From Niastella populi (GTDB lineage Bacteria > Bacteroidota > Bacteroidia > Chitinophagales > Chitinophagaceae), in NCBI RefSeq assembly GCF_002078015.1, contig NZ_LWBP01000188.1, positions 310,001 through 374,000 on the forward strand: a stretch of 64,000 nucleotides of DNA, given 5' to 3'. Positions 1 to 64,000 of the stretch are shown here, one piece after another. The notes beneath the pieces were generated by a model. It was not told where the DNA came from and did not search any database. It saw only the letters and a program-made list of their open reading frames with translations. The position numbers were made by a program, and so were the translations under genes. How positions within the stretch are numbered: position 1 is the stretch's first letter; the number at the start of each line of letters is the position of its first letter.

Positions 1-79
1 TTATTGACTGGGCCGAACATATTGAAATTTTCCAGGATAAGAGCGCGATCAGGCATAAGCGCGTATAACAGTTTCGCAT
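1..79 (-). CDS. Possible secreted protein, N-terminal fragment (runs off the window)
   Basis: A reading frame opens at ATG 79-77, only 9 bp after the alaS stop codon, and stays open to the window edge. Its 26 visible residues look like a signal peptide: MRNC, then a hydrophobic stretch (CLIALLSW), then a CSAQS-like cleavage region, the A-Q ending common in Bacteroidota exports. GGA precedes the ATG by three bases. A second minus frame is also open over the same bases, so the call rests only on the signal-peptide look. Function cannot be given. Confidence 0.35.
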   Translation of the reverse strand, partial: MRNCYTRLCLIALLSWKISICSAQSI

Positions 80-87
80 GTCCTAAT

Positions 88-2823
88 TTACAACAAGCTC
101 TTCACTTTCTCTATCACTTGTTGCAGTTTGCCGGCGTCCTGTCCGCCGGCGGTTGCCAGCGTTTTTTGTCCGCCCCCGCCACCTTTTATAAGGGGGGCAA
201 TATGTTCTTTAATGATCTTCCCTGCATCGAGCTGGCGGGCAGCAGCTACGGTATCGGCAACCCCCACAGCCACAAATGGTTTACCGCCAATGTTGGCGCA
301 CAATACAACTACGTGATCATTCAGGTGGTGCTTCAGGTCAAAACACAATTTCTTCAATGCGTCGGCATTGCCCACTTCTACAATATCACCCACGAAGGTT
401 ACACCGTTGATGATCTCGTCTTTATGCAGCAGTTCATTACGAACGCCAACAAGAATGCGGTTCTCGAGGTGCTCGAGTTTTTTCTTTACGTCGCTGTTCT
501 CTGCAGCCAGGTTTTGAACCGCCTTTAACAGATCGGCCGGGTTTTTCAACTCTTCTTTTACCTGTTGCAACTGCGCTAACTGCTCATTGATATATTGTTC
601 AGCTGCAATGCCGCATATAGCTTCAATACGGCGAACGCCGGCTGCTACCGCCGATTCATGTTTTAATTTGAACATACCCAGTTCGCCGGTAGCGCCCACG
701 TGGGTACCACCGCACAATTCAACCGAGTAGGCGGGGTCGATAACCACCACACGCACCACATCGCCATATTTTTCACCAAAAAGCGCCATGGCGCCCAGTT
801 TCAGGGCTTCTTCCTTTGGCATTTCTTTAATTACTACCGGTATGTTGGCGCGGATCTTCTCGTTTACGATGGCCTCTACTTTTGCTATTTCATCAGCCGT
901 CATTTTGGCGAAATGCGAGAAGTCGAACCGGAGGTATTCATCGTTCACCAATGATCCTTTTTGCGCCACATGGGTGCCCAGCACTTTACGCAAGGCGGCA
1001 TGCAGCAGGTGGGTGGCAGAGTGGTGTACCGCAGTGCGTGCCCGGCGGCCGGCATCGATACGGGCGTCTACAACACCTGTGATATTGATAGGAAGTTTCT
1101 CAACAAAATGAATGATGAGGTCATTTTCTTTTTTAGTGTCAACAACTGCTACTTCTTCGCCTTCAAAAAATAAGGTGCCGGTATCGCCAACCTGCCCGCC
1201 GCTTTCGGCATAGAACGGGGTTTTGGTAAGCACCAGCTGGAAAGAGGTTTTCCCTTTGGCGGTCACCTTGCGGTATTTCAGCACTTTTGCTTCAGACCGG
1301 GTATGATCGTACCCCACAAAGCTGGTGCTGCCATCTTCGCTCAGTACCATCCAGTCTTCTGCACTTAAGGCCGTAGCGGCGCGGCTGCGGTTTTTCTGCT
1401 GTTGCATTTCGGCTTCAAAACCTTTCTCATCAACTTCGAGGTTATTTTCCCTGGCTATTAACCGGGTCAGGTCGATGGGGAAACCGTAGGTGTCGTACAG
1501 CTCGAAAGCGGCTGAACCGTTGATGGTCTTGTTCTTTGCGGAAGCAACTATTTCATCGATCTTTTTCAACCCTTTTTCCAGCGTGCGCAGGAAGGCGTCT
1601 TCTTCCTCCTTAACCACTTTCACAACAAAATCCTGTTGCTGTTGCAGTTCGGGGAAAACGGATTTGAACTGTTCGGCCAGTACGGGTACCAGTTGATGCA
1701 GCAGGGGGTGCTTATAATCGAGATAAGAATAATAATAACGAACCGCGCGGCGCAGAATGCGGCGGATCACATAGCCGGCCCCGGTATTGGAAGGCAATTG
1801 TCCGTCGGCAATGGTAAAGCTGATGGCGCGAATATGATCGGCCAGCACGCGGAAGGCTACGGCCTGGTGCCATTCGGCAATGGATGCAGGCGTGGCTTTG
1901 GGATCGTATTTTCTGTTGGTGATCTTTTCAATGGCGGCCAGGGTGCCGGTGAAAACATCTGAATCGTAGTTAGATTGTTTTCCCTGCAGTACGCGCACCA
2001 GGCGCTCGAAGCCCATTCCCGTATCAACGTGTTTGGCGGGGAGGGGTTCAAGTTTGGTAAGTTCTGTAATCTTTTTAGAACGGAGTTTTTGAGCCGCTTC
2101 ACCTTTATTCTGTTCCTGCCATTCGGTAAAAGCTTTCAACCCGCCTTTTTCATTGTTCCATATGCGATTGAACTGCATGAATACGTTGTTCCAGATCTCT
2201 ATCACCTGCGGATGGTCATTATTTACCAGCTGGGCGCCGCTAACCTCTTTTCTCTCTTCATCAGAGCGGCAGTCGACGTGGATCTCGGAGCATGGGCCAC
2301 ATGGGCCGGTATCGCCCATTTCCCAGAAGTTGTCTTTTTTATTTCCCGGCAGAATGCGGTCAGGAGCTACCAGTTTGGCCCATTCATTATAAGCCTCTTC
2401 GTCTTTAGCCAGGTTTTCATCTTTATCTCCTTCAAAATAAGTCACATATAACCTGTCCTTAGGTATTTTATATACCACTGTAAGCAGTTCCCAGCTCCAG
2501 GCAATGGCTTCCTTTTTAAAATAGTCGCCAAAGCTCCAGTTGCCCAGCATTTCAAACATGGTATGGTGGTAGGTATCAACGCCTACTTCTTCGAGGTCGT
2601 TGTGTTTACCGCTTACCCGCAAGCATTTTTGGGTGTCGGCCACCCGGGGAAAAGGGGCTTTTTTATTACCGAGGAAGAAGTCTTTGAACTGGTTCATGCC
2701 CGCATTGGTGAATAACAGAGTAGGGTCATTCTTAACCACAATGGGGGCCGATGGAACGATTTCATGGCCTTTACTTCGGAAAAATTCCATGAAATGCTGT
2801 CGTATTTCTGCGCTGGTCATCAT
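88..2823 (-). CDS. alaS: Alanyl-tRNA synthetase
   Basis: Charges tRNA-Ala with alanine in the cytoplasm. The 911 residues are near the usual length for bacterial AlaRS. The N-terminal class II catalytic core starts at residue 1 (TSAEIRQHFMEFF, TNAGMNQFKD, RVLADHIRA). The editing domain carries the zinc-site motif HHSATHLLH near residue 601 and CGGTH near residue 705. The C-terminal C-Ala region ends in a glycine-rich GGGGGQ segment typical of the family. Two ATG codons in tandem begin the gene, so the start may be 3 bp further in. It is transcribed away from the divergent M23 peptidase gene, with a candidate -7 box (2900-2907) about 75 bp upstream. Confidence 0.98.
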   Translation of the reverse strand: MMTSAEIRQHFMEFFRSKGHEIVPSAPIVVKNDPTLLFTNAGMNQFKDFFLGNKKAPFPRVADTQKCLRVSGKHNDLEEVGVDTYHHTMFEMLGNWSFGDYFKKEAIAWSWELLTVVYKIPKDRLYVTYFEGDKDENLAKDEEAYNEWAKLVAPDRILPGNKKDNFWEMGDTGPCGPCSEIHVDCRSDEERKEVSGAQLVNNDHPQVIEIWNNVFMQFNRIWNNEKGGLKAFTEWQEQNKGEAAQKLRSKKITELTKLEPLPAKHVDTGMGFERLVRVLQGKQSNYDSDVFTGTLAAIEKITNRKYDPKATPASIAEWHQAVAFRVLADHIRAISFTIADGQLPSNTGAGYVIRRILRRAVRYYYSYLDYKHPLLHQLVPVLAEQFKSVFPELQQQQDFVVKVVKEEEDAFLRTLEKGLKKIDEIVASAKNKTINGSAAFELYDTYGFPIDLTRLIARENNLEVDEKGFEAEMQQQKNRSRAATALSAEDWMVLSEDGSTSFVGYDHTRSEAKVLKYRKVTAKGKTSFQLVLTKTPFYAESGGQVGDTGTLFFEGEEVAVVDTKKENDLIIHFVEKLPINITGVVDARIDAGRRARTAVHHSATHLLHAALRKVLGTHVAQKGSLVNDEYLRFDFSHFAKMTADEIAKVEAIVNEKIRANIPVVIKEMPKEEALKLGAMALFGEKYGDVVRVVVIDPAYSVELCGGTHVGATGELGMFKLKHESAVAAGVRRIEAICGIAAEQYINEQLAQLQQVKEELKNPADLLKAVQNLAAENSDVKKKLEHLENRILVGVRNELLHKDEIINGVTFVGDIVEVGNADALKKLCFDLKHHLNDHVVVLCANIGGKPFVAVGVADTVAAARQLDAGKIIKEHIAPLIKGGGGGQKTLATAGGQDAGKLQQVIEKVKSLL

Positions 2824-2837
2824 AAAACGGAACGATC

Positions 2838-2871
2838 TTTGATAAAATTGACACTTAAGCCTTTATATTTG
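2838..2871 (+). promoter_or_regulatory. Candidate Bacteroidota promoter for the M23 peptidase gene
   Basis: TTTG at 2838-2841 and TATATTTG at 2864-2871, separated by 22 bp, match the Bacteroidota -33/-7 pattern (TTG, about 17-23 bp, TAnnTTTG). The M23 start is about 90 bp downstream. Confidence 0.5.
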
Positions 2872-2899
2872 TAAATGTTACCGTTTGAGGCAACGGCTG

Positions 2900-2907
2900 C
2901 AAAGGTA
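2900..2907 (-). promoter_or_regulatory. Candidate -7 box for alaS
   Basis: On the minus strand this reads TACCTTTG followed by C, matching TAnnTTTG. It lies about 75 bp before the alaS start. No convincing -33 element was found at the usual spacing. Confidence 0.4.
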
Positions 2908-2960
2908 ACTTAATTCGGTCTGTTTTGCTGAAAAGCAACCTTGGTAATCGGCTTGTATCC

Positions 2961-3932
2961 ATGAAGAAAATCAAGTACTACTACAATACCAATACTCTCC
3001 GATATGAAAAACTGGAGACCCCTCTGCACGTAAAGCTGCTGCGGGTGCTCGGCTTTATATCGGCCGCTATTGTTACCTCTATAATTATCGTTTCCATCGC
3101 TTACCGGTATTTTCCCTCTACAAAGGAGAAGGCATTGATGCAGTACAATGAGCAACTGCAGGAGCGCTATTGGGTGCTCGATGAGCAGGTGGCCAAAATG
3201 CAGCAGCGCATGATCCAGCTCGAAGAGCGCGATAATGATATTTACCGCACCATTTTCGAGGCCAATCCCATTCCCGACAGTATGCGGGCGAAAGACCTGG
3301 CCCAGCAAAAGGAATTGGAAATGGTGGCCAGCATGACCAATTATGAGCTGGAAAACAGCATAGTACATTCTCTTCGCAACCTGGAGAACCGCATGGTGGC
3401 CCAGGAAAAATCATATGTTGAAATAACCGGATTTATCAAGAACAAGGAGCAACTGCTTGCCTGTACGCCGGCCATTCAGCCGGTTAGCAACAGCGACCTC
3501 AAACGGGTGGCTTCGGGTTTCGGTTACCGCATCGACCCGGTTTATAAAACGGTGAAGTTCCACGGCGGCCTCGATTTTGCCGCTCCGCAGGGAACGCCTA
3601 TTTATGCCACAGCCAACGGCGCGGTTAAAACAGCCGGCAACCTCGGCAATGGCTATGGTAACCACGTGGTGGTGAACCATGGTTATGGTTACGAAACCCT
3701 CTATGGCCACATGTACCGCATAAAAGTAAAACCCGGCGAACGTATCAAACGCGGGGAGATCATCGGCTGGGTAGGCAGTACCGGAAAATCAACAGGCCCG
3801 CACTGCCATTACGAGGTACATAAGAACGGCCGACACCTCGATCCCGTTTACTTCTTCTACAACGATCTTTCACCCGAACAATTTGACCGACTGCTGAAGA
3901 TGTCATCTTCAAGCAACCAGAGCTTTGATTAA
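2961..3932 (+). CDS. M23 family metallopeptidase (LytM domain), membrane-anchored
   Basis: Probable peptidoglycan endopeptidase, or regulator of one, acting in the periplasm. ATG 2961 is chosen because the protein then begins MKKIKYYYN, a start I associate with this Bacteroidota M23 group; an upstream in-frame ATG at 2925 would add 12 unrelated residues. Residues 1-25 are polar, one transmembrane helix covers about 28-48 (VLGFISAAIVTSIIIVSIAY), and a coiled-coil-like segment spans about 55-160. The C-terminal LytM domain (about 185-310) has the zinc ligands of active enzymes: H201 and D205 (FHGGLDFA) and H281/H283 (HCHYE), plus H250 (YGHMY). It is therefore likely catalytic rather than a degenerate activator. 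It is divergent from alaS. Confidence 0.9.
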   Translation: MKKIKYYYNTNTLRYEKLETPLHVKLLRVLGFISAAIVTSIIIVSIAYRYFPSTKEKALMQYNEQLQERYWVLDEQVAKMQQRMIQLEERDNDIYRTIFEANPIPDSMRAKDLAQQKELEMVASMTNYELENSIVHSLRNLENRMVAQEKSYVEITGFIKNKEQLLACTPAIQPVSNSDLKRVASGFGYRIDPVYKTVKFHGGLDFAAPQGTPIYATANGAVKTAGNLGNGYGNHVVVNHGYGYETLYGHMYRIKVKPGERIKRGEIIGWVGSTGKSTGPHCHYEVHKNGRHLDPVYFFYNDLSPEQFDRLLKMSSSSNQSFD

Positions 3933-3934
3933 AA

Positions 3935-3966
3935 TGATAACGTGATAATATGCTAATGTGATAATG
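3935..3966 (+). repeat. Octamer array (TGATAATG type)
   Basis: Four 8-bp units (TGATAACG, TGATAATA, TGCTAATG, TGATAATG) start three bases after the M23 stop codon. This is one of the short-period arrays described in the summary. In the 356-bp gap to the next gene, the rest (3967-4185) shows nothing coding that I can support. Confidence 0.8.
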
Positions 3967-4185
3967 GAATACAGGAGCAAATTACCGGTTGTCAAGTCGT
4001 ATCTCGCAATATTTCGGTTGCCGGGTTCACAGTTTTTTGCAAACTGCAGTTTTAACCAGTTTCACCATTGACAGTTTTAAATGTTATTCGAACAATTTTA
4101 ATGTCAGCCATGTTATTGGCTACCGGTTTGTCTGTTGTCTGAATAAGCAACTGGTTTTCAGTCGCTGGTGGTTTGTTTTTTATTA

Positions 4186-4213
4186 ACCATTCACCATTGA
4201 CCATTGACCGATT
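4186..4213 (+). repeat. Heptamer array (ACCATTG type)
   Basis: Units ACCATTC, ACCATTG, ACCATTG and a decayed ACCGATT, period 7. The same word family flanks the IVP gene at 16.2-16.7 kb and lies inside hemC. Confidence 0.8.
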
Positions 4214-4246
4214 CTGACAGTTTCATGACCTCCGGGCCAATAAAGC

Positions 4247-4279
4247 TTTGGGAAATTTAACGTTGTAAATGTAAATTTG
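4247..4279 (+). promoter_or_regulatory. Promoter of the AraC-family regulator
   Basis: TTTG at 4247-4250, 21 bp, then TAAATTTG at 4272-4279: a good match to the Bacteroidota promoter consensus. The regulator's ATG lies 10 bp beyond the -7 box, so the transcript would be almost leaderless. Confidence 0.6.
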
Positions 4280-4288
4280 CGCACTAAT

Positions 4289-5230
4289 ATGTATAATCCG
4301 CCTGATATACTTTCACTGGCTTACAAACAACCGATCATGCACGATCAGTTGCAGATGTTGCAGGAAAAAGAGCAACAAATGCCTGGTTCGGTTCAGTATG
4401 CCATTAAAAGATACCGGAAACATCAGCAATGGAACATTGAGGATACCGGGGTGTTGGCTTATCATTACAAAAAGGCGGCGCCGCAAGAGAATTATGTGGA
4501 ACTGCGTTTTTGTATTTCGGGTAATATGTATTGTAACCAGAAGGATGTCGAATGCGACAATTGCAAACTGACTACCTCAAAGTCCTGTGCAGAAAGAGTT
4601 GAAAGCATAGATGTAATGAGTTTCCGGTTCTCGGCTGTGCACCTGTCGCAGTTTGTAAAACCGGGCAAGCTGAAAACCATTACCGACGAAGTGCTGCAGT
4701 TTGTACACCCTTCATCGTTTTCAAAGATCCTTCCTTTATGCGGCCGTACCCGCCAGGTGCTGGAAGCATTACTTACACATACCTATACAGACAGCCTTGA
4801 AAATATCTTTATCAATGCCCAAACCCAGATGTTGTTGTTATACAGCCTGGAATGTATGTTAGGCGATGATAAAGAGATCGAGTCGTTCCAGTGCAAGTTC
4901 CTGGCCAACGAAGCCGATCGCGAAAAGATCGTAAGGGCCCGCGAAATATTATTACAACACATTGGTGAGCCTATCACCATCAAGGAACTGAGCCGCAAGG
5001 TAGCCATCAATGAATGCTATCTGAAAAAGGGCTTCAAGGAACTGTACGGTACTACCATCTTCGACTTCTACCAGAGCCAGCGCATGGAACATGCCAGGTA
5101 TTTATTATATGAGAAAGGGTTAACCGTAACCGAAGTATCCATGATGCTGGGCTATTCTTCCATTTCACATTTCTCAACCGCGTTTAAAAAACAAACCGGT
5201 CTGAAGCCTTGTGAGCTGTTATTACATTAA
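4289..5230 (+). CDS. AraC-family transcriptional regulator with an N-terminal cysteine cluster
   Basis: DNA-binding regulator of 313 residues. The C-terminal 100 residues (about 213-313) form the AraC double helix-turn-helix: IKELSRKVAINECYLKKGFKELYG, then VTEVSMMLGYSSISHFSTAFKKQTG. The N-terminal half is not a recognisable cupin; it carries five cysteines in about 26 residues (C75, C82, C89, C92, C100), which suggests metal, Fe-S, heme or redox sensing. It stands just upstream of, and parallel to, the hmu heme-uptake genes, so a PchR-like role in iron or heme control is a reasonable inference. A TTG four codons upstream is a possible but less likely start. Family call is firm; the ligand is unknown. 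Confidence 0.9.
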   Translation: MYNPPDILSLAYKQPIMHDQLQMLQEKEQQMPGSVQYAIKRYRKHQQWNIEDTGVLAYHYKKAAPQENYVELRFCISGNMYCNQKDVECDNCKLTTSKSCAERVESIDVMSFRFSAVHLSQFVKPGKLKTITDEVLQFVHPSSFSKILPLCGRTRQVLEALLTHTYTDSLENIFINAQTQMLLLYSLECMLGDDKEIESFQCKFLANEADREKIVRAREILLQHIGEPITIKELSRKVAINECYLKKGFKELYGTTIFDFYQSQRMEHARYLLYEKGLTVTEVSMMLGYSSISHFSTAFKKQTGLKPCELLLH

Positions 5231-5250
5231 TTAAGCTGATCCTCCGTTTA

Positions 5251-5282
5251 ATTATCGAATTATCACATTAGCTAATTGGCTT
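5251..5282 (+). repeat. Octamer array (ATTATCGA type)
   Basis: Units ATTATCGA, ATTATCAC, ATTAGCTA, ATTGGCTT, period 8, in the gap between the AraC gene and hmuR. It is the complement of the word used in the array before hmuT. Confidence 0.7.
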
Positions 5283-5345
5283 CACTCTTCCGCATTGCGT
5301 AAATCAATTTCCTTATTTTGTAACTACCACTTGGCGACTGTTCAA

Positions 5346-5353
5346 TAGTTTTG
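5346..5353 (+). promoter_or_regulatory. Candidate -7 box for the hmu operon
   Basis: TAGTTTTG followed by C matches TAnnTTTG. A TTTTG lies 25 bp upstream (5316-5320), slightly wider than usual. The hmuR start is 77 bp downstream, leaving room for an operator. Confidence 0.45.
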
Positions 5354-5430
5354 CATCACTCCACATTATGGCAGGCTGACCCGCGCCGGCTTTTCCTGTA
5401 TTCATTAATCTCATTATTCATCAGTACAAT

Positions 5431-7563
5431 ATGCTGAAACAGCTATATTATATTGTACCAGCAATGTTTTGCTGTTACCTGAAAGCTACGGCTCAACTAA
5501 CGACGCCGGATACTGCTTCCCGGGAGTCGCTGGAGGAAGTGGTGGTAACAGCCACCCGTACCCCACGCACGGTAAACAATGTTCCTGTGCCGGTTACGGT
5601 TATCGGTCAGAACAGGATCGAACGCATTGGCGCATTGCGGTTGAATGAGGTGTTGATGGAACAGGTGGGGCTGCAGATCATAACCGATCATGGCACCGGT
5701 ATACAATTACAGGGATTAAGCGCCGATTATATATTAATTCTTATTGATGGGGAACCGGTTATTGGCAGAACCGCCGGAACCCTCGATCTTACCCGGCTGG
5801 CGGTTGGCAACATACAACGTATTGAAATTGTAAAAGGCCCATCTTCATCCCTGTATGGCAGTGAGGCCATGGGCGGCGTTATTAATATTATCACTAAAAA
5901 AATGCCTTCGGCATTGACCGGGCAGGTTCGCGCCCGGGCCCGCAGATACAATACCGTTGATCTTACCGCTGAAGCGGGCAAACAAAACAACAACTGGGGC
6001 TGGTACCTGTTCGCCAACCGGCTTTCAACCGATGGTTATTATACAACCGATAGTATTTCAAAAGCAATACCCGCTTATGCCGCTTTGACGCTCAACCCCA
6101 AACTGCATTTTAAATTAAGCCGCAGTGTTGAACTAACGCTCAATACGCGGTTCTATATTGAAGAACAAAAGAACAACCAGGGAGTACAGGAAACTACTGG
6201 ATTGCATATGCTGAAAGAACGCAGCCGCAATACCGATATCAATATTTCACCGGTGCTTACCTTCAAACCCAGTGACCAATACCGGTTACAGGTACGTAAT
6301 TATATTACAGCCTATCGTACCAAAACAACCATCGATTACCAGCCGGAGAATAAATTATACGATGAAAGTTTCTTCAGGCAGTTGTTCAACCGGTCTGAAG
6401 TGCAGTACGATCATACTTTTTCGGGGGTGCATACAGGCACATTGGGGATAGGTAATATAATAGAGACGGTTGAAGCTACCCGGTACGATGACGGTAATAA
6501 ACTCTCCCAACAGTATATTTTCGGGCAGCACCAGTGGATGCCCTCGAAACAGTTCAATATGGTTGCCGGTTTCCGGTACGACCGGCATAACCAATACAGC
6601 GACAGGTTTAGTCCAAAGCTTGCGTTGCGATGGAATATAAATAGCAAAGTATCGGTACAGGCGTCAGCAGGCGGCGGTTATAAGGCGCCCGATTTCCGCC
6701 AGCTCCTGTTGAACTTTACCAACCCCCTGGCCGGTTACAGCGTATTCGGCACAAGCGTAGTGGCTGCCGGTATTGCCCGCCTGCAACAGGAAGGACAGCT
6801 AAGCAGTATATACGTTGAACCAGCTGCCATTCAGAATATAAAAGCTGAACGTTCCGTGGCGTTTAACGTAAGCGTGAGGTACGATCTGTTCAAAAACGTC
6901 AATGCACAGCTTAACCTGTTCCGCAATAATATCAATGATCTCATCGACACAAGACCCATTGCGCTGAAAACAAACGGGCAGAATGTATTCAGTTATTTCA
7001 ATTACAACAAGGTTTTTACACAGGGGCTCGAATTTCAGGCCAGCTATTCGCTGCCTTTCGGATTACAGCTGTCAGCGGCTTATCAGTACCTCGATGCCAA
7101 GGATGTAACGGTTTGGGATAATGTAAAAGCGGGGACCGTGTACTATCGCGATCAGGCAACCAATGTAGATAAGAAAGTAAAACGCCGGAATTATGGCGGA
7201 CTGTACAACCGCTCGAAGCATTCAGGAAATATCAAGCTCCTGTATGATAACAACCGCTACGATTTCAATGTGTCGCTGCGCGGCATCTATCGCGGAAAAT
7301 TTGGGTTTGGGGGCGATGTGAACAGCAATGCCATTCTCGACGACCCGGCGGAATATGCCGATGGGTACACCGTCTGGAATCTTTCTGCCCAAAAATTCAT
7401 AAAAAAAATAACGATTGAAGCCGGCGTAAATAATCTGTTCAGGGCAACCAGCACCTATGACGCGGGGTTGGCCGGAAGGCAGTGGTATGTGGGCGCGGCT
7501 TTTCGGTTTGTAAAGAGCGACCGCCGGTATATAAATCAGCAAGCAACGAACAACAATTTATAA
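5431..7563 (+). CDS. hmuR: TonB-dependent outer-membrane heme receptor
   Basis: Binds heme or hemoproteins at the surface and imports heme through the outer membrane using TonB energy. The 710 residues start with a signal peptide ending near residue 22 (KATAQ). A TonB-box-like EEVVVTATR follows at about 35, then the plug domain (about 45-150; IEIVKGPSSSLYGSEAMGGVINIITKK) and a 22-strand-type barrel ending in an aromatic residue-rich strand (QWYVGAAFRFV). Segments NIKAERS and APDFRQLL resemble the conserved region of heme receptors. The call as a heme receptor leans on the neighbours: hmuY begins 13 bp downstream, and the hmuTUV ABC genes and hmuS follow. Confidence 0.92.
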   Translation: MLKQLYYIVPAMFCCYLKATAQLTTPDTASRESLEEVVVTATRTPRTVNNVPVPVTVIGQNRIERIGALRLNEVLMEQVGLQIITDHGTGIQLQGLSADYILILIDGEPVIGRTAGTLDLTRLAVGNIQRIEIVKGPSSSLYGSEAMGGVINIITKKMPSALTGQVRARARRYNTVDLTAEAGKQNNNWGWYLFANRLSTDGYYTTDSISKAIPAYAALTLNPKLHFKLSRSVELTLNTRFYIEEQKNNQGVQETTGLHMLKERSRNTDINISPVLTFKPSDQYRLQVRNYITAYRTKTTIDYQPENKLYDESFFRQLFNRSEVQYDHTFSGVHTGTLGIGNIIETVEATRYDDGNKLSQQYIFGQHQWMPSKQFNMVAGFRYDRHNQYSDRFSPKLALRWNINSKVSVQASAGGGYKAPDFRQLLLNFTNPLAGYSVFGTSVVAAGIARLQQEGQLSSIYVEPAAIQNIKAERSVAFNVSVRYDLFKNVNAQLNLFRNNINDLIDTRPIALKTNGQNVFSYFNYNKVFTQGLEFQASYSLPFGLQLSAAYQYLDAKDVTVWDNVKAGTVYYRDQATNVDKKVKRRNYGGLYNRSKHSGNIKLLYDNNRYDFNVSLRGIYRGKFGFGGDVNSNAILDDPAEYADGYTVWNLSAQKFIKKITIEAGVNNLFRATSTYDAGLAGRQWYVGAAFRFVKSDRRYINQQATNNNL

Positions 7564-7576
7564 ACACACAACAACT

Positions 7577-8200
7577 ATGAGAAAGTTAAGCATTTGGATC
7601 GCTGCATCTTTATTGATAACAGCAGGCGCCTGTAAAAAAGACGACGATTCAACACCTGCACCCCTTGAAGCAAAAACCGTAAATGATATCAATGGCAATG
7701 CGGCTGATAACGGCGGTTTTTCAATGTATTTTAATTTAACCACCGGTGCTATCGTACCCGCTTCCGATTCAAACAGCACCAAATGGGATATCGCATTCAG
7801 AGCAACCACTATAAAAGTTAATAGCGGCAAAAGCGGTCCCGGTACTGCTGCTGCGCAGGTGGTATCGAAGGGTTTTGACGATCTGCTGGAAGCGCCGGCC
7901 GACGGTTATGCTACCGATGGCGATGCATTTGCCATTCCAACCGGAGCCAACAATGGCTGGTATACATATACCGGCGCTGCAGCTAGTGGTCCGCAACATG
8001 CTATTCTCCCTATTGCCGGCAAAACCATTGTAGTGAAAACCGCCAATGGTAAATATGCCAAGGTTCAGATCCTTAGCTATTATAAAGGCAATCCGAATAC
8101 ATCAACCGCCGATTTTGCCGATCTCACCAAACGCCCGTTGGGAGGCTATTATACGATCAGGTATATGATTCAGGCAGATGGAAGCAGGAAGCTTCAATAA
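7577..8200 (+). CDS. hmuY: HmuY-family heme-binding lipoprotein
   Basis: Surface lipoprotein that captures heme and passes it to the HmuR receptor. The 207 residues begin with a lipoprotein signal (ITAGAC, lipid cysteine at residue 19, then KKDDD). Family features seen are WDIAF near residue 68, KTIVVKTANGKYAKVQILSYYKG near 150-172 and the C-terminal YYTIRYMIQ strand. It follows hmuR by 13 bp and is probably cotranscribed with it. Heme ligands cannot be assigned with confidence by eye. Confidence 0.9.
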   Translation: MRKLSIWIAASLLITAGACKKDDDSTPAPLEAKTVNDINGNAADNGGFSMYFNLTTGAIVPASDSNSTKWDIAFRATTIKVNSGKSGPGTAAAQVVSKGFDDLLEAPADGYATDGDAFAIPTGANNGWYTYTGAAASGPQHAILPIAGKTIVVKTANGKYAKVQILSYYKGNPNTSTADFADLTKRPLGGYYTIRYMIQADGSRKLQ

Positions 8201-8206
8201 TCAATT

Positions 8207-8348
8207 AGCTAATTTGATAATTCGATAATTCGATAATCCCGACTAAAGCCGGGACAAGTTGTGATAATGGAATACAAGAATACAAATAGCTGATATGCTT
8301 TACTAGCAAATTATCGAATTATCGAATTATTACATTATCAAATTATCA
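8207..8348 (+). repeat. Inverted pair of octamer arrays between hmuY and hmuT
   Basis: The left array has four units of the CGATAATT type (8207-8238); the right has five of the AATTATCG type (8309-8348). Bases 8217-8237 and 8310-8330 are perfect 21-bp inverted repeats with a 72-bp loop, which contains a smaller CCCGACT/AGCCGGG hairpin. In mRNA this would be a long AU-rich stem in the middle of the hmu operon. Confidence 0.85.
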
Positions 8349-8360
8349 CATTGCTACACT

Positions 8361-9179
8361 ATGAGTATGAAATTTTTTTTCTTATCGATATTGTTGTTTA
8401 TAACCGGCAATATATATTCCCGGCAACGCATCGTATCTCTCAATGGCGCAATAAGTGAAATGTTATGCGCCCTGGGGCTGGAGAATGCTATCGTGGGGGT
8501 AGATGTAACCAGTAACTACCCGGCATCACTGCTTCAGAAAAACAAAGTAGGACATAACAGAACCATTTCCGCAGAAGGTATTCTGGCTTTACGCCCAACC
8601 CTCGTATTAGGCATGAAAGACCAACTCAAACCCGAAGTAGCTGAACAGTTGTCGGCAGCCAACGTGAAGGTACACCTGCTGCCACAGGAGTACAGTGTTG
8701 CCGGCACCCGTTCACTACTGGTACAGGTTGCCAATGCAACCGGTGCCGGCGAAAAAGCAAAACAAGTTGAAGCTGCTTTCAGTAAACAATACCTGGCGTT
8801 GCATGTAACACCGGTAAAGAAGAAAGTATTGTTCATTTATGCCCGCGGAACCGGTTCCATGATGGTATCGGGTACCGGTACACCGGTTGACAAAATGATA
8901 CAACTGGCCGGTGCGCAAAATGCCGTTACTGAATTTACCGGCTTTAAACAATTGTCGGCTGAGTCGCTTGTGGCCGCCAATCCCGATGTGATATTGTTGT
9001 TCGATAGCGGACTGCAAAGCATCGGCGGCGCAGATGGTTTATTGAAAGTGCCGGGTGTGGCGCAAACCAATGCCGGCCGTAATAAAAAGGTGGTGTCAAT
9101 GGATGGGCAGTTCCTGAGCGGGTTCGGATTGCGGCTTCCAGAAGCGGTGAATGAGCTCAATAAAAAATTAAACCAGTAG
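8361..9179 (+). CDS. hmuT: Heme ABC transporter, periplasmic substrate-binding protein
   Basis: Carries heme through the periplasm to the HmuUV importer. The 272 residues begin with a signal peptide (MKFFFLSILLFITGNIYS; a second ATG at 8367 may be the true start). The mature part starts QRIVSLNGAISEMLCALGLENAIVGVDVTSNYP, the standard opening of cluster III (FecB/BtuF/HmuT) binding proteins, and ends with VPGVAQTNAGRNKKVVSMDG. The stop codon is followed after 3 bp by the hmuU start, so the two are translationally coupled. Confidence 0.93.
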   Translation: MSMKFFFLSILLFITGNIYSRQRIVSLNGAISEMLCALGLENAIVGVDVTSNYPASLLQKNKVGHNRTISAEGILALRPTLVLGMKDQLKPEVAEQLSAANVKVHLLPQEYSVAGTRSLLVQVANATGAGEKAKQVEAAFSKQYLALHVTPVKKKVLFIYARGTGSMMVSGTGTPVDKMIQLAGAQNAVTEFTGFKQLSAESLVAANPDVILLFDSGLQSIGGADGLLKVPGVAQTNAGRNKKVVSMDGQFLSGFGLRLPEAVNELNKKLNQ

Positions 9180-9182
9180 ATC

Positions 9183-10235
9183 GTGAAGCGTAACCGCATT
9201 ACCATAGGGTTGATCATACTATTGATAGCAACTGCTGTTATAGCAGCCGGCATCGGGGCCATGCATATTGCTCCGCAGCAGGTGATCGCCATTTTGTTAA
9301 AACAGATCAATATACGTATACCTGTAGCGTACGATGAGGGGCTTGCCAATGTGCTTTTACACATCAGGCTGCCGCGGGTAATTGGCGCTGTGCTTATAGG
9401 CGCAGGGCTTGCGGTTTCCGGCGCCGCTTTACAGGGGTTGTTCCGCAACCCCATGGCCGACCCCACGCTGATCGGCATCTCATTCGGCGCTACTTTCTTT
9501 GCAGTGCTTACGATCGTGATCTTATCATCGCTGCCGTTTATGAACAACGGATCGCTGATACCCAGATATTATTTGTTGAATGTAATGACGTTTGCCGGCG
9601 CCTGTCTTACTTCTTTCCTGGTATTCAGACTATCGCGAACAGGAGGGCAGTCGCTGATGACTACCTTACTGCTATCGGGCCTTGCTATAAATGCGCTGTG
9701 CAAAGCGCTCACCGACCTGGTTACCTATTTAGCCAATGATGAGCAGTTGCGCACTGCCACCTTCTGGACCATGGGCAGCCTCGGCGGTATTACCTGGAGC
9801 AGCGTACTGTCATTATTGCCATTCATTCTTACGCCTCTCATCTTGTTGCCCCGGCTGGCAAAATCACTAAATGTATTTGCGCTGGGCGAACAGGAAGCGG
9901 CCTACCTCGGCGTAAAAGTAAAGCGGTTGAAAACACTGATCGTGATCCTTTCCACTTTACTGGTTGGCGCTTCTGTTGCCATTGCAGGTGTTATTGGTTT
10001 TGTCGGCCTGATAGTACCGCACATGTTGCGCAGTGTCATTGGCAGCGATCACCGGCAGTTATTGCCCTGTTGTGCATTGCTGGGCGCCACCTTACTTACC
10101 ATAGCCGATGTGGTGAGCAGAACCATCATTGCGCCGGCCGAATTACCTATAGGAATAGTAACAGCAGTGATTGGCACACCGGTTTTTGTGCTCCTGCTGG
10201 TAAAACAAAAAAAGCAGTTACGGTTGATGTCATGA
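9183..10235 (+). CDS. hmuU: Heme ABC transporter permease (FecCD family)
   Basis: Inner-membrane permease of the heme importer. GTG 9183 is taken as the start because the next in-frame Met would remove the first membrane helix. The 350 residues hold about ten hydrophobic segments and the FecCD hallmarks: RLPRVIGAVLIGAGLAVSGAALQGLFRNPMADPTLIGIS (about 62-100), LGVKVKRLK near 240 and GVIGFVGLIVPHMLR (about 269-283). The last codons overlap hmuV by 4 bp (ATGA). Confidence 0.95.
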   Translation: MKRNRITIGLIILLIATAVIAAGIGAMHIAPQQVIAILLKQINIRIPVAYDEGLANVLLHIRLPRVIGAVLIGAGLAVSGAALQGLFRNPMADPTLIGISFGATFFAVLTIVILSSLPFMNNGSLIPRYYLLNVMTFAGACLTSFLVFRLSRTGGQSLMTTLLLSGLAINALCKALTDLVTYLANDEQLRTATFWTMGSLGGITWSSVLSLLPFILTPLILLPRLAKSLNVFALGEQEAAYLGVKVKRLKTLIVILSTLLVGASVAIAGVIGFVGLIVPHMLRSVIGSDHRQLLPCCALLGATLLTIADVVSRTIIAPAELPIGIVTAVIGTPVFVLLLVKQKKQLRLMS

Positions 10236-11101
10236 TCATTACAGCACAAAACATATCGTATTCAATAGGCAAAAAACCCATTCTGCATAACCTGTCGTTT
10301 GTAATGCAGCCGGGCGAAGTAACGGTTGTGCTGGGAGCCAACGGCGCGGGTAAATCTACATTACTTCGTATGCTGTCTGGCGAACAGCCGCCCACCGCAG
10401 GCAGTGTGCTGTTGAATGATAAAAATATTCAAGCCCTTACCCCGTCACAACTGGCACGGTGCCGGGCGGTTTTGTCGCAGCAGTATATGTTGAACCTCCC
10501 TTTCTCCTGTGAAGAGATCGTAATGATGGGGCGGTATCCGCATTTTAATAATCATCCGGCTCAGGCAGACCACGACATAGTTCAGCAATGCATGCAGGAA
10601 ATGCAGGCAGCACAGTTCACGGGTCGTTTGTATCAAACGTTATCTGGCGGGGAGCAACAAAGAGTGCAAATGGCCCGTGTATTGGCGCAACTGCGCGAAG
10701 TAAATGCTGCTGAGGTAACCGGTAAACTGCTATTGCTCGATGAGCCAACGGCCAGTCTCGACTGCCTGCACCAGCAGGCTTGTTTGCACAAGGCGCGTGA
10801 CCTTGCGCAACAGGGGTATACCGTGGTAGTAATATTGCATGATTTAAATCTGGCGGCACAGTTTGCCGATAAGATATTGTTATTAAAGAACGGGTGTTTG
10901 ATAAAACAGGGCGCCATGCACGAGGTATTGCAGCCAGATTGTATTGCCGATGCGTATGAAATGGAAGTGGATACCTGGCATAATGAAAACTATCGATTTC
11001 CGGTTCTGGTGCCTGCCATTCACAGGAGAACGCCCGTATTAAAGGCTTCTAACAAAAACAACAAAAATGAGCACAATGACAAACCTTTCGTTAAAAGATA
11101 A
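10232..11101 (+). CDS. hmuV: Heme ABC transporter ATP-binding protein
   Basis: ATPase of the heme importer, 289 residues. ATG 10232 overlaps the hmuU stop as ATGA; upstream in-frame codons belong to hmuU sequence. Walker A is GANGAGKST (about 35-43), the signature is LSGGEQQR (about 137), Walker B is LLLLDEPTASLD (about 168) and the switch histidine is in ILHDLNLA. A short C-terminal extension runs 35 bp into hmuS. Confidence 0.96.
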   Translation: MIITAQNISYSIGKKPILHNLSFVMQPGEVTVVLGANGAGKSTLLRMLSGEQPPTAGSVLLNDKNIQALTPSQLARCRAVLSQQYMLNLPFSCEEIVMMGRYPHFNNHPAQADHDIVQQCMQEMQAAQFTGRLYQTLSGGEQQRVQMARVLAQLREVNAAEVTGKLLLLDEPTASLDCLHQQACLHKARDLAQQGYTVVVILHDLNLAAQFADKILLLKNGCLIKQGAMHEVLQPDCIADAYEMEVDTWHNENYRFPVLVPAIHRRTPVLKASNKNNKNEHNDKPFVKR

Positions 11102-12101
11102 ATGGCTGACGTTTCACCGCGACAACCCGCGGGTGCGCATCAGGGATGCCGCGCGGCAGTTGGGAACAACGGAAGCAGAAATAGTAGCTGCTTTTACAGG
11201 CAGCAGTGTGATACGGCTCGAAAATAAATTCCCTGAGCTTTGGAAGCGTATGCCTGAGCTTGGTTATATAATGGCGCTTACCCGCAACGAAAGTTGTGTG
11301 CATGAACGCAAAGGCGTTTTTGAGAAAGTAGGTATCAACAGCCGTCATGTAGGAGTTGTAGTAGGTGACGATATCGATATGCGGATGTTCTTCGAACGCT
11401 GGGCCTTTGGCTTTGCCGTATTTGAAAATGAAGCGGCCGCTTTTAAGAAATCGATCCAGGTGTTCGATCACCAGGGCACAGCCGTAGTAAAGATATTTCT
11501 GCAGGAGAATAGTAACCATGAAGCATTTGAAACGCTGGCGCGAGAGTTTGAAGATACCCTGCAACTGCCGGCACTTGCTATTCGCCCGGCAGATCCCGCG
11601 CCGGTTTATAATGACGACCAGGTTGAGGTAAATACTTTCCGGGAAGATTGGAGCGCTTTGAAGGATACGCATGATTTCTTCCCTATGCTTAAAAAGCACA
11701 ATGTATCACGGCTGCATGCCCTGCGCATAGCCGGTGATTTTGCCCGGCAGGTAGCTAACGACCAGGTAAAATCGCTTTTACAGCTGGCAGCCGAAAGGGA
11801 AATGGAGATAATGGTATTTGTGTCGAACCACGGTAATATACAGATACATACAGGCCCGGTAAAAAAGATAGTGGAAATACCCGGATGGATCAATGTTATG
11901 GATGCGGCATTTAACCTGCACCTGAAACTGGATGACATTGCCAGTACCTGGGTGGTTAAAAAGCCAACAACCGACGGTTTGGTGCATTCGCTCGAAATAT
12001 TTGATGCCAATGGTAATATGGCGGTGCAGTTCTTTGGTAAAAGAAAACCGGGAACGGCCGAGTTACCGGCATGGACTGAACTTGTAACAGGATTGCAATA
12101 G
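11067..12101 (+). CDS. hmuS: Hemin-degrading or heme-carrier factor, HemS/HmuS family
   Basis: Cytoplasmic protein that accepts imported heme and releases iron or carries heme. The 344 residues show the two tandem halves of the HemS/ChuS fold: an N-terminal half with YIMALTRNESCVHERKG and a C-terminal half with FVSNHGNIQIHTGPVKKI. LDDIASTWVVKKPTTDGLVHSLE near 290-312 is a conserved family segment. The start overlaps hmuV by 35 bp (a second ATG at 11076 overlaps less). It is the last gene of the hmu operon. Confidence 0.93.
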   Translation: MSTMTNLSLKDKWLTFHRDNPRVRIRDAARQLGTTEAEIVAAFTGSSVIRLENKFPELWKRMPELGYIMALTRNESCVHERKGVFEKVGINSRHVGVVVGDDIDMRMFFERWAFGFAVFENEAAAFKKSIQVFDHQGTAVVKIFLQENSNHEAFETLAREFEDTLQLPALAIRPADPAPVYNDDQVEVNTFREDWSALKDTHDFFPMLKKHNVSRLHALRIAGDFARQVANDQVKSLLQLAAEREMEIMVFVSNHGNIQIHTGPVKKIVEIPGWINVMDAAFNLHLKLDDIASTWVVKKPTTDGLVHSLEIFDANGNMAVQFFGKRKPGTAELPAWTELVTGLQ

Positions 12102-12131
12102 CAATCGCCTGTTTCCGTAATGTGGAAAAAG

Positions 12132-12157
12132 GTGCGGCCCTGATCTCAGGGCTGCAC
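12132..12157 (+). terminator. Hairpin after the hmu operon
   Basis: A 12-bp stem with one G-T wobble and a 2-base loop lies 30 bp after the hmuS stop. The nearest T-run (12178-12187) is some 20 bases away, so it is not a classic terminator; a bipartite terminator or an mRNA 3'-end stabiliser is possible. Confidence 0.5.
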
Positions 12158-12282
12158 TAAAAATATTTAGCTGGCGGTTTTTTTTCTTATTGCGTAAACC
12201 ATTTTTCCAATTGTATAACGATCTTTTGCCTTTCCAGGGCATTTTTGCAATTTAACTGGCGTGGTTTGCGCAATTTAACCGT

Positions 12283-13404
12283 ATGACTATCAAAAAGATT
12301 ATTGGAAAAGTTCATTTGTGGCTGGGTTTTACTTCAGGGATTATCGTTTTTGTTATCGCCGTAACCGGCTGTTTGTATGCTTTTCAGGCTGAGATCAGCG
12401 AGCTTACACAATCATCTTACAGGAAGGTGGCCCCGCAGCAAGCGCCGTTCCTACTGCCGTCGCAAATGAAAGCGATCGCTGAGAAACAACTTCCGGGCAA
12501 ACACCTGCACAGCGTTCAGTACGGACTAAAAGACCGGGCTGCGGTAGCTACCTTTTACAGTTTTACGCCCCAGTATTATTATACGGTATATATAAATCCC
12601 TATAGCGGTGAAGTATTGAAGGTGAAGAATATGGACCGCGATTTTTTTCGAATAGTGCTGATGGGGCATTATTACCTCTGGTTGCCTGAAGCGGTAGGCC
12701 AGCAGGTTGCCATTTATTCAACCATCATATTTGTGGTGATGATGATCTCCGGTCTTATATTATGGTGGCCACGGAACAAAGCGGCTGCAAAGCAACGGTT
12801 CTCTATTAAATGGAGTGCCGCCTGGCGCCGGAAGAATTACGATCTGCACAATGTGCTGGGGTTTTATATGACCTGGGTTGCGATCATTTTGGCCATTACC
12901 GGACTGGTCTTCGGCTGGCAGTTGCTGGCAAATGCTATTTATAAAACTGCCGGCGGAAAAAAATCGCTTACCTACGTGGAGCCGCTATCAGATACAACAA
13001 AAATAACGATTGCGACCGCAGGCCCAGTTGATAAGTTATGGCAACAGATGCAACAGGAGCATAAGGATGCGGAAACAATTGAAATGCATTTTGGGGCTGA
13101 GGCCAAATCATCGCTTGAGGTTGCCATAAATACTGATGCAGATACCTACTGGAAGAGTGATTATCGCTTTTTTGATCAGTACACGATGAAGGAATTGCCG
13201 GTAGATCATATTTACGGCCGCTTTAAAGATGCAAAAGGAGCCGATAAGCTGTTACGAATGAATTACGATATACACACCGGCGCCATTTTGGGATTGCCAG
13301 GAAAGATACTGGCCTTTTTCGCTTCCCTTATTGCTGCCAGTTTGCCAATTACCGGTTTTATGATCTGGTGGGGCAGGAGAAAGAAAAAGCCCCTACCGAA
13401 GTAA
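12283..13404 (+). CDS. PepSY-associated transmembrane protein (PiuB-like)
   Basis: Inner-membrane protein of 373 residues with four hydrophobic helices: about 15-35 (TSGIIVFVIAVTGCLYAF), 145-163 (IYSTIIFVVMMISGLILWW), 198-215 (WVAIILAITGLVFGWQLL) and 345-365. The N-terminal IIGKVHLWLGFTSG and the LHNVLGFYMTWVAIILAITGL segment are typical of the PepSY_TM family, members of which are often encoded beside TonB receptors and proposed to reduce iron or siderophore complexes. Position directly after the hmu operon supports a role in iron or heme use, but this is inferred. It probably has its own promoter, since a hairpin separates it from hmuS. Confidence 0.85.
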   Translation: MTIKKIIGKVHLWLGFTSGIIVFVIAVTGCLYAFQAEISELTQSSYRKVAPQQAPFLLPSQMKAIAEKQLPGKHLHSVQYGLKDRAAVATFYSFTPQYYYTVYINPYSGEVLKVKNMDRDFFRIVLMGHYYLWLPEAVGQQVAIYSTIIFVVMMISGLILWWPRNKAAAKQRFSIKWSAAWRRKNYDLHNVLGFYMTWVAIILAITGLVFGWQLLANAIYKTAGGKKSLTYVEPLSDTTKITIATAGPVDKLWQQMQQEHKDAETIEMHFGAEAKSSLEVAINTDADTYWKSDYRFFDQYTMKELPVDHIYGRFKDAKGADKLLRMNYDIHTGAILGLPGKILAFFASLIAASLPITGFMIWWGRRKKKPLPK

Positions 13405-13447
13405 GGGCTGTACTAATCAAATACCATTAACCATTAAACCTTATCCT

Positions 13448-13501
13448 ATGAAAGCACAAAGATACATATAAATTGCTTCATATGTATCTTTGTGCTTTCA
13501 T
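13448..13501 (+). repeat. Perfect 22-bp inverted repeat
   Basis: Bases 13448-13469 and 13480-13501 are exact reverse complements around a 10-base loop. Each arm contains TATCTTTG (13485-13492 on +, mirrored on -), so both arms carry a promoter-like -7 box pointing outwards. The left arm also encodes a seven-codon ORF (MKAQRYI, then TAA). It lies between the convergent PepSY and NagX-like genes. A few decayed ACCATTA heptamers precede it (13421-13441). Confidence 0.85.
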
Positions 13502-13552
13502 TTTGCAATCTGTTAACGACAAAATCCTATCTACACAATTTCTCGCTATTTG

Positions 13553-14743
13553 TTAAATTTTCAATCTTATCCGCCATTTTTCGAACAATCCCGTAAGCAG
13601 TATGATCAGCAAGGCAAATAATAACGATTTGATGAGACCCACAGCTCCGCTTACAATTGCCGCCGGCAAACTAATACCTGCCAGAAGATATAATGGATAA
13701 TATATATAGGGAAGCAAATACGCGGTAAGCGTGCTGGTACCGGCTGGTTTGATAATATTGAATACTGATTGTTTTTGTTTACGGTCAACCAGCCATATTA
13801 AAGCGGTAAACACAAGTATGCTGATGCCCGTACAAACCATTACCCACGACGGCGTAGCCCGTATTTTTGAAATGCCTGCCAGTGGCCGAATGGCAAAACC
13901 GCCCGCCAGCATTACCACACCAAAAAGCAACAGTATCGTAAAGCATACATTGTATTTGCCTTTTTCTGCCCATGATGAATACAATACAGCGGTAATGATG
14001 CCTGCTATGGTAAGGGCAGGTGAAGAACCGTCGCCGGTGATCCACACATAGGGCCTTACCGGGTCGAGCACATGCAGCCATCCTGCCTTTGCCGCTATGT
14101 TGAATAGTGTAAAGAATACGAGTGCGCTTATCAATATGGGTAGCTTTCCTTTTGAGAACAGGAATATAAGCGATGATATCAGGTATGCCCAGCCAATAAG
14201 CCCCAGTATGCCCCACCAGTGCGGTTTTAACCAGCTTGTATTTCCGTTCTCGCCGCCTTTGTATACAATGGCAAGAGATACGAGCAGCAAAATACCGGCG
14301 CCCTGCAATGCATACTTTTTGGGTGTTGAGAGTGTGGGCGCATAATCAAGCCATATGAGAAAAAAGCTGACCGTCAATAATATCTGCCAGAGTGGTTTTG
14401 GTAGCAGGGCCGCTTCATTATTATAGCTTTCGAGGTTTACATGAAAGAAACCCATTACCAGCAGCGCCACTGAGCGCACCAGAATATGGCCCAGTATATT
14501 GCTTTGCGAAGCGCCTTTCGACCAGCGGTTGCCAATGGCGAATGGGATGGAGAGCCCGACGATAAAAAGGAAAGCAGGAAAGACCACATCTGACAAACCC
14601 ATTCCATCTTCAGTGGCCTGGGTATGTTCGAGCCATTGGGGAACATTGGTGAGGGTCCACAAATCGTTAACAAAGATCATCAGGAACATGGTAAGTGCTC
14701 TGAATACATCGATGGATGCAAGTCGTTGTTTGAATGAGGGCAT
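13553..14743 (-). CDS. NagX/HGSNAT-like membrane acyltransferase (DUF5009-type)
   Basis: Integral membrane protein, 396 residues, about ten helices. The opening RLASIDVFRALTMFLMIFVNDLW and VVFPAFLFIVGLSIPFA match the heparan-alpha-glucosaminide N-acetyltransferase-like family found in sugar-using Bacteroidota (NagX). Predicted role is transmembrane acetyl transfer to amino sugars or a related membrane function; the substrate is not visible. It lies downstream of hemL on the same strand with a 200-bp gap, so it is probably a separate unit. Confidence 0.8.
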   Translation of the reverse strand: MPSFKQRLASIDVFRALTMFLMIFVNDLWTLTNVPQWLEHTQATEDGMGLSDVVFPAFLFIVGLSIPFAIGNRWSKGASQSNILGHILVRSVALLVMGFFHVNLESYNNEAALLPKPLWQILLTVSFFLIWLDYAPTLSTPKKYALQGAGILLLVSLAIVYKGGENGNTSWLKPHWWGILGLIGWAYLISSLIFLFSKGKLPILISALVFFTLFNIAAKAGWLHVLDPVRPYVWITGDGSSPALTIAGIITAVLYSSWAEKGKYNVCFTILLLFGVVMLAGGFAIRPLAGISKIRATPSWVMVCTGISILVFTALIWLVDRKQKQSVFNIIKPAGTSTLTAYLLPYIYYPLYLLAGISLPAAIVSGAVGLIKSLLFALLIILLTGLFEKWRIRLKI

Positions 14744-14942
14744 TGTAGTTGGTTCGGTTACAATATAGAGTTCCGGTTTTTCGGTTTTTGTACTCGTTCT
14801 GTCATGTATAATAATGAAAAAAGCCGTATCAGGAGTTTTATTCCATCAACGGCTAATATCGGGTATTGTGTTGTAAAACCGGAACGCCGGTATATTGGGC
14901 TTATGATTTGGCCAATATCATTTACAAACAGTATTGTTTATT

Positions 14943-16229
14943 TTATAATATCTCCTGCAGGCTTTCTTTTGTTGCCTTTATTGTTGCATCCAGATCTTCT
15001 TGGGTTAGTGCACTGCAAAGGAACCAGGTTTCGAAAGCAGAGGGTGGTAAATACACGCCGCGTTTCAACATGGCGTGGAAGTATTTTTTGAAAAGCTCAT
15101 TGTTTGCTGATGCCGCTGTTGCGAAATTGACAACCGGGTGTTCACTGAAGTGTACGCTAATCATAGATCCCAGCTGGTTGATCACATATGGGGTACCACT
15201 GGCTTTCAACACATCGTTCAACCCATTGCGCAGGTAGCTGGTTGCTTCGTCAAGCTGTTTATAGATAGAAGAATTTTCTTTCAGCGTTTTCAGCATCACA
15301 TAACCCGCAATCATTGCAAGCGGATTACCACTTAAGGTTCCGGCCTGGTATACGTTACCCAGCGGCGAAATATGTTGCATGATCTCTTTTTTGCCGCCAA
15401 AAGCGCCAACCGGCATACCGCCGCCGATCACCTTACCATAGGTAACCAGGTCGGCTTTTATTTGTAAGCGCTCTTGTGCGCCGCCCGGCGCCAGCCGGAA
15501 CCCGGTCATTACTTCATCCATGATGAATACAATGCCATGTTTATCGCAAATAGCGCGCAGGCCTTCAAGGAAACCGGCTTGCGGAATGATGCAACCCATA
15601 TTGCCTGCTACCGGTTCTATTATGATAGCAGCTATTTCGCCATTGTGACCCGTTACCAGTTGTTCAACGGCGGCCAGGTCATTATAAGCGCAGGTAAGCG
15701 TATCGTTGGCAACACCAGCGGTTACGCCGGGTACCGTTTGAATATTGAAAGTGGCTACACCGCTGCCTGCTTTAACCAGGAAGGAATCGGCATGACCATG
15801 ATAACAGCCTTCGAATTTGATGATCTTGTTGCGGCCGGTAAAACCACGCGCCAGCCTGATGGCGCTCATACAGGCTTCGGTTCCGCTGCTTACCATGCGA
15901 ATGAGATCTACGTTTGGCGACATGCTGATGATAAGCTCGGCCATTTCAATTTCCAGTTCGGTAGGCGCGCCGAATGATGTTGAATATTGGGCGTAATCCT
16001 GAATGGCCTTTACCACAGGTTCATAAGCATGGCCCAGGATCATGGGGCCCCAGGAGTTGATATAGTCGATAAAACGGTTGCCATCGGCATCGTACATATA
16101 AGCGCCTTTGGCCGATTTCATAAATACCGGTGTGCCGCCTACGCTTTTAAATGCGCGAACGGGAGAATTTACGCCGCCGGGAATACTTTGTTGCGCCCGG
16201 CTGAACAGGTTGATGCTTTTTTCAAACAT
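14943..16229 (-). CDS. hemL: Glutamate-1-semialdehyde 2,1-aminomutase
   Basis: PLP enzyme that converts glutamate-1-semialdehyde to 5-aminolevulinate, the second step of C5 heme synthesis. The 428 residues match the family length. Family motifs are [18 protein letters not shown] (15-32), [16 protein letters not shown] (114-129), [10 protein letters not shown] (236-245) and the PLP lysine K266 in [16 protein letters not shown]. It is the last gene of the heme operon. Its start is 5 bp from a heptamer array that closes the IVP cassette. Confidence 0.98.
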
Positions 16230-16234
16230 AAAAA

Positions 16235-16715
16235 GGTCAATGGTGAATGGTCAATGGTCAATTGTTAAGCTATTTTCTATCAATTAGTGATGTTAGAATT
16301 TTGAAGCTTCTGACCATTGAATCACCGAGTTTATTTAATTCTAAGTTATTTAAATATTCTAATTCTTTTGCTAAATCTAAAGCCGCATCGATTTCAATGA
16401 CAGATCCTCTGGCAATTTCGTAATATCTTTTTCGTTCCTGATCAGGTTTTCTGGAAGCACCTTCTGAAATATTCAGATGTACTGATAGCGCCGCTCTTCT
16501 AATTTGCGAAATCATTCCAAGCTTTTCTTCAATTGGAAATGATTTGGTTATTTTATAACATTCGAAAACAAAGAATTTCGAAATGGTATAGAGGTCCATT
16601 TTTTGATGGTTAAGAGTCAGGAACATGTTAATGGTTTTAAAGTTTAAACAAGTGCCTACTTATCTGAGCCTACCATTAATGTTTTTTATTGACCATTCAC
16701 CATTGACCATTCACG
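16235..16715 (-). mobile_element. IVP cassette 1: four-helix-bundle gene between inverted heptamer arrays
   Basis: Left array 16235-16262 (GGTCAAT, GGTGAAT, GGTCAAT, GGTCAAT) and right array 16688-16715 (ATTGACC, ATTCACC, ATTGACC, ATTCACG) each hold four heptamers. Bases 16235-16255 and 16688-16708 are perfect 21-bp inverted repeats. The cassette fills the hemB-hemL gap: the right array overlaps the hemB stop codon and the left array ends 5 bp from the hemL start. Calling it mobile is an inference from this layout. Confidence 0.6.
16270..16599 (-). CDS. Four helix bundle protein, 23S-rRNA intervening-sequence (S23/IVP) family
   Basis: Small protein of 109 residues (start at ATG 16599; an ATG at 16626 adds 9 residues that look non-coding). 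Family features: ITKSFPIEEKLGMISQIRRAALSVHLNISEGASRK (about 17-52), the conserved QIRRAA and N-I-x-EG, then YYEIARGSVIEIDAALDLAKELEYL. Members were first found inside intervening sequences of 23S rRNA genes, and the Avd protein of diversity-generating retroelements shares the fold; no biochemical role is generally agreed. Here there is no rRNA gene. The gene is AT-richer than hemB and hemL and is bracketed by inverted heptamer arrays. Confidence 0.9.
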   Translation of the reverse strand: MDLYTISKFFVFECYKITKSFPIEEKLGMISQIRRAALSVHLNISEGASRKPDQERKRYYEIARGSVIEIDAALDLAKELEYLNNLELNKLGDSMVRSFKILTSLIDRK

Positions 16716-17685
16716 ACAATAATTTCACCGCGTCCTTCGCAAAATATGTCGCAATGAGATCAGCGCCGGCTCTTTTGATAGCAGTAAGCGTTTCAAGAAT
16801 GGCTTTGTTCTCATCTATCCAGCCCATTTTGGCGGCTGCTTTTATCATGGCATATTCGCCGCTGATATTATAGGCGCTAACAGGTACCGATACCGCGTTC
16901 TTTACTTCCCTGATGATGTCGAGATAGGCCAGCGCGGGTTTTACCATTACGATATCGGCGCCTTCTTCTACATCCATCAACGTTTCTTTAACCGCTTCAA
17001 TGCGATTGCTGTAATCCATCTGGTAGGTTTTCTTATCGCCAAAACCTGGTGCGCTGTCAAGTGCATCGCGGAACGGACCATAAAAGCAGGATGCATATTT
17101 TGCGCTGTAGCTCATGATGCCGGTCTTGTGCAGTCCGTTTTCTTCCAGTGCTTCCCGAATGGCGGCAATACGGCCATCCATCATATCGCTGGGGGCAACG
17201 AAATCGGCGCCCGCCTGTGCATGGCTTACGCTCATTTGCGCAAGCACTTCCACTGTGGCATCGTTTACAATTTCCGATCCTTCCACAATGCCATCATGGC
17301 CATAGGTAGAAAAAGGGTCAAGCGCTACATCGGTCATCACCAGCATGTCGGGACAGGCCTCTTTAATGGCACGGATGCTGCGCTGCATCAGGCCTTTGGG
17401 GTTTAATGCTTCTGTGCCCTTATTATCTTTCAGTTCGTCTTTACACTTGATGAACAGTAACACGCATTTAAGCCCCATGCTCCACAATTCTTTCACTTCT
17501 TTAACGGTATTATCGAGGCTCATGCGAAAATAACCAGGCATGGATGCTATTTCTTCTTTATAGTTCTCGCCTTCGTTGATGAACAGCGGCACTATAAAAT
17601 CATTCGGTGTCAATATGGTTTCAGCCACCATGCTTCTGATGGCCGGCGACTGGCGTAATATGCGGTTTCTACGTTGTAAGTACAT
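16711..17685 (-). CDS. hemB: Porphobilinogen synthase (delta-aminolevulinic acid dehydratase)
   Basis: Condenses two 5-aminolevulinate molecules to porphobilinogen. The 324 residues include the two Schiff-base lysines K196 (SYSAKYASCFYGPFRDAL) and K249 (VMVKPALAYLD). The metal-site segment at 119-131 reads DVALDPFSTYGHD, with aspartates where zinc enzymes have cysteines, so this is the magnesium-type, zinc-independent form. The stop codon lies inside the heptamer array of IVP cassette 1. Upstream is the decayed IVP cassette 2, then hemF. Confidence 0.97.
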   Translation of the reverse strand: MYLQRRNRILRQSPAIRSMVAETILTPNDFIVPLFINEGENYKEEIASMPGYFRMSLDNTVKEVKELWSMGLKCVLLFIKCKDELKDNKGTEALNPKGLMQRSIRAIKEACPDMLVMTDVALDPFSTYGHDGIVEGSEIVNDATVEVLAQMSVSHAQAGADFVAPSDMMDGRIAAIREALEENGLHKTGIMSYSAKYASCFYGPFRDALDSAPGFGDKKTYQMDYSNRIEAVKETLMDVEEGADIVMVKPALAYLDIIREVKNAVSVPVSAYNISGEYAMIKAAAKMGWIDENKAILETLTAIKRAGADLIATYFAKDAVKLLS

Positions 17686-17699
17686 ACATTTAATTTTTC

Positions 17700-18189
17700 G
17701 ATTTCTTGATTTTGAGATTTTTAGATTTCAAAACCAGTAATCAGCTATTTCTTTGGAATATGGTTATTAACTCTATTCTTTTTAGCTGTTTTATCGCTTG
17801 CATTAAAAATGCTTACTAATTCATGGGCCTCTTTTATTAATGCTTTCCAGATCATCTCCTTGCACTAAATCTGCTTCTTTAGATAGCAGCAGCCAATACA
17901 GAGCTTCGTCTGCTTCTTCTAAAACAGCTTCTATCTTATATATAAAATCGGCATTTGATTTCGCACGGCAACATGCTCTGTAGTTGGCGCCAACCGGCCC
18001 TGCTGCTCTTATCAATTGCTTGGCAGTTTCAAAGCCAGCTGCATTTTTAGGAAAGCGACCGCACAACTTAATTACATCTACATGAAATTGTTTTGTTCTT
18101 TTTATAAATCAATCTAAATGAACAAATCTGTAAATCTCAAAATCGCGAAATCCCCAAATCCCCAAATCAGAAATCCCAAATCAAAAATC
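17700..18189 (-). mobile_element. IVP cassette 2: decayed four-helix-bundle gene between inverted octamer arrays
   Basis: Left array 17700-17729 repeats GATTT every 8 bp. Right array 18124-18189 repeats AAATC nine times, spaced 8 bp then 7 bp. The arrays are complementary in sense and bracket an IVP pseudogene, filling the hemF-hemB gap just as cassette 1 fills hemB-hemL. The arm words differ entirely from those of cassette 1. Confidence 0.55.
17745..18108 (-). pseudogene. Broken four helix bundle (S23/IVP) gene
   Basis: The frame from 18108 reads IKRTKQFHVDVIKLCGRFPKN, then ETAKQLIRAAGPVGANYRACCRAKS, then AVLEEADEALYWL, the classic S23/IVP sequence. Two lesions are visible. An in-frame TGA at 18111-18109 and the lack of any ATG remove the normal start; only a TTG at 18066 could serve. 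In a run of four A bases at about 17835-17838 (minus AATAAAAGAGG) one base is in excess; removing it restores KEAHELVSIFNASDKTAKKN and a natural TAG at 17747-17745. The unrepaired frame ends at 17821. It is therefore a recent pseudogene of a subgroup distinct from the intact copy 1.2 kb away. Confidence 0.8.
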
Positions 18190-19131
18190 CTACACCCACT
18201 CAACGGGATGCAGGCATGCCTGCCACAATTTGTCTTCTTCACTTCCGGCCGGGGGTTGATAATTATATTCAAACCGTACGGTGGGCGGCAGGCTCATTAA
18301 AATGCTTTCGGTGCGGCCGTTTGTTTTTAGTCCGAACAGCGTGCCGCGGTCATGTACCAGGTTGAACTCTACATACCGGCCCCGGCGGATCTCCTGCCAG
18401 TGTTTGTTCGCTTCGGTATAAGGTGTTTGTTTTCTTTTCTGAACGATCGGCAAATAAGCATTGATAAACGCATCGCCGCATGTTTTGCCGAAATTTAACC
18501 AGAACTGAACATCCTTACCGGCGGTTGGCCGCTGATGGTCATAAAAGATGCCGCCAATACCACGGCGCTCTTTATTGCGATGCCAGTTCACGAAATAATT
18601 ATCGCACTCTTTTTTGAAGGTGGGGTAAAAGCCGGCGTCAAAAGCGTCACAGGCATTTTTATAGGTCTGGTGAAAATGCCTGGCGTCTTCTTCAAACAAA
18701 TAATAAGGCGTGAGATCGGTACCGCCCCCGAACCAGCGATCTGCAGCGGCCCCCTCCCAACCTCCCCCCGTGGCGGAGGAGCCTTCTTCATTGTATACTT
18801 CAAACATGCGATAATTGCAATGCACCGTAGGCACGAACGGGTTTACGGGATGCAATACCAGCGACAGGCCGCAGGCGAACCAGCTTTTGCCATTTATCTT
18901 TAATGCATTGCGCATGGTGTCGGTTACTTCGCCAAAGACCACCGAGGTGTTAACGCCGCCTTTTTCAAACACATTTCCATTGGCAATCACGCGGGTTTTA
19001 CCGCCACCGCCTTCGGGGCGTTGCCATTGGTCTTCCCTGAAAGTTGCCTTTCCATCTTCCTGCTCCAGGGCCGCGCAAATACGGTCCTGCAGATCATGTA
19101 TATAATTAACCCAATCTTCTTTAATGCTCAT
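18190..19131 (-). CDS. hemF: Coproporphyrinogen III oxidase, oxygen-dependent
   Basis: Oxidative decarboxylation of coproporphyrinogen III to protoporphyrinogen IX using O2. The 313 residues contain GGGGKTRVIANGNVFEKGGVN (41-61), HPVNPFVPTVHCNYR (94-108), WFGGGTDLTPYY (133-144), NKERRGIGGIFYD and the C-terminal GRTESILMSLPP. Residues 118-129 (SSATGGGWEGAA), just before DRWFGGG, are not expected in this family and are encoded by a palindromic G/C-rich element that keeps the frame. The anaerobic counterpart hemN lies at 27-28.4 kb. Confidence 0.97.
   Translation of the reverse strand: MSIKEDWVNYIHDLQDRICAALEQEDGKATFREDQWQRPEGGGGKTRVIANGNVFEKGGVNTSVVFGEVTDTMRNALKINGKSWFACGLSLVLHPVNPFVPTVHCNYRMFEVYNEEGSSATGGGWEGAAADRWFGGGTDLTPYYLFEEDARHFHQTYKNACDAFDAGFYPTFKKECDNYFVNWHRNKERRGIGGIFYDHQRPTAGKDVQFWLNFGKTCGDAFINAYLPIVQKRKQTPYTEANKHWQEIRRGRYVEFNLVHDRGTLFGLKTNGRTESILMSLPPTVRFEYNYQPPAGSEEDKLWQACLHPVEWV
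18747..18782 (+). repeat. In-frame palindromic element inside hemF
   Basis: About 36 bp, C-rich on the plus strand, with a palindromic CCTCC...GGAGG core at 18761-18779. CCCGTGGCGGAGG is shared exactly with the hairpin at 28539-28566 before hemN. It encodes the glycine-rich insertion SSATGGGWEGAA. The exact borders are estimated from the expected hemF protein. Confidence 0.65.
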
Positions 19132-19170
19132 TCGTCGTAAATGATCTATAATAAATATAGCTTAGTTCTA

Positions 19171-19262
19171 TTGCTGATCGCTGAATGCTGAACGCGGGTA
19201 CAGTGCTGTATTTGTATTAGCATTATGCGTTAAGCGTTAGGCATTAAGCGTTATGCGTCAGG
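19171..19262 (+). repeat. Two heptamer arrays between hemF and hemE
   Basis: First array 19171-19191: TTGCTGA, TCGCTGA, ATGCTGA. Second array 19221-19262: CATTATG, CGTTAAG, CGTTAGG, CATTAAG, CGTTATG, CGTCAGG. The period is exactly 7 in both. The second ends 6 bp before the hemE stop codon. Confidence 0.85.
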
Positions 19263-19268
19263 CCTATC

Positions 19269-20309
19269 TTACGCCCCGATGCTTTGTTTTCCATATTCCT
19301 TAACCGCATCTACAAATGCTCTTGCATGGTCAACGGGTACGTTAGGCAATATTCCATGGCCAAGGTTGGCGATATGGCGTTGACCGCCAAAATCGTTCAG
19401 CATTTTCTTCACCTCTTTTTGAATTTGAGGAATGGGGGATAACAATTTTGCCGGGTCGAAATTCCCCTGCAGGGTAACGTTAGGGCCGGCAAACTGGCGC
19501 GCCATGGCCGGTGTAATACACCAGTCGATACCGAGTCCATGAGCGCCGGTAGCGGCCATTGGTTGTAATGAGTGCCAGGCGCCTTTGGCGAAGATGATGG
19601 TAGCTACTTCATCTTTCAATGCGGCAACTATTTGTCGAATATATTGTAAGGAGAAATTCTCGAAATCATCCGGGCTCAGCAGGCCGCCCCAGCTATCGAA
19701 GATCTGTACAACATCTACCCCCGCTTTTACCTGGCCTTTCAGGTATGCGATGGTAGTGTCGGTGATCATTTGTAACAGGCGGTGGGCTGTTTCGGGTTGA
19801 GTGTAACAGAAGATCTTGGCTTCGTCGAACGTTTTTGAACCTTTGCCCTGTACCATATAGCACAACAACGTCCAGGGGGCGCCGGCAAAACCAATTAAGG
19901 GAACACGGCCGTTCAGTTCTTTTTTAATAAGCTTTATGGCGTCAAACACGTAGTGCAGCGTTTCATTTACATCGGCTACCCTCACGCGGTTGAGGTCGTT
20001 GATATTTTTGATGGGGTCGGGTAACAACGGTCCCTTGCTTTCTACCAGTTGTACTTCGAGCCCCATGGCTTGTGGCACTACCAGAATATCAGAGAAGAGG
20101 ATGGCAGCGTCAACGCCAACGATATCTACGGGTTGAATGGTTATTTCGCAGGCCAGTTCGGGTGTTTGACAGCGTTCAAAGAAACCGTACTTCTCGCGTA
20201 AGACCATGTACTCGGGTAAGTAACGGCCTGCCTGGCGCATCATCCATACGGGGGGGCGTTCTACCTGTTCTCCTTTCAGTGTTCTTAATAAAAGATCGTT
20301 TTGCAGCAT
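19269..20309 (-). CDS. hemE: Uroporphyrinogen decarboxylase
   Basis: Removes four carboxyls from uroporphyrinogen III to give coproporphyrinogen III. The 346 residues have the family signature near the N-terminus ([17 protein letters not shown], about 18-34), the second signature [19 protein letters not shown] (about 139-157), [14 protein letters not shown] and the C-terminal [11 protein letters not shown]. It sits 44 bp downstream of hemD with no signal between them, so the two are cotranscribed. Confidence 0.98.
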
Positions 20310-20353
20310 AGTTATAATATGTAGTGAGTGGTCTTGTTTGAAAACGCAAGCCG

Positions 20354-21055
20354 CTACTTTTTAAAAAATTGAAACATTTTATTTACCAGCTCATCCTTGC
20401 CTGGCCGGTCAGATTCAATGATCGTATTGCTCGAAAAAGATTTTATGGCGTCGGCTGTTGTTTGCCCAATGGCAAACAACACGGTGTCGGGCGGTACGGC
20501 ATTCGCATAAAAGAAGCTTTGCACGGCGCTGGGGCTGTAAAATAAAATACCATCATACGCTTTTTCTATTTTATGGGGCGTGCTGATGGTATGATAAACG
20601 ATCACTTCCTGCACCGTTATTCCGTTCTGCCGCAGTTTGCCGGGCAGCTCTTCACGGCGCTGGTCGCCACAGAAAAAAACGACCTGTTTTAAGCTTTTAT
20701 CGTTGATCATTTTATCGGCCAGCTCCGAAGCGTTGTTGCCGATGGTATGTATCGATTGCTCGCCAAAGTATTTGGCCGCGAGTTGACGGGTGGTGTGCCC
20801 TATGCAGAAGATCTTCCAGTTTGGCGTAAGGCCATTTATATAAGCCGCCACGGTATTCACCGCATTCATGCTGGTGAATACAACTGCAGCGGGTTGCTTT
20901 AATGCTTTGCCTATCTCTTCTTTGATGCCCGATGTTTGAATAGGAGTGGTATCGATAAATGATACGATATCGATACCGATATCTTTTGCCTTGGCAGCTT
21001 CAAGCAAAGCTTTTTCCAGGGGCCGCGTGCTTAATATGGCAATCCTATTTGGCAT
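20354..21055 (-). CDS. hemD: Uroporphyrinogen-III synthase
   Basis: Cyclises hydroxymethylbilane with inversion of ring D. With ATG 21055 the protein has 233 residues and begins [18 protein letters not shown], matching the family; upstream in-frame codons lie in hemC sequence. It overlaps the hemC end by 11 bp, the usual coupling of hemC and hemD. Sequence is poorly conserved in this family; [32 protein letters not shown] and [17 protein letters not shown] are recognisable landmarks. Confidence 0.92.
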
Positions 21056-22004
21056 GCTGTATCTTATCGGCAATAGCCTGTCCGCCATTTTGTAAAAGTT
21101 CTTTGGCGGAAATAACACCCAGGCCGTTGCTATTGTTGATGGCGATAGTTTTTTCGATGCTGGCTTTTTCTTTCCCGTCTAACGACAAAATATTTCCTTC
21201 AAAATGTACTTCATCGTTAACGATGGTTGCCAGTGCGCTGATGGGGGTTGAACAACCGCCCAGCAATGCCCGCAGGAAATCTCTTTCTATGGCGGTGCAC
21301 AATGCTGTATGGGCATCGTTGAATGGCTGGCAGGCTTCGAAGGAATAGGGATCGTTGGTGCGGCAGGCAACGACAATAGCGCCCTGTGCAGGTGCAGGCA
21401 GCATCCAGTCGAGCTCTATTGATCTTTCCGGCCGCAGGCCAATACGTTCCAGTCCGGCGGCTGCGAAAATAGCGCCGTTCCAGTGGCTGCCGGCCAGTTT
21501 TTGTAAGCGGGTATTTACATTACCGCGCAGGTTTTCGATGGTATGGCTGGGATAGCGGTTCAACCATTGCGCTATGCGGCGAATACTGCTGGTGGCAATG
21601 GTCAATGGTGAATGGTCAATGGTGAGTGGTGAATGGCTCGCGCTGTTTCCGGGCCCGCCAATATTTGCAGGCAGTTCGCCCTTGTATACCAACAGGTCTT
21701 TATAGGAAGCTCTCTTTAATACTGCAGCGGTTACAATTCCTTTGGGTAACTGAGTGGGCACATCTTTCATCGAGTGAACGGCAATGTCGATGCGTTCGTT
21801 GAGCAGGGCAACATCCAGGCTGCGGGTAAAAATGCCCTGTACGCCCATTTCGTACAAAGGTGTTTTGAGGTCAATATCACCTTCACTTTTTATGTATACC
21901 AGTTCTGCGGCAAACCCGTGTTGGGTTAACAGGTTTTTTACCTGGGTGGCCTGCCATACGGCGAGCTGGCTTTCCCTGGTGCCTATTCGAATCACTTTAT
22001 TCAT
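21045..22004 (-). CDS. hemC: Hydroxymethylbilane synthase (porphobilinogen deaminase) with a repeat-encoded loop
   Basis: Polymerises four porphobilinogens. ATG 22004 gives MNKVIRIGTRESQLAVWQA, the standard start; the frame runs further upstream through repeat DNA but that part is not protein-like. The 319 residues carry HSMKDVPT (77-84), SSIRR (139-143), LRGNVNTRL (159-167) and the dipyrromethane-cofactor cysteine C251 (LLGGCSTP). Residues 124-136 read [13 protein letters not shown], a direct protein repeat of period 7 encoded by six DNA heptamers (21594-21635) of the intergenic type. It lies just before the strand leading to the TSSIRR active-site motif. Confidence 0.97.
   Translation of the reverse strand: MNKVIRIGTRESQLAVWQATQVKNLLTQHGFAAELVYIKSEGDIDLKTPLYEMGVQGIFTRSLDVALLNERIDIAVHSMKDVPTQLPKGIVTAAVLKRASYKDLLVYKGELPANIGGPGNSASHSPLTIDHSPLTIATSSIRRIAQWLNRYPSHTIENLRGNVNTRLQKLAGSHWNGAIFAAAGLERIGLRPERSIELDWMLPAPAQGAIVVACRTNDPYSFEACQPFNDAHTALCTAIERDFLRALLGGCSTPISALATIVNDEVHFEGNILSLDGKEKASIEKTIAINNSNGLGVISAKELLQNGGQAIADKIQHAK
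21594..21635 (-). repeat. In-frame heptamer array inside hemC
   Basis: Six units on the plus strand: GGCAATG, GTCAATG, GTGAATG, GTCAATG, GTGAGTG, GTGAATG. The total of 42 bp is 14 codons, so the frame holds. This is the same word family as the arrays of IVP cassette 1. Confidence 0.9.
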
Positions 22005-22040
22005 CAGCGCTTGTTCAATTTTTGCAAAGCTAATACATCG

Positions 22041-22191
22041 CGAAACGGCAAACGAGAAACGTGAAAAGGAAAATCGGTTATTTCCTGCTGAAAATTGCCG
22101 GCAGGCCTTACCAGGTTTTGAGCCCGGCAATTGTTCGGGCTTCCCTGGAATACCAGGTTTGCCGTTTGCCGGCTGCCGTTTCCCGTTAATT
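22041..22191 (-). repeat. Inverted heptamer arrays and nested hairpins between hemA and hemC
   Basis: Left array 22041-22075: CGAAACG, GCAAACG, AGAAACG, TGAAAAG, GAAAATC. Right array 22157-22184: GTTTGCC, GTTTGCC, GGCTGCC, GTTTCCC, then GTTAATT over the hemA stop codon. Between them lie a 9-bp perfect stem (AATTGCCGG / CCGGCAATT) and an AGCCCG / CGGGCT stem. The whole 180-bp gap could fold into one branched structure in the operon mRNA. Confidence 0.75.
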
Positions 22192-23424
22192 CGTGGGCGC
22201 AATGAACTCATTGATGGCTTCAATGTAATAGCAGCCGCGCTGGTTGCGCTGGCGCATTTTGAAAGCCATGCCATTGATCACCCGTTGTATTCTCTCGTCG
22301 GCATTTATAGTTTGGCACGCAGCTAATTCGGGCGAAAGTTGAATATAAGATGGAAAGGTCTGGATCTCTTTCAGTTTTATTTTTACGGCTTTGAACACCG
22401 GAACATGCTTGCGCATTTCGAACCACTCGAGGAACTCGTCGATATGTTCGCGAATGATGGTCCAGGCTTTAGGCACTTCGGCTTCCCGCATTTGCAGGGT
22501 TTCATCTTTTAATTTCGACAGTTCATCAACGTTCACCAGGTGCACGTTAGGCAGCTCCTGGGCGCTTTCTTCCACGTTGAAGGGAACCGACAGGTCGATG
22601 ATGAGCTTTTCGCCTTTGCCTTCGAGGTGGGTTCTTTTTATTGTGGGTTCTACCGAATTGGTAGCAACCAGAATTATTTCAGACTCCTCAATTTTTTGCG
22701 CCAGCTCGGTAAGGGGGGCATGATGCAGGTCGAGCTCTTCAGCCAGCTGAGCGGCTTTGTCGTGGGTGCGGTTAATGAGCGTAATGTGGTCGGCATCGAG
22801 ATAATCGACCAGGTTCTTGCAGGTATTGCGGCCTATCTTTCCAACTCCCAGTAACAGGATCTTTTTGTTGGCAGCGTCTGCAACTTTTTCCCTGATATAC
22901 TGAACCGCAGCAAAGGAAACCGAAACAGTTCCGCCGCTGAGGCTGGTTTGGTTCTTAATTGCTTTGGAAGATTGCAGAACGCAGTTTACGAGGCGCTCCA
23001 TGAAGGAATCGGTAAAACCGTGCTCTTTGCTGAATTTTACAGCCGTTTTTATTTGTCCTACTATTTCGTAATCACCTAAGATCTGAGAGTCAAGACCGGC
23101 GGCCACGGAGAACAGGTGTTCAATGGCGGCGATGCCTTTCTTAACGTATGCAAGTTGGGTGAAAGTTTCTTTTGTTCCTTCGGTTTGGGTGCAGAGGAGG
23201 TTGATCAGTTGATCGGCACTTTCGGCAAAGCCGTAAATTTCGGTACGGTTGCAGGTGCTTAAAACAAATAACTCATGCAAACCAAACTGGGGGGCTTGGG
23301 TAAGTAGGGTAGCGTATTGATCATTACTTACTGCAAATTGGCCTCGTATCGCAGCATCGGTCTTTTTGTAATTGATCCCGGCTATGAAAAATTTTGTAAT
23401 ATCCTTGGTACTGTTTCCGTGCAT
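22186..23424 (-). CDS. hemA: Glutamyl-tRNA reductase
   Basis: Reduces glutamyl-tRNA to glutamate-1-semialdehyde, the committed step of C5 heme synthesis. ATG 23424 is preferred over an upstream in-frame Met at 23463, because that one lies on the candidate promoter. The 412 residues contain the nucleophile C58 in VLSTCNRTEIY, the NADPH-binding LLGVGKIGRNTCKNL (about 180-195) and the C-terminal dimerisation helix region ending in MRQRNQRGCYYIEA. It is the first gene of the hemA-C-D-E-F-B-L unit. Confidence 0.97.
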   Translation of the reverse strand: MHGNSTKDITKFFIAGINYKKTDAAIRGQFAVSNDQYATLLTQAPQFGLHELFVLSTCNRTEIYGFAESADQLINLLCTQTEGTKETFTQLAYVKKGIAAIEHLFSVAAGLDSQILGDYEIVGQIKTAVKFSKEHGFTDSFMERLVNCVLQSSKAIKNQTSLSGGTVSVSFAAVQYIREKVADAANKKILLLGVGKIGRNTCKNLVDYLDADHITLINRTHDKAAQLAEELDLHHAPLTELAQKIEESEIILVATNSVEPTIKRTHLEGKGEKLIIDLSVPFNVEESAQELPNVHLVNVDELSKLKDETLQMREAEVPKAWTIIREHIDEFLEWFEMRKHVPVFKAVKIKLKEIQTFPSYIQLSPELAACQTINADERIQRVINGMAFKMRQRNQRGCYYIEAINEFIAPTN

Positions 23425-23452
23425 GAATATCGAATTCTGAAAATTGACTCTG

Positions 23453-23460
23453 CAAAAATA
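23453..23460 (-). promoter_or_regulatory. Candidate -7 box for the hemA operon
   Basis: Minus strand TATTTTTG followed by C fits TAnnTTTG and lies 28 bp before the hemA ATG. The -33 element is not clear; a TTGAC lies closer than usual. Confidence 0.45.
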
Positions 23461-23610
23461 CATTCGGACTCGTCAATGTCCTAAGATGTCTGTCATTACT
23501 CTGTCATTTTACTGTCTGATTATCATCATATGGGTATATGAGGAATTTCATGTATGCCCGATAAAGCGTTGAAATGACCTTTTTTATAAGCGACGGGGCG
23601 CGGGGAAAGG

Positions 23611-23638
23611 CGTGAATCGGCAATCGGCAATCGTGAAT
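23611..23638 (+). repeat. Heptamer array (CGGCAAT type)
   Basis: Units CGTGAAT, CGGCAAT, CGGCAAT, CGTGAAT, period 7. Confidence 0.8.
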
Positions 23639-24387
23639 GGACTGCACCTTGCTCCGGGCGGTTGTTTTTTGGGCAGAACCGGGGTGAATTGGAAACGTGA
23701 GGCGCCAGTATCCTGCGGGGCTTGCTTTATTTCCAACCGGGCGGTTGGTTTGCGCGGAACCGGGGGCGTAATTTTTATTTAAGCAGTTCAGGTGTGCCGG
23801 TATTTGGGAAATGGGCGAATTTGCCTGCAATCGGCCGGCGGTTGAGAGTTTGGTGAGAACCATACCGCTTTTCGGCGGTACCAGCCACTTGAATGGCTCC
23901 CGCGGCTTACAGAGGTTTCGATAGCCGGACAAAACACGCCCATCTTACTGATCAGTAATATCATGCTGCTTTGGTTTACACGGCACTGGGTTTGAATTTT
24001 TGTACATAACCATTCGCAATATCACTGCACTACTGCCTGTTTTGACTGCCCGGGTTAGAATTTTTTTGTACAGGCCTGTTCAGGGATGCCCGTTTCCAAT
24101 TTTCATAAGCCGGCTAACCTCCGTTTGGTACTATACCTGTTCGGCGAAATTTTTTTGTTTCCCGGCCTATTCTCATTTTGATGGCCTTTAACTCAATTTT
24201 TAATAAAAATATTACTGCATATAAATTTTTAAACGGAGGCAGGCATGAATTGTCAAAGTGTTTTTTTGGCCAACTTCATTACTGAACCAAGGCCTGTTAA
24301 ATACTATAATAACCATTCTTTTAATAATTATGTCCTGACCTGTATCAGCTTCTGTTGCTGGCTTTCCGTGGTCTTTAGGACCTCTGA

Positions 24388-24464
24388 TCCTAGGGTCATC
24401 CTGGGGTCATCCTAGGGTTATCTTAGGGTTTTCCTGGGGTTTTTACCTTAAGATAACCCTAGGA
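24388..24464 (+). repeat. Five 11-bp tandem repeats ending in a 19-bp hairpin
   Basis: Units TCCTAGGGTCA, TCCTGGGGTCA, TCCTAGGGTTA, TCTTAGGGTTT, TCCTGGGGTTT occupy 24388-24442. Bases 24410-24428 pair with 24446-24464 at 18 of 19 positions around a 17-base loop. The period differs from the 7/8-bp arrays. Confidence 0.85.
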
Positions 24465-24868
24465 ATACCCTAATTACACCTTAGGATGAAAGGTTTCAAA
24501 CATATGTATTATAGTTTGCATATAATTTATTTTCAACTGAGATTTGATCAGGTTCATGGGAAAGGTGTTGAAAAACTGGCGTTTGCCCCTGGTATTTCCA
24601 CGCATACAGACTGCTCAGCAGGTGGCTGTTTTATGGTTTACGAAGTGGAGAACCGCTATGGCTGAAAATTTTGTATCGGTCGTACAGCCGGTGGATGGCC
24701 TGCCCTGTGGATTGGGCTGAATAATACAGGCAAACCTACAGACCCCGTGGAAATGCGGCAATTCAGCGGATTGGTTTCCGGCTAAATAACGCCACCGTGC
24801 ATTGCGGACCAGGCAGTGTGTGCGAATACCCGCGGTTCAGCCGGTCCTTACGTTAGGCCAATGTAAAT

Positions 24869-24902
24869 TTTGATTTTTAAGTGTTTAACAGTCTTACTTT
24901 TG
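24869..24902 (+). promoter_or_regulatory. Promoter of hemH
   Basis: TTTG at 24869-24872 and TACTTTTG at 24895-24902, 22 bp apart, match the Bacteroidota consensus. The hemH ATG follows 12 bp after the -7 box. Confidence 0.6.
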
Positions 24903-24914
24903 CATTCAATAATT

Positions 24915-25934
24915 ATGGCTACAAAAAGAGGTATAGTTTTAATGAACCTGGGTTCGCCCGATTCAACCCGCGTTAAAGATGTGCGTCGTTACCTGAACGA
25001 ATTTTTGATGGATGAACGGGTGATAGATATTCCCTACCTGGGCCGCCTTCTCCTGGTGAAAGGCATTATTGTTCCGTTCAGAGCGCCCAAGTCGGCGCAT
25101 GCCTATTCTACCATCTGGACCAAAGAAGGTTCGCCCCTGATGGTTTTAAGCAAACAATTGCAGGTCGCGTTGCAAAAACAGGTGACCGAACCGGTAGCCC
25201 TGGCCATGCGTTACGGTGCGCCGGCTCCGTGGACGGCCTATGATGAGCTGCTTGAAAAGGTGCCCGATCTCGAAGAAGTAGTGCTGGTGCCACTGTATCC
25301 GCATTATGCCATGAGCAGTTACGAAACTGCCGTCGAATACGCCAAAAGCGCTCATGTAAAGGGAAAGTATACATTCAAGCTCACTATAGTTCCTCCATAT
25401 TACGATAATCAGTTGTACCTGGATGCCCTGGCCGATAGCATGCGGCCGTACCTGCAACAACCGTACGATCATTTCCTTTTCAGTTATCATGGCGTGCCTG
25501 AGCGGCATATTCTTAAAGGCGATATCACGGGAAATCACTGTTTAAAGGTGAATAACTGTTGTGAAGTAAGCAGTGAAGCGCATAAATATTGCTACCGGCA
25601 TCAATGCCTGGTAACTACGAAGAAAGTGGCCGAAATGCTGCAGATACCAACACAGAAGTATAGTTTTTCTTTTCAGTCAAGGCTGGGCCGCGATCCCTGG
25701 CTGCAGCCCTATACAGCACAACGCCTTGAAGAGTTGCCGAAAGAAGGTGTGAAGAAGTTATTGGTGGCTTGTCCGGCTTTTGTAAGCGATTGCCTCGAAA
25801 CGTTGGAAGAAATTGCCGAACAGGGTAAGGAATCGTTTATGAAGGCCGGTGGCGAATCGTTCACGATGATACCCTGCCTGAATGTACATCCTATGTGGGT
25901 GAAGGCGATTGCCAGTTGGGTAAAGGATATTTAA
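24915..25934 (+). CDS. hemH: Ferrochelatase
   Basis: Inserts Fe2+ into protoporphyrin IX, the last step of protoheme synthesis. ATG 24915 gives MATKRGIVLMNLGSPDS, the family start; the frame upstream overlaps the promoter. The 339 residues contain SYHGVPERH (about 196-204, active-site histidine) and SFQSRLGRDPWLQPYT (about 255-270). In between lies a cysteine-rich stretch, CLKVNNCC then YCYRHQC (five cysteines within about 25 residues); this may bind a metal or Fe-S cluster, though not in the position of the C-terminal cluster of other ferrochelatases. It is followed by hemJ. Confidence 0.97.
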   Translation: MATKRGIVLMNLGSPDSTRVKDVRRYLNEFLMDERVIDIPYLGRLLLVKGIIVPFRAPKSAHAYSTIWTKEGSPLMVLSKQLQVALQKQVTEPVALAMRYGAPAPWTAYDELLEKVPDLEEVVLVPLYPHYAMSSYETAVEYAKSAHVKGKYTFKLTIVPPYYDNQLYLDALADSMRPYLQQPYDHFLFSYHGVPERHILKGDITGNHCLKVNNCCEVSSEAHKYCYRHQCLVTTKKVAEMLQIPTQKYSFSFQSRLGRDPWLQPYTAQRLEELPKEGVKKLLVACPAFVSDCLETLEEIAEQGKESFMKAGGESFTMIPCLNVHPMWVKAIASWVKDI

Positions 25935-26041
25935 TATGGGTAATTTGATATAATAAAATTGACCCCGCCCGGATGACCGGGTAGGACGGCATTCACCATT
26001 GACCCGCTTTCGCATGAACTGCAGCGGCCAAAGCATACACA

Positions 26042-26569
26042 ATGTATAATTACATAAAAGCGCTTCACATTGTTTTTATCGTTACCTGGTTCAGCGGTAT
26101 GTTTTATATCGTGCGCTTGTTTATATACAATACCGAAGCCGGCGAAAAGGATGAACCGGAGAAATCGATCCTTCGCAAACAATTCACCATTATGATCAAA
26201 CGCCTTTGGTTTGGTATTACCTGGCCATCGGCGATCATTACATTGATATTTGGTCCATTATTGTGGTGGAAATTAAACGTTCTGCCCGACTGGCTGATCA
26301 TCAAACTGTTTTTTGTATTGGGTTTATATGCCTATCATTTTTCCCTGCATGTCATTTATAAACAGCACATGCAGGGAATATTCAAATACAGTTCTCAGAA
26401 ATTACGCATATGGAATGAAGTTGCTACTATCTTTTTGGTAGCCATTGTAATGCTGGCGGCGGTAAAACAAAATATGAGTGTGGTATGGGGACTGGCCGGT
26501 TTGGTTGGTTTTGTAGTCGTGCTGATGAGTGCGATAAAGATCTATAAGAACATCAGGGAGAAGAAGTGA
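26042..26569 (+). CDS. hemJ: Protoporphyrinogen oxidase HemJ (CopD/UPF0093-like)
   Basis: Inner-membrane protein proposed to oxidise protoporphyrinogen IX, replacing HemY and HemG in many bacteria. The 175 residues start MYNYIKALHIVFIVTWFSGMFYIVRLFIY, with the conserved H9 of the HemJ family. W-rich helices follow (IIKLFFVLGLYAYHFSLHVIYKQ), making four to five transmembrane segments. Neither hemY nor hemG is in the window, and hemH lies 107 bp upstream on the same strand, so HemJ completes the pathway here. Confidence 0.93.
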   Translation: MYNYIKALHIVFIVTWFSGMFYIVRLFIYNTEAGEKDEPEKSILRKQFTIMIKRLWFGITWPSAIITLIFGPLLWWKLNVLPDWLIIKLFFVLGLYAYHFSLHVIYKQHMQGIFKYSSQKLRIWNEVATIFLVAIVMLAAVKQNMSVVWGLAGLVGFVVVLMSAIKIYKNIREKK

Positions 26570-26572
26570 GGG

Positions 26573-26938
26573 GAATACAGCTGAAAGCGAATACAAATAC
26601 AGCTTCAAGCTGCAAGCCATAAGCTGTAAGTGAATACAAATACAGCTTCAAGCTGCAAGCCATAAGCTGAAAGCGAATACAAATACAGCTTCAAGCTGCA
26701 AGCCATAAGCTGCAAGTGAATACAAATATAGCTTCAAGCTGCAAGCCATAAGCTGTAAGTGAATACAAATACAGCTTCAAGCTGCAAGCTGCAAGCTGTA
26801 AGTGAATACAAATACAGCTTCAAACTGCAAGCCATAAGCTGTAAGCGAATACAAATACAGCTTCAAGCTGCAAGCCATAAGCTGCAAGTGAATACAAATA
26901 CAGGCGAAAGCCTAAAGCCTAAAGCCGAAAGGCAAAAG
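26573..26938 (+). repeat. 43-bp tandem repeat (about 7.3 copies) with a heptamer tail
   Basis: Units start with GAATACAAATAC at 26589, 26632, 26675, 26718, 26761, 26804, 26847 and, truncated, 26890; the spacing is exactly 43 bp each time. A partial unit stands at 26573. Within a unit the sub-word AAGCTGC/AAGCCAT/AAGCTGT repeats every 7 bp. The tail 26904-26938 is five plain heptamers (GCGAAAG, CCTAAAG, CCTAAAG, CCGAAAG, GCAAAAG). The array starts 4 bp after hemJ and fills the 415-bp gap to the convergent hemN. No coding is supported here. Confidence 0.95.
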
Positions 26939-26984
26939 CAGAACACAACCTGAGGCCGATAGCAAATAAAGCGTTTGTGCAACA

Positions 26985-28427
26985 CTAAATTGCTTTACTA
27001 AACAACGGATTTATCGTGGTTGCTTCCCTTCTCAACAAATGCAGATCAAACGCCTTGCAGATATTCCGTAGAAAATGACGGCCTCTTTCCATTACCTGTA
27101 ATCCTGTTTCATTCCAGGTGATCAACTCATCGGCCTCCAGCAACGCCAGTTGAGGAAACGTATATTGTTTTAATACAGGCAAATGTTCAGCGTGAAATGT
27201 AGCCGCGCCCCGGCAGATCACATCCATAATATAAGCGCGGAACGCTTCGTCTTCTTTTGAAAGAAAATATCCCTTCGCAACCGGCAGTGTTAATGATTCT
27301 ACTGATGATACATGCGCGCGTTCTGTAAAGGAATGGTCAACATTCTCTGCAGGGTTGGCAGCAGTAGTAGCCGTCAGGCATCTGTAATAATCGTGTAAGG
27401 TTTTATGGTTCTGCGCAAAGGCTATGCCAGCATCGCTGATAGCCGAAACGCCGAGGCCAAGTAGCAGGCCGCTATGTTGGGTGGTGTAGCCCATAAAATT
27501 ACGGTGCAGCGTTCCCTGTTGCCAGGCCGTGTGTAATGCGTCGCCCGGTAAAGCGAAATGGTCCATGCCAATATCGGTATATCCATGATCGATAAACAAC
27601 CGCCGCCCGGTTTGATAAAGTTCCATTTTCAATGCAGCACCGGGCAAATCATTTTCATCAAACAGGCGCTGGCCGCGGCTTGTCCAGGGAACATGCGCAT
27701 AACTATAAAATGCCACCCGGTCGGGTTTCAGTTGCAGCGTTTGTAAAATACTTTTTTCAATGGAGGCCACCGTTTGTAACGGTAAGCCATAGATGAGATC
27801 GAAATTGACAGCGGTAAAACCAATGGCGCGTGCCTGTTGTGTAACCCGCTGTACATTTTCAAAAGGTTGAATACGATTGATGATGCGCTGAACGGCGGGG
27901 TCATTGTCCTGTACGCCAAAACTAATGCGCCGGAAACCAAGCCGGAACAGGGTTTCCAGATGTTGTTGGGTGGTATTGTTGGGATGACCTTCAATGCTGA
28001 ACTCATGATCGGGATGAATGATGGCATAACTGGTAATAGCGTTGATGAGCTTCTCAAGATTTTGCGGCGAAAAGAAAGTGGGGGTGCCGCCGCCAAGATG
28101 CATTTCCCTGATGACGGGTTTTTCGTTCATTAATTGATGGTATAACAACCATTCGGTGATAATGGCTTGCAGGTATTCATCTTCAACGCTATGGTTGGTA
28201 GTTATTTTTTTATTACAACCGCAGTAGGTGCACAGCGATTCGCAAAAGGGAAGATGTAAGTAAAGGCTAATGCCGTTGCGCCGGTTCTGCTCAGTGAATT
28301 GGTGTTGAAACATGCGTGCCCATTCAGTTGTATCTATGTGGTCATTCCAGCAGGGAACGGTAGGGTAGCTGGTATAACGGGGTACAGGCACATTGTATTT
28401 ATGCAGTAAAGCCGGGTCGATAGTCAT
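26985..28427 (-). CDS. hemN: Oxygen-independent coproporphyrinogen III oxidase (radical SAM)
   Basis: Anaerobic counterpart of HemF, using S-adenosylmethionine. The 480 residues are full HemN length and have the N-terminal KYNVPVPRYTSYPTVP segment, the cluster motif CESLCTYCGC (C62, C66, C69 plus C71 typical of true HemN), LGGGTPTFF (about 112-120) and FNFDLIYGLPLQT-like VNFDLIYGLPLQT. These support a real coproporphyrinogen oxidase rather than a HemW heme chaperone. It is convergent to hemJ. Its upstream leader contains two hairpin systems (28539-28566 and 28711-28767). Confidence 0.96.
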   Translation of the reverse strand: MTIDPALLHKYNVPVPRYTSYPTVPCWNDHIDTTEWARMFQHQFTEQNRRNGISLYLHLPFCESLCTYCGCNKKITTNHSVEDEYLQAIITEWLLYHQLMNEKPVIREMHLGGGTPTFFSPQNLEKLINAITSYAIIHPDHEFSIEGHPNNTTQQHLETLFRLGFRRISFGVQDNDPAVQRIINRIQPFENVQRVTQQARAIGFTAVNFDLIYGLPLQTVASIEKSILQTLQLKPDRVAFYSYAHVPWTSRGQRLFDENDLPGAALKMELYQTGRRLFIDHGYTDIGMDHFALPGDALHTAWQQGTLHRNFMGYTTQHSGLLLGLGVSAISDAGIAFAQNHKTLHDYYRCLTATTAANPAENVDHSFTERAHVSSVESLTLPVAKGYFLSKEDEAFRAYIMDVICRGAATFHAEHLPVLKQYTFPQLALLEADELITWNETGLQVMERGRHFLRNICKAFDLHLLRREATTINPLFSKAI

Positions 28428-28538
28428 AATAATGATATTGACGCAAAACTACCGGAGCGGTGATATGATGTAAATGACTTGCTTTATATGCCGGTATGAT
28501 TTTAATCAGTTGAAGGAAGGGAGGTAGTATGGGCAATA

Positions 28539-28566
28539 AAAAAACCTCCCGTGGCGGAGGTTTTTT
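28539..28566. terminator. Bidirectional terminator-like hairpin upstream of hemN
   Basis: AAAAAACCTCC and GGAGGTTTTTT form an 11-bp stem around CGTGGC, flanked by A-run and T-run, so it could work on both strands. It lies 112 bp before the hemN start. The core CCTCCCGTGGCGGAGG is nearly the same as the palindrome inserted in hemF. Confidence 0.8.
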
Positions 28567-28710
28567 ACAAAAAGGGTCACCAATGTCTTTCGCTTCCCGA
28601 AAACGGGGTTGTTCGTAGGCGTGCACAGTTGCCTGGATGGTTTTCCACAGGCATTACCAGAGATTAAAAACGGGAAGGTAACGGATTACAAAAAGGTGTA
28701 AAAAAGAAAA

Positions 28711-28767
28711 ACCTTTCCTTAGTTTTAGAATTTTAAAGGAAAGGGGAGCAGGACTACTCCCCTTTTT
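28711..28767 (-). promoter_or_regulatory. Overlapping, mutually exclusive hairpins in the hemN leader
   Basis: Hairpin A pairs 28712-28720 with 28736-28744. Hairpin B pairs 28741-28748 with 28757-28764 (AAGGGGAG / CTCCCCTT). They share bases 28741-28744 and cannot form together. On the minus strand, toward hemN, hairpin A is followed by a T-run (terminator-like) and B would be made first, as in an anti-terminator/terminator pair. On plus, B is followed by TTTTT. Confidence 0.45.
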
Positions 28768-29691
28768 AACCCCTAAACCCTAAACCGTAGAAAAGGTTTT
28801 TCATATAATGAGGTATACAAGTCTAATTTTCAAGAGAAATCAGGTGAGGCAGGGCCTCTGTAAAGAACTGTGACAGGGACTAATACTTAGAAAATATCGT
28901 ACCAAAAATCACTTGTTCACACCTAAAATTCCGGCTAATTTTTCAGCATTTATGTTATTGCAAAGAGCACAAAACTAGTTCCATAAATTATGCCAAACGC
29001 CTTAAATGTGGATAAACCCGACAGGAAAATTGGCCATTCATTAAAAAGTTTTCAATTAAGCTGTGCTTTATCTCAATAAGTTGCAACCCACACCCACATG
29101 TTCCTTATAACTGCAGAAACGATTCTTTTCTTAAGAATTTTATATTAAAAAATGCCGTAAAAAAGTAGAAAACTGTAAAATCCGCTCATATTCAACAGCC
29201 TGTAAAATCGTAAACCGCAATTGGGAGTTTGGGGGCTGATAGATTTTAGGGTAAAAAAAACGAACCTGCAGTATACGGCATTGTAGTACAGCTGAACAGC
29301 TGAAAAACTCCCCGGGTAGGGTTGTACCGGGCAGCTCTTTTTATGATGAGTTTAAGGAGAGATGGCTTTTTTACGAATATAAAATCATTGTAAGCGTATT
29401 TAAACCCTTTTCATTCGCATTGTTATTTGGCAGATCTGCTCTCTTTCTATTTTATATACTTGTAAAGAATTAAAAGAACAGGAAGCGTATGCAAAAATCA
29501 ATAAACCCCAATCACAAGGCTAATATCCTTACACACAATAGCGTTTTTACCATCATGGGAAATGCACATACGGCCTTTCTCAAATGAATTAAAAGAAGTC
29601 CAAAATATGAGTTGGCAGAAGTGTTGGAGCCAGATAACGCGCTCGGGCGTTAACAAACAATTGTGTTTTTAGCCGTTATTAATAATTACCC
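28768..29691. other. 0.9-kb AT-rich gap without a recognised gene
   Basis: There is no convincing coding region, tRNA or known RNA. A 32-codon ORF (29489-29587, +) is the only small candidate and has no support. A palindromic TAACGCGCTCGGGCGTTA lies at about 29635-29652. No heptamer arrays are present, unlike most other gaps. Confidence 0.5.
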
Positions 29692-30225
29692 ATGATCAGG
29701 AAAACCAGTTCAATAGCATCGATATGTTTTTTATTTTCCTGCGGTACCGGGCTTAAGATAAACCGGATAGATTTTAAACCCATCGACAAAGACTTCTCCA
29801 GGTCTTTCGACAATCAGTCTTTCAAAACAGGTAAGCCAATTGGAGGGCTGAGCGGGGGAACTACGCTTTTATCGTTATTTGGGATTTTAAAAAGTGAAAC
29901 TGAAATTGTAACCTTAACGTTTAAAAACAACCACCTGTTAGATCTTGTTTACAAAGACAGCACCCTTACCAAAACACTCACATTCCAGGTTAAACTCGCC
30001 CGCAAAGGGTATCTTGAAATTTCATTGGTACATAAAAACATTAAAATTCCACCTGTTATTCCTTTTTTGTACAGCAATGTGGATTTGAGCAGGACCAGGA
30101 TCGGCTTAACAACCAACAATGAGTTGGTTATAGACAATAAATGGGAAAGATCGGGCAGCTTTCTTCTATTCATGGGCGGCGCAGGCGGCCGAACGCAATA
30201 CTTTTTCAAACCCTCTGACAAATAA
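29692..30225 (+). CDS. Putative lipoprotein, unknown function
   Basis: 177 residues starting with a lipoprotein signal (SIASICFLFSCGTG; lipid cysteine at residue 17). The rest is rich in beta-forming residues (TEIVTLTFKNNHLLDLV, LTFQVKLARKGYLEISLVH) and no known motif was recognised. It is followed by two more envelope genes on the same strand with gaps of 15 and 4 bp, likely one operon. Base composition and codon use look AT-richer than the heme region. Confidence 0.75.
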   Translation: MIRKTSSIASICFLFSCGTGLKINRIDFKPIDKDFSRSFDNQSFKTGKPIGGLSGGTTLLSLFGILKSETEIVTLTFKNNHLLDLVYKDSTLTKTLTFQVKLARKGYLEISLVHKNIKIPPVIPFLYSNVDLSRTRIGLTTNNELVIDNKWERSGSFLLFMGGAGGRTQYFFKPSDK

Positions 30226-30240
30226 CACCTTAACTCTTGT

Positions 30241-31158
30241 TTGATGACCCATTTTTTTAATTGCATTACTATTGTTCTCATGTTACAATCATGCAGCCAG
30301 GCTCCCGGGAGAGAGCAGCCTTCGGTTCTGGAGAAAAATAGCCGGTTCGATCTGGAGAAAATTAATTTCCAGGAAAACCTGCCCAAACTTTATTCCGAAA
30401 ATATTTTAATAGATGAGATCCGGCATGATAGTGTAAGGGATGGCAAACTAACGGATGAAATGCTGCGTTATAGGATCAGTAATATTATTACTGATGTTTT
30501 TAAACTGCAAGTACCGGAAAAGGAGTTCGGATTTGTATTTAGAGGTTCTACCCTTGACAGTGTTGCCTTATTTCAAAACATTTACTTTACGCACCTTTCT
30601 ACACTGGCAGACACCAATAAAAAACCGGTTGCATTTTATGCCGAAGCAGAAGTTAAGACGGAAAAAGAGCAACGTGATTTTTTGACAACAATAAAGAGCA
30701 AATATGGGGAACCTAAACATGCCTTTTTTATTAGCCATGAATATAATATTTGCTCTTATGAGTGGGTTTTGGCAGATAGGACGCTGGAAGTGCAAACCTC
30801 CTATGGTGTCCGTTTTTCTACCAGTTATAGTTCCGCAGATGGTTTAAAGGAAACGTATTACCGGATCGATTTGCTTATTATAGACAATCTGCAGAAGGAA
30901 AATATCTATAAAGCACACCTTTTCGAGTTTCCTGATAAAATATTGTACAATGGCAAATACCACAGTTATAAAAACTTTCAGTTTGAAAAATTATCGGTTT
31001 TCAGAGATGAATTTCTTTTGAAATCGACCAACGAAGATTTAGTTAAAGAAGAGCACGGACTCTATGATATTAGAAGGGCTGAAAACGAACAATCTGGTAA
31101 AAGATCAGAGGAAGATAAGGATGGCCCTTCCGATATGAGTAAACCGGAAAACGAATAA
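30241..31158 (+). CDS. Putative lipoprotein, unknown function
   Basis: 305 residues with a short lipoprotein signal (ITIVLMLQSCSQ; lipid cysteine near 18). The body has several aromatic-rich strands and a central segment, TTIKSKYGEPKHAFFISHEYNICSYEWVLADRTLEVQTSYG, resembling lipoproteins with a Y-G-x-P turn, but no family can be named. The C-terminal 30 residues are charged and probably disordered (EEDKDGPSDMSKPENE). It is 15 bp after the previous lipoprotein gene. Confidence 0.75.
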   Translation: MMTHFFNCITIVLMLQSCSQAPGREQPSVLEKNSRFDLEKINFQENLPKLYSENILIDEIRHDSVRDGKLTDEMLRYRISNIITDVFKLQVPEKEFGFVFRGSTLDSVALFQNIYFTHLSTLADTNKKPVAFYAEAEVKTEKEQRDFLTTIKSKYGEPKHAFFISHEYNICSYEWVLADRTLEVQTSYGVRFSTSYSSADGLKETYYRIDLLIIDNLQKENIYKAHLFEFPDKILYNGKYHSYKNFQFEKLSVFRDEFLLKSTNEDLVKEEHGLYDIRRAENEQSGKRSEEDKDGPSDMSKPENE

Positions 31159-31162
31159 TATC

Positions 31163-31447
31163 ATGATGAGCACGGGCATTATCTGCAAATTGACTTTCCT
31201 GCTGTTGCCTGTAACTGGCATTACGCTTTGGTTTCTGTACGATGGAGGCATTGGTTTGGGTTGGAACCTGATCTGGTATTGGATCTGGATAATCGGTTTC
31301 TTAACGGTTTATACAGCAGGGGTAGTATTCAGCTATTTCTATAACCGGATAAAGGGAAAGAGAAACAAAGAAAATATTCTTTTTATGCTTGTTGGTTTAA
31401 GTTTATTAGTAATAGCCAGTGGGTGTGCCATTATGCAGTTAACATAA
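31163..31447 (+). CDS. Small membrane protein, unknown function
   Basis: 94 residues with three hydrophobic helices: about 7-25 (LTFLLLPVTGITLWFLY), 34-57 (WNLIWYWIWIIGFLTVYTAGVVFSYFY) and 72-90. It starts 4 bp after the preceding lipoprotein gene. A second ATG follows the first directly. No homology was recognised. Confidence 0.65.
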   Translation: MMSTGIICKLTFLLLPVTGITLWFLYDGGIGLGWNLIWYWIWIIGFLTVYTAGVVFSYFYNRIKGKRNKENILFMLVGLSLLVIASGCAIMQLT

Positions 31448-31628
31448 TCCCCCGGCTTGCAGGAAAAAGTTCGATCAGCTTCAAATTGGGGAACAGTGAC
31501 CTTTGGGAAGGTTGGCATAGATTGCAAAGAGCTTAACAGGTAAACTGGAATTACTTTTACAAACCCGCAATAGCACAGGATAAAAACAAAGGTTATCTTA
31601 GCTGCTTTAGTAGCCTTAAAAAGATACA

Positions 31629-32372
31629 ATGAGTTTACCCGGAATCCTCATTATTGAAGATGAAGCCACCATTAGAAAGGAGCTTGAATGGCTTGTAAGC
31701 AAAAGGCAGGAGTTTAACCTTTTGGGTAGTGCGTCAACCGTTACAGATGCTGTGGAAAAGATTGTTCAGTTAAAACCCGATCTGGTTTTAATGGATATCC
31801 AATTACCAGATGGTAACGCTTTTGAAATATTAAATCAGGTACCTGACCCCTCTTTTTCTGTGATCTTTATTACCGCGTTTAACCATTTTGCTATCAAGGC
31901 CATAAAACACGGGGCCATAGACTATCTCTTAAAGCCAATAGATGAAGAAGAGTTATATAGTGCTATGGACAATTATAACCGGGATAATTCTTCTTTTACC
32001 TCCAGGCAGCTTGAAATTATAAATGAGAATCAGAAAAGCAGTAAACAACAAAATTCCAGAATATGTATCTCCACCCTGGAAAGCCTGGAGTTTTTTAAAA
32101 TTACAGATATTTTGTACTTATCAGGAGATGGTAGCTACACACATTTTTATTTAGAAGGCGGCAACAGGATAATTAGTTCCAAGCCTTTAAAATTTTATGA
32201 AGAATTGTTGCCCGCCGATTATTTTCTAAAATGTCATCAATCTTATATTGTCAACATATCGTCAATCGTCAGGTATTTGAGATCGGGGTTTATAGTATTG
32301 AACAGCGGTATGGAAATTCCTGTTTCTACCAGAAGAAAAGAAGCTGTTGTTCGATTACTATCGCAATTATAA
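31629..32372 (+). CDS. LytTR-type response regulator
   Basis: 247 residues. The receiver domain (1-120) has the acidic pair E10/D11, phosphoacceptor D56 (LVLMDIQLP) and K102 in the LLKPIDEEE context. The LytTR DNA-binding domain (about 145-245) contains LYLSGDGSYTHFYLEGG and the C-terminal MEIPVSTRRKEAV. The sensor kinase gene starts 8 bp downstream, so they form a two-component pair. Targets are unknown; the preceding lipoprotein genes or the GIDE/LemA genes that follow are possible. Confidence 0.93.
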   Translation: MSLPGILIIEDEATIRKELEWLVSKRQEFNLLGSASTVTDAVEKIVQLKPDLVLMDIQLPDGNAFEILNQVPDPSFSVIFITAFNHFAIKAIKHGAIDYLLKPIDEEELYSAMDNYNRDNSSFTSRQLEIINENQKSSKQQNSRICISTLESLEFFKITDILYLSGDGSYTHFYLEGGNRIISSKPLKFYEELLPADYFLKCHQSYIVNISSIVRYLRSGFIVLNSGMEIPVSTRRKEAVVRLLSQL

Positions 32373-32379
32373 GTCTATA

Positions 32380-34296
32380 ATGAAAAGATACCTGTTACTT
32401 TTGTTCCTGCCAGCCTTACTTTCTTGCCAAAAGAAAGCGGGAAAGAAAAATATACAACCTGCAGTACTCCTTGAAAAATTGAAGCAGGAGGCAGAATGCA
32501 ATCCGGATAAGGGTTCTGACAGAAAAATTGATTTCTGGAACAATGCATTGAATCGTTTTCCCTACAATGAACACAACGTTCTTCAGGCCTATATTTATTA
32601 TGAACTGGCCAAAGAATATGCAAAAACCGACCTGGCGAAATCTAAAGCACATATTGAAACGGCTTTGAGCCTGATAGAAAAAGAAAATGAATTTTTTGAT
32701 ATCAAAGTTTCTATTTACAATGGCCTGGCCAATATTTATCTAACAGAAGGCAAAACATTCCAGTCTAACCACTACTATAACAAGGCGGCAGCTCTGATCT
32801 CCGCCCATCCAAATGAAATTGCACCCAAAGCCAGGATAATCTGCCTGGTAAATTGTGCACAGGAAAATTTTAACTCGTCGCAAATAGACAAATCAGTTGC
32901 ACAAAACTATTTGGCGCTACAAACCGCAATTGTCAATAAAAGCAAACTGGATGAGCATTTCTACCATAATAATCTGTTTAGGATCTACACGCAGCTGTTT
33001 CGGATTTACGAACGCACCGGTCGGTTAGATTCACTGAAAAAATATAACCAAAACGTTGGTGAAATGTATACCATACTGGGGGGCGATAATGTGCAGCGGT
33101 TCTTTTGTGAACAAAAGGCAACCATTTTGGTGTATGAAAGAAAATTTGATTCCGCAATTATATACATAAAACAATGCGAGGAGTTGGATAGAAGGCTGTA
33201 TGCAGAAACCAATCTTGACATTCATAAACTTAATTTGTATGTAGTTTACACCAGTTTGATCAATCTTTATGCTGCAAAACGGCAGTTTTCAATCGCTGAA
33301 AAATATATAAAGGCTACGCAGAATATAGAAGAACATTTTAGGGTGAATTATAATTCCAGATTCGATAATAGAATGGCCCGGGCCCGGTATTATCTTCAAA
33401 AAAGGGATTTGGATGCGTACCGCAGGCTCCACCTGGAAAGTTTGGAAGTAAAAGACTCCCTGCATGCCAGCAATAGTGCCAGGGCCATTGAGGAAATTGC
33501 TGTTTTTTACGATGTAAATGCCAAAAAGAAGTCGATAGACCTGCTTAATAAAACCGTAAGAACTACGAATGAAAAATTGAAAACAAGAACGTTGTTTTTG
33601 GTGATCAGTGGTTTGCTGCTTCTGATAGTAACGGGGTTTATAGGTTTTTATGTATATGCCCAGAAACAAAGAAAGAAGTTGGCGGCAAAAGAAAAAATAC
33701 TTTTGCAGCAGAAATTACTGAGAACGCAAATGGAACCCCATTTTATTTTTAATACCTTATCTACATTACAAAGTTTTATCCGGTTTGAAGAAAAGGAAAA
33801 ATCGATCAGGTATCTCGGCCTTTTCAGTAAATTACTAAGAAGCAGCTTAGAGATGAGCAGGAACGATTTGATTTCATTAGAAGATGAAATTGAGGCGATA
33901 AGAAATTATCTGGTACTTCAACAAATGAGAAATAACCACAATTTTGAGTTTAATATCTCCATGCCGGAAGATACCTTAGGGATAATGATACCACCAATGC
34001 TTATTCAGCCCTTTGTGGAAAACGCAGTAATTCACGGTGTTTCTCCTTTACAGGGAAAAGGTGAAATTCAAATCAATATCGATCTTAACAGTGATCTGAT
34101 CACTGTTATAATTCGCGATAACGGTAAGGCCGGTAACAAAAATAAGCCTGCTGGCCATACCTCCCTTTCGGGAAGTATTGCCAGGGAAAGAATGGATATA
34201 TTGTTTAAGGAAACTTCCCAAAAAGGCGCCATTCAAATTGCGCAGACCAACGAAAATTATACGGTCATTTTAAAGATCCCATACAAAAACGCATAA
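32380..34296 (+). CDS. LytS-type sensor histidine kinase with TPR-like sensor region and lipoprotein signal
   Basis: ATG 32380 gives MKRYLLLLFLPALLSCQKK, a lipoprotein-type signal with C16; upstream codons overlap the regulator gene. The 638 residues have helical TPR-like repeats (about 35-380), one transmembrane helix (about 404-427, FLVISGLLLLIVTGFIGFYVY) and a His_kinase domain with the phosphoacceptor in MEPHFIFNTLSTL (about 453). ATP-lid motifs follow (PPMLIQPFVENAVIHG, then RDNGKAG). A kinase that is both lipid-anchored and membrane-spanning is typical of Bacteroidota TPR kinases. Confidence 0.92.
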   Translation: MKRYLLLLFLPALLSCQKKAGKKNIQPAVLLEKLKQEAECNPDKGSDRKIDFWNNALNRFPYNEHNVLQAYIYYELAKEYAKTDLAKSKAHIETALSLIEKENEFFDIKVSIYNGLANIYLTEGKTFQSNHYYNKAAALISAHPNEIAPKARIICLVNCAQENFNSSQIDKSVAQNYLALQTAIVNKSKLDEHFYHNNLFRIYTQLFRIYERTGRLDSLKKYNQNVGEMYTILGGDNVQRFFCEQKATILVYERKFDSAIIYIKQCEELDRRLYAETNLDIHKLNLYVVYTSLINLYAAKRQFSIAEKYIKATQNIEEHFRVNYNSRFDNRMARARYYLQKRDLDAYRRLHLESLEVKDSLHASNSARAIEEIAVFYDVNAKKKSIDLLNKTVRTTNEKLKTRTLFLVISGLLLLIVTGFIGFYVYAQKQRKKLAAKEKILLQQKLLRTQMEPHFIFNTLSTLQSFIRFEEKEKSIRYLGLFSKLLRSSLEMSRNDLISLEDEIEAIRNYLVLQQMRNNHNFEFNISMPEDTLGIMIPPMLIQPFVENAVIHGVSPLQGKGEIQINIDLNSDLITVIIRDNGKAGNKNKPAGHTSLSGSIARERMDILFKETSQKGAIQIAQTNENYTVILKIPYKNA

Positions 34297-34418
34297 CCAT
34301 CTATGCGGCCGCCATTTCAAATCTATAGCATGCCTGCACGAATTTATATTTAGCGCCAACATATTTGTATTACTGCAAATTAATATTTTTCCCATTTGTA
34401 CATTAGCCCACAATAGTA

Positions 34419-35636
34419 TTGATGAACGAGTTCATAGCATTTTTTACCCGGCATAACGTTTCTAACGCAAGCATTGGTTTTATGATGCTGGCAGGTTGTT
34501 TTATTGCCATTTTTCATACGGTAATCCTGTCGGCCCTGTTTCGATTGAATTTTAGAGGCTGGTTGTTTTTTGTAGTTGACCCGTTGCTGATACTTCTGGC
34601 AGGTATATTGAACAGGCAGTTGGTATTTCCTGTGTTCTTTTTATTATTTATTTCGGTTTTTGTTTTGGGGATTACAGGTATGATATATGCCGGCTTTATC
34701 AAATCAAAAGAAGAAAAAAAGAAACGCGAACAACTAAGGCGACGATATCGTATTGCCCCTAAACCATTATGGAAAAATATTGGCGGGTTTATAGTCGTTG
34801 CCCTGTTTTTTGTAAGTTTTTACTATTTAGGTTTTTATTCCGTGTTGCTGCTTTTTATAATTGTCCCTGTACTTTCTGCCATACTGCCCGGTAACAGGAA
34901 TAAATTTTTAAAGTATCAGGGAACCCTGCCTACTTCAAAAATACGGTCTGTTGCCATGGGGTTGGCAGAAATTGAGGGTTCTCTGGAATGTATAGAACCA
35001 ATGCTTTCACCCATAAATAATAAGCAATGCATTGGGTACAGATATCGCATAGAAGATATAAGTACAAACAAGGATGGTGACAAAAGCTATACTACTATTT
35101 TAGACGAAACTATGTGTAACCCTTTTTATATTTCGGATGAAACCGGTAAAATAAGGGTACACCCAGATAAAATGGAATTTGTATATGTGGCCGAAGATGA
35201 AATGTATAGTTCCGGTGGAAAGCGGTATACACAGTTTCTCATAAAGGAAAACGATAAAATGCTGCTCTTAGGCAATTGTGGCTTGGGTGAAAACAATGAA
35301 CCTGTTTTTGAATACGAAGAGATTAAAAAAGTTTTTGCCATTGCACCTTCAGATAAAATAACACACTACAATACATTTAAGCCATTATTGAATTCTTTTC
35401 TGATATTCACCTGTGCTTTTGCATTAATGGTTTCCCTTATTCTCGTTACTCCCATGTATATAAAAGACGGTCAATTAATAATAGAAACACCAGATTTTGA
35501 ACTTAATTCGAATGCTGTAACTGGTGATGAAAGTACTGAAGAGGTATTGGATGTTCAAAACGAAGGAGACGTGGAAGACGGGCATTTTCAGCCTCACTTA
35601 GAAGGACAATCTGTAATACGGGATTCTATAAATTAA
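34419..35636 (+). CDS. GIDE-domain (MULAN/MAPL-like) membrane protein
   Basis: 405 residues. The N-terminal region has about five transmembrane helices (to about 155). A GIDE-type domain follows: GTLPTSKIRSVAMGLAEIEGSLECIE, then SPINNKQCIGYRYRIEDI, then YISDETGKIRVHP, VYVAEDEMYSSGGKRY. A last helix is at about 325-350 and an acidic tail follows. The GIDE domain is the N-terminal part of the mitochondrial E3 ligase MULAN; the RING is absent here, as in bacterial members. The next gene is LemA, a frequent neighbour. Function unknown, envelope-related by inference. Confidence 0.75.
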   Translation: MMNEFIAFFTRHNVSNASIGFMMLAGCFIAIFHTVILSALFRLNFRGWLFFVVDPLLILLAGILNRQLVFPVFFLLFISVFVLGITGMIYAGFIKSKEEKKKREQLRRRYRIAPKPLWKNIGGFIVVALFFVSFYYLGFYSVLLLFIIVPVLSAILPGNRNKFLKYQGTLPTSKIRSVAMGLAEIEGSLECIEPMLSPINNKQCIGYRYRIEDISTNKDGDKSYTTILDETMCNPFYISDETGKIRVHPDKMEFVYVAEDEMYSSGGKRYTQFLIKENDKMLLLGNCGLGENNEPVFEYEEIKKVFAIAPSDKITHYNTFKPLLNSFLIFTCAFALMVSLILVTPMYIKDGQLIIETPDFELNSNAVTGDESTEEVLDVQNEGDVEDGHFQPHLEGQSVIRDSIN

Positions 35637-35646
35637 GAAAAAAAAC

Positions 35647-36207
35647 ATGAATGCAATTATCTCTTATACCATTATCGGTTTATTGGTTATTGGTCTTTTA
35701 AGCGTAATTATTTCTGCTTATAATAAGCTTATAATGCTAAAAAACAATGTAAGTAAGGCCTTTTTTAATATTGATGTGTTGTTAAAACAGCGGGCAGATG
35801 AAATACCCAACCTTATAAAGGTGGTAAAGGAAAGTATGCATTATGAAGAAACAACACTGGCAGCGTTGACCCGGTTAAGAACCGACTTTTTAAACAGTCA
35901 TAGAAATGAGGATAGGCTAAAATTATCCAATGAAATGGATAAAATGGTAAAATCAATTTTTGCCGTATCGGAAAATTATCCCGATCTAAAAGCCAACAAT
36001 AATTTCGTGCTCCTGCAACAAAGGGTTTCGGGAATTGAAGATGCTATTGCAGACCGAAGGGAGTTTTACAATGAAAGCATCAATATGTATAACATTGGTA
36101 TTGCGGAATTTCCTCCATTGATTCTGGCTAAATTATTGGGCTACCAGGAAAAACAACTTTTACAGATATCAGAAGACGAGAAAAAATATGATGGAATTAA
36201 GTTTTGA
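35647..36207 (+). CDS. lemA: LemA family protein
   Basis: 186 residues. An N-terminal membrane helix (about 5-25) is followed by a long helical domain typical of LemA: YNKLIMLKNNVSKAFFNIDVLLKQRADEIPNLIKVV (26-61), RREFYNESINMYNIGIAEFP near 140 and LLGYQEK. The molecular role is not established; LemA genes commonly sit beside GIDE or TPM proteins, as here (10 bp after the GIDE gene). It overlaps the next gene by 20 bp. Confidence 0.93.
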   Translation: MNAIISYTIIGLLVIGLLSVIISAYNKLIMLKNNVSKAFFNIDVLLKQRADEIPNLIKVVKESMHYEETTLAALTRLRTDFLNSHRNEDRLKLSNEMDKMVKSIFAVSENYPDLKANNNFVLLQQRVSGIEDAIADRREFYNESINMYNIGIAEFPPLILAKLLGYQEKQLLQISEDEKKYDGIKF

Positions 36208-36589
36208 TTTTATTTCCATTTTGGAAACGATAGAGCGACAGCCCGTATATGTAGTTTTTTGGGCAGCATTTGGGATGTTCTTTTGCTCAATAGTCCTGTT
36301 CGTACCGGTTATAATTTTAAGAAAGTTAAATAAAACGGCTAAAATTGACAACGGTATAGGTTTGGTTGCAAGCATCCTGCTATTATGTTGGATAATAGGT
36401 TTTGTTACCCAAATGATCCTGTTCTTTTCAGGCGTTTCAGGTATAAAATTATTTTTTATCTGGATGGCCATGTTTCTCACTTATGTAGTCTTTGGTGTAT
36501 TCAATAAAAATATGATCCTAAAATGGAGTGCTACCCTTACCAAAACAAATAAGTCAGCTACCCCGGTGCAGGAACACGAAGCCAAATAA
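36188..36589 (+). CDS. Small membrane protein downstream of LemA
   Basis: 133 residues with three helices: about 21-43 (VVFWAAFGMFFCSIVLFVPVIIL), 56-79 (IGLVASILLLCWIIGFVTQMILFF) and 85-105, and a polar C-terminal tail. The start overlaps the LemA end by 20 bp, so it belongs to the same transcript. No family recognised. Confidence 0.7.
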   Translation: MMELSFDFISILETIERQPVYVVFWAAFGMFFCSIVLFVPVIILRKLNKTAKIDNGIGLVASILLLCWIIGFVTQMILFFSGVSGIKLFFIWMAMFLTYVVFGVFNKNMILKWSATLTKTNKSATPVQEHEAK

Positions 36590-36727
36590 TTCCTCGCGGT
36601 TTGTTGAAACGTCTATTTCCGTAGAAGATGCAAAAACACTACATGCCGGTTTCTGCGCCGGGTATGCCCCTGACTCCTGACAACCAAAGCTCCACGCTCT
36701 GTAACGACCTATGCGCTAACTTTTCAG

Positions 36728-36735
36728 TACCTTTG
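36728..36735 (+). promoter_or_regulatory. Candidate -7 box for ileS
   Basis: TACCTTTG followed by C fits TAnnTTTG. It is 91 bp before the ileS ATG; no good -33 element was seen. Confidence 0.4.
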
Positions 36736-36826
36736 CACACTTTTCGGGCTGCGGAATTACCTGTTCTCCAGGCAATTTTGTAAACAGCTGAAATTAAAGT
36801 GTTTAAACAGATTTACAGGGAAATAT

Positions 36827-39800
36827 ATGTCAGCAAACTACAGAGAGTTTCAGAAATTGAATTTGCCTGTTATAGAACAGGAAATATTGGCTAAATGGAG
36901 TGAAAATCAGGCTTTTGAAAAAAGTGTATCACTTCGCAACGATGCTCCTTCATTTGTATTCTATGAGGGGCCGCCCAGCGCCAATGGAATGCCTGGCATT
37001 CACCACGTTATCAGCCGCACCCTGAAAGACCTCGTTTGCCGCTATAAAACAATGCGCGGCTTCCAGGTTAACCGTAAGGCCGGCTGGGATACCCATGGAC
37101 TGCCCATCGAATTAGGCGTTGAAAAAGAACTGGGTATCACTAAAGAAGATATCGGTAAAAAGATCTCTGTTGAAGAATATAACCGCAAATGCCGCGAGGC
37201 CGTAATGCGGTACAAAGACAAATGGGACGACCTCACCAGGAAAATGGGCTATTGGGTAAACCTGAGCGATCCTTATATCACCTTCGATAACAATTACATA
37301 GAAACCCTCTGGTACCTGCTGAGCAAGCTGTACGAAAAAGGGCTGCTGTACGAAAGCGTAAGCATTCAGCCTTATTCACCCGCCGCCGGCACCGGTTTAA
37401 GCTCCCATGAACTGAACCAGCCCGGAACCTATAAAATGGTAAAGGATACCAGCGCCGTGGTAATGTTCAAAGCGGTGAAGGACGAGAAGGCGCAGTTTCT
37501 GTATAAAGCTGTTGAAGACGCTCAGGGGGCTGAGCAATCGCGAGCCAACTTAGAACTTAAAACTAAGAACTCAGAACTCTTCTTCCTGGCCTGGACCACC
37601 ACACCCTGGACTTTACCTTCGAACCTTGGCTTAACGGTAGGGGAGCGTATCACGTATGTGCTGGTACAAACGTTCAACCCCTATACGCATTTACCAATCA
37701 ACGTAATTCTGGCCAAAGACCTGTTGGGGAAATATTTCAAACCCGAAAACGAAAATACCGGGTTTGAAGAGTACAAGGAAGGTGACAAAACCCTTCCCTG
37801 GCGCATACTTACTGAGTTTAAAGGTGCGCAGTTGGAAGGTTGCCAATATGAGCAGTTACTGCCTTTCGAGGCTAACAATATGCAGTCGATAACAGCACTG
37901 AATCCTACGGCAAAACCGTTCCGGTTGTTGTTAGGTGATTTCGTAACTACCGAAGATGGTACCGGTATAGTACATACCGCCCCTGATTTTGGTGCAGATG
38001 ACTTCAGGGTAGGAAGTAAATACAACATCGGCTTTTTCAGCGGTGTAAATAAATATGGAAAACTGGAAAAGCTTGTATTGGTCGATCGCCAGGGCAAATT
38101 CGTTGAAGGCGTTGGCGAGTTCAGCAACCGGTATGTAAAGAACTATAAAGACGAAAAAGAGTATGTAGATGTGAACGTAGACATCTGCGTAAAGCTGAAA
38201 AAAGAGAACCGCGCCTTCAAGATAGAGAAATATGAGCATAATTATCCCCACTGCTGGCGCACCGATAAACCCGTATTATATTACCCGTTAGATGCCTGGT
38301 TTATAAAAACCACCGCGCTGAAAGACAGGCTGGTTGCCCTTAACAAAACCATTAACTGGAAGCCCAAATCGACCGGTGAAGGCCGCTTTGGTAACTGGCT
38401 CGAAAATATGGTTGACTGGAACCTGAGCCGCAGCCGCTTCTGGGGCACGGCCTTACCCATCTGGAAAACCGAAGATGGCCTTGAAGAAATATGCATTGGT
38501 TCGGTTCCGCAGTTGAAAGAAGAGGCGGCGAAAGCCGACAAGGCGCTGGGTACGAACAATGCGAAGATCATGAGCGACCTCGATCTGCATAAACCTTATG
38601 TCGACGATATCGTGCTGGTAAGCGCTTCGGGCAAACCCATGAAACGTGTGCCCGACCTGATAGACGTTTGGTTCGATAGCGGCGCTATGCCCTATGCCCA
38701 ATGGGGCCTCGACCACGACAAGTTAAAGGCCGGCGATGCGTTTCCTTTCAAGCATCCATTCAACAAAACCTACCCGGCTGATTTTATTGCCGAAGGCGTA
38801 GATCAAACCCGCGGCTGGTTCTATACCCTGCATGCCATAGCTGGTCTGTTATTTGATTCTGTTGCCTACAAGACCTGCGTATCGAACGGACTGGTACTTG
38901 ATAAGAACGGCAACAAGATGAGTAAGCGCCTTGGCAATGTGGTTGACCCGTTCAAAACCATTGAGCAGTATGGCGCTGATGCTACCCGCTGGTACCTCAT
39001 AACAAATGCCTCGCCCTGGGAGAACATGAAGTTCGACCTGGAAGGCATAAAGGAAGTACAACGCAAGTTCTTCGGCACCTTATATAATACCTATCAGTTC
39101 TTTGCGCTGTATGCAAATGTTGATGGATTTTCCTTTAAAGAAGCGTATATACCGCTGGAACAACGGCCCGAGATCGACCGCTGGATCCTTTCTTCTTTAA
39201 ATACCCTTATAAAAAAGGTTTCAGAGTATATGGACGATTATGAGCCTACCCAGGCCGGTCGCGCCATTGAAGAGTTTATGGATGAGCACCTGAGTAACTG
39301 GTATGTGCGGTTGTGCCGCCGCCGGTTCTGGAAAGGGGAGTATGAACATGATAAAGTGTGCGCTTACCAAACCCTGTACGAGTGCCTCGAAACCGTACTG
39401 AAACTGATGGCGCCCATATCGCCGTTCTTCAGCGATGCGCTGTTCAGGAACCTGAACGCAGTAACCGGCAGGCATAAGGTAGAATCGGTACACCATGCCG
39501 ATTACCCCGTTAGTAACGCCGCCGTGGTAGATACTGAACTGGAAGAGCGCATGCGCCTGGCGCAGGATGCCTCATCACTCGTTTTGTCGTTACGTAAGAA
39601 AGTGAACATAAAAGTGCGCCAGCCATTGCAAAAAGTACTGGTGCCTGTGTTAGATAAACACATGAAAACCCAGATAGAACTGGTGGAAGACCTGATAAAA
39701 AGCGAGGTGAACGTAAAGGAGTTCGAGTACCTGACCGAGGATACCGGTTTTATCAAAAAGAAGATAAAACCCAATTATACGATGCTGGGAAAGAAATTGG

Positions 39801-40279
39801 GGGGCAAAATGAAAGCGGTGGCAGCAGCATTAACCGCTTTTAGCCAGGAAGACATATCGAAATTGGAAAAAGATGGTAGTATTTCATTGAATATTGAGAA
39901 CGAACCCTTAATATTACAGACTAATGAAGTAGAGATCACCAGTGAAGATATCCCCGGGTGGATGGTGGCCAATAAAGATGTTCTCACCGTGGCTTTGGAT
40001 GTAACCGTTACCCCCGAACTGGTCAGCGAAGGAAATGCCCGCGAACTGGTTAACCGTATCCAGAAAATCCGCAAAGACAGTGGTTTTGAACTCACTGATC
40101 GAATACTGGTTAAGGTAACCGAACACCAGGAATTGAACCAATCGATCGCCCAATTTAATAATTATATTTGTACGGAAGTTTTGGCAGATAAAATTGAACT
40201 TGTACCTGAATTACCAGATGGCACCGAAATTGAAGTGAACGATATTCCATTAAAAGTGTTCGTTACAAAAAAAGCGTAA
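36827..40279 (+). CDS. ileS: Isoleucyl-tRNA synthetase with a repeat-encoded segment in the editing region
   Basis: Charges tRNA-Ile. The 1150 residues are the long type usual in Bacteroidota. The HIGH-like motif is GMPGIHHVI (about 50-58), followed by RKAGWDTHGLPIE. The editing (CP1) domain has AWTTTPWTLPSN near 255, KMSKRLGNVVDP lies near 697, and the C-terminal anticodon-binding region ends about residue 1100. Immediately before the TTTPWTLPSN editing motif, residues about 240-251 are encoded by five heptamers of intergenic type (37545-37579), giving RANLELKTKNSEL. A DksA-like gene follows after 4 bp. Confidence 0.97.
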   Translation: MSANYREFQKLNLPVIEQEILAKWSENQAFEKSVSLRNDAPSFVFYEGPPSANGMPGIHHVISRTLKDLVCRYKTMRGFQVNRKAGWDTHGLPIELGVEKELGITKEDIGKKISVEEYNRKCREAVMRYKDKWDDLTRKMGYWVNLSDPYITFDNNYIETLWYLLSKLYEKGLLYESVSIQPYSPAAGTGLSSHELNQPGTYKMVKDTSAVVMFKAVKDEKAQFLYKAVEDAQGAEQSRANLELKTKNSELFFLAWTTTPWTLPSNLGLTVGERITYVLVQTFNPYTHLPINVILAKDLLGKYFKPENENTGFEEYKEGDKTLPWRILTEFKGAQLEGCQYEQLLPFEANNMQSITALNPTAKPFRLLLGDFVTTEDGTGIVHTAPDFGADDFRVGSKYNIGFFSGVNKYGKLEKLVLVDRQGKFVEGVGEFSNRYVKNYKDEKEYVDVNVDICVKLKKENRAFKIEKYEHNYPHCWRTDKPVLYYPLDAWFIKTTALKDRLVALNKTINWKPKSTGEGRFGNWLENMVDWNLSRSRFWGTALPIWKTEDGLEEICIGSVPQLKEEAAKADKALGTNNAKIMSDLDLHKPYVDDIVLVSASGKPMKRVPDLIDVWFDSGAMPYAQWGLDHDKLKAGDAFPFKHPFNKTYPADFIAEGVDQTRGWFYTLHAIAGLLFDSVAYKTCVSNGLVLDKNGNKMSKRLGNVVDPFKTIEQYGADATRWYLITNASPWENMKFDLEGIKEVQRKFFGTLYNTYQFFALYANVDGFSFKEAYIPLEQRPEIDRWILSSLNTLIKKVSEYMDDYEPTQAGRAIEEFMDEHLSNWYVRLCRRRFWKGEYEHDKVCAYQTLYECLETVLKLMAPISPFFSDALFRNLNAVTGRHKVESVHHADYPVSNAAVVDTELEERMRLAQDASSLVLSLRKKVNIKVRQPLQKVLVPVLDKHMKTQIELVEDLIKSEVNVKEFEYLTEDTGFIKKKIKPNYTMLGKKLGGKMKAVAAALTAFSQEDISKLEKDGSISLNIENEPLILQTNEVEITSEDIPGWMVANKDVLTVALDVTVTPELVSEGNARELVNRIQKIRKDSGFELTDRILVKVTEHQELNQSIAQFNNYICTEVLADKIELVPELPDGTEIEVNDIPLKVFVTKKA
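37545..37579 (+). repeat. In-frame heptamer array inside ileS
   Basis: Units CCAACTT, AGAACTT, AAAACTA, AGAACTC, AGAACTC, period 7. Being 35 bp, the visible array alone is not a multiple of 3, so a few flanking bases must belong to the insertion, or the array replaced native codons. Confidence 0.8.
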
Positions 40280-40283
40280 AAGT

Positions 40284-41171
40284 ATGGCAACCAAGAAAAA
40301 GGCGGCCAAGCCAGCAAAAAAAACGATTGCCCCCAAAAAGCCAGCCCGAACGGCAGGCGGGGCAGCCAAACCTGCTGCTAAAAAAGTAGTTGCTAAAAAG
40401 GAAATTAAGCCTGCTGCAAAAAAGACAGTTAAACCTGTGGAAAAGAAGGCTCCGGCAAAACCGCAGCCCGTTGCTCACCACCAGGTTGCTACCAAAGCGC
40501 ATGCAAAACCTGCCGCAACTGCCGCTGCCGTAAAACCAGTTGCCAAACCCGTTGAAATAAAGGACGTTAAAGAAGTTAAAAAAGCTGTGGAGGCTCCTGT
40601 AAAGGTTGAAAAGCCGGAGGTAAAGGTAGAGGTGAAAAAGCCCGAACCGGTTATACCCCCGCCGCCACCTAAAAAACCGGAGCCGCCGAAACCAGTAAAA
40701 GTGGTGATACCGGAGATAAAAACTAAAACGTCGCGCAGGTACGAACCGGAATTCACAAAATCAGTATTAGATCAACCAGAAAATATTCAAACAGGACCAA
40801 CCATGAGATATAGTGATGCCGAACTTAGCGAGTTCAAAGAGCTGATATTAAAAAAAGCAGAGCAGGCAAAAAAAGAATTGGCCTACTTACAGGGTTTAAT
40901 AACCCGTAAAGATGAAATGGGTGGCGATGAGAACGAAAATCGCTACATGACGATGGAAGATGGAAGCATGAGTATGGAAAGGGAACAGTTGGCCCAAATG
41001 GCCAGCCGTCAGATCAATTACATTGATCACCTCGAGAAAGCTCTGATGCGCATCGAAAACAAAACATACGGCATTTGCCGTGTAACCGGTAAACTTATCG
41101 ATAAAGCCAGGTTACGGGCTGTTCCGCATGCTACCCTGAGCATCGAAGCCAAGCAAATGATGAACAAATAA
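40284..41171 (+). CDS. DksA/TraR-like regulator fused to a basic histone-H1-like region
   Basis: 295 residues in two parts. Residues 1-150 are Lys/Ala/Pro-rich with AAKPAKK-like repeats, as in histone H1-like nucleoid proteins, and include a proline stretch near 130. Residues about 170-295 resemble DksA/TraR: a coiled coil (ELILKKAEQAKKELAYLQGLI) then YGICRVTGKLIDKARLRAVPHATLSIEAK. Of the four zinc cysteines only one (YGIC) remains, so zinc binding is doubtful. It likely binds RNA polymerase, DNA or both; the basic region suggests DNA contact. It starts 4 bp after ileS, and a strong terminator follows. Confidence 0.88.
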   Translation: MATKKKAAKPAKKTIAPKKPARTAGGAAKPAAKKVVAKKEIKPAAKKTVKPVEKKAPAKPQPVAHHQVATKAHAKPAATAAAVKPVAKPVEIKDVKEVKKAVEAPVKVEKPEVKVEVKKPEPVIPPPPPKKPEPPKPVKVVIPEIKTKTSRRYEPEFTKSVLDQPENIQTGPTMRYSDAELSEFKELILKKAEQAKKELAYLQGLITRKDEMGGDENENRYMTMEDGSMSMEREQLAQMASRQINYIDHLEKALMRIENKTYGICRVTGKLIDKARLRAVPHATLSIEAKQMMNK

Positions 41172-41256
41172 GCATCGCCTGCTTTAAATAATCGATTGGT
41201 TATCATTCTGCTTGAAGTGGAACCGGGTTTCTATACAAGTTACTTATTGAAATAAT

Positions 41257-41287
41257 TAAGCCCCCTGATAGAATCGGGGGGCTTTTG
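41257..41287 (+). terminator. Rho-independent terminator after the ileS-DksA unit
   Basis: AAGCCCCC pairs with GGGGGGCTT around TGATAGAATC, followed by TTTGTTT. Strong intrinsic terminator. Confidence 0.85.
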
Positions 41288-41309
41288 TTTGAAGTAGGAA
41301 ATAATTGCT

Positions 41310-41395
41310 GATTTGCGATTTCGAGATTTTGAGATTTGCCCCGGTTTTACATTTCCGATAAATCTCAAAATCTCTAAATCCCCAATCTCAAAATC
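41310..41395 (+). repeat. Inverted pair of 7/8-bp arrays with no gene inside
   Basis: Left array: GATTT at 41310, 41317, 41325, 41333. Right array: AAATC at 41360, 41368, 41376, a variant near 41383 and 41391. The loop is about 20 bases. The right array overlaps the last codons and stop of the S9 peptidase gene (41388). It uses the same words as IVP cassette 2. Confidence 0.85.
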
Positions 41396-43499
41396 CTTTT
41401 TGTGCCTCCGGCGCCCAGAACACAGCAGGCATCGGCTTTTCCAACAAATACTGGTAATAGAATTTGTACGCCTCATAGCGGTTGTGCACTCCCTTCAGGC
41501 CCATAATACTGTGCCGCTCGCCGGGGTAGGCCATGAACTCAAAATGCTTTTTCAGGTCTTCCAGTTTATCTATGAATACAAGACTGTTCTGCATATGCAC
41601 ATTGTCGTCAGATGTGCCATGTACAATACGTAACAGGCCCTTATATTTTTCGGCATAGGTCATTACCGATGTGATCTTATAGCCATCAGGATTATCCTGC
41701 GGCGTGTTCATGAACCGTTCGGTATAATGGGTATCATAAAATTTCCAGTCGGTAACCGATGAATTGGCAATGCCATACGGGAACACATCGGCACCATAGG
41801 TAAGCGCCATACAGGTCATATAACCACCAAAACTGCCACCGGTAATGCACAGTTTATTGCTATCTACCCAGGGCTGTTTCTTTAACCACCGGCCACAGGT
41901 CATATAATCCTCTATTTCGTGTTTACCCAACTGGCGGAAGATGTAGTTCAATCCCTTCTTGCCAAAATGCCCGCTGCTGCGGTTATCGAAAGCCACCTGT
42001 ATCATGCCTTCCTGTGCAAACCATTGAACAGGGGAAACGGTTGGTTTCCAGCGATCGTAAACAGTGCCGGCATTGGGGCCGCCATAGATGCTTATGAGCA
42101 CCGGGTATTTTTTATTGGGGTCGAAGTTGATGGGGTAGGTGATAGATACAGGCAGTTCGAAAACTCCATCGGCAGAAGGCACCCGTACAATTTCGGTCTT
42201 TGGTAAGTTATAGTCGCTGAAACTGCTTCCCTTCATGTTGGCCACTTCCCGTACGATCTTTCCTTTGGCGTCAACCACGGCCATTGCCGGCGGGGTATTC
42301 AGGTTGCTATAGATCGTAATAAAATAGTTGCCATTGGGCGATACGCTAAAGAAATCATGACTGAAATCGCCAAAGCTCAGGCGGGTGACCCCTTTTCCGT
42401 TCAGGCTGGCTTTATACAGGTCGAAACGGGTTGAGTTCTCTTTACGCGCCCTGAAATATACCACCCCGGCCTTCTCGTCGATCTTTGCAATGCCGGTGCC
42501 CCAGAAATTGCCGGTAGTAATGGCGTTCTTCAACTGGCCATTGTTATCGTAGTAATACAGGTTATCCCAGCCATCACGGTCGCTTTTTATAATACAACCC
42601 TTACCTGATGAAAGGAAAGTGATGCGTTCCGTATCATCGAGATCGATCCAGGTGTCCTGTTTTTCATTATACATTTCTTTTTTGCTGCCGTTGGCGAGGT
42701 CGATGCTATAAACCTTCAGGTTGTTCTGTTTACGGTTCATCCATTGTACCCATAACTGACCGTCGGGCGACCAGGCCGGAGTGCCGAAATACTGGTCGTC
42801 TTTTTCATTGAAATCGGCCCACACTACGTTTCCGCCATCAACCGCTGCAATACCGATCTTTACTTCGGGGTTCTTATCACCGGCTTTGGGATAGCGGGTG
42901 TTTTCGAGATAGCCATGCTGGCCATCGGCAACATAAATTGGGAATACCGGCACCTGCGATTCGTCGAAACGCATGAAACAGAGGCGTTTGCTGTCATCGC
43001 TCCACCAGAAAGCTTTGTACCTGCTGGCACGCCCCAGGATCTCTTCATAATATACCCAGGAAGCATAGCCGTTTAAAACGGTAGCGGAACCATCGGAAGT
43101 AAGGGCGGTTTCGTTACCCGTGGCTATATTCCTGATATACAGGTTATTGTCCTTTTTGGTATAGGCTGCCCATTTGCGATCGGGCGAATAAGTTGTATTA
43201 ACGCTGCCGGCTATCGACACTTCGGGGGGCGTCATTAATCCGCCATCGGGGTGCGGAACCGATTTACCGGTTTTAACGTCAACCAGGTATGTGGCAACCC
43301 TGCCGCTGGGTTCTTTCCGGATAAGAACATAATGGGTATCGTCTGTCCACCCCTTGATCGAAGGCAGCGGTTGAACGGCATTTGTTTCGCTGTTCCTGAA
43401 TATTTGTTCAAATGTGAAGTTTTGCTTTTGAGCGTGGGTACCAACAGCAATCAAAAGCAGGAATGGCAGTACCATTCCTTTTGCAGCAGCCATTTTCAT
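41388..43499 (-). CDS. S9 family prolyl oligopeptidase (DPP-IV-like), secreted
   Basis: Cleaves dipeptides, usually after proline, from peptide N-termini in the periplasm or at the surface. The 703 residues start with a signal peptide (LPFLLLIAVGTHAQ, cleavage near 24). An eight-bladed beta-propeller occupies about 60-440 (DPPIV_N; WSDDSKRLCFMRFDE, AWSPDGQLWVQWMNR). The C-terminal alpha/beta-hydrolase domain has the serine in GGSFGGYM (about 555), the aspartate in HGTSDDNVHMQN (about 630) and the histidine in YPGERHSIMG (about 665). E-x-x dipeptide-anchor residues of the propeller (YYEEILGR) are visible. It stands as a single gene. Confidence 0.95.
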   Translation of the reverse strand: MKMAAAKGMVLPFLLLIAVGTHAQKQNFTFEQIFRNSETNAVQPLPSIKGWTDDTHYVLIRKEPSGRVATYLVDVKTGKSVPHPDGGLMTPPEVSIAGSVNTTYSPDRKWAAYTKKDNNLYIRNIATGNETALTSDGSATVLNGYASWVYYEEILGRASRYKAFWWSDDSKRLCFMRFDESQVPVFPIYVADGQHGYLENTRYPKAGDKNPEVKIGIAAVDGGNVVWADFNEKDDQYFGTPAWSPDGQLWVQWMNRKQNNLKVYSIDLANGSKKEMYNEKQDTWIDLDDTERITFLSSGKGCIIKSDRDGWDNLYYYDNNGQLKNAITTGNFWGTGIAKIDEKAGVVYFRARKENSTRFDLYKASLNGKGVTRLSFGDFSHDFFSVSPNGNYFITIYSNLNTPPAMAVVDAKGKIVREVANMKGSSFSDYNLPKTEIVRVPSADGVFELPVSITYPINFDPNKKYPVLISIYGGPNAGTVYDRWKPTVSPVQWFAQEGMIQVAFDNRSSGHFGKKGLNYIFRQLGKHEIEDYMTCGRWLKKQPWVDSNKLCITGGSFGGYMTCMALTYGADVFPYGIANSSVTDWKFYDTHYTERFMNTPQDNPDGYKITSVMTYAEKYKGLLRIVHGTSDDNVHMQNSLVFIDKLEDLKKHFEFMAYPGERHSIMGLKGVHNRYEAYKFYYQYLLEKPMPAVFWAPEAQKGF

Positions 43500-43595
43500 G
43501 TAGTGATGTTATTATTTTAGATAGAAAATTAGCCAATTAGATAATTTGATGGCGGTTTCAGGGGTGAATGGTTCAATCAATTGACGATAGGCAGA

Positions 43596-43672
43596 CAGTT
43601 CACAGTTCATAGTTCACAGTTCATAGTTCATAGTTCACAGTTCACAGTTCATAGTTCATAGTTGGCAGTTCC
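43596..43672 (+). repeat. Heptamer array (CAGTTCA/TAGTTCA type), 11 units
   Basis: Eleven units mixing CAGTTCA and TAGTTCA, ending TAGTTGG, CAGTTCC; after 43672 the pattern drifts into CGGTCCC, CGGTTCT. It fills much of the 279-bp gap between the S9 peptidase start and the ABC exporter end. A short octamer run lies at about 43524-43548. Confidence 0.9.
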
Positions 43673-43778
43673 CGGTCCCCGGTTCTCAGGTTCCGGTTGC
43701 AGAACCTGGAAATGTTGAGCTGTTTACTATTTTTCAGGCGCCCTGAATGAGGGGAGCCCGGAAACCGGCATCCGGTAA

Positions 43779-45596
43779 CTATTTCACTTCCTGCATGTCT
43801 ACCAGCTTCTTATAAAATCCGTTATGGGCTATCAGCGTATCGTGGGTGCCGCGTTCAACGATCCTGCCTTTCTGCAAAACGATGATCTCATCGGCATGGC
43901 GAATGGTGCTGAGGCGGTGCGCGATAACAATGCTGGTACGGTTGGCCATCATTTTATTGATGGCATCCTGAACCAGGCGTTCGCTTTCGGTATCGAGGGA
44001 AGAAGTGGCCTCGTCAAGAATAAGAATGGGCGGGTTTTTGAGAACGGCGCGGGCAATGGTCACCCGTTGGCGTTCGCCACCGCTGAGCTTGCTGCCGCGG
44101 TCGCCTATATTGGTTTGATAGTTCTCTTCTTTTTGCATGATGAAATCGTGCGCGTTGGCCACTCGGGCTGCCTGCTCAATTTCATCAATATCGGCTACGG
44201 GGTTGCCGAGGGCGATGTTGGAGGCAATGCTGTCATTGAACAGGATGGGTTCCTGGGTAACGATACCCATTTGATCGCGTAACGATAACAGCGAATACTC
44301 CTTGATATTAACGCCATCGATCAGCAATTCGCCGGTAGTGGCATCATGAAAACGGGGTACCAGGTCGGCCAGTGTGCTTTTACCGGCGCCGGACGAACCT
44401 ACCAGGGCAACGGTTTTACCCTTTTCAACTGTAAGGTTGATATTATCGAGAATGGTTATGTCGTCGTATTTAAAAGTTACATTTTTGAATTCGATGGCCT
44501 TTTCGAAAGAATGCAGGTGACGGGGATTTTCGGCTTCCTTTACCGCCAGCGGGGCTGTAAGTACGCTTTCGATACGCTCGATGGCGGCGGCGCCGCGGCG
44601 CATGTTATAAAAAGCCTGGGAAAGCGATTTGGAGGGCTGAATGATCTGGTAGAACACTGCCAGATAAGTAATAAAGGCTTCGGAGCTTAGCAGCTTGTTG
44701 TCAAATACCATTTGTCCTCCGATCCAAAGGATGCAGCTAAAGATCATAACACCCAGAAACTCAGACATGGGCGAGGCCAGGTCGCGGCGGAAGGCCATTT
44801 GGATACGCAGTTTATTCAGCAGGTTATTAGTGCCAAAAAAGCGGTTACGCATCAGCTTTTCGGCATTAAAGGCTTTTACTACCCGTAAACCGCCCAGCGT
44901 TTCATCAAGGATGCTTAACAGCAACCCCTGTTGTTCCTGCGCTTCGCCCGATTGTCTTTTAAGTGTACGGCCTACCCTGCCCAAAATAAAACCGGCTAAG
45001 GGTAACAATACCAGCATTACCAGCGATAACATGGGACTTAAAAATATCAGGAATGCCAGCACGATGAGGATGTTCAGCGGATCTTTGATAAGGCCTTCGA
45101 GTGTGCCGATTACGCACCACTCGATCTCATTCATGTCGTTACTCATACGCGACATCATATCGCCCTTGCGCTGGTCGGTGAAATAACTTACCGGCAGTAT
45201 CAGGATCTTATCGTAAAGGTCTTCCCGGAAGTTGGTCATAATCCGGTTGCGCATGGGTATCAACACGCGGTACGACAGGTATAAGAAGAGGTTTTTAAAT
45301 AATATAGAGGTAATGATGGCAATACAAACGACCATCAGGGCCTGTGAAGGCCCGTAGGTTGTTTTCAGGTACGACAACCCATATTTCAACAGCTCCATTA
45401 TGCCATCGGAAGTAAAAACAACTGGTGGTTTTTGGGTGAGGGGAGGATCGTTGGAAAATAACAGCTTTAAAAAGGGAGCCAGCATACCCAGTGAAACCAG
45501 GGAGAAAACTATTGATAAGAGGTTGAAAACTACATACAATACGATCTTTCCCTTCTGGTCCTTCAGGTAAAAGAAAATCCTTGAAAATCGCTTCAT
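43779..45596 (-). CDS. ABC exporter, MsbA-like (fused permease and ATPase)
   Basis: Half-transporter of 605 residues. Six transmembrane helices occupy about 15-320, including the coupling segment YFTDQRKGDMMSRMSNDMNE. The ATPase domain (about 360-600) has Walker A GSSGAGKST, the signature LSGGERQR and Walker B ILILDEATSSLD followed by the switch region IAHRLSTI. By family it could flip lipid A-core or other lipids, or export drugs; the sequence does not decide. It is divergent from rbfA, 68 bp apart. Confidence 0.94.
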   Translation of the reverse strand: MKRFSRIFFYLKDQKGKIVLYVVFNLLSIVFSLVSLGMLAPFLKLLFSNDPPLTQKPPVVFTSDGIMELLKYGLSYLKTTYGPSQALMVVCIAIITSILFKNLFLYLSYRVLIPMRNRIMTNFREDLYDKILILPVSYFTDQRKGDMMSRMSNDMNEIEWCVIGTLEGLIKDPLNILIVLAFLIFLSPMLSLVMLVLLPLAGFILGRVGRTLKRQSGEAQEQQGLLLSILDETLGGLRVVKAFNAEKLMRNRFFGTNNLLNKLRIQMAFRRDLASPMSEFLGVMIFSCILWIGGQMVFDNKLLSSEAFITYLAVFYQIIQPSKSLSQAFYNMRRGAAAIERIESVLTAPLAVKEAENPRHLHSFEKAIEFKNVTFKYDDITILDNINLTVEKGKTVALVGSSGAGKSTLADLVPRFHDATTGELLIDGVNIKEYSLLSLRDQMGIVTQEPILFNDSIASNIALGNPVADIDEIEQAARVANAHDFIMQKEENYQTNIGDRGSKLSGGERQRVTIARAVLKNPPILILDEATSSLDTESERLVQDAINKMMANRTSIVIAHRLSTIRHADEIIVLQKGRIVERGTHDTLIAHNGFYKKLVDMQEVK

Positions 45597-45664
45597 GAAT
45601 CAGTTAAAATAATGAGTAAACGGTGCAAAGTAACTAATTTTACGGCTATTAAACCGTTAATGAA

Positions 45665-46033
45665 ATGCAAGAAGGGAAACGCCAAAAACAGGTGGGAAGT
45701 TTATTGAATGAAGAATTAAATTTAATTTTTCAACGGCTGGGGCTGAATATGATCGATGGCGGCATGGTATCTATCTCGTCGGTAAAGATCACTCCCGACC
45801 TGCTGGAAGCGCGTATATACCTGAGCTTTTTTCAGGTAAAGGACGCACAGGAGGCCCTGAAGAAAGTAGAAGAAAGGGCCTGGGAAATAAAACGGGAGCT
45901 TACCAGCCAGGTGGCCAAACAATTACGCCGCATGCCCGAACTCAGGTTCTTCCTCGATGATACGCTCGACCATGTGTTCAAAATGGAAGAGTTGTTCAAA
46001 AAGATCAATGACGAGAACAAGGATAAGAAATAG
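45665..46033 (+). CDS. rbfA: Ribosome-binding factor A
   Basis: Assists maturation of the 30S subunit (16S rRNA 5' end). The 122 residues match the family length: GKRQKQVGSLLNEELNLIFQR (N-terminal helix), VSISSVKITPDLLEARIYLSFF (KH-like strand region) and LRRMPELRFFLDDTLDHVFKMEELF (C-terminal signature). The LolC-like permease gene follows in the same direction after 165 bp. Confidence 0.95.
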   Translation: MQEGKRQKQVGSLLNEELNLIFQRLGLNMIDGGMVSISSVKITPDLLEARIYLSFFQVKDAQEALKKVEERAWEIKRELTSQVAKQLRRMPELRFFLDDTLDHVFKMEELFKKINDENKDKK

Positions 46034-46035
46034 CC

Positions 46036-46073
46036 GGTTACAGGTTCCCGCTTTGCGGGGGTTGCAGGTTCAG
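46036..46073 (+). repeat. Heptamer array (GGTTACA/GGTTGCA type)
   Basis: GGTTACA, GGTTCCC, then an interrupting hairpin-like GCTTTGCGGG, then GGTTGCA, GGTTCAG. Weak complementary words (CCTGAAA, CTGTAAG, CTGAAA) follow near 46110-46130. Confidence 0.65.
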
Positions 46074-46198
46074 GGCGCCATATTCGAGGCTCCCGGCAGC
46101 CTATCAACATCCTGAAACTGTAAGCTGAAATGTGTTTTGTGAAGAAAGCGATGGAAATAGCACGAATTAACCTGATACCATAAATCAAACAAATTCTA

Positions 46199-47422
46199 TT
46201 GAACTTCCTTTTCGCCTGGCGATATTTTAAGGCCAAAAAAAGCACCAATGCCATCAATGTAATAGCATGGGTGAGCATAGTGGCTATTATGGGTATCACG
46301 TTTGCGTTTATCGTCGTGTTGAGCGTATTCAATGGTTTTGAAGGGCTGGTAAAGTCGTTGTACTCTTCGTTCTACCCCGATCTGAAAGTATCAGCGGCAT
46401 CGGGGAAGACGATCATGCTTACCCCTGAACAGTTGCAAAAACTGTCGGCCGTTAAAGGCGTTAATACCTATAGCCTTGTAGCGGAAGAAAAAACGGTGCT
46501 TATAAACGGCGACATACAGGTGATCGTTACGCTTAAAGGCGTAGATACATCCTATGAATCGGTGGCCGGTGTTTCCCAAAAATTGATTCGCGGTAATTTT
46601 CAAACCGGCAGTACCGATGAGCCATCGCTGGTGTTGGGAAATGGAGTCGAGAATGCCGTGGGTATAGAAAGCGATAAATACCTGTACCCGCTTACCGTGT
46701 ACTCTTTCAAGCGGGGTATGAATATAAGCCTTACAGATCCTTCGCAGTCTTTTGCCGCAGCGAATATAAATACCTCCGGTACTTTTTTAATTCAGCAGGA
46801 TATCGATAACAAATACGCCATCACCAATATCGGTTTCATGAAACTGATGATGGGGCTGGGGCCCGATGAATACAGCGGTATTGAGATCGCAATGCATACC
46901 GGTTATGAGGCGGAGGATGTAAAAAGGGGAATTCAGCAATTACTGGGCGCCTCTTATAAAGTAGAAACAAAATATGAGCAGAACCAGAGTTTGTACAGTG
47001 TAATGAACCTGGAAAAATGGTTTATTTATGGTGTACTTACCTTAATGCTTATTGTTGCCGCCTTTACAATGATCGGCAGCCTTACCATGCTGGTGCTGGA
47101 AAAGCAAAAGGATATACAGGTGTTGAAATCAATGGGCGCCAATAACAACCTTATACAAAAGATATTTTTAACTGAAGGCCTGCTGCTGGCAGGTATTGGC
47201 AGTATTACCGGGGTATTGCTGGCCGTTGTATTTTGCTGGGCGCAGGTTAAGTATAAGATCATTGCCATTCAGGGCGGCACTTTCCTTATAGATTACTATC
47301 CTGTGCAGTTGGTAGCTTCCGATTTTATACTGGTTTTACTAACGGTATCGTTGGTAGCTTTTCTGGCTTCCTGGTTCCCATCGCGCAAGGCGGCCATGCA
47401 GCCGATAGAGTTGAGGAGCTGA
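46199..47422 (+). CDS. LolC/LolE-like ABC transporter permease (FtsX family)
   Basis: Inner-membrane permease of 407 residues, probably in lipoprotein release to the outer membrane. TTG 46199 is taken as the start because it gives NFLFAWRYFKAKKSTNAINVIAWVS, the standard N-terminus; no ATG lies nearby. One helix follows (about 25-48), then a periplasmic MacB-like core (about 50-270) and three C-terminal FtsX helices (about 280-305, 330-355, 370-395) with LEKQKDIQVLKSMGA, the family coupling motif. No LolD ATPase gene is adjacent. Confidence 0.92.
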   Translation: MNFLFAWRYFKAKKSTNAINVIAWVSIVAIMGITFAFIVVLSVFNGFEGLVKSLYSSFYPDLKVSAASGKTIMLTPEQLQKLSAVKGVNTYSLVAEEKTVLINGDIQVIVTLKGVDTSYESVAGVSQKLIRGNFQTGSTDEPSLVLGNGVENAVGIESDKYLYPLTVYSFKRGMNISLTDPSQSFAAANINTSGTFLIQQDIDNKYAITNIGFMKLMMGLGPDEYSGIEIAMHTGYEAEDVKRGIQQLLGASYKVETKYEQNQSLYSVMNLEKWFIYGVLTLMLIVAAFTMIGSLTMLVLEKQKDIQVLKSMGANNNLIQKIFLTEGLLLAGIGSITGVLLAVVFCWAQVKYKIIAIQGGTFLIDYYPVQLVASDFILVLLTVSLVAFLASWFPSRKAAMQPIELRS

Positions 47423-47456
47423 CATTGAATTATAGTTATTGCATTATTATATAAAC

Positions 47457-47488
47457 AAAAGGTCTGTCCCATCCGGAACAGACCTTTT
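47457..47488. terminator. Bidirectional terminator between convergent genes
   Basis: AAAAGGTCTGT and ACAGACCTTTT form a perfect 11-bp stem around a 10-base loop, with A and T runs on both sides. It serves the permease (+) and transketolase (-) genes. Confidence 0.9.
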
Positions 47489-47509
47489 AATATGTTTACA
47501 GGAACTGTA

Positions 47510-48346
47510 TTAATAATCACCTATAGTTTCAGGTAACTGAGCCAGGGCTTTAGCCAGCTGCTCATCATTAGGCGCAATGCCATGCCATTCGTGATGACCT
47601 TCCATAAAGTCAACACCGGCGCCCATTACCGTTTTCATCAAAATAGCCACCGGTTTGCCTTTGCCCAAACGGGATTTAGCCTGTTCAAGACCTGCTACTA
47701 CTGCGTCGATATCGTTACCTTTTTCAAGAACCATCACATCCCAGCCAAAAGCGGTGAATTTGGCATTCAGATCGCCCAGGGCCAGTACTTTATCTGTAGG
47801 ACCATCGATCTGCTGGCCGTTCCAGTCAATAGTTGATATAAGGTTATCAACTTTATTATGGGCAGCGAACATAATAGCCTCCCAGTTTTGACCTTCATCG
47901 AGCTCGCCATCGCCATGTAAAGAATAAACTACGTTTTTCTCGCCATTCAGCTTTTTCGATAAGGCTACGCCGAGGGCAACACTCATACCCTGACCGAGTG
48001 AACCGCTGGCAATACGAATACCAGGCAGGTGCTCATGAGTAGCAGGGTGGCCTTGTAAACGGGAGTCTATTTTACGAAAAGTAGATAGTTCTTTTACGTC
48101 GAAATAACCCGCGCGGGCCAATGTTGAATAAAATACCGGTGATATGTGTCCATTTGACAATATGAATACATCCTCATTGCGTGCTTCCATGGAAAACTGA
48201 GGATTATGCTGCATTACTTTAAAATATAATGCGGTAAAATACTCGGTACAACCCAGTGAACCCCCGGGGTGACCACTGGCACAACCATGAACCATACGAA
48301 CGATATCCCTGCGAATTTGAGTAGCGATGTCCTTTAATGCTGGCAT
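47510..48346 (-). CDS. Transketolase, N-terminal subunit
   Basis: Thiamine-diphosphate-binding half of a split transketolase (pentose phosphate pathway). ATG 48346 gives MPALKDIATQIRRDIVRMVHGCASGHPGGSLGC, with the conserved HPGG; upstream codons lie on the promoter. The 278 residues contain the TPP motif GDGELDEGQNWEA then DWNGQQIDG. The C-terminal subunit gene, often the neighbour, is not here: the next minus-strand side is a convergent permease, and upstream is a divergent transferase. The partner must lie elsewhere. Confidence 0.93.
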   Translation of the reverse strand: MPALKDIATQIRRDIVRMVHGCASGHPGGSLGCTEYFTALYFKVMQHNPQFSMEARNEDVFILSNGHISPVFYSTLARAGYFDVKELSTFRKIDSRLQGHPATHEHLPGIRIASGSLGQGMSVALGVALSKKLNGEKNVVYSLHGDGELDEGQNWEAIMFAAHNKVDNLISTIDWNGQQIDGPTDKVLALGDLNAKFTAFGWDVMVLEKGNDIDAVVAGLEQAKSRLGKGKPVAILMKTVMGAGVDFMEGHHEWHGIAPNDEQLAKALAQLPETIGDY

Positions 48347-48367
48347 AGCAAGATTAAAATTTGGTTG

Positions 48368-48397
48368 CAAAACTACAGGAAATGTGATTTGAATCAA
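48368..48397 (-). promoter_or_regulatory. Promoter of the transketolase subunit gene
   Basis: Minus strand: TTG (48397-48395), 19 bp, TAGTTTTG (48375-48368). Matches the Bacteroidota consensus. The ATG is 21 bp past the -7 box. Confidence 0.6.
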
Positions 48398-48591
48398 TAA
48401 ATCAAATTAAACTTTCCCAATATTTTTATATCAAAGCCCGTTGGTATAAGGATTATTCTGTATCCAAAGTAAGTGTTATTAATAGTTGGAATTACGAAAA
48501 TGTACTGTAATTTGCGTTGCTTTGTGTTTATGAGCCCAACCGGCCCGATTGGTAGCACGTATCATATTCCAGGACTTACAAAATCAGGCTG

Positions 48592-49725
48592 ATGTTTGAT
48601 GTATTATTTTCTATAGCTATTTCATTTGCGATCACCTTTTTAGCTATTCCGGTAATTATTACCGTAGCAGAGCAGAAAAAATTGTTTGACATTCCTGACG
48701 AGAGAAAAGTGCATCAGAGCCCAATTCCGTCCTTAGGTGGACTTGGGATCTTCGCGGGGTTTATGCTGGCATGTCTTATAGCCATCCCATATCAATCGGC
48801 TACCGATTTTCAATTCTATTTTGCTGCAGCCTTTGTTATCTTCTTCCTTGGGTTGAAAGATGACATTCTGGTTATATCTCCCATAAAGAAATTCATTGGC
48901 CAGGTACTGGCGGCATTTCTGGTAATATATAAAGGGAACATTCAGATAAAAAGCATGTATGGCTTTATGGGCATACATGAGTTGCCTGAAATGTTCAGCC
49001 TGTTATTGACCTATCTTACCGTTATCGTTATCATCAACTCGTTTAACCTGATCGATGGTATCGATGGCCTTGCGGGCACACTTGGTTTGATGGCTTCAGC
49101 CTTGTTTGGTTTATATTTCTTACAGGTTAACATGCTGGCTTACTCTGTACTGGCCTTCTCCCTGGCGGGCAGCTTAATGGCTTTTTTGATCTTCAACTTT
49201 CAACCGGCAAAAATATTCATGGGCGATACGGGGTCGTTACTTATAGGATTGGTGAACGCTATACTCGTTGTGAAATTCATCAATGTGGCCAATCAAACCG
49301 ATATCGCTGTTCCTGTTATTGCTTCACCGGCCATCAGTGTTGCCATTCTGGTAATACCTTTGATGGATACCTTACGCGTGTTTGCGATCCGTACCTTCCA
49401 CCGCCGTTCGCCTTTTAGTCCCGACAGAAATCACATTCATCACCTGTTGCTCGACAGAGGCCTTTCGCACCGGAATATAACCCTGCTGCTGGTATCGATA
49501 AACTTACTGTTCATACTGGCTGCCTATGCAGGCCGTAACCTGGGTTGCACCTGGATCATTCTGGCCATCTTAACCGTTTTCTTTTCGGGTATCGCAGCCT
49601 TGTATTATACCCGTCCGCGGGCACGCCTGTTTGTTGCCAAAACACTGGAAGCTCCGGAAGGGGAGTTGAAAACTTCCAAGATCGTTCCACTCACGACCGA
49701 TACTATTTTGGAACATAAAAACTAG
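48592..49725 (+). CDS. Undecaprenyl-phosphate N-acetylhexosamine-1-phosphate transferase (WecA/TagO family)
   Basis: Starts lipid-linked synthesis of surface polysaccharide by moving a sugar-1-phosphate to undecaprenyl phosphate. The 377 residues carry about ten membrane helices and the family motifs: LGGLGIFAGF (about 43-52), LGLKDDILVISPIKKFIGQ (about 85-103), NLIDGIDGLAG (about 151-161), IFMGDTGSLLIG (about 208-219) and the HIHHLLLDRG loop (about 282). The H-I-H-H motif favours the WecA/TagO branch over MraY. Sugar specificity is not visible. Confidence 0.93.
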   Translation: MFDVLFSIAISFAITFLAIPVIITVAEQKKLFDIPDERKVHQSPIPSLGGLGIFAGFMLACLIAIPYQSATDFQFYFAAAFVIFFLGLKDDILVISPIKKFIGQVLAAFLVIYKGNIQIKSMYGFMGIHELPEMFSLLLTYLTVIVIINSFNLIDGIDGLAGTLGLMASALFGLYFLQVNMLAYSVLAFSLAGSLMAFLIFNFQPAKIFMGDTGSLLIGLVNAILVVKFINVANQTDIAVPVIASPAISVAILVIPLMDTLRVFAIRTFHRRSPFSPDRNHIHHLLLDRGLSHRNITLLLVSINLLFILAAYAGRNLGCTWIILAILTVFFSGIAALYYTRPRARLFVAKTLEAPEGELKTSKIVPLTTDTILEHKN

Positions 49726-49752
49726 TTGCCGGTTCCCGGGTACCTGTTACCG
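49725..49752 (+). repeat. Heptamer array (GTTACCG type) on a stop codon
   Basis: GTTGCCG, GTTCCCG, GGTACCT, GTTACCG; the first base is the last base of the preceding gene's TAG. Confidence 0.75.
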
Positions 49753-49912
49753 GGGAATACCTGCTGTTCTGAACCCTGCAACATCTTTAGCGTCCGTGCC
49801 AGGCTACGTTTCAGGCTTACAGGCTGGCCGTAAACTGCCGGAAGAGGCTTTTTCAATCATGAACCTTCCAACCTCCGGCATGCATCCCGCAACCCCTTTA
49901 GAAAAATTTAAG

Positions 49913-49920
49913 TAGGTTTG
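49913..49920 (+). promoter_or_regulatory. Candidate -7 box for frr
   Basis: TAGGTTTG followed by C, 22 bp before the frr ATG. No clear -33 element. Confidence 0.4.
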
Positions 49921-49942
49921 CAGGCATTTAATATTTCTTCCT

Positions 49943-50506
49943 ATGTCAGATGAATTAAATATTATTAAGGAATTAGCCCAGGAGGGCATGGAAAAAGCCA
50001 TTAACCACCTGGAAACAGAATTAGTGAAAGTACGTGCCGGTAAAGCCAATCCAAACCTGGTCGACGGCATTGTAGTTGATTATTACGGAACGCCAACACC
50101 TATTAGCCAGGTTGGTAATATTTCGGTAGCCGATGCGCGCACCCTCAGTATTCAGCCCTGGGAAAAAAATATGCTTCAGCCCATTGAAAGGGCCATCATT
50201 GCCGCCAACATCGGCATCAACCCGCAGAATGACGGCAACATGATCAGGTTATTTATGCCGCCTTTGACCGAAGAAAGGCGTAGAGAACTGGTGAAAAGAT
50301 CGCAGGGTGAAGGCGAACATTCAAAAGTGGCTATCCGCAACATCCGCCGCGATGCCATGGAGCAGGTAAAGAAACTGCAAAAGAACGGGTTGAGCGAAGA
50401 TGTTTGTAAAGACGCCGAAAAGAATATTCAGGAAACAACCGACCGCTTTATTGCGTTGGTTGATAAACACCTGGCGGCGAAAGAAAAAGAGATCATGACC
50501 GTTTAA
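49943..50506 (+). CDS. frr: Ribosome recycling factor
   Basis: Splits post-termination ribosomes together with EF-G. The 187 residues match the family: HLETELVKVRAGKANPNLVDGIVVDYYGTPTPISQVGNISV (22-62), PWEKNMLQPIERAI (72-85), NDGNMIRLFMPPLTEERR (94-111) and KVAIRNIRRDAMEQVKK. It stands alone here, without the common neighbours pyrH and tsf, and has its own candidate promoter. Confidence 0.98.
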   Translation: MSDELNIIKELAQEGMEKAINHLETELVKVRAGKANPNLVDGIVVDYYGTPTPISQVGNISVADARTLSIQPWEKNMLQPIERAIIAANIGINPQNDGNMIRLFMPPLTEERRRELVKRSQGEGEHSKVAIRNIRRDAMEQVKKLQKNGLSEDVCKDAEKNIQETTDRFIALVDKHLAAKEKEIMTV

Positions 50507-50515
50507 GAAATTTCT

Positions 50516-50581
50516 GATTGTAAGATTTAGAGATTTTGGGATTTATCTGGTTTCAGCTAAATCTCTAAATCTCTAAATCTC
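50516..50581. repeat. Inverted octamer arrays between convergent genes
   Basis: Left array 50516-50547: GATTGTAA, GATTTAGA, GATTTTGG, GATTTATC. Right array 50558-50581: TAAATCTC three times. The loop is about 10 bases. The hairpin lies between frr and the convergent DMT transporter gene and may end both transcripts. It uses the same words as IVP cassette 2. Confidence 0.85.
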
Positions 50582-50593
50582 AAATATTACCTC

Positions 50594-51475
50594 TTACTTC
50601 TGCTTCTTTCTCGTAGTAATATACACGCCAGTAAGTATAATCATCAAACCAGCTACCTGCCACCCATTGATCGTTTCTCCTGCCAGCAATCCCCACGATA
50701 AAGCAATAAACGGAATGCCGTAAGTGACCATGGAGGCAAATAACCCGCCGGCCCTTTTTATCAGCACATAAAAAAGTATAGTGGCTACGGCAGTTCCCAT
50801 AATGCCCAGCAATGACGAGGCGCCGCCCGACCAAAGAAGTTCTTTTTGAGTGAGCGGCAGGGAAAAATAACCCGTTGCCCAAAGAATGATGAAGCAGGGC
50901 ACCAGCAGCAGGGCAAAACTTACCGCAACCACCGCCAGCGAAGAGGTTTGTTGTAAATGCCGGCCAACCAGGTTAATGTTCAGCCCATATAAAACAGTAG
51001 CCACCAGCGCAAATGATGCATAGGAAAGGAACTGCAAATTCACACTGCCTTTTGCGAATAACAATACCAGCATTCCGACCATGGCGATCATAACCCCAAC
51101 CAGTTTATGTAGCTGAAATACCTGGCCGAAAAATAACAAACCGGTGAAGATCGTAAACACAGGTGTGAGTGAATTGAGAAATCCTGCAAGAGAACTGTCG
51201 ATCTTCATTTCTGCCAGGCAAAACAGGTAAGCGGGAAAGAAGCTGCCCAGTAACCCGGAAAGAAAAACATATCCCAGTTTATTGAGCGGAATATTTTTCC
51301 ATTGGTGTACAGCCACAGGCAGTAATACAAGGCCGGCGCTTAAGATACGGATGGTGGCCACCTGGTATGCACTTAAATGTGCCAGGCCTTCTTTTATCAG
51401 AATAAATGAGCTGCCCCAAATGATACAAAGCGCAATAAAAACGACTATGTTGATGAACGCCCCCCTGTACGACAT
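50594..51475 (-). CDS. DMT-superfamily transporter (EamA domains)
   Basis: Inner-membrane transporter, 293 residues, ten helices in two EamA repeats. The first starts IIWGSSFILIKEGLAHLSAYQVATIRILSAGLVLLP and the second begins around residue 150 (FALVATVLYGLNINLVGRHL), ending with WGLLAGETINGWQVAGLMIILTGVYI. Family members export amino acids, metabolites or drugs; the substrate cannot be told. It has its own unit, divergent from ppk2. Confidence 0.92.
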   Translation of the reverse strand: MSYRGAFINIVVFIALCIIWGSSFILIKEGLAHLSAYQVATIRILSAGLVLLPVAVHQWKNIPLNKLGYVFLSGLLGSFFPAYLFCLAEMKIDSSLAGFLNSLTPVFTIFTGLLFFGQVFQLHKLVGVMIAMVGMLVLLFAKGSVNLQFLSYASFALVATVLYGLNINLVGRHLQQTSSLAVVAVSFALLLVPCFIILWATGYFSLPLTQKELLWSGGASSLLGIMGTAVATILFYVLIKRAGGLFASMVTYGIPFIALSWGLLAGETINGWQVAGLMIILTGVYITTRKKQK

Positions 51476-51541
51476 GTAAATATTTGTTCAAAAATCAGGT
51501 ATTCCATTTGAAATGTAATAATTTGAAACAAACATATTTCA

Positions 51542-52288
51542 ATGGCTAATATAAAACTGAAGGATATCAGTACCAGGGCGCCAAAGGACTGGGATAAAGA
51601 GCAAACCAAGGCAACAACGGAAGGCATACTCGAAAAACTAAATGAGCTGCAGAACCTGTTGTTTGCCGAATCGAAACATTCAGTGCTGGTAATATTGCAG
51701 GGCATGGATGCCAGTGGTAAAGATGGCCTTATAAGAAAAGTATTCGGAACGCTGAACCCGCAGGGCGTTCGCGTGCAATCGTTCAAAGTGCCAACCGAAC
51801 TGGAGCTCAGTCACGATTTTTTATGGCGTATACACGCGGTGGCGCCCCCAAAAGGCATCATTCAAATTTTTAACCGTAGCCATTATGAAGATGTTCTGGT
51901 AACCCGGGTGCATAAATGGATAGATGATAAAACAGCCAAAAAGCGCATCAGGGCCATCAATGATTTTGAACAGTTGCTGCAGGAACATAACAGCACCGTA
52001 ATATTGAAATTCTACCTTCATATATCGCCCGAAGAGCAGGAACAACGGTTGCAGGAGCGCATTCATAACCCCACCAAACAGTGGAAATACAATGAGAAGG
52101 ATTTTGAAGAAGCCAAACTATGGGATGATTACCAGGCTGTTTATGAAGATTGTTTTGAACAATGCAATGATGTGCCCTGGACAATTGTTCCCGCCGATCA
52201 GAACTGGTATAAAGAATATGTGATTGCGAATACCCTGCTTAAAGCCCTTGAAAAACTGAATATGCAGTACCCCGGTATAAAGAAATGA
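51542..52288 (+). CDS. ppk2: Polyphosphate kinase 2 family protein
   Basis: Uses polyphosphate to phosphorylate nucleotides (AMP or ADP), or the reverse. The 248 residues are one PPK2 domain: Walker A in LQGMDASGKDG (about 57-67), SFKVPTELELSHDFLWR (about 81-97), the lid/Walker B region IFNRSHYEDVLVTRVH (about 108-123) and LKFYLHISPEEQEQRLQER (about 155-173). The single short domain and HYED pattern fit class III or class I single-domain enzymes; the class needs alignment. A single-gene unit ahead of mscL. Confidence 0.93.
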   Translation: MANIKLKDISTRAPKDWDKEQTKATTEGILEKLNELQNLLFAESKHSVLVILQGMDASGKDGLIRKVFGTLNPQGVRVQSFKVPTELELSHDFLWRIHAVAPPKGIIQIFNRSHYEDVLVTRVHKWIDDKTAKKRIRAINDFEQLLQEHNSTVILKFYLHISPEEQEQRLQERIHNPTKQWKYNEKDFEEAKLWDDYQAVYEDCFEQCNDVPWTIVPADQNWYKEYVIANTLLKALEKLNMQYPGIKK

Positions 52289-52375
52289 ACGGCCTGTGTA
52301 TATTAAAGCGAAAGCGGATATTCGAAAAATTGATATATTAGAAGTAAATATCATTAACAACTAAAACTATTTATT

Positions 52376-52747
52376 ATGGGAATGACGAAAGAATTCAGGA
52401 CGTTTGCCCTCAAGGGAAACGTAGTTGACCTGGCAATGGGTGTTATCATAGGCGCGGCTTTCAGCAGTATCGTTAGTTCACTTGTTGATGATGTTATTAC
52501 GCCACTATTATTGAAACCGGCTTTGGAAGCGGCTAACCTGCAGGACTTAGACAAGTTGGTAATAATGGGGACGGTAAAAATCGGATCGTTCTTATCAGCT
52601 GTTATTAAATTTTTGCTTATTGCCTTTATTCTGTTCCTGATAGTAAAAGGTATTAACCGCTTCAAGAAAAAACAAGAGGCGGCAGCTCCGGTTACTCCCG
52701 AGGAAATCGTTTTGTTACGGGAAATTCGCGATTCGTTAAAGAAATAG
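52376..52747 (+). CDS. mscL: Large-conductance mechanosensitive channel
   Basis: Inner-membrane pore that opens on sudden osmotic downshift. 123 residues: KEFRTFALKGNVVDLAMGVIIGAAFSSIVSSLVDDVITPLL (5-45, N-terminal helix and TM1 with the gate), TM2 at about 70-92 (FLSAVIKFLLIAFILFLIVKGIN) and the C-terminal helix ending EEIVLLREIRDSLKK. Length and motifs are standard for the family. Confidence 0.97.
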   Translation: MGMTKEFRTFALKGNVVDLAMGVIIGAAFSSIVSSLVDDVITPLLLKPALEAANLQDLDKLVIMGTVKIGSFLSAVIKFLLIAFILFLIVKGINRFKKKQEAAAPVTPEEIVLLREIRDSLKK

Positions 52748-52782
52748 TCTATAGGAAATAGATCACGTGTTTTTATATTTGC

Positions 52783-52818
52783 AAGGCATTTTGAATCACA
52801 TTCAAAATGCCTTTTTTT
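52783..52818 (+). terminator. Intrinsic terminator after mscL
   Basis: AAGGCATTTTGAA pairs perfectly with TTCAAAATGCCTT around TCACA, followed by TTTTT. It lies 36 bp after the mscL stop. A TATATTTG (52774-52781) just before it resembles a -7 box, so a weak promoter for the next gene with the hairpin in its leader cannot be excluded. Confidence 0.9.
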
Positions 52819-52837
52819 AATTCTATATTAATACCGT

Positions 52838-53770
52838 ATGCTAAAAGTTACACTGGCGCTAACTTTTTTAATGATAACGTTTACCTGCCTGGCGCAGGAT
52901 AAAACCGTACAGGAACTAAGGGGCGAATTAGCAAAAGCGATCAAAAAGGAGGCAAGCGATACTACAGTCAAAACCTGGAAAACAGGCGGTATGTTCAATG
53001 CCACTGTAGGGCAAACCTCGCTCTCCAACTGGGCGGCCGGCGGCGATCAGTTCTCCTTTAATTCGAATGGGTTGCTGAACGCATTTGCATTTTATAAAAA
53101 AGGCATTCATTCCTGGGACAATAACATAGACCTGGAAATCGGGTATATTAACTCCACTTCACTGGGCACCCGTAAAACCAACGACCGCATAGATGTATTG
53201 TCAAAGTACGGTTGCCAGCTCTTTGATCATATGTTCCTGACCGGGCTGTTTAACTTCCGCTCACAATTCACAGACGGGTATACTTATCCTAATGATACCA
53301 CCAAAATAAAACAGTCGACATTTATGGCGCCGGCCTATGTGATCGTTGCGGCGGGTATGGACTGGAAACCCAGTACAACATTTTCGCTGTTCCTTTCACC
53401 CATCACTACGCGCTGGGTAATTGTACGTGATGATGAATTATCGGCTAAAGGCGCTTATGGCGTAGATACCGGCAAAACCTCACGTAATGAGATCGGTGCT
53501 TATTTAACAGCCACCGTAAACCGCGAGATCATAAAAAATTTAACCTACAAGGCCAAGCTCGATCTGTTCTCCAACTACAAACACAATCCCGAAAACATCG
53601 ACCTGTTCATGACCAACCTGCTATCCATGAATGTGTACAAAGGTTTTTCCTTTAATGTCGGCGTTGACATGGTTTATGACGACGATGTGAAGACCTTTGG
53701 AAAAGACAAAAATGCGGCCCGGTTGCAGGTAAGGCAGTTTATTGGCATTGGCTATCAGCGGAAATTCTAA
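52838..53770 (+). CDS. DUF3078 domain-containing exported protein
   Basis: 310 residues with a signal peptide (LALTFLMITFTCLAQ, cleavage near 20). The pattern KTGGMFNATVGQTSLSNWAAGGDQFSFNSNG then YKKGIHSWDNNIDLEIGYINS is typical of DUF3078, predicted beta-rich proteins of the Bacteroidota envelope, often compared to outer-membrane barrels. It ends in an aromatic-containing strand with a terminal phenylalanine (GIGYQRKF), as in barrel proteins. Function unknown. Confidence 0.88.
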   Translation: MLKVTLALTFLMITFTCLAQDKTVQELRGELAKAIKKEASDTTVKTWKTGGMFNATVGQTSLSNWAAGGDQFSFNSNGLLNAFAFYKKGIHSWDNNIDLEIGYINSTSLGTRKTNDRIDVLSKYGCQLFDHMFLTGLFNFRSQFTDGYTYPNDTTKIKQSTFMAPAYVIVAAGMDWKPSTTFSLFLSPITTRWVIVRDDELSAKGAYGVDTGKTSRNEIGAYLTATVNREIIKNLTYKAKLDLFSNYKHNPENIDLFMTNLLSMNVYKGFSFNVGVDMVYDDDVKTFGKDKNAARLQVRQFIGIGYQRKF

Positions 53771-53831
53771 ATATTTGATTTTTAAGGGCTGGCGATGAGT
53801 TCAATAACCCGAAAATAGCGAAGCCCAATCC

Positions 53832-53866
53832 CGGAACCAGGTAACCGGGAACCTGGTAACTGAAAA
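53832..53866 (+). repeat. Heptamer array (CGGGAAC/CTGGTAA type)
   Basis: CGGAACC, AGGTAAC, CGGGAAC, CTGGTAA, CTGAAAA, period 7. A separate CTGCCGGC / GCCGGCAG hairpin lies at about 53960-53986 before scpA. Confidence 0.75.
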
Positions 53867-54008
53867 GAAACTTCCTTTTCACAACTTATATACAAAATCG
53901 GGGAACGCTGGCTTCTGATTTCCTCCGATTGTTTTTTTGGCGTAGGTTTGTTGGCTCCCGCTGCCGGCAGGGATTTCGCCGGCAGGGCAGGAAAAAAATC
54001 AGCAACAA

Positions 54009-54833
54009 GTGAGTCAACCATCGTATCAGATCAAGTTACCGCAGTTTGAAGGTCCGTTCGACCTGTTACTGTTCTTCATTGAACGGGATGAACTGGATAT
54101 TTATAATATTCCTATCAGTAATATCATCAAGGATTTCCTTGACTATATTCATGGCCAGGAGCAGTTGAACATAGAGCTTTCGAGCGAGTTCATTTTGTTC
54201 GTATCAACGCTTATGCGTATTAAGGCCCGCATGTTGCTTCCCCGTAAAGAGCTGGATGCGCAGGGCAATGAAATAGATCCCCGCCAGGAACTGGTTGACA
54301 AGATCCTTGAGTACAAACGCTTTAAGGAAGCATCGGCCAGGATGGCTGAAATGGAAGCCATTCGCATGCTGATGGTGCGCCGTGGCAACCTCGCCAAAGA
54401 AATTGCCGCCATTGGTGAAGAAAGTGGAGAGGGAACTGAAATTCAAACCATTACGCTTTTCAAATTGATGAAAACATTTGAGAAGGTAATGAAACGCGTT
54501 GACCAGCGGAATGTGAAGCCCGTGCATACAGTTGTGAAATACAACTATACCATGGAAGAAAGCCGCCATTATGCATTGGAAACGGTGAAAAAAGAAAAGG
54601 TAATGGCGTTTGAAAAAGTATTCGACATTTGTAAAGACCGTATACACGCCATCTTTTTATTCCTTTCGGTGCTGGAGCTTATTCAAATGAAGTACATGAC
54701 CATTATGGTTGGTGAAGGCCGCAACAACTTCCTGGTTGAATGGAACGAGAACTGGGAGCAGGATATTGATCCCAATCAGCCGCCGATCAATCCTGATGAC
54801 GATCCTGACAGACAACCGGAATCGGTATTATAA
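54009..54833 (+). CDS. scpA: Segregation and condensation protein A
   Basis: Kleisin of the SMC-ScpAB complex that compacts and segregates chromosomes. GTG 54009 is chosen because it gives SYQIKLPQFEGPFDLLLFFIERDELDIYNIPIS, the conserved N-terminus. The 274 residues include LNIELSSEFILFVSTLMRIKARMLLP (about 51-76) and a C-terminal winged-helix part (VMAFEKVFDICKDRIHAIFLFLSVLELIQ). scpB and smc are not in the window. The TAA stop lies in an octamer array. Confidence 0.95.
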   Translation: MSQPSYQIKLPQFEGPFDLLLFFIERDELDIYNIPISNIIKDFLDYIHGQEQLNIELSSEFILFVSTLMRIKARMLLPRKELDAQGNEIDPRQELVDKILEYKRFKEASARMAEMEAIRMLMVRRGNLAKEIAAIGEESGEGTEIQTITLFKLMKTFEKVMKRVDQRNVKPVHTVVKYNYTMEESRHYALETVKKEKVMAFEKVFDICKDRIHAIFLFLSVLELIQMKYMTIMVGEGRNNFLVEWNENWEQDIDPNQPPINPDDDPDRQPESVL

Positions 54834-54870
54834 TGTGATAATTCGATAATGTGATAATGTGATAATGAAT
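54831..54870 (+). repeat. Octamer array starting on the scpA stop codon
   Basis: TAATGTGA, TAATTCGA, TAATGTGA, TAATGTGA, TAATGAAT; the first TAA is the scpA stop. Confidence 0.85.
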
Positions 54871-54964
54871 GCAGGCTTTGGTGAGTGTTTCACATGAACG
54901 CTATAATATTTAACTGCCTTTGCCTCGTGGTAAAGGCAGTTTTGTTTTCAGGTGCAGCGGTTCA

Positions 54965-55603
54965 TTAGTTTTGATCAAAAGTAAACAGCAACATGGGCTT
55001 TGAGGAACTATCGATCATAGCGGCCAGCTTTTTCAGAAATGCAGCCGATACGGTAGGACAGCCATCGCTTTGACAAATGGGTAACGGATCAACTTCTCCT
55101 TTGGGCACACAACTATGCGAATGCAAAACCACAAACCGCTTAAAGGCATTGCTGTTGGTTGAATCGAGCCCATGTAACTTATACGCCAGCCCGAACCTGC
55201 CCTGGTAATGGTTTCCGATCTTATACTTTCCCAAAGAGGTACAGCCACAACCGATGGTATTGCCGTACTTCCGGCCTTTCAACCATTCCTGGTTACAACG
55301 GCCATGCGCTGCCAGTCCGGCATCGAGAACAACATCCTTTTGCAAATCGTAAACAAAGAGCCGGTTCTTACCCGATTCAATGCTCATATCTGCCAGTAAA
55401 CAGGTTTTGGTATTATACCCATGTTTTTTTGCATAAGAGAGTAAGGGCTTTGCATGAAGGGACAACCGGGTCAATAGTTTTTTATTCGAATCATCGGTTA
55501 CTGTATGATGTGTTTTGCGTTTGATCTTTGAATAATACCAGCCCGCGCCTGCCAGCAGTATAAAAAACAGCAGGCCAATGGTAGTGAGAATGATGCGTTT
55601 CAT
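54965..55603 (-). CDS. L,D-transpeptidase catalytic domain protein (YkuD_2-like)
   Basis: Probable peptidoglycan L,D-transpeptidase. 212 residues with an N-terminal membrane anchor or uncleaved signal (IILTTIGLLFFILLAGAGWYY, about 4-24). The catalytic domain spans about 60-205 and carries the active-site histidine in VVLHSHSCVP (about 160) and the cysteine in SDGCPTVS (about 182). The order H, then S-x-G-C fits the murein L,D-transpeptidase type found in Bacteroidota and Proteobacteria. Monocistronic by context. Confidence 0.85.
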   Translation of the reverse strand: MKRIILTTIGLLFFILLAGAGWYYSKIKRKTHHTVTDDSNKKLLTRLSLHAKPLLSYAKKHGYNTKTCLLADMSIESGKNRLFVYDLQKDVVLDAGLAAHGRCNQEWLKGRKYGNTIGCGCTSLGKYKIGNHYQGRFGLAYKLHGLDSTNSNAFKRFVVLHSHSCVPKGEVDPLPICQSDGCPTVSAAFLKKLAAMIDSSSKPMLLFTFDQN

Positions 55604-55682
55604 GGTGAAAGGGTTGTGCGTACAGAGACGCTGACATAACGGAAATCCATACTGAAAATGAGCGGAACGGTGTTAAAGATTA

Positions 55683-55779
55683 GTTACTAGGTACCAGTTA
55701 CCGGGTACCAGATTCCGGGGCTTTAATTTCGGACAGTTTGATTTTTTTCGGCGTCTTGCAACCGGCAACTGGTAACCGG
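55683..55779. repeat. Inverted heptamer arrays (GGTACCA/TAACCGG type)
   Basis: Left array 55683-55717: GTTACTA, GGTACCA, GTTACCG, GGTACCA, GATTCCG. Right array 55759-55779: CAACCGG, CAACTGG, TAACCGG. ACCAGTTACCGG in the left pairs with the right at 11 of 12 positions. The loop (about 40 bases) is AT-rich and empty. Confidence 0.8.
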
Positions 55780-55791
55780 TTACAAAATAAA

Positions 55792-55815
55792 AGACCCCGA
55801 CTATCGCCAGGGTCT
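55792..55815 (-). terminator. Terminator after dxs
   Basis: On the minus strand AGACCC pairs with GGGTCT around a 12-base loop, followed by TTTTATTTT. It lies 23 bp after the dxs stop. Confidence 0.8.
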
Positions 55816-55838
55816 CATATGAATAACTTTCGATATTT

Positions 55839-57770
55839 CTATCCTAACAACTGAGTCACCGTAATCTTTCCTTTCATCATTGAGCGAACGGTTTCTGCAA
55901 TGGCCTGCGCATCATAATGGCATTCATTGTACAGTTCTTTGGGGGTGCCGTGTTCAACAATACGGTCGGGAATGCCCAGTATTTTCACTTCGGCTTTGTA
56001 GTTGTGTTCTGCCATAAACTCAAGGATGGCGCTGCCAAAACCACCTGTAACTGTACCGTCTTCAACCGTAACAACTTTGTCGTACCTGCTGAATACTTCG
56101 TGCAGTAAGGCTTCGTCGAGCGGTTTAACAAAGCGCATATCGTAATGCGCGGGGTTCAGGCCGTCCATCTTTAATTCCCGAATGGCGGTAGTGGCAAAAT
56201 TGCCGGGATGGCCAATGGTAAGAATGGCCACATCCTGCCCGTCTTTGATCTTTCTGCCTTTGCCGACAGGAATTTCCTCAAAAGGAGTTTTCCATTCGGG
56301 CATTACGCCTTGTCCACGCGGATAGCGGATAACAAATGGCCAGTCCATACTATCGAGCTGGGCGGTGTACATGAGGTTTCGCAGTTCGCTTTCGTTCATT
56401 GGTGCGCTGATAACCATATTCGGAATGCAACGCATATAAGCGATGTCGTATGCTCCGTGGTGAGTAGGGCCATCTTCGCCAACCAGACCGGCGCGGTCGA
56501 GCACCAATACTACCGGCAGCTTTTGAATGGCTACATCATGCACTACCTGGTCGTAGGCGCGTTGCATAAATGACGAGTAAATATTACAGAACACCCGCAT
56601 GCCCTGTGTGGCCATGCCGGCGCTAAGCGTTACGGCATGTTGTTCGCAAATGCCCACGTCGAATGCGCGGTCGGGCATTTTATCCATCATGAATTTGAGC
56701 GAAGAACCGGAAGGCATGGCGGGTGTTACGCCAAAGATCTTATCGTTCTTTTCTGCCAGTTCAATGATGGTATGTCCGAAAACATCCTGGTATTTGGGCG
56801 GCTGCGGCGTGTCGAATTTCTTTTTATAAATTTCACCGGTGATCTTATCGAACAGTCCGGGCGCATGCCACAGGGTTTGTTCTTTTTCAGCCAGGGCGTA
56901 GCCCTTTCCTTTGGTGGTGATCACATGCAATAACTTGGGCCCGGGAATGTTTTTGAGATCCTGTAACGTATCAACCAGTTTGGTAATGTTATGCCCGTCT
57001 ATAGGACCGAAGTAGCGCAGCTTTAAAGCTTCAAACAGGTTACTGCTTTTGTTCACGAAGCCTTTTATACTATGCTCGAGCTTGCTCGCCATTTCGCGGG
57101 TAAAGTTCTTACCGATAGGCAATTTGCCCAGCGCCTTCCAGATATCGTCTTTCAGGCGGTTATAGGTATGAGAAGTAGTGATATCGGTTAAATATTCTTT
57201 CAGCGCGCCCACATTGGGGTCGATGCTCATGCAGTTATCGTTGAGAATGATCAGCACGTCGGAATCGGCCACGCCGGCATGGTTCATGCCTTCGAAGGCC
57301 AGGCCGGCGGTTAAAGAGCCATCGCCAATAACCGCAACGGATTTGCGGTTCTCCCCCTTATATTTCGCAGCCATGGCCATGCCGAGGGCGGCGGAAATAG
57401 AGGTGGAGGAGTGGCCTACGCCAAAAGTATCGTATTCGCTTTCGCTGCGTTTGGGAAAACCACTGAGACCGTGATATTTACGATTGGTATGAAATTCCTC
57501 GCGGCGGCCGGTGATGATCTTATGGCCGTATGCCTGGTGACCTACATCCCATACCAGTTGATCGTATGGGGTATTGTAGATATAATGCAATGCTACTGTA
57601 AGCTCAACCACACCCAAACTGGCGGCAAAATGACCTCCATGAACACTCACCACATCGATGATATATTGCCGTAATTCGTTACAAACCTGGTGTAACTGCT
57701 CTCTGCTCAAATGCTTAAGATCTGCTGGGGAATTGATGGTCGTCAACAATGGGCCGGGCGTGATCTCCAT
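55839..57770 (-). CDS. dxs: 1-deoxy-D-xylulose-5-phosphate synthase
   Basis: First step of the MEP isoprenoid pathway, joining pyruvate and glyceraldehyde 3-phosphate with thiamine diphosphate. The 643 residues match the family. Motifs: VHGGHFAASLGVVELTVALH (about 39-58), DVGHQAYGHKI, the TPP motif GDGSLTAGLAFEGMNHAG with DNCMSI, KGKGYALAE, FDVGICEQHAVTLSAGMA, and DRAGLVGEDGPTHHG. It has its own promoter and is divergent from the sensor kinase gene that follows. Confidence 0.98.
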   Translation of the reverse strand: MEITPGPLLTTINSPADLKHLSREQLHQVCNELRQYIIDVVSVHGGHFAASLGVVELTVALHYIYNTPYDQLVWDVGHQAYGHKIITGRREEFHTNRKYHGLSGFPKRSESEYDTFGVGHSSTSISAALGMAMAAKYKGENRKSVAVIGDGSLTAGLAFEGMNHAGVADSDVLIILNDNCMSIDPNVGALKEYLTDITTSHTYNRLKDDIWKALGKLPIGKNFTREMASKLEHSIKGFVNKSSNLFEALKLRYFGPIDGHNITKLVDTLQDLKNIPGPKLLHVITTKGKGYALAEKEQTLWHAPGLFDKITGEIYKKKFDTPQPPKYQDVFGHTIIELAEKNDKIFGVTPAMPSGSSLKFMMDKMPDRAFDVGICEQHAVTLSAGMATQGMRVFCNIYSSFMQRAYDQVVHDVAIQKLPVVLVLDRAGLVGEDGPTHHGAYDIAYMRCIPNMVISAPMNESELRNLMYTAQLDSMDWPFVIRYPRGQGVMPEWKTPFEEIPVGKGRKIKDGQDVAILTIGHPGNFATTAIRELKMDGLNPAHYDMRFVKPLDEALLHEVFSRYDKVVTVEDGTVTGGFGSAILEFMAEHNYKAEVKILGIPDRIVEHGTPKELYNECHYDAQAIAETVRSMMKGKITVTQLLG

Positions 57771-57789
57771 TTAATTGAAATTTTAGCGA

Positions 57790-57824
57790 CAAAAATACAT
57801 CTTTAAATCATGAGCCCTAACAAA
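57790..57824 (-). promoter_or_regulatory. Promoter of dxs
   Basis: Minus strand TTTG (57824-57821), 23 bp, TATTTTTG (57797-57790), matching the Bacteroidota consensus. The dxs ATG is 19 bp downstream. Confidence 0.6.
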
Positions 57825-57984
57825 GGCTGGATTTTAACAGAACAAAAAAACGTGCCGCGACCGGGAATATTCCGGCATGGGCAAAAAGGGGTGGAATTAC
57901 TGACAATTTCACTACTTTGTAGTGCCGGTAACCTATTTATACGGCCACATATCCTAAATACTGACCCCGAGCGGTCTAATTGCC

Positions 57985-57992
57985 TAGATTTG
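57985..57992 (+). promoter_or_regulatory. Candidate -7 box for the LytS-type kinase gene
   Basis: TAGATTTG fits TAnnTTTG, 17 bp before the kinase ATG. The -33 element is weak. Confidence 0.4.
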
Positions 57993-58009
57993 TTATAGTT
58001 CCAACAAGC

Positions 58010-59065
58010 ATGATGAAGAAGAGAATTTCATATTACTGGCTATGCCAGATCATAGGCTGGAGCGCCTATATAGTGTTGTTCATATTTTTTTACCTTACCC
58101 TGCGTACCCGCATACAGCCTTCTTTTTATCAGATGCTGGTTTCGGAAGCCTCGCTGGGGTTTATCATCACGCACATAATGCGTGCTTTTATCCAGAAGTA
58201 CAAGCTGGTTGATAAGCCGGTAAATGAACAGGTGATCTACATTATTCTGATCTCTATCATATTCACATTGATTTATGGTACCACCACGGCTAAGCTGGAA
58301 GAATGGCTTGAGTTTGAGTCGGAGAAACAGCGGCAGCTGACCTTTGTGAATAAAATGATCCGCATTTCGCTGGGGTATTTTTTTATCATCATTGTGTGGA
58401 ACCTGATCTATTTCGCGTACCACTATATCGTAAAAACCCGGCAGGCGCAGTTGGATAAGATCAGGCTTGAATCGCTGGTAAAAGAACTAGAATTAAAAAC
58501 CATAAAAGCGCATATCAACCCGCATTTCATTTTTAATGCGCTTAACAGTATCCGCGCCCTGATCGATGAAAATCCCAATCGCGCCCGTAATGCCATTACC
58601 GAGCTCAGCAATATTCTGCGCAGCAGTATGCAGGCCGAAAAAGTAGAAACGGTGCCTTTTGAGAAAGAACTGGGCATTGTGAAAGATTACCTGGCGCTGG
58701 AATATATCCGCTTTGAAGACCGGCTGAAAATAGAATACCAGATAGATGAAGATACGCTCGATCAACCGGTGCCGCCCATGATGCTGCAAACACTGGTAGA
58801 GAACGCCATTAAACACGGTATAGGCAAACAAATCGGGGGCGGACTGGTAAGAGTGATCTCCGATTTTAAAGAGAATTTCCACGAGCTGGTGGTGTTGAAT
58901 ACCGGTTACCTGAACGGGCATGTGCAGGATGGCGATGGTTTTGGGTTGTTCAGCACCAAAAACCGGTTACAGTTATTGTTTGGTGAAAAAGCTAACTTTG
59001 AAATAAAGCAAGTGGGATCTGATCTGGTGGAAGCCCGCATACTGATCCCTGTTGAAATAAAATAA
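58010..59065 (+). CDS. LytS-type sensor histidine kinase
   Basis: ATG 58010 (with a second ATG at 58013) gives MMKKRISYYWLCQIIGWSAYI, a typical start of this group; a possible earlier start lacks these features and overlaps the promoter. The 351 residues have four membrane helices (about 10-30, 42-60, 78-98, 120-142), a linker coiled coil, and the His_kinase domain with HINPHFIFNALNSIRA (phosphoacceptor near 171). PPMMLQTLVENAIKHGIGK forms the N-box and GFGLFSTKNRLQLLFG the G-box. The partner regulator gene follows 8 bp later. Confidence 0.93.
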   Translation: MMKKRISYYWLCQIIGWSAYIVLFIFFYLTLRTRIQPSFYQMLVSEASLGFIITHIMRAFIQKYKLVDKPVNEQVIYIILISIIFTLIYGTTTAKLEEWLEFESEKQRQLTFVNKMIRISLGYFFIIIVWNLIYFAYHYIVKTRQAQLDKIRLESLVKELELKTIKAHINPHFIFNALNSIRALIDENPNRARNAITELSNILRSSMQAEKVETVPFEKELGIVKDYLALEYIRFEDRLKIEYQIDEDTLDQPVPPMMLQTLVENAIKHGIGKQIGGGLVRVISDFKENFHELVVLNTGYLNGHVQDGDGFGLFSTKNRLQLLFGEKANFEIKQVGSDLVEARILIPVEIK

Positions 59066-59073
59066 AACCAGTT

Positions 59074-59808
59074 ATGATCAAAGCCATTATTATCGACGAC
59101 GAACGGCTGGCCAGAAGTGAGCTGCGCAAACTGCTTATGGACTTTCCTGAAATTGAAGTGGTGGCCGAAGCCAGCAATGCCGGCGAAGGTGTTGAAAAAA
59201 TTGAGAATATAAACCCCGATCTCATTTTTCTGGATATACAAATGCCGGGTAAAACCGGTTTCGATATGTTGTCGGAGCTTGACAAAGCGCCGCACGTTAT
59301 TTTCACAACAGCTTATGATGAGTATGCGTTGAAAGCATTTGAGGTGAACGCGCTCGATTACCTGTTGAAGCCCGTAGAGCCCAAACGCCTTGCCGATGCT
59401 ATTCAGAAGCTGCATTTGCAGGAAGAGCGGGAGCAGGGGCCCATGGTGCCTGTAAATTTTAACCGCAGTATTTTAAGCGAGAACGACCAGGTGTTTGTTA
59501 AAGACGGCGAGCGCTGCTGGTTTGTAAAGCTGAGCGATATCCGGTTGTTTGAAAGCGTTGGCAACTATGCCAAGGTTTACTTCGGTCCCAATAAACCGCT
59601 TATATTGAAATCATTGAACGCCCTGGAGGAAAGGCTCGATGAGAAAACTTTTTTCAGGGCCAACCGGAAGCATATAGTGAACCTGCGGCTGATAGATAAA
59701 ATTGAACCATATTTCAATGGCGGTCTGTTGCTGGAACTGAAAGGCGGGGAAAAGATAGAAGTGAGCCGCCGCCAAACGGTGAAGTTCAAGGAAATGATGA
59801 GCTTATAA
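59074..59808 (+). CDS. LytTR-type response regulator
   Basis: 244 residues. The receiver domain has D8/D9, phosphoacceptor D54 (LIFLDIQMPGKTGFD) and K104 (YLLKPVEPKRL). The LytTR DNA-binding domain is at about 140-240 (LSDIRLFESVGNYAKVYFG, then FFRANRKHIVNL and KIEVSRRQTVKFKEMM). It is cotranscribed with the kinase. Its stop codon opens a heptamer array. Confidence 0.95.
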   Translation: MIKAIIIDDERLARSELRKLLMDFPEIEVVAEASNAGEGVEKIENINPDLIFLDIQMPGKTGFDMLSELDKAPHVIFTTAYDEYALKAFEVNALDYLLKPVEPKRLADAIQKLHLQEEREQGPMVPVNFNRSILSENDQVFVKDGERCWFVKLSDIRLFESVGNYAKVYFGPNKPLILKSLNALEERLDEKTFFRANRKHIVNLRLIDKIEPYFNGGLLLELKGGEKIEVSRRQTVKFKEMMSL

Positions 59809-59848
59809 ATGCTAAATGCTGAATGCTAAATGCTGAAGGCTGAAAGCA
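59807..59848 (+). repeat. Heptamer array (AAATGCT/GAATGCT type) on a stop codon
   Basis: AAATGCT, AAATGCT, GAATGCT, AAATGCT, GAAGGCT, GAAAGCA. The first two bases are the end of the regulator's TAA. Confidence 0.85.
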
Positions 59849-60029
59849 TGAACCCGAAATTTCTGGCCCCCTAATTATAGTTGAAGTTCACAAGGGTTTA
59901 GCATGCAAAAATACTAACCCCATGGGTTTGGTAAGCAGAACAATCGCGAGTGAGCGTTCAGCCTTAGGCCTTCGGCGCTCAGCAAATATTAGCAGGCCTG
60001 TATTTGTTATGAAATCTCGAAAAATAAAT

Positions 60030-61310
60030 ATGCATCGCTACTTTATCCTTTTATTGCTGGCAAAGCAAACCGCTTATTGCCAGCATATCGATAAGATCAT
60101 TAATGCAAAGGAAGTTGAACGCATCGAGCGCATATTGAGCGCCGATGATATGGGCGGCCGTAAGATCTATACGCCCGGTATTGACAAGGCCGCTGCATTT
60201 ATTGCCGACGAATTCAAAAAGGCCGGTTTACAACCCGTAGCCGGAAAATCATACCTGCAGGAGTTCGCCATGCTGCGCATCAACCCCGTACAGGCCGGTG
60301 GTACATTGAACGGCAAACCGCTGGAAGAGCGGAACATTGCGGCTATTACAGCGAAAGAAGAGCTTTCTATCAACCAGGGTTCGGGTTACACAATGAAAGT
60401 GGTTCAGGCCAAAGATACGCTTGGCAGTATCGTTAGCCGTTTACAACGCACCGGCGGCGATCACCTGTTAATGGTCGATACCATTCACCGGGCGATGTTT
60501 GAAAGGCTGAAAAGAGGCGGCCGTTCGCAGTTTACCCCTAAAGGAAATATTGTGCTGGTAATGGCCAATGAAGAAGCGGGAGAATATTCCATACAGGTAA
60601 AACAAACCGTAAATGCCATGCCGCTGAAAAATGTGGTGGGTGTTTTACCGGGTAAATCAAAGAAGGAAGAATATGTGATCTTCAGCGGGCATTACGATCA
60701 TTTGGGTATTGGCCGTGCGAATGCGGCCGGTGACAGTATCTACAATGGCGCCAATGACGATGCAGCGGGTATAACAGCGGTCATCATGCTGGCTAATTAT
60801 TTCGCCAAAAAGAAAGACAATGAACGTACGCTCATCTTTGCTGCCTTCACTGCAGAAGAAAGCGGTGGTTTTGGTTCCACTTATTTTTCGCAACAGTACA
60901 ACCCCGACCAGGTAATGGCCATGTTCAATATTGAAATGATAGGCACTGAAAGTAAATGGGGCACCAATTCCGCATTTATAACGGGATATGAGAAATCTGA
61001 TATGGGTAAGATCCTGGAGAAAAACCTGGCGAATACCGCATTCAGGTTCTACCCCGATCCATATCCTACACAGCAGTTGTTTTACAGAAGCGATAACGCC
61101 ACGTTGGCGCGACTGGGAGTACCGGCGCATACCATTTCCACTTCGAAAATGGATAGTGAGAAGTATTATCATACGCAGGAAGACGAAATTGAAACGCTGG
61201 ATATGAACAATATGGCGGCCATTATAAGGGCCATTGCCATTAGTTCAACTACCATTGTGGCGGGGAAAGATACTCCTACGCGGGTGACAAGTGAGAGCTT
61301 GAAAAGGTGA
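60030..61310 (+). CDS. M28 family zinc aminopeptidase, secreted
   Basis: Periplasmic or secreted peptidase. ATG 60030 gives MHRYFILLLLAKQTAYCQ, a short signal peptide; ATG 60009 would add 7 polar residues. The 426 residues carry the two-zinc M28 site: FSGHYDHLG (His, about 220), NGANDDAAG (bridging Asp, about 240), FAAFTAEESGG (catalytic Glu and ligand Glu, about 274), NIEMIG and the late HTQEDEIETLD (His). The N-terminal part (IERILSADDMGGRKIYTPG) is the usual lead-in. Substrate not known. Confidence 0.92.
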   Translation: MHRYFILLLLAKQTAYCQHIDKIINAKEVERIERILSADDMGGRKIYTPGIDKAAAFIADEFKKAGLQPVAGKSYLQEFAMLRINPVQAGGTLNGKPLEERNIAAITAKEELSINQGSGYTMKVVQAKDTLGSIVSRLQRTGGDHLLMVDTIHRAMFERLKRGGRSQFTPKGNIVLVMANEEAGEYSIQVKQTVNAMPLKNVVGVLPGKSKKEEYVIFSGHYDHLGIGRANAAGDSIYNGANDDAAGITAVIMLANYFAKKKDNERTLIFAAFTAEESGGFGSTYFSQQYNPDQVMAMFNIEMIGTESKWGTNSAFITGYEKSDMGKILEKNLANTAFRFYPDPYPTQQLFYRSDNATLARLGVPAHTISTSKMDSEKYYHTQEDEIETLDMNNMAAIIRAIAISSTTIVAGKDTPTRVTSESLKR

Positions 61311-61421
61311 CCTGTTACCAGGTACCGGTTTCCGGTGGCCAGGCCCTAAATTTCTGTATTCCTGCCAATAATCAGGTTGCTTGTGTTTTCTGCCCGGTAA
61401 CCAGAAACCGGTAACCGGCAA
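61307..61421. repeat. Inverted heptamer arrays between convergent genes
   Basis: Left array 61307-61341: GTGACCT, GTTACCA, GGTACCG, GTTTCCG, GTGGCCA, covering the M28 gene's stop codon. Right array 61394-61421: CCGGTAA, CCAGAAA, CCGGTAA, CCGGCAA. TACCGGTTTC pairs perfectly, within 13 of 14. The loop is about 50 bases. Confidence 0.85.
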
Positions 61422-61431
61422 TTCGTCTACA

Positions 61432-62733
61432 CTAGCTAAATTTCTCCAACACCCTGTTCATTACACCCGTGATCTCCGCATTGCACAAATTGCCGATGCT
61501 TCCTTCATGAACGTGGTTGAGCTGCTTTTTATAATCGAATGAGAATTCTCCTTTTTCAATCTGGTTGCCTACCTGTTTATACGCTTCGCGGAAGGGAATG
61601 CCTTTGTTCACCAGTTCATTCACGGCTTCTACGCTGAACAGGTATTTGTATTTTTCATCATCGAGTATATTGCCGGTAACCGACAGGTGCTGCAACATTA
61701 ACCGGGTCATTTGCAAACATGCCTTCAACTCTTCAATAGCAGGGAATAAAATTTCTTTTGTCAGTTGCAGATCGCGGTGATAACCTGATGGCAGGTTCGC
61801 CAGCAGCAGCGACAGTTCGTTAGGAACAGCTTGAATACGGTTGCATTTGGCGCGGATCAGCTCAAATACATCGGGATTCTTTTTATGAGGCATAATGCTG
61901 CTGCCGGTAGTTAATTCGACAGGGAAAGAAATAAACCCGAAATTCTGGTTTATGTACAGGCAGGCATCCATGGCCAGTCGGCCGATGGAACCGGCAATAC
62001 CGGCCAGGGCGGTTCCGATCACCTTTTCTGTTTTACCACGGCTCATTTGCGCATAAACAGAATTCCAGTTCAATGTTTTGAAACCTAATAATTCGGTAGT
62101 GCGTTTCCTGTTCAGAGGGAAAGAAGAACCATACCCCGCACCGCTTCCCAACGGATTCTTATTGGCAACATGATAGGCTGCTGCCAGCAGCTCCATATCG
62201 TCGGTCAGGCTTTCGGCATAAGCACCCAGCCATAAACCGAAGGAAGATGGCATGGCGATTTGCAGATGGGTGTACCCTGGTAACAGGATGTCTTTGAATT
62301 TTTCGCTTTGCGCTATCAGCAGATCGAAGGTTTGCTTTACTTCATCTCTTACGGCCAGCACTTCTGCGCGCAGATACAGTTTTATATCAACTGCAACCTG
62401 GTCGTTGCGGCTGCGGCCGCTATGTATTTTTTTTCCGGCATCACCTATGCGCCGGGTAAGTGTAAATTCAACCTGGGAGTGAACGTCTTCAATGCCTTCT
62501 TCAATTGTAAAGCGGCCATGTGCTATGTCGGCGGCAATTTCTTCCAGTCCTTTTATGGCGGTATCGGCTTCGTCTTTCGACATCAAACCCACTTCAGCCA
62601 GCATGCGAACATGCGCCATAGAACCCTGCACATCGTATTGGGCAAGCAGAATGTCGAATTCTTTGTCTCTGCCAACAGTGAAGGTTTCTACCAGTTGGGA
62701 TGTATTGGTGGTTTCTTTACTCCACAATTTCAT
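61432..62733 (-). CDS. argH: Argininosuccinate lyase
   Basis: Last step of arginine synthesis, splitting argininosuccinate to arginine and fumarate. 433 residues with HSGRSRNDQVAVDIKLYLR (about 105-123), GYTHLQIAMPSSFGLWL (about 155-171), the signature GSSIMPHKKNPD (about 273-284) and a C-terminal helical region. It follows argE by 18 bp in an argB-argE-argH unit read on the minus strand. Confidence 0.98.
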   Translation of the reverse strand: MKLWSKETTNTSQLVETFTVGRDKEFDILLAQYDVQGSMAHVRMLAEVGLMSKDEADTAIKGLEEIAADIAHGRFTIEEGIEDVHSQVEFTLTRRIGDAGKKIHSGRSRNDQVAVDIKLYLRAEVLAVRDEVKQTFDLLIAQSEKFKDILLPGYTHLQIAMPSSFGLWLGAYAESLTDDMELLAAAYHVANKNPLGSGAGYGSSFPLNRKRTTELLGFKTLNWNSVYAQMSRGKTEKVIGTALAGIAGSIGRLAMDACLYINQNFGFISFPVELTTGSSIMPHKKNPDVFELIRAKCNRIQAVPNELSLLLANLPSGYHRDLQLTKEILFPAIEELKACLQMTRLMLQHLSVTGNILDDEKYKYLFSVEAVNELVNKGIPFREAYKQVGNQIEKGEFSFDYKKQLNHVHEGSIGNLCNAEITGVMNRVLEKFS

Positions 62734-62751
62734 GGTTGAATTATTTGCTGG

Positions 62752-63828
62752 TTATTTCACAATTTTTTCAAGTAACTGCACATACAACTCAATTCCTTCA
62801 ACAACTTCCTCCACATAAATATACTCATCTGCCGTATGACTTCTTGCTGAATCGCCGGGGCCCATTTTCAATGCCTGGAAGGGCATTAAGGCTTTGTCAG
62901 AAGTAGTGGGCGAGCCGTAGTAGGTTCTGCCTAAAGCTACGCCCGACTGAACCAACGGGTGGTCAAGCGCAATGGAAGTAGAACGCAAGCGCGTACTGCG
63001 GGGCACTACCTCACACTGTACATGTTTATGAATGGTTTCAAGAATGTCTTCAAAGGTATACAACTCGTTCACCCGGGTGTCAACCACAAACTTACATTGT
63101 GCAGGCACCACGTTGTGGGCTTTGTTATCGGTTTCAATAACGGTCACACTCATCTTTACCGGCCCCAGCAGGTCGCTCACCTTAGGGAAGTGGTACCCCT
63201 GAAACCATTCTATGTCCTTCAATGCTTTGTATATACTGTTCTCGCCCTCATTGCGGGCGGCATGGCCGGCTTTGCCCTGCGCAGTGCAGTCGAGCACCAT
63301 CAGTCCGCGCTCGGCTACGGCCATTTGCATTTGCGTAGGCTCTCCTACAATGGCGCAATCTATATTGCCAAGGTGGGGGAGCACCAGCTCGATACCGTCT
63401 TTACCGCTGATCTCTTCTTCGGCAGAGGCGGCCAGCACAACATTGTATTTCAAACCGGGCTGCTGATTGAAATACAGGAATGTGGCTATCAGTGCCACCA
63501 GCGGCCCACCGGCGTCATTGCTGCCGAGACCGAATAATTTCCCGTCTTTTTCAACGGGTGTAAAGGGATCGAGTGTATAGTTCTTATTGGGTTTTACCGT
63601 ATCGTGGTGCGAGTTCAGCAAAATGGTAGGCTTGCTGTCGTCGAAATGTGCATTGCGGGCGTATACGTTATGTTTAACGGTCTTTACCGGCACGCCATGC
63701 TTTTCGAGAAAGGCTTTCAGGATATCAGCCGTTTTATCTTCTTCCTTACTGAATGAAGGGGTGCTGATCAATTGCTTCAGCAATTCGATAGCGCTTTGCT
63801 GAAGTGTATGTAAGTTATTATTACTCAT
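62752..63828 (-). CDS. argE: M20 family deacylase, probable N-acetyl(succinyl)ornithine deacetylase
   Basis: Removes the acyl group from ornithine in arginine synthesis. ATG 63828 gives MSNNNLHTLQQSA; a TTG two codons upstream lies in argB. The 358 residues have the metal-site motifs LLNSHHDTV (about 72-80), GSNDAGGPLVAL (bridging Asp, about 106-117), ASAEEEISG (catalytic Glu, about 135) and a late KMGPGDSARSHTADEYI with the last histidine. The operon context with argB and argH makes ArgE likely; acetyl versus succinyl substrate is open, since Bacteroidota may use succinylated intermediates. Confidence 0.92.
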   Translation of the reverse strand: MSNNNLHTLQQSAIELLKQLISTPSFSKEEDKTADILKAFLEKHGVPVKTVKHNVYARNAHFDDSKPTILLNSHHDTVKPNKNYTLDPFTPVEKDGKLFGLGSNDAGGPLVALIATFLYFNQQPGLKYNVVLAASAEEEISGKDGIELVLPHLGNIDCAIVGEPTQMQMAVAERGLMVLDCTAQGKAGHAARNEGENSIYKALKDIEWFQGYHFPKVSDLLGPVKMSVTVIETDNKAHNVVPAQCKFVVDTRVNELYTFEDILETIHKHVQCEVVPRSTRLRSTSIALDHPLVQSGVALGRTYYGSPTTSDKALMPFQALKMGPGDSARSHTADEYIYVEEVVEGIELYVQLLEKIVK

Positions 63829-64000
63829 GTACAATGCTTGTTCCGGCCTTACCGGTGATGAGATCGCTTAACTGTTCGGCTTTACCTATGATCACTTTCT
63901 TTACACCGCTGTTCAATGCGGCAAACGCATTATCCAGCTTAGGGATCATGCCGGCGAATATTTTTTGTTCTGATTTTAATTGCTGGTAACAGGCAGGGTT
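63821..64000 (-). CDS. argB: Acetylglutamate kinase, C-terminal part (gene continues beyond the window)
   Basis: The last 59 codons are visible: KSEQKIFAGMIPKLDNAFAALNSGV, then KKVIIGKAEQL and GKAGTSIVHE before TAA. The AGMIPKL and N-A-F-A-A-L segments match the C-terminus of ArgB, the kinase of the second step in arginine synthesis. It overlaps the argE start by 8 bp, so the two are translationally coupled. Confidence 0.88.
   Translation of the reverse strand, partial: NPACYQQLKSEQKIFAGMIPKLDNAFAALNSGVKKVIIGKAEQLSDLITGKAGTSIVHE

Follow-up and report, generated by a model that had tools for sequence, protein, structure and literature searches.

The hemF insert and the hairpin upstream of hemN

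The window, that is the whole 64,000-nt stretch of DNA analysed here, corresponds to positions 310001–374000 of contig C187 in the 8.6-Mb genome of a soil-living Niastella. On its minus strand, at 18190–19131, lies hemF (oxygen-dependent coproporphyrinogen III oxidase), an intact ORF of 313 amino acids with the HemF domain at residues 9–312 (PF01218; Pfam, E 1.6e-126), the closest HemF proteins being those of Niastella species with 87–89% identity. An earlier sequence-only reading had pointed to an insert before DRWFGGG, and this is visible in the translation, YNEEGSSATGGGWEGAAADRWFGGG, where the peptide SSATGGGWEGA stands between YNEEG and AADRWFGGG. Its codons were placed at 18748–18780 (minus strand) from the translation and an alignment with 29 relatives. 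A covariance model built from 11 copies of a dispersed palindromic family, designated R1 (all R1 copy numbers given below are lower bounds, as at most 150 preliminary candidates were scored in each genome), matches the minus strand at 18747–18783 over model positions 1–37 with 49.9 bits (E 8.5e-11 in the window; genome match C187:328747–328783), far outside what chance would give, and the element is taken to extend over about this interval. The insert is a solo 37-nt copy which is translated in frame within a beta-hairpin loop of HemF, and it almost certainly belongs to a dispersed family of coding palindromes.

The description of the hemF insert as a palindrome holds for the family and not for this copy. 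Inverted arms as long as 6 nt were not found across it, and it folds no better than its own shuffles (z 0.09). Its palindromic nature is visible in the family and not in the single copy and, the hemF copy alone being unremarkable as a hairpin, it is the family that carries the argument.

Extra residues at the turn before DRWFGGG were found in four of 30 aligned HemF proteins and were absent from the other 26, so that the insert is not conserved across relatives. The carriers are the window protein, that of N. yeongjuensis (L092) and those of a Chitinophagaceae MAG (L103) and a Chitinophagales MAG (L107); the insert DNA of the two MAGs is of the same type as in the window, that of N. yeongjuensis of another. 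None of the 30 proteins has a DUF559 domain at this site. A second HemF loop, after GIFYDYQR, was seen to hold GC-rich in-frame inserts in two Chitinophagaceae MAGs (L103 and L118). The AlphaFold model of HemF (mean pLDDT 76, with a weak C-terminal part) places the insert between strands 102–113 and 131–141, with residues 119–123 below a pLDDT of 50, as would be expected for an exposed turn.

The core of the hemF insert had also been said to recur in a hairpin before hemN, and the 13-mer CCCGTGGCGGAGG is indeed present exactly at 18767–18779 in hemF and at 28548–28560; with up to two mismatches allowed, 22 of 100 shuffles reach or exceed the observed number of matches. The hairpin itself (28539–28566) is a perfect 11-bp one, AAAAAACCTCC/GGAGGTTTTTT. 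Its terminator-like character held up (DNA fold z -4.02), while its proposed identity with the hemF element did not. In an R1 scan of the window, hemF was the sole match below E 1, and 28548 lies outside its three further matches (E 3.2 to 7.7). A genome search for the CCTCC-type hairpin that had been suggested as a check, written as AAAACCTCCN{2,9}GGAGGTTTT, found two places only in 8.6 Mb. Despite the common 13-mer, the hairpin upstream of hemN is not a member of the family. A terminator scan did not list it, which we think is due to its T run lying inside the stem. The placement typical of intrinsic terminators, after genes and with a T run, was not found for the family copies of this genome, which lie mostly within genes. 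Other repeats in the window comprise seven tandem copies with a period of 43 nt at 26536–26965 and, at 3926–3979, 8202–8245, 8301–8360 and 54823–54872, arrays of TGATAATN or its complement that repeat every 8 nt.

Coding palindromes in the genus Niastella

By inspection of the copies in the genome of the window (G000), the family consensus is CTCCTCCCCCACCGGGGGAGGCCGGGAGGGGGCCG, with a stem of 8 bp, a loop of 3 nt and a tail. R1 finds at least 28 matches at E<=1 in this genome and at least 18 at E<=0.01, and further genomic copies of the hemF element, whose absence would have spoken against the earlier reading, are therefore numerous. By reading, 16 of the 18 strong copies lie in frame within a long host ORF, the remaining two being C194:88369 and C199:69382. 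Pfam named the host gene for all ten copies submitted, namely HemF, IcmF, ATP-dependent DNA ligase, MetH (at two sites), a UvrD-like helicase, Mur ligase, CCA/polyA polymerase, 3-hydroxyacyl-CoA dehydrogenase and a glutamine amidotransferase, the last being HisH by our reading. Two copies each are found in metH and icmF, and murC, cca, the DNA ligase gene and the UvrD-like host also carry the element. The host domain is intact on both sides of the in-frame insertions, and the hosts are unrelated in function. Most copies on the same strand as their host encode the peptide SPTGGGREGA and reverse copies encode PLPTSP. Judged from these reading frames, the palindromic element appears to have entered hosts of essential function in frame without breaking the genes. 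The proposal that a second class of element is dispersed in the genome, built as a palindrome and not from heptamers, and serves as a coding insertion is thus borne out by a genome-wide family with in-frame copies.

Weak to moderate family copies recur in proteins L050, L054, L057, L061 and L063 of this genome, with two in one of them; by their motifs these proteins resemble FecR. It was also seen that large paralogous proteins (L045 and L046 of this genome and L126 of G005) have family copies in roughly matching positions, ahead of FFSEIGQ or SFSEIGQ.

Within the species of Niastella the copy number ranges from 0 to at least 57. Against at least 18 in the genome of the window, the lower bounds for the other genus genomes, G001 to G009, are 0, 30, 6, 1, 57, 0, 13, 22 and 41. 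In G005 and G009, 13 of 55 copies examined (from 59 rows, less two weak ones and a pair of duplicates in L066) lie outside any ORF of at least 100 amino acids, and some copies form inverted pairs about 90–130 nt apart. Many intergenic copies have a 5' head with GCGAGG, which was present in 14 of 19 hand-picked copies.

DUF559 nuclease domains and their flanking palindromes

In icmF of the window's genome, an in-frame DUF559 domain (C2:31910–32227) lies between two family copies that face opposite ways, and the same arrangement is present in G002, G005 and G009. Compared with 4xc6, the solved structure of a fused isobutyryl-CoA mutase, residues 142–350 of the query replace residues 179–229 of the chain, and this segment holds both palindromes, the native linker and DUF559. 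These four of the ten genus genomes are the three with the most copies (at least 57, 41 and 30) and that of the window. No DUF559 was found in G004 and G006, for which the lower bounds are 1 and 0 R1 copies, nor in G008 (61% complete), which has at least 22. G003 and G007 have truncated DUF559 forms, and in G001, which has no R1 copy, the domain is intact and lies between nuoF and nuoG. This stand-alone nuoF–nuoG gene (L180, L185, L186 and L188), intact in G001, is truncated in G003, G007 and the genome of the window, and in G001 it is flanked by CCCCCTAAAGGGGG-type hairpins. Over 88 codons the four icmF copies of DUF559 gave pN of 0.02–0.10 against pS of 0.74–0.81, these proportions being reported instead of dN/dS because synonymous sites were saturated. 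The codon comparison indicates purifying selection on the icmF DUF559, which could alternatively mean that the domain has been domesticated within IcmF.

At E<=1e-10, DUF559 was detected in 50 of 117 family genomes (spanning 100 genera) and in 84 of 198 phylum genomes, with many matches in frame within ORFs of 400–1400 amino acids. The loci sampled were the best-scoring ones and are hence a biased sample. Across the phylum, in-frame DUF559 occurs in LeuRS, MetH, AroC, MetRS, CinA and IcmF, and GC-rich palindromes often stand on both sides of it. A Pfam scan, which returned results for all ten host proteins submitted, showed chorismate synthase, homocysteine methyltransferase, the MetH activation domain and MetRS each split into two stretches by DUF559, and also placed the domain in LeuRS, in CinA, in a helicase of Lhr type and ahead of an amino-acid kinase. 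Of the 91 domains tabulated (two of them duplicates), 36 stand alone and 55 lie in longer ORFs, the label "embedded" for domains outside the Pfam scan being based on motifs and ORF length. One LeuRS gene (L195/L286, in G022) was seen to hold two in-frame DUF559 domains at two sites. No intein family (Hint domain) was found in 11 DUF559-bearing proteins scanned and no Rfam match (group I or II intron RNA) at gathering score in ten loci, so that splicing of the DUF559 elements is unlikely.

The model of the DUF559 domain from the window's genome (pLDDT 88.8) matches the structures 3hrl (E 3.2e-8) and 3r3p, the catalytic domain of I-Bth0305I (E 1.1e-4), with E. coli Vsr as a weak further match, and a profile search agrees (3r3p, E 1.1e-5). 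Residues D53, E64, D66 and H70 are invariant in all 67 aligned domains and, by analogy with the Vsr-like fold, are probably catalytic. A homing-endonuclease fold with intact active-site residues is thus found in the DUF559 copies and not in the hemF solo. In a tree of 88 domains over 100 columns, from which two L286 duplicates and one fragment of the 91 were left out and in which many forks are unresolved, the icmF copies of four genera form one group (97/91), and groups were also obtained for ArgB (100/91), CinA (100/78) and the MetH activation site (92/93), while the copies from LeuRS and AroC are intermingled. The tree suggests both persistence at specific sites and jumps to new ones.

GC-rich hairpins (stem of at least 7, GC of at least 0.75) are concentrated within 300 nt of DUF559. 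With loci shorter than 3,100 nt left out (3 of 30 in the family set, 5 of 30 in the phylum set, 1 of 19 for Y1 and 2 of 30 for MetH), 31 hairpins near DUF559 and 10 at a greater distance were counted in 27 family loci (1.91 and 0.15 per kb), and 28 and 14 in 25 phylum loci (1.87 and 0.23 per kb), with none in 18 Y1 control loci and one in 28 MetH control loci (0–0.06 per kb). Over all 30 family loci the counts are 32 near and 13 further out. By the same criterion at least one near hairpin is present at 32 of 52 DUF559 loci and none at 20. Hairpins stand on both sides of 37 of 88 domains (three of the 91, L188 and two L195 rows, being left out), and the left and right hairpins of one DUF559 resemble each other, with a mean best identity of 0.879 against 0.683 when shuffled (300 shuffles, maximum 0.726); inverted and direct pairs show no clear preference (20, 15 and 2 ties).

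Palindrome sequences vary from genome to genome. The pattern CCCCTCTCCN{2,8}GGAGAGGGG was found in 26 of the 117 family genomes, and with genomes treated as independent it is strongly associated with DUF559 (24 of 50 genomes with the domain against 2 of 67 without; Fisher p 3.8e-9) and weakly with Y1 transposase (19 of 66 against 7 of 51, p 0.07). The two pattern genomes with no DUF559 at E<=1e-10, G063 and G069, have 28 and 10 such hairpins, for which loss of the nuclease, a divergent partner and another mechanism are alternative explanations. It should also be noted that the dispersed hairpins of G097 differ in type from those flanking its two DUF559 genes, which does not bear out a simple co-evolution of one palindrome type per genome.

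Three sites in MetH link the two kinds of insertion, with solo palindromes in Niastella and DUF559 with palindromes in other genera. At site 1 (AKIAKEAV to VAGAIGP) a solo palindrome is present in G000, G005 and G009. There G021 and G062 have a solo of another type, G067 (L210) has DUF559 together with palindromes, and G007 has neither. Site 2 (FSLADF to GAF) is occupied by a solo in G000 and by DUF559 in L201 and L202. At site 3, G009 and G021 carry a solo and G073 (L196) carries DUF559, the solo of G021 (GCCCCCCCACCCCCCGAAGGGGGG) being nearly identical to the left palindrome of the G073 element (GCCCCCCCACCCCCCCGAGGGGGG). Site 1 was readable in 14 of 34 proteins and occupancy was counted for site 3 alone, where the segment is of 11–13 residues in 29 of 34 proteins and two were unreadable. 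No target-site duplication was seen at the MetH sites, where the site sequence seems to have been replaced rather than duplicated. The R1 family very probably belongs with the DUF559 elements.

Origin of the palindromes and relation to known elements

The reading favoured here, with some reserve, is that the hemF insert is a solo, non-autonomous or a remnant, of a mobile element made up of a palindrome, a DUF559 endonuclease and a second palindrome. We infer, with similar reserve, that DUF559 probably moves the palindromic family. By its sequence features, the element is best read as an in-frame, apparently unspliced and homing-endonuclease-like one. The DUF559 nuclease would nick or cut unoccupied target sites, or the palindromes themselves, and repair would then copy the element in by gene conversion. 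The palindromes would travel in trans as short passengers, in the manner of REPINs with RAYT, or may remain behind once the nuclease is lost. Since the reading frames of the palindrome are open and its translation gives a small loop rich in Gly, Ser and Pro, splicing would be unnecessary.

Several other origins were weighed. The most serious, though unlikely, is that the palindromes are an RPE-like family with other machinery and that DUF559 inserts independently into palindromes or into the same tolerant loops. The palindromes without DUF559 in G063, G069 and G008 and the mismatch of hairpin types in G097 would fit this, and loops are tolerant sites in any case, but it does not account for the clustering of hairpins within 300 nt of DUF559, stand-alone genes included, for the match between left and right hairpins or for the agreement of the three MetH sites. 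A REP/REPIN family mobilised by RAYT (Y1 tyrosine transposase) would resemble the inverted pairs of G005 and G009, and every genus genome has a Y1 gene; however, Y1 is also present in genomes without copies and its association with the pattern is weak, no R1 match at E<=5 lies within about 1.5 kb of the 19 genus Y1 loci, and among 19 hand-picked copies GTAG is nearby in one and CGTC in none. This origin, with Y1 loci free of family copies and a weak association, was rejected as very improbable.

The single element proposed earlier, acting as terminator before hemN and as coding insertion in hemF, has the exact 13-mer in its favour, and with no R1 match at the hairpin and only two such hairpins in the genome it is most improbable. 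Ordinary variation in the HemF loop with accidentally GC-rich codons can point to the slightly varying loop length among HemF proteins and to the undistinguished folding of the hemF copy, but is barely credible and is excluded by the genome-wide matches of the 37-nt form, which recurs in metH, icmF, the ligase gene and other genes.

The mobile palindrome–DUF559–palindrome element has partial counterparts among described systems. RPEs inserted in frame and intragenic REPs have been reported (PMC3733652; PMC10969869), and RPEs are alike by description in being short palindromic repeats found in many unrelated genes, translated in frame and forming copy families. They differ in belonging to Rickettsia and not Bacteroidota and in their length, about 150 bp as first reported against about 37–55 bp here, and their descriptions, in excerpt, mention no nuclease partner, whereas the DUF559 nuclease accompanies the repeats here. 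REP/REPIN–RAYT systems (PMC3733652; PMC3116915) share dispersed short palindromes, single or in inverted pairs, that flank the gene of a single-domain DNA-cutting enzyme. Their enzyme, as outlined there, is a Y1 transposase and not DUF559 (Vsr/EDxHD-like), their GTAG/CGTC tag is absent from 18 of 19 copies here and, unlike them, the copies of the window's genome lie largely inside genes. The ShiLan insertion of phage methylases (PMC11855218) is likewise open in the host frame, with an endonuclease, and neither intein nor intron; as summarised in that report it is phage-borne with its HNH endonuclease out of frame, whereas DUF559 here is bacterial, in the host frame and linked to palindromes.

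EDxHD has been listed among the homing-endonuclease families (PMC3943268), a DUF559 gene was assigned to it in a section on intein-containing genes (PMC9403480) and a Caulobacter DUF559 protein has been treated as Vsr-like (PMC12907096). EDxHD homing endonucleases such as I-Bth0305I (PMC3943268; PMC9403480) are alike, in the accounts as excerpted, in fold, catalytic-type residues and site-specific families, but I-Bth0305I is encoded in an intron, while no signature of an intein or intron was detected in the DUF559 elements here, which come with palindromes. A literature search, covering mainly papers outside subscription, retrieved no account that pairs DUF559 with palindromes or that describes coding palindromes in Bacteroidota.

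The widest form of the proposal has about an even chance of being right, namely that a Bacteroidota-wide unspliced homing element, a DUF559 of EDxHD type between GC-rich palindromes, inserts in frame into loops of essential proteins that still work, homes site-specifically across genera and spawns dispersed, non-autonomous coding palindromes, the hemF copy among them. The observations suggest an unrecognised kind of selfish DNA. How protein-coding palindromes move is a question to which the Rickettsia accounts, in their excerpted parts, give no answer (PMC10969869; PMC3733652), and a palindrome family that has a candidate enzyme and occurs in large-genome bacteria would open it to testing. If the proposal is true, protein-coding palindromes would gain a candidate enzyme partner, and homing elements would need neither intein nor intron when they enter loops in frame. 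Enzymes of this phylum, LeuRS, MetH and AroC among them, contain unusual Gly/Pro-rich insertions and nuclease domains within their chains, and the proposal would account for both.

Follow-up and report, generated by a model that had tools for sequence, protein, structure and literature searches.

How a repeat of the kind that usually lies between genes comes to form a stretch of a functioning protein is the question raised by hemC in the 64-kb stretch of DNA analysed here (hereafter the window), in which six copies of a heptamer are read in frame within the gene. HemC is essential in this organism, as is established for haem synthesis. The gene, its repeat and its neighbours, of which hemA and the frames in the hemD and hemE positions were named from sequence and gene order, are arranged as follows.

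19269-20309, in the cluster with hemC: open reading frame in the hemE position
20354-21055, in the cluster with hemC: open reading frame in the hemD position
21045-22004 including the stop codon, minus strand: hemC, porphobilinogen deaminase / hydroxymethylbilane synthase, 319 amino acids, intact
21596-21637, minus strand: six heptamers of the word AATGGTS (ACCATTS on the coding strand), encoding HemC residues 124-136; the 3' arm of the element
21638-21679, minus strand: 5' half of the extended HemC loop, about ELPANIGGPGNSAS, delimited by the in-genus alignment and the loop table; non-repetitive in the window
22186-23424, in the cluster with hemC: hemA

The Pfam domains PF01379 and PF03900 were found in the window protein, D81 and C251 fall in invariant columns, as expected of the catalytic Asp and the cofactor-binding Cys, and the structures 1PDA and 1AH5 in the PDB were matched by sequence and by fold, with a TM score of 0.85 between the HemC model and 1AH5. 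Judged by these domains, the two residues and the modelled fold, the gene encodes a porphobilinogen deaminase. A single HemC match was found in the 8.6-Mb genome, in agreement with the original prediction of a single-copy enzyme.

On the plus strand, positions 21596-21637 read CAATGGT CAATGGT GAATGGT CAATGGT GAGTGGT GAATGGC, with a period-7 score of 18/21. Presence of the array and its in-frame reading in hemC were observed directly, as predicted, although the array had been placed two bases off, at 21594-21635. Residues 124-136 are its translation and stand immediately N-terminal to ATSSIRR, where a repeat peptide had been announced just before TSSIRR. The accompanying arithmetic was also correct, as three heptamers make 21 bp and seven codons. 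Since 7 mod 3 is 1, an array runs through all three frames in turn, so that any entry frame yields one cyclic heptapeptide per word and strand. A 20-base probe from the array, with up to three mismatches, matched 10 places within the window, where 100 shuffles gave an expectation of 0.00, and AATGGTSAATGGTSAATGGT, with up to one mismatch, gave 81+73 matches in the whole genome against 1+0 for the reversed control. In relatives, the region matching 21638-21679 is either a 5' arm (a VNGEW-type array) or other sequence, and a pair of inverted arms is often present, whereas the window gene retains the 3' arm only. No RNA hairpin was found in the window's own hemC loop (folding z = +1.05), and the reading of this loop as an mRNA hairpin was rejected on that value.

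In the AlphaFold2 model, computed from 59 sequences (the window HemC and its relatives), pLDDT has a mean of 88, and residues 111-130, which sit between strands 103-107 and 135-137, average about 48-50. A second low-pLDDT stretch, residues 43-55, coincides with the active-site flap, known to be flexible in this enzyme (PMC3949521). The model shows a low-confidence, disordered-looking loop, and the array sits in this tolerant, apparently disordered segment; the idea that a repeat-born loop is tolerated held up.

The loop, defined as the segment between KDLLV and ATSSIRR, was compared in 123 Chitinophagaceae HemC genes and 59 outgroup genes, nearly all of the latter from Flavobacteriia. Its length is 16-56 residues in the family, most commonly 17, against 13-18 in the outgroup; it is likewise short in 22 loci from other Bacteroidia families, and at this point the window protein exceeds E. 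coli PBGD by 14 residues. Conservation of the segment in distant Bacteroidota with non-repeat codons, which the original prediction had named as the sign of ancestral sequence, was not found, and the ancestral-sequence reading of the array was refuted by this outgroup comparison.

A period-7 array, called at 14 or more of 21 matches at lag 7, was found in the loop DNA of 35 of the 123 family genes, whereas control lags 4, 5, 8, 10 and 11 gave 2, 0, 1, 0 and 0 calls in the same loops; lag 7 was called in 2/246 segments elsewhere in these genes and in 0/59 outgroup loops. Once duplicates had been removed, an array was present in 32 of 119 loops, against a mean of 0.26 and a maximum of 2 upon shuffling of codon order. 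Arrays occur in 31 of the 65 loops of at least 20 amino acids and in 1 of the 54 shorter ones; the remaining 34 of the 65 had no period 7 at the threshold used, and arrays therefore leave part of the loop growth unexplained unless decay has erased some of them. Array presence changes at least 19 times on a HemC tree computed with the loop left out, a quick tree with many weak nodes. A heptamer repeat has been placed in frame repeatedly in this one HemC loop across the family.

Recurrence across genera with different words was observed directly, other loop words including GTYGAAA, AATCGTS and AGTGGTG, and the encoded peptides are unrelated between species (HSPLTI, VNGEW, SRKSKVES, NPKPETPNPE). 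In several species the two arms occur together as an inverted pair, with AATGGT... in the 5' and ...ACCATT in the 3' part of the coding strand; paired arms were seen in the hemC loci L012, L011, L029, L006, L015 and L071. Loops from relatives that illustrate this range are given below.

L012 hemC loop: VNGEWSIVNVNTTDDFFTIHHSPLTI, AATGGTS flanking a spacer on both sides
L029 hemC loop: SRKSKVESREMDDLQLSTFDSQLVI, GTCGAAA in both arms
L013 hemC loop: word AATCGTS
L014 hemC loop: word CCCGAAA
L071 hemC loop (Cnuella takakiae): 56 residues

Strong folding within the coding sequence was found for the loops of L012 (z = -7.6) and L029 (z = -5.9), the L012 arms forming a 19-bp stem and those of L029 a similar one; the L006 loop showed no strong hairpin (z = -1.2). 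Other repeat classes use the HemC loop too: a palindrome, CCCGATAGCTATCGGGA, lies within the loop coding sequence of L004 and L008 besides their arrays, and a GC-rich palindrome is nested in the array of L002.

Within the genus, the left junction, GCGAGC followed by the array, is common to the window and three other species (L002, L061 and L062), and since extension and junction are shared with them, the window copy is inherited. Compared with the loops of L061 and the window, that of L062 lacks exactly 21 bp, or three heptamers and seven codons; this L061-L062 difference was the one seven-residue step seen between close relatives and the one clear case of copy-number variation in 7-nt units. 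The L061 array has turned into another word, ACTCACC, and in L003, at 92% identity overall, the loop is down to 16 residues, presumably by deletion. Read from these alignments, the window array extends the ancestral loop and is neither recent nor unique. The insertion proposed in the original prediction accordingly stands relative to the ancestral loop, but not as a single event in this genome, as the array was inherited and is one of many fillings in the family. Its further expectation, that the segment would be absent elsewhere or vary in multiples of seven, was borne out by the absence from distant HemC and by the seven residues missing in L062, but not by loop lengths across species and genera, which are not confined to multiples of 7 and vary freely apart from frame.

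The word in hemC was said to be that of arrays between genes, and AATGGTS was indeed found at three intergenic places in the window, listed here with the gap upstream of hemC.

4182-4214, minus strand: intergenic array of the same word, AATGGTS
16232-16268, plus strand: AATGGTS array adjoining the start of the left-hand gene, reading ACCATT on the sense strand of that gene
16688-16714, minus strand: partner of the preceding array, located at the upstream gene's stop codon
22005-22187, minus strand: hemA-hemC gap, read on the sense strand, with another heptamer pair (TRF 22157-22187)

Two other repeats of the window are unrelated to the hemC word: a 43-bp unit with an AGCTGCA core in 7.6 copies at 26579-26903, and an 11-copy ACAGTTC heptamer array at 43595-43671.

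A 1.25-Mb sample of the genome, window included, was searched with a simple gene caller and yielded 57 period-7 arrays against 0 in a Markov control; 37 period-8 arrays were also present (control 0), and periods 5, 10 and 13 were absent. Forty-six arrays lie between tandem, codirectional genes, 5 between convergent genes and none between divergent genes, although in the sample 18% of all gaps, and 27% of their total length, are divergent. Arrays reading AATGGT on the sense strand start 2-3 nt past the stop codon (3/3), whereas 6 of the 8 that read ACCATT lie closer to the following start and none of them begins 2-3 nt after a stop. In the hemA-hemC gap an AAACGGC/GGCAAAC arm stands directly past the hemA stop and a GTTTGCC-type arm nearer the hemC start, and the polarity of these arms is that found in hemC loops. 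There, AATNGT occupies the 5' half in 12 of 12 species and ACNATT the 3' half in 19 species, L002 being the sole exception. The polarity of the HemC loop matches that of arrays between codirectional genes of the same genome, and this was observed directly; over all words, scored by the sign of G-C, array polarity reached p = 0.067 only. Of 306 frames through intergenic arrays, 148 are open, about half, so that in-frame capture of an array is not improbable.

The word carried in hemC also tends to be the word of the genome. Word labels were assigned by a simple scheme; at least three genome-wide matches of AATGGTS were found in 11/15 genomes with this word in hemC and in 6/31 without it, with a Fisher p of 0.0008 when kinship is ignored, and a kinship-corrected pair test had 3 usable pairs and no power. 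The genome G201, whose hemC word is GTYGAAA, has 18 matches of that word, and GTYGAAA arrays are present in only 4 of 46 genomes. For the L061 word AGTGGTG four genome matches were counted, hemC among them, for which the reversed control is uninformative because the array reads the same backwards in another register.

Internal in-frame arrays were found in four genes of the 1.25-Mb sample, namely hemC, two FecR genes and one glycosyltransferase gene. Six arrays had been called "in gene", and two of them (C187:181288 and C209:161005) were left out and rejected as in-gene arrays, lying at the extreme N-terminus of called genes whose starts are probably wrong. The two FecR paralogues carry their in-frame arrays at one shared inter-domain position. 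HSPLT-type arrays lie between the FecR and FecR_C domains of three FecR anti-sigma proteins (L243:13762-14994, L276:8083-9348 and L243:6075-7238), so that HSPLT was found at the shared position in 3 of the 5 FecR proteins in the sample, with one of the three degenerate. In the glycosyltransferase (L278:12530-13669), the in-frame array is of CAAACAA heptamers (LLKQQITNNKQQTIKLL).

Heptanucleotide-repeat arrays probably accumulate in unconstrained transcribed segments, of which the HemC loop is one. The 42 bp in the window would represent one arm of a heptanucleotide-repeat element class that fills codirectional gaps in this and related genomes, and the HemC loop, being unconstrained and exposed between the KDLLV and ATSS strands, would behave like an intergenic gap. 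Arrays would arise in the loop or arrive there, their first units perhaps copied from elsewhere in the genome or seeded locally, and the stop-free ones would be kept as nearly neutral. They would then turn over by gain and loss of 7-nt units, presumably through slippage, with the reading frame letting only changes of three units (21 bp, seven codons) survive.

A chance resemblance, or an ancestral protein sequence that merely looks repetitive, is extremely improbable, given that the array is absent in outgroups, that shuffles predict 0 matches and that the excess is specific to lag 7; the loop-edge codons of TIAT (ACC ATT GCC ACC) and KGE (AAA GGT GAA) do resemble the word and may have seeded the array. 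That the repeat peptide is functional in HemC, in stability, partner binding or regulation, and is kept by selection was considered quite improbable as well. In its favour, the loop was extended repeatedly in one family only, and array-bearing family genes show no internal stop among the matches listed, but the peptides are unrelated between species and follow the word of the genome, the array was lost in the close relative L003, the model shows disorder, and the frames of intergenic arrays, with 148 of 306 open, are often free of stops anyway.

A non-autonomous mobile cassette of arm, spacer and inverted arm (MITE- or REP-like), transposing into gaps and in frame into hemC and leaving the window copy as a remnant without its 5' arm, is rather unlikely, though several observations speak for it: arms are paired in the six hemC loci named above, polarity is identical in genes and gaps, and the gap between the chorismate mutase and Y1_Tnp genes is arm-spacer-arm in 8/9 genus members with a clean empty site in L325, and a Y1_Tnp (RAYT-like) gene adjoins one cassette in the genus. 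Against transposition, no target-site duplication was readable, no common spacer was seen genome-wide, where array gaps match each other mainly over arm-length stretches, words at the same site differ between species, the left and right arms of one cassette may bear different words (G255, L327), and arrays do not as a rule flank the Y1_Tnp genes found outside the genus. Neutral accumulation with slippage was preferred, though the polarity shared within a protein loop is not explained by neutrality and slippage alone, and the well-matched paired arms of L012 and L029, together with the empty site of L325, also fit insertion of a whole cassette.

The chorismate mutase-Y1_Tnp-aroB operon (L313, L322-L329) is a good locus for studying the origin of such cassettes. 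Its gap cassettes, present in 8 of 9 species and starting at the stop codon, are of two word types, AATGGTS, and AATCGGC on the left with CACGATT on the right; the species with the empty site, L325, is genome G299. The only strong Y1_Tnp (RAYT, PF01797) match in the genome adjoins an array. As a general mobiliser Y1_Tnp/RAYT was not supported, since the sole suggestive neighbour in the genus sits in a conserved operon and other genera gave no clear link, and no common transposon body emerged, as array gaps share mainly arm-length matches, a few sharing longer repeats of other types.

What the locus offers is a series replicated by nature, covering about 15 genera and 35 of the 123 sampled species, in which one essential enzyme has taken up repeat DNA at one site. 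With the same protein and the same position filled by different words, loop tolerance, disorder derived from repeats and the spread of arrays become directly testable, and the 7-nt unit, of which all frames are read and triples preserve frame, makes a clean system for repeat dynamics filtered by frame. A warning also follows for annotation, that period-7 peptides such as HSPLTI and VNGEW in annotated Chitinophagaceae proteins are repeat-born and not domains. It is conceivable, if doubtful, that one transcription-oriented process, hitherto undescribed, adds heptamer arms of species-typed words to transcribed gaps under no constraint, loops inside genes among them; this would continually resupply essential proteins with disordered loop sequence of intergenic-cassette polarity, in a parallel invasion of one loop in many lineages akin to that of Rickettsia palindromic elements.

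Among known systems, the G-rich GGGNATC heptanucleotide repeats of Xanthomonas and Nostoc (Rehm et al. 2015, PMC4692102) come close. Their 7-nt arrays, as here, lie mostly between codirectional genes and rarely between divergent ones, in sense orientation near the stop and antisense near the next start, with frequent inverted pairs in Xanthomonas and copy numbers that differ between relatives. The marks of this class, dispersed head-to-tail 7-nt arrays above chance, codirectional gaps and polarity, were all found in the present genome. The word here, however, is without G-tracts, and arrays are read in frame within a single loop of an essential enzyme, with different words and in many genera, whereas intragenic GGGNATC repeats are rare and were excluded from transcript analysis (PMC4692102). 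TAACTGA direct repeats in Beggiatoaceae, cyanobacteria and Bacteroidetes (MacGregor 2015, PMC4679880) likewise form heptamer arrays that are mostly intergenic and at times lie in ORFs with period-7 peptides (LSVISYQ), with indels in 7-nt steps between relatives and a two-unit set near the end of Flexibacter purC. Their word is another one, those within ORFs for the most part sit at the ends of proteins or belong to hypothetical ones, and no recurrence at one internal loop was reported for them.

Rickettsia palindromic elements (Ogata et al. 2000, 2002, as reviewed in PMC10969869) are in-frame elements in metabolic proteins, reported to be compatible with fold and function. The original prediction had likened the hemC array to them in outcome and not in sequence; the likeness of outcome, an in-frame palindromic insert in an enzyme, stands, with strong folds in the L012 and L029 loops and none in the window copy, and membership fails on sequence. 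By their description (PMC10969869) these elements are about 150 bp, fall into ten sequence families and occur in unrelated genes, whereas here short heptamers in tandem, 42 bp of them in the window, recur at one loop with words specific to the species. Tandem repeats of Borgs create amino-acid repeats (Schoelmerich et al. 2023, PMC9879509), with in-ORF nucleotide repeats becoming disordered segments of rapid turnover as here; their in-ORF units are divisible by three, in contrast to a 7-nt unit of which only triples keep frame, on a bacterial chromosome, in an essential enzyme and often as an inverted pair. A search of the open-access literature turned up neither heptamer arrays in hemC nor the word AATGGTS. 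The intergenic behaviour, polarity included, is known already from the Xanthomonas GGGNATC heptamers; new, as far as the open-access literature tells, is that one and the same internal loop of an essential enzyme has been filled again and again, in many genera and with words that are genome-specific.
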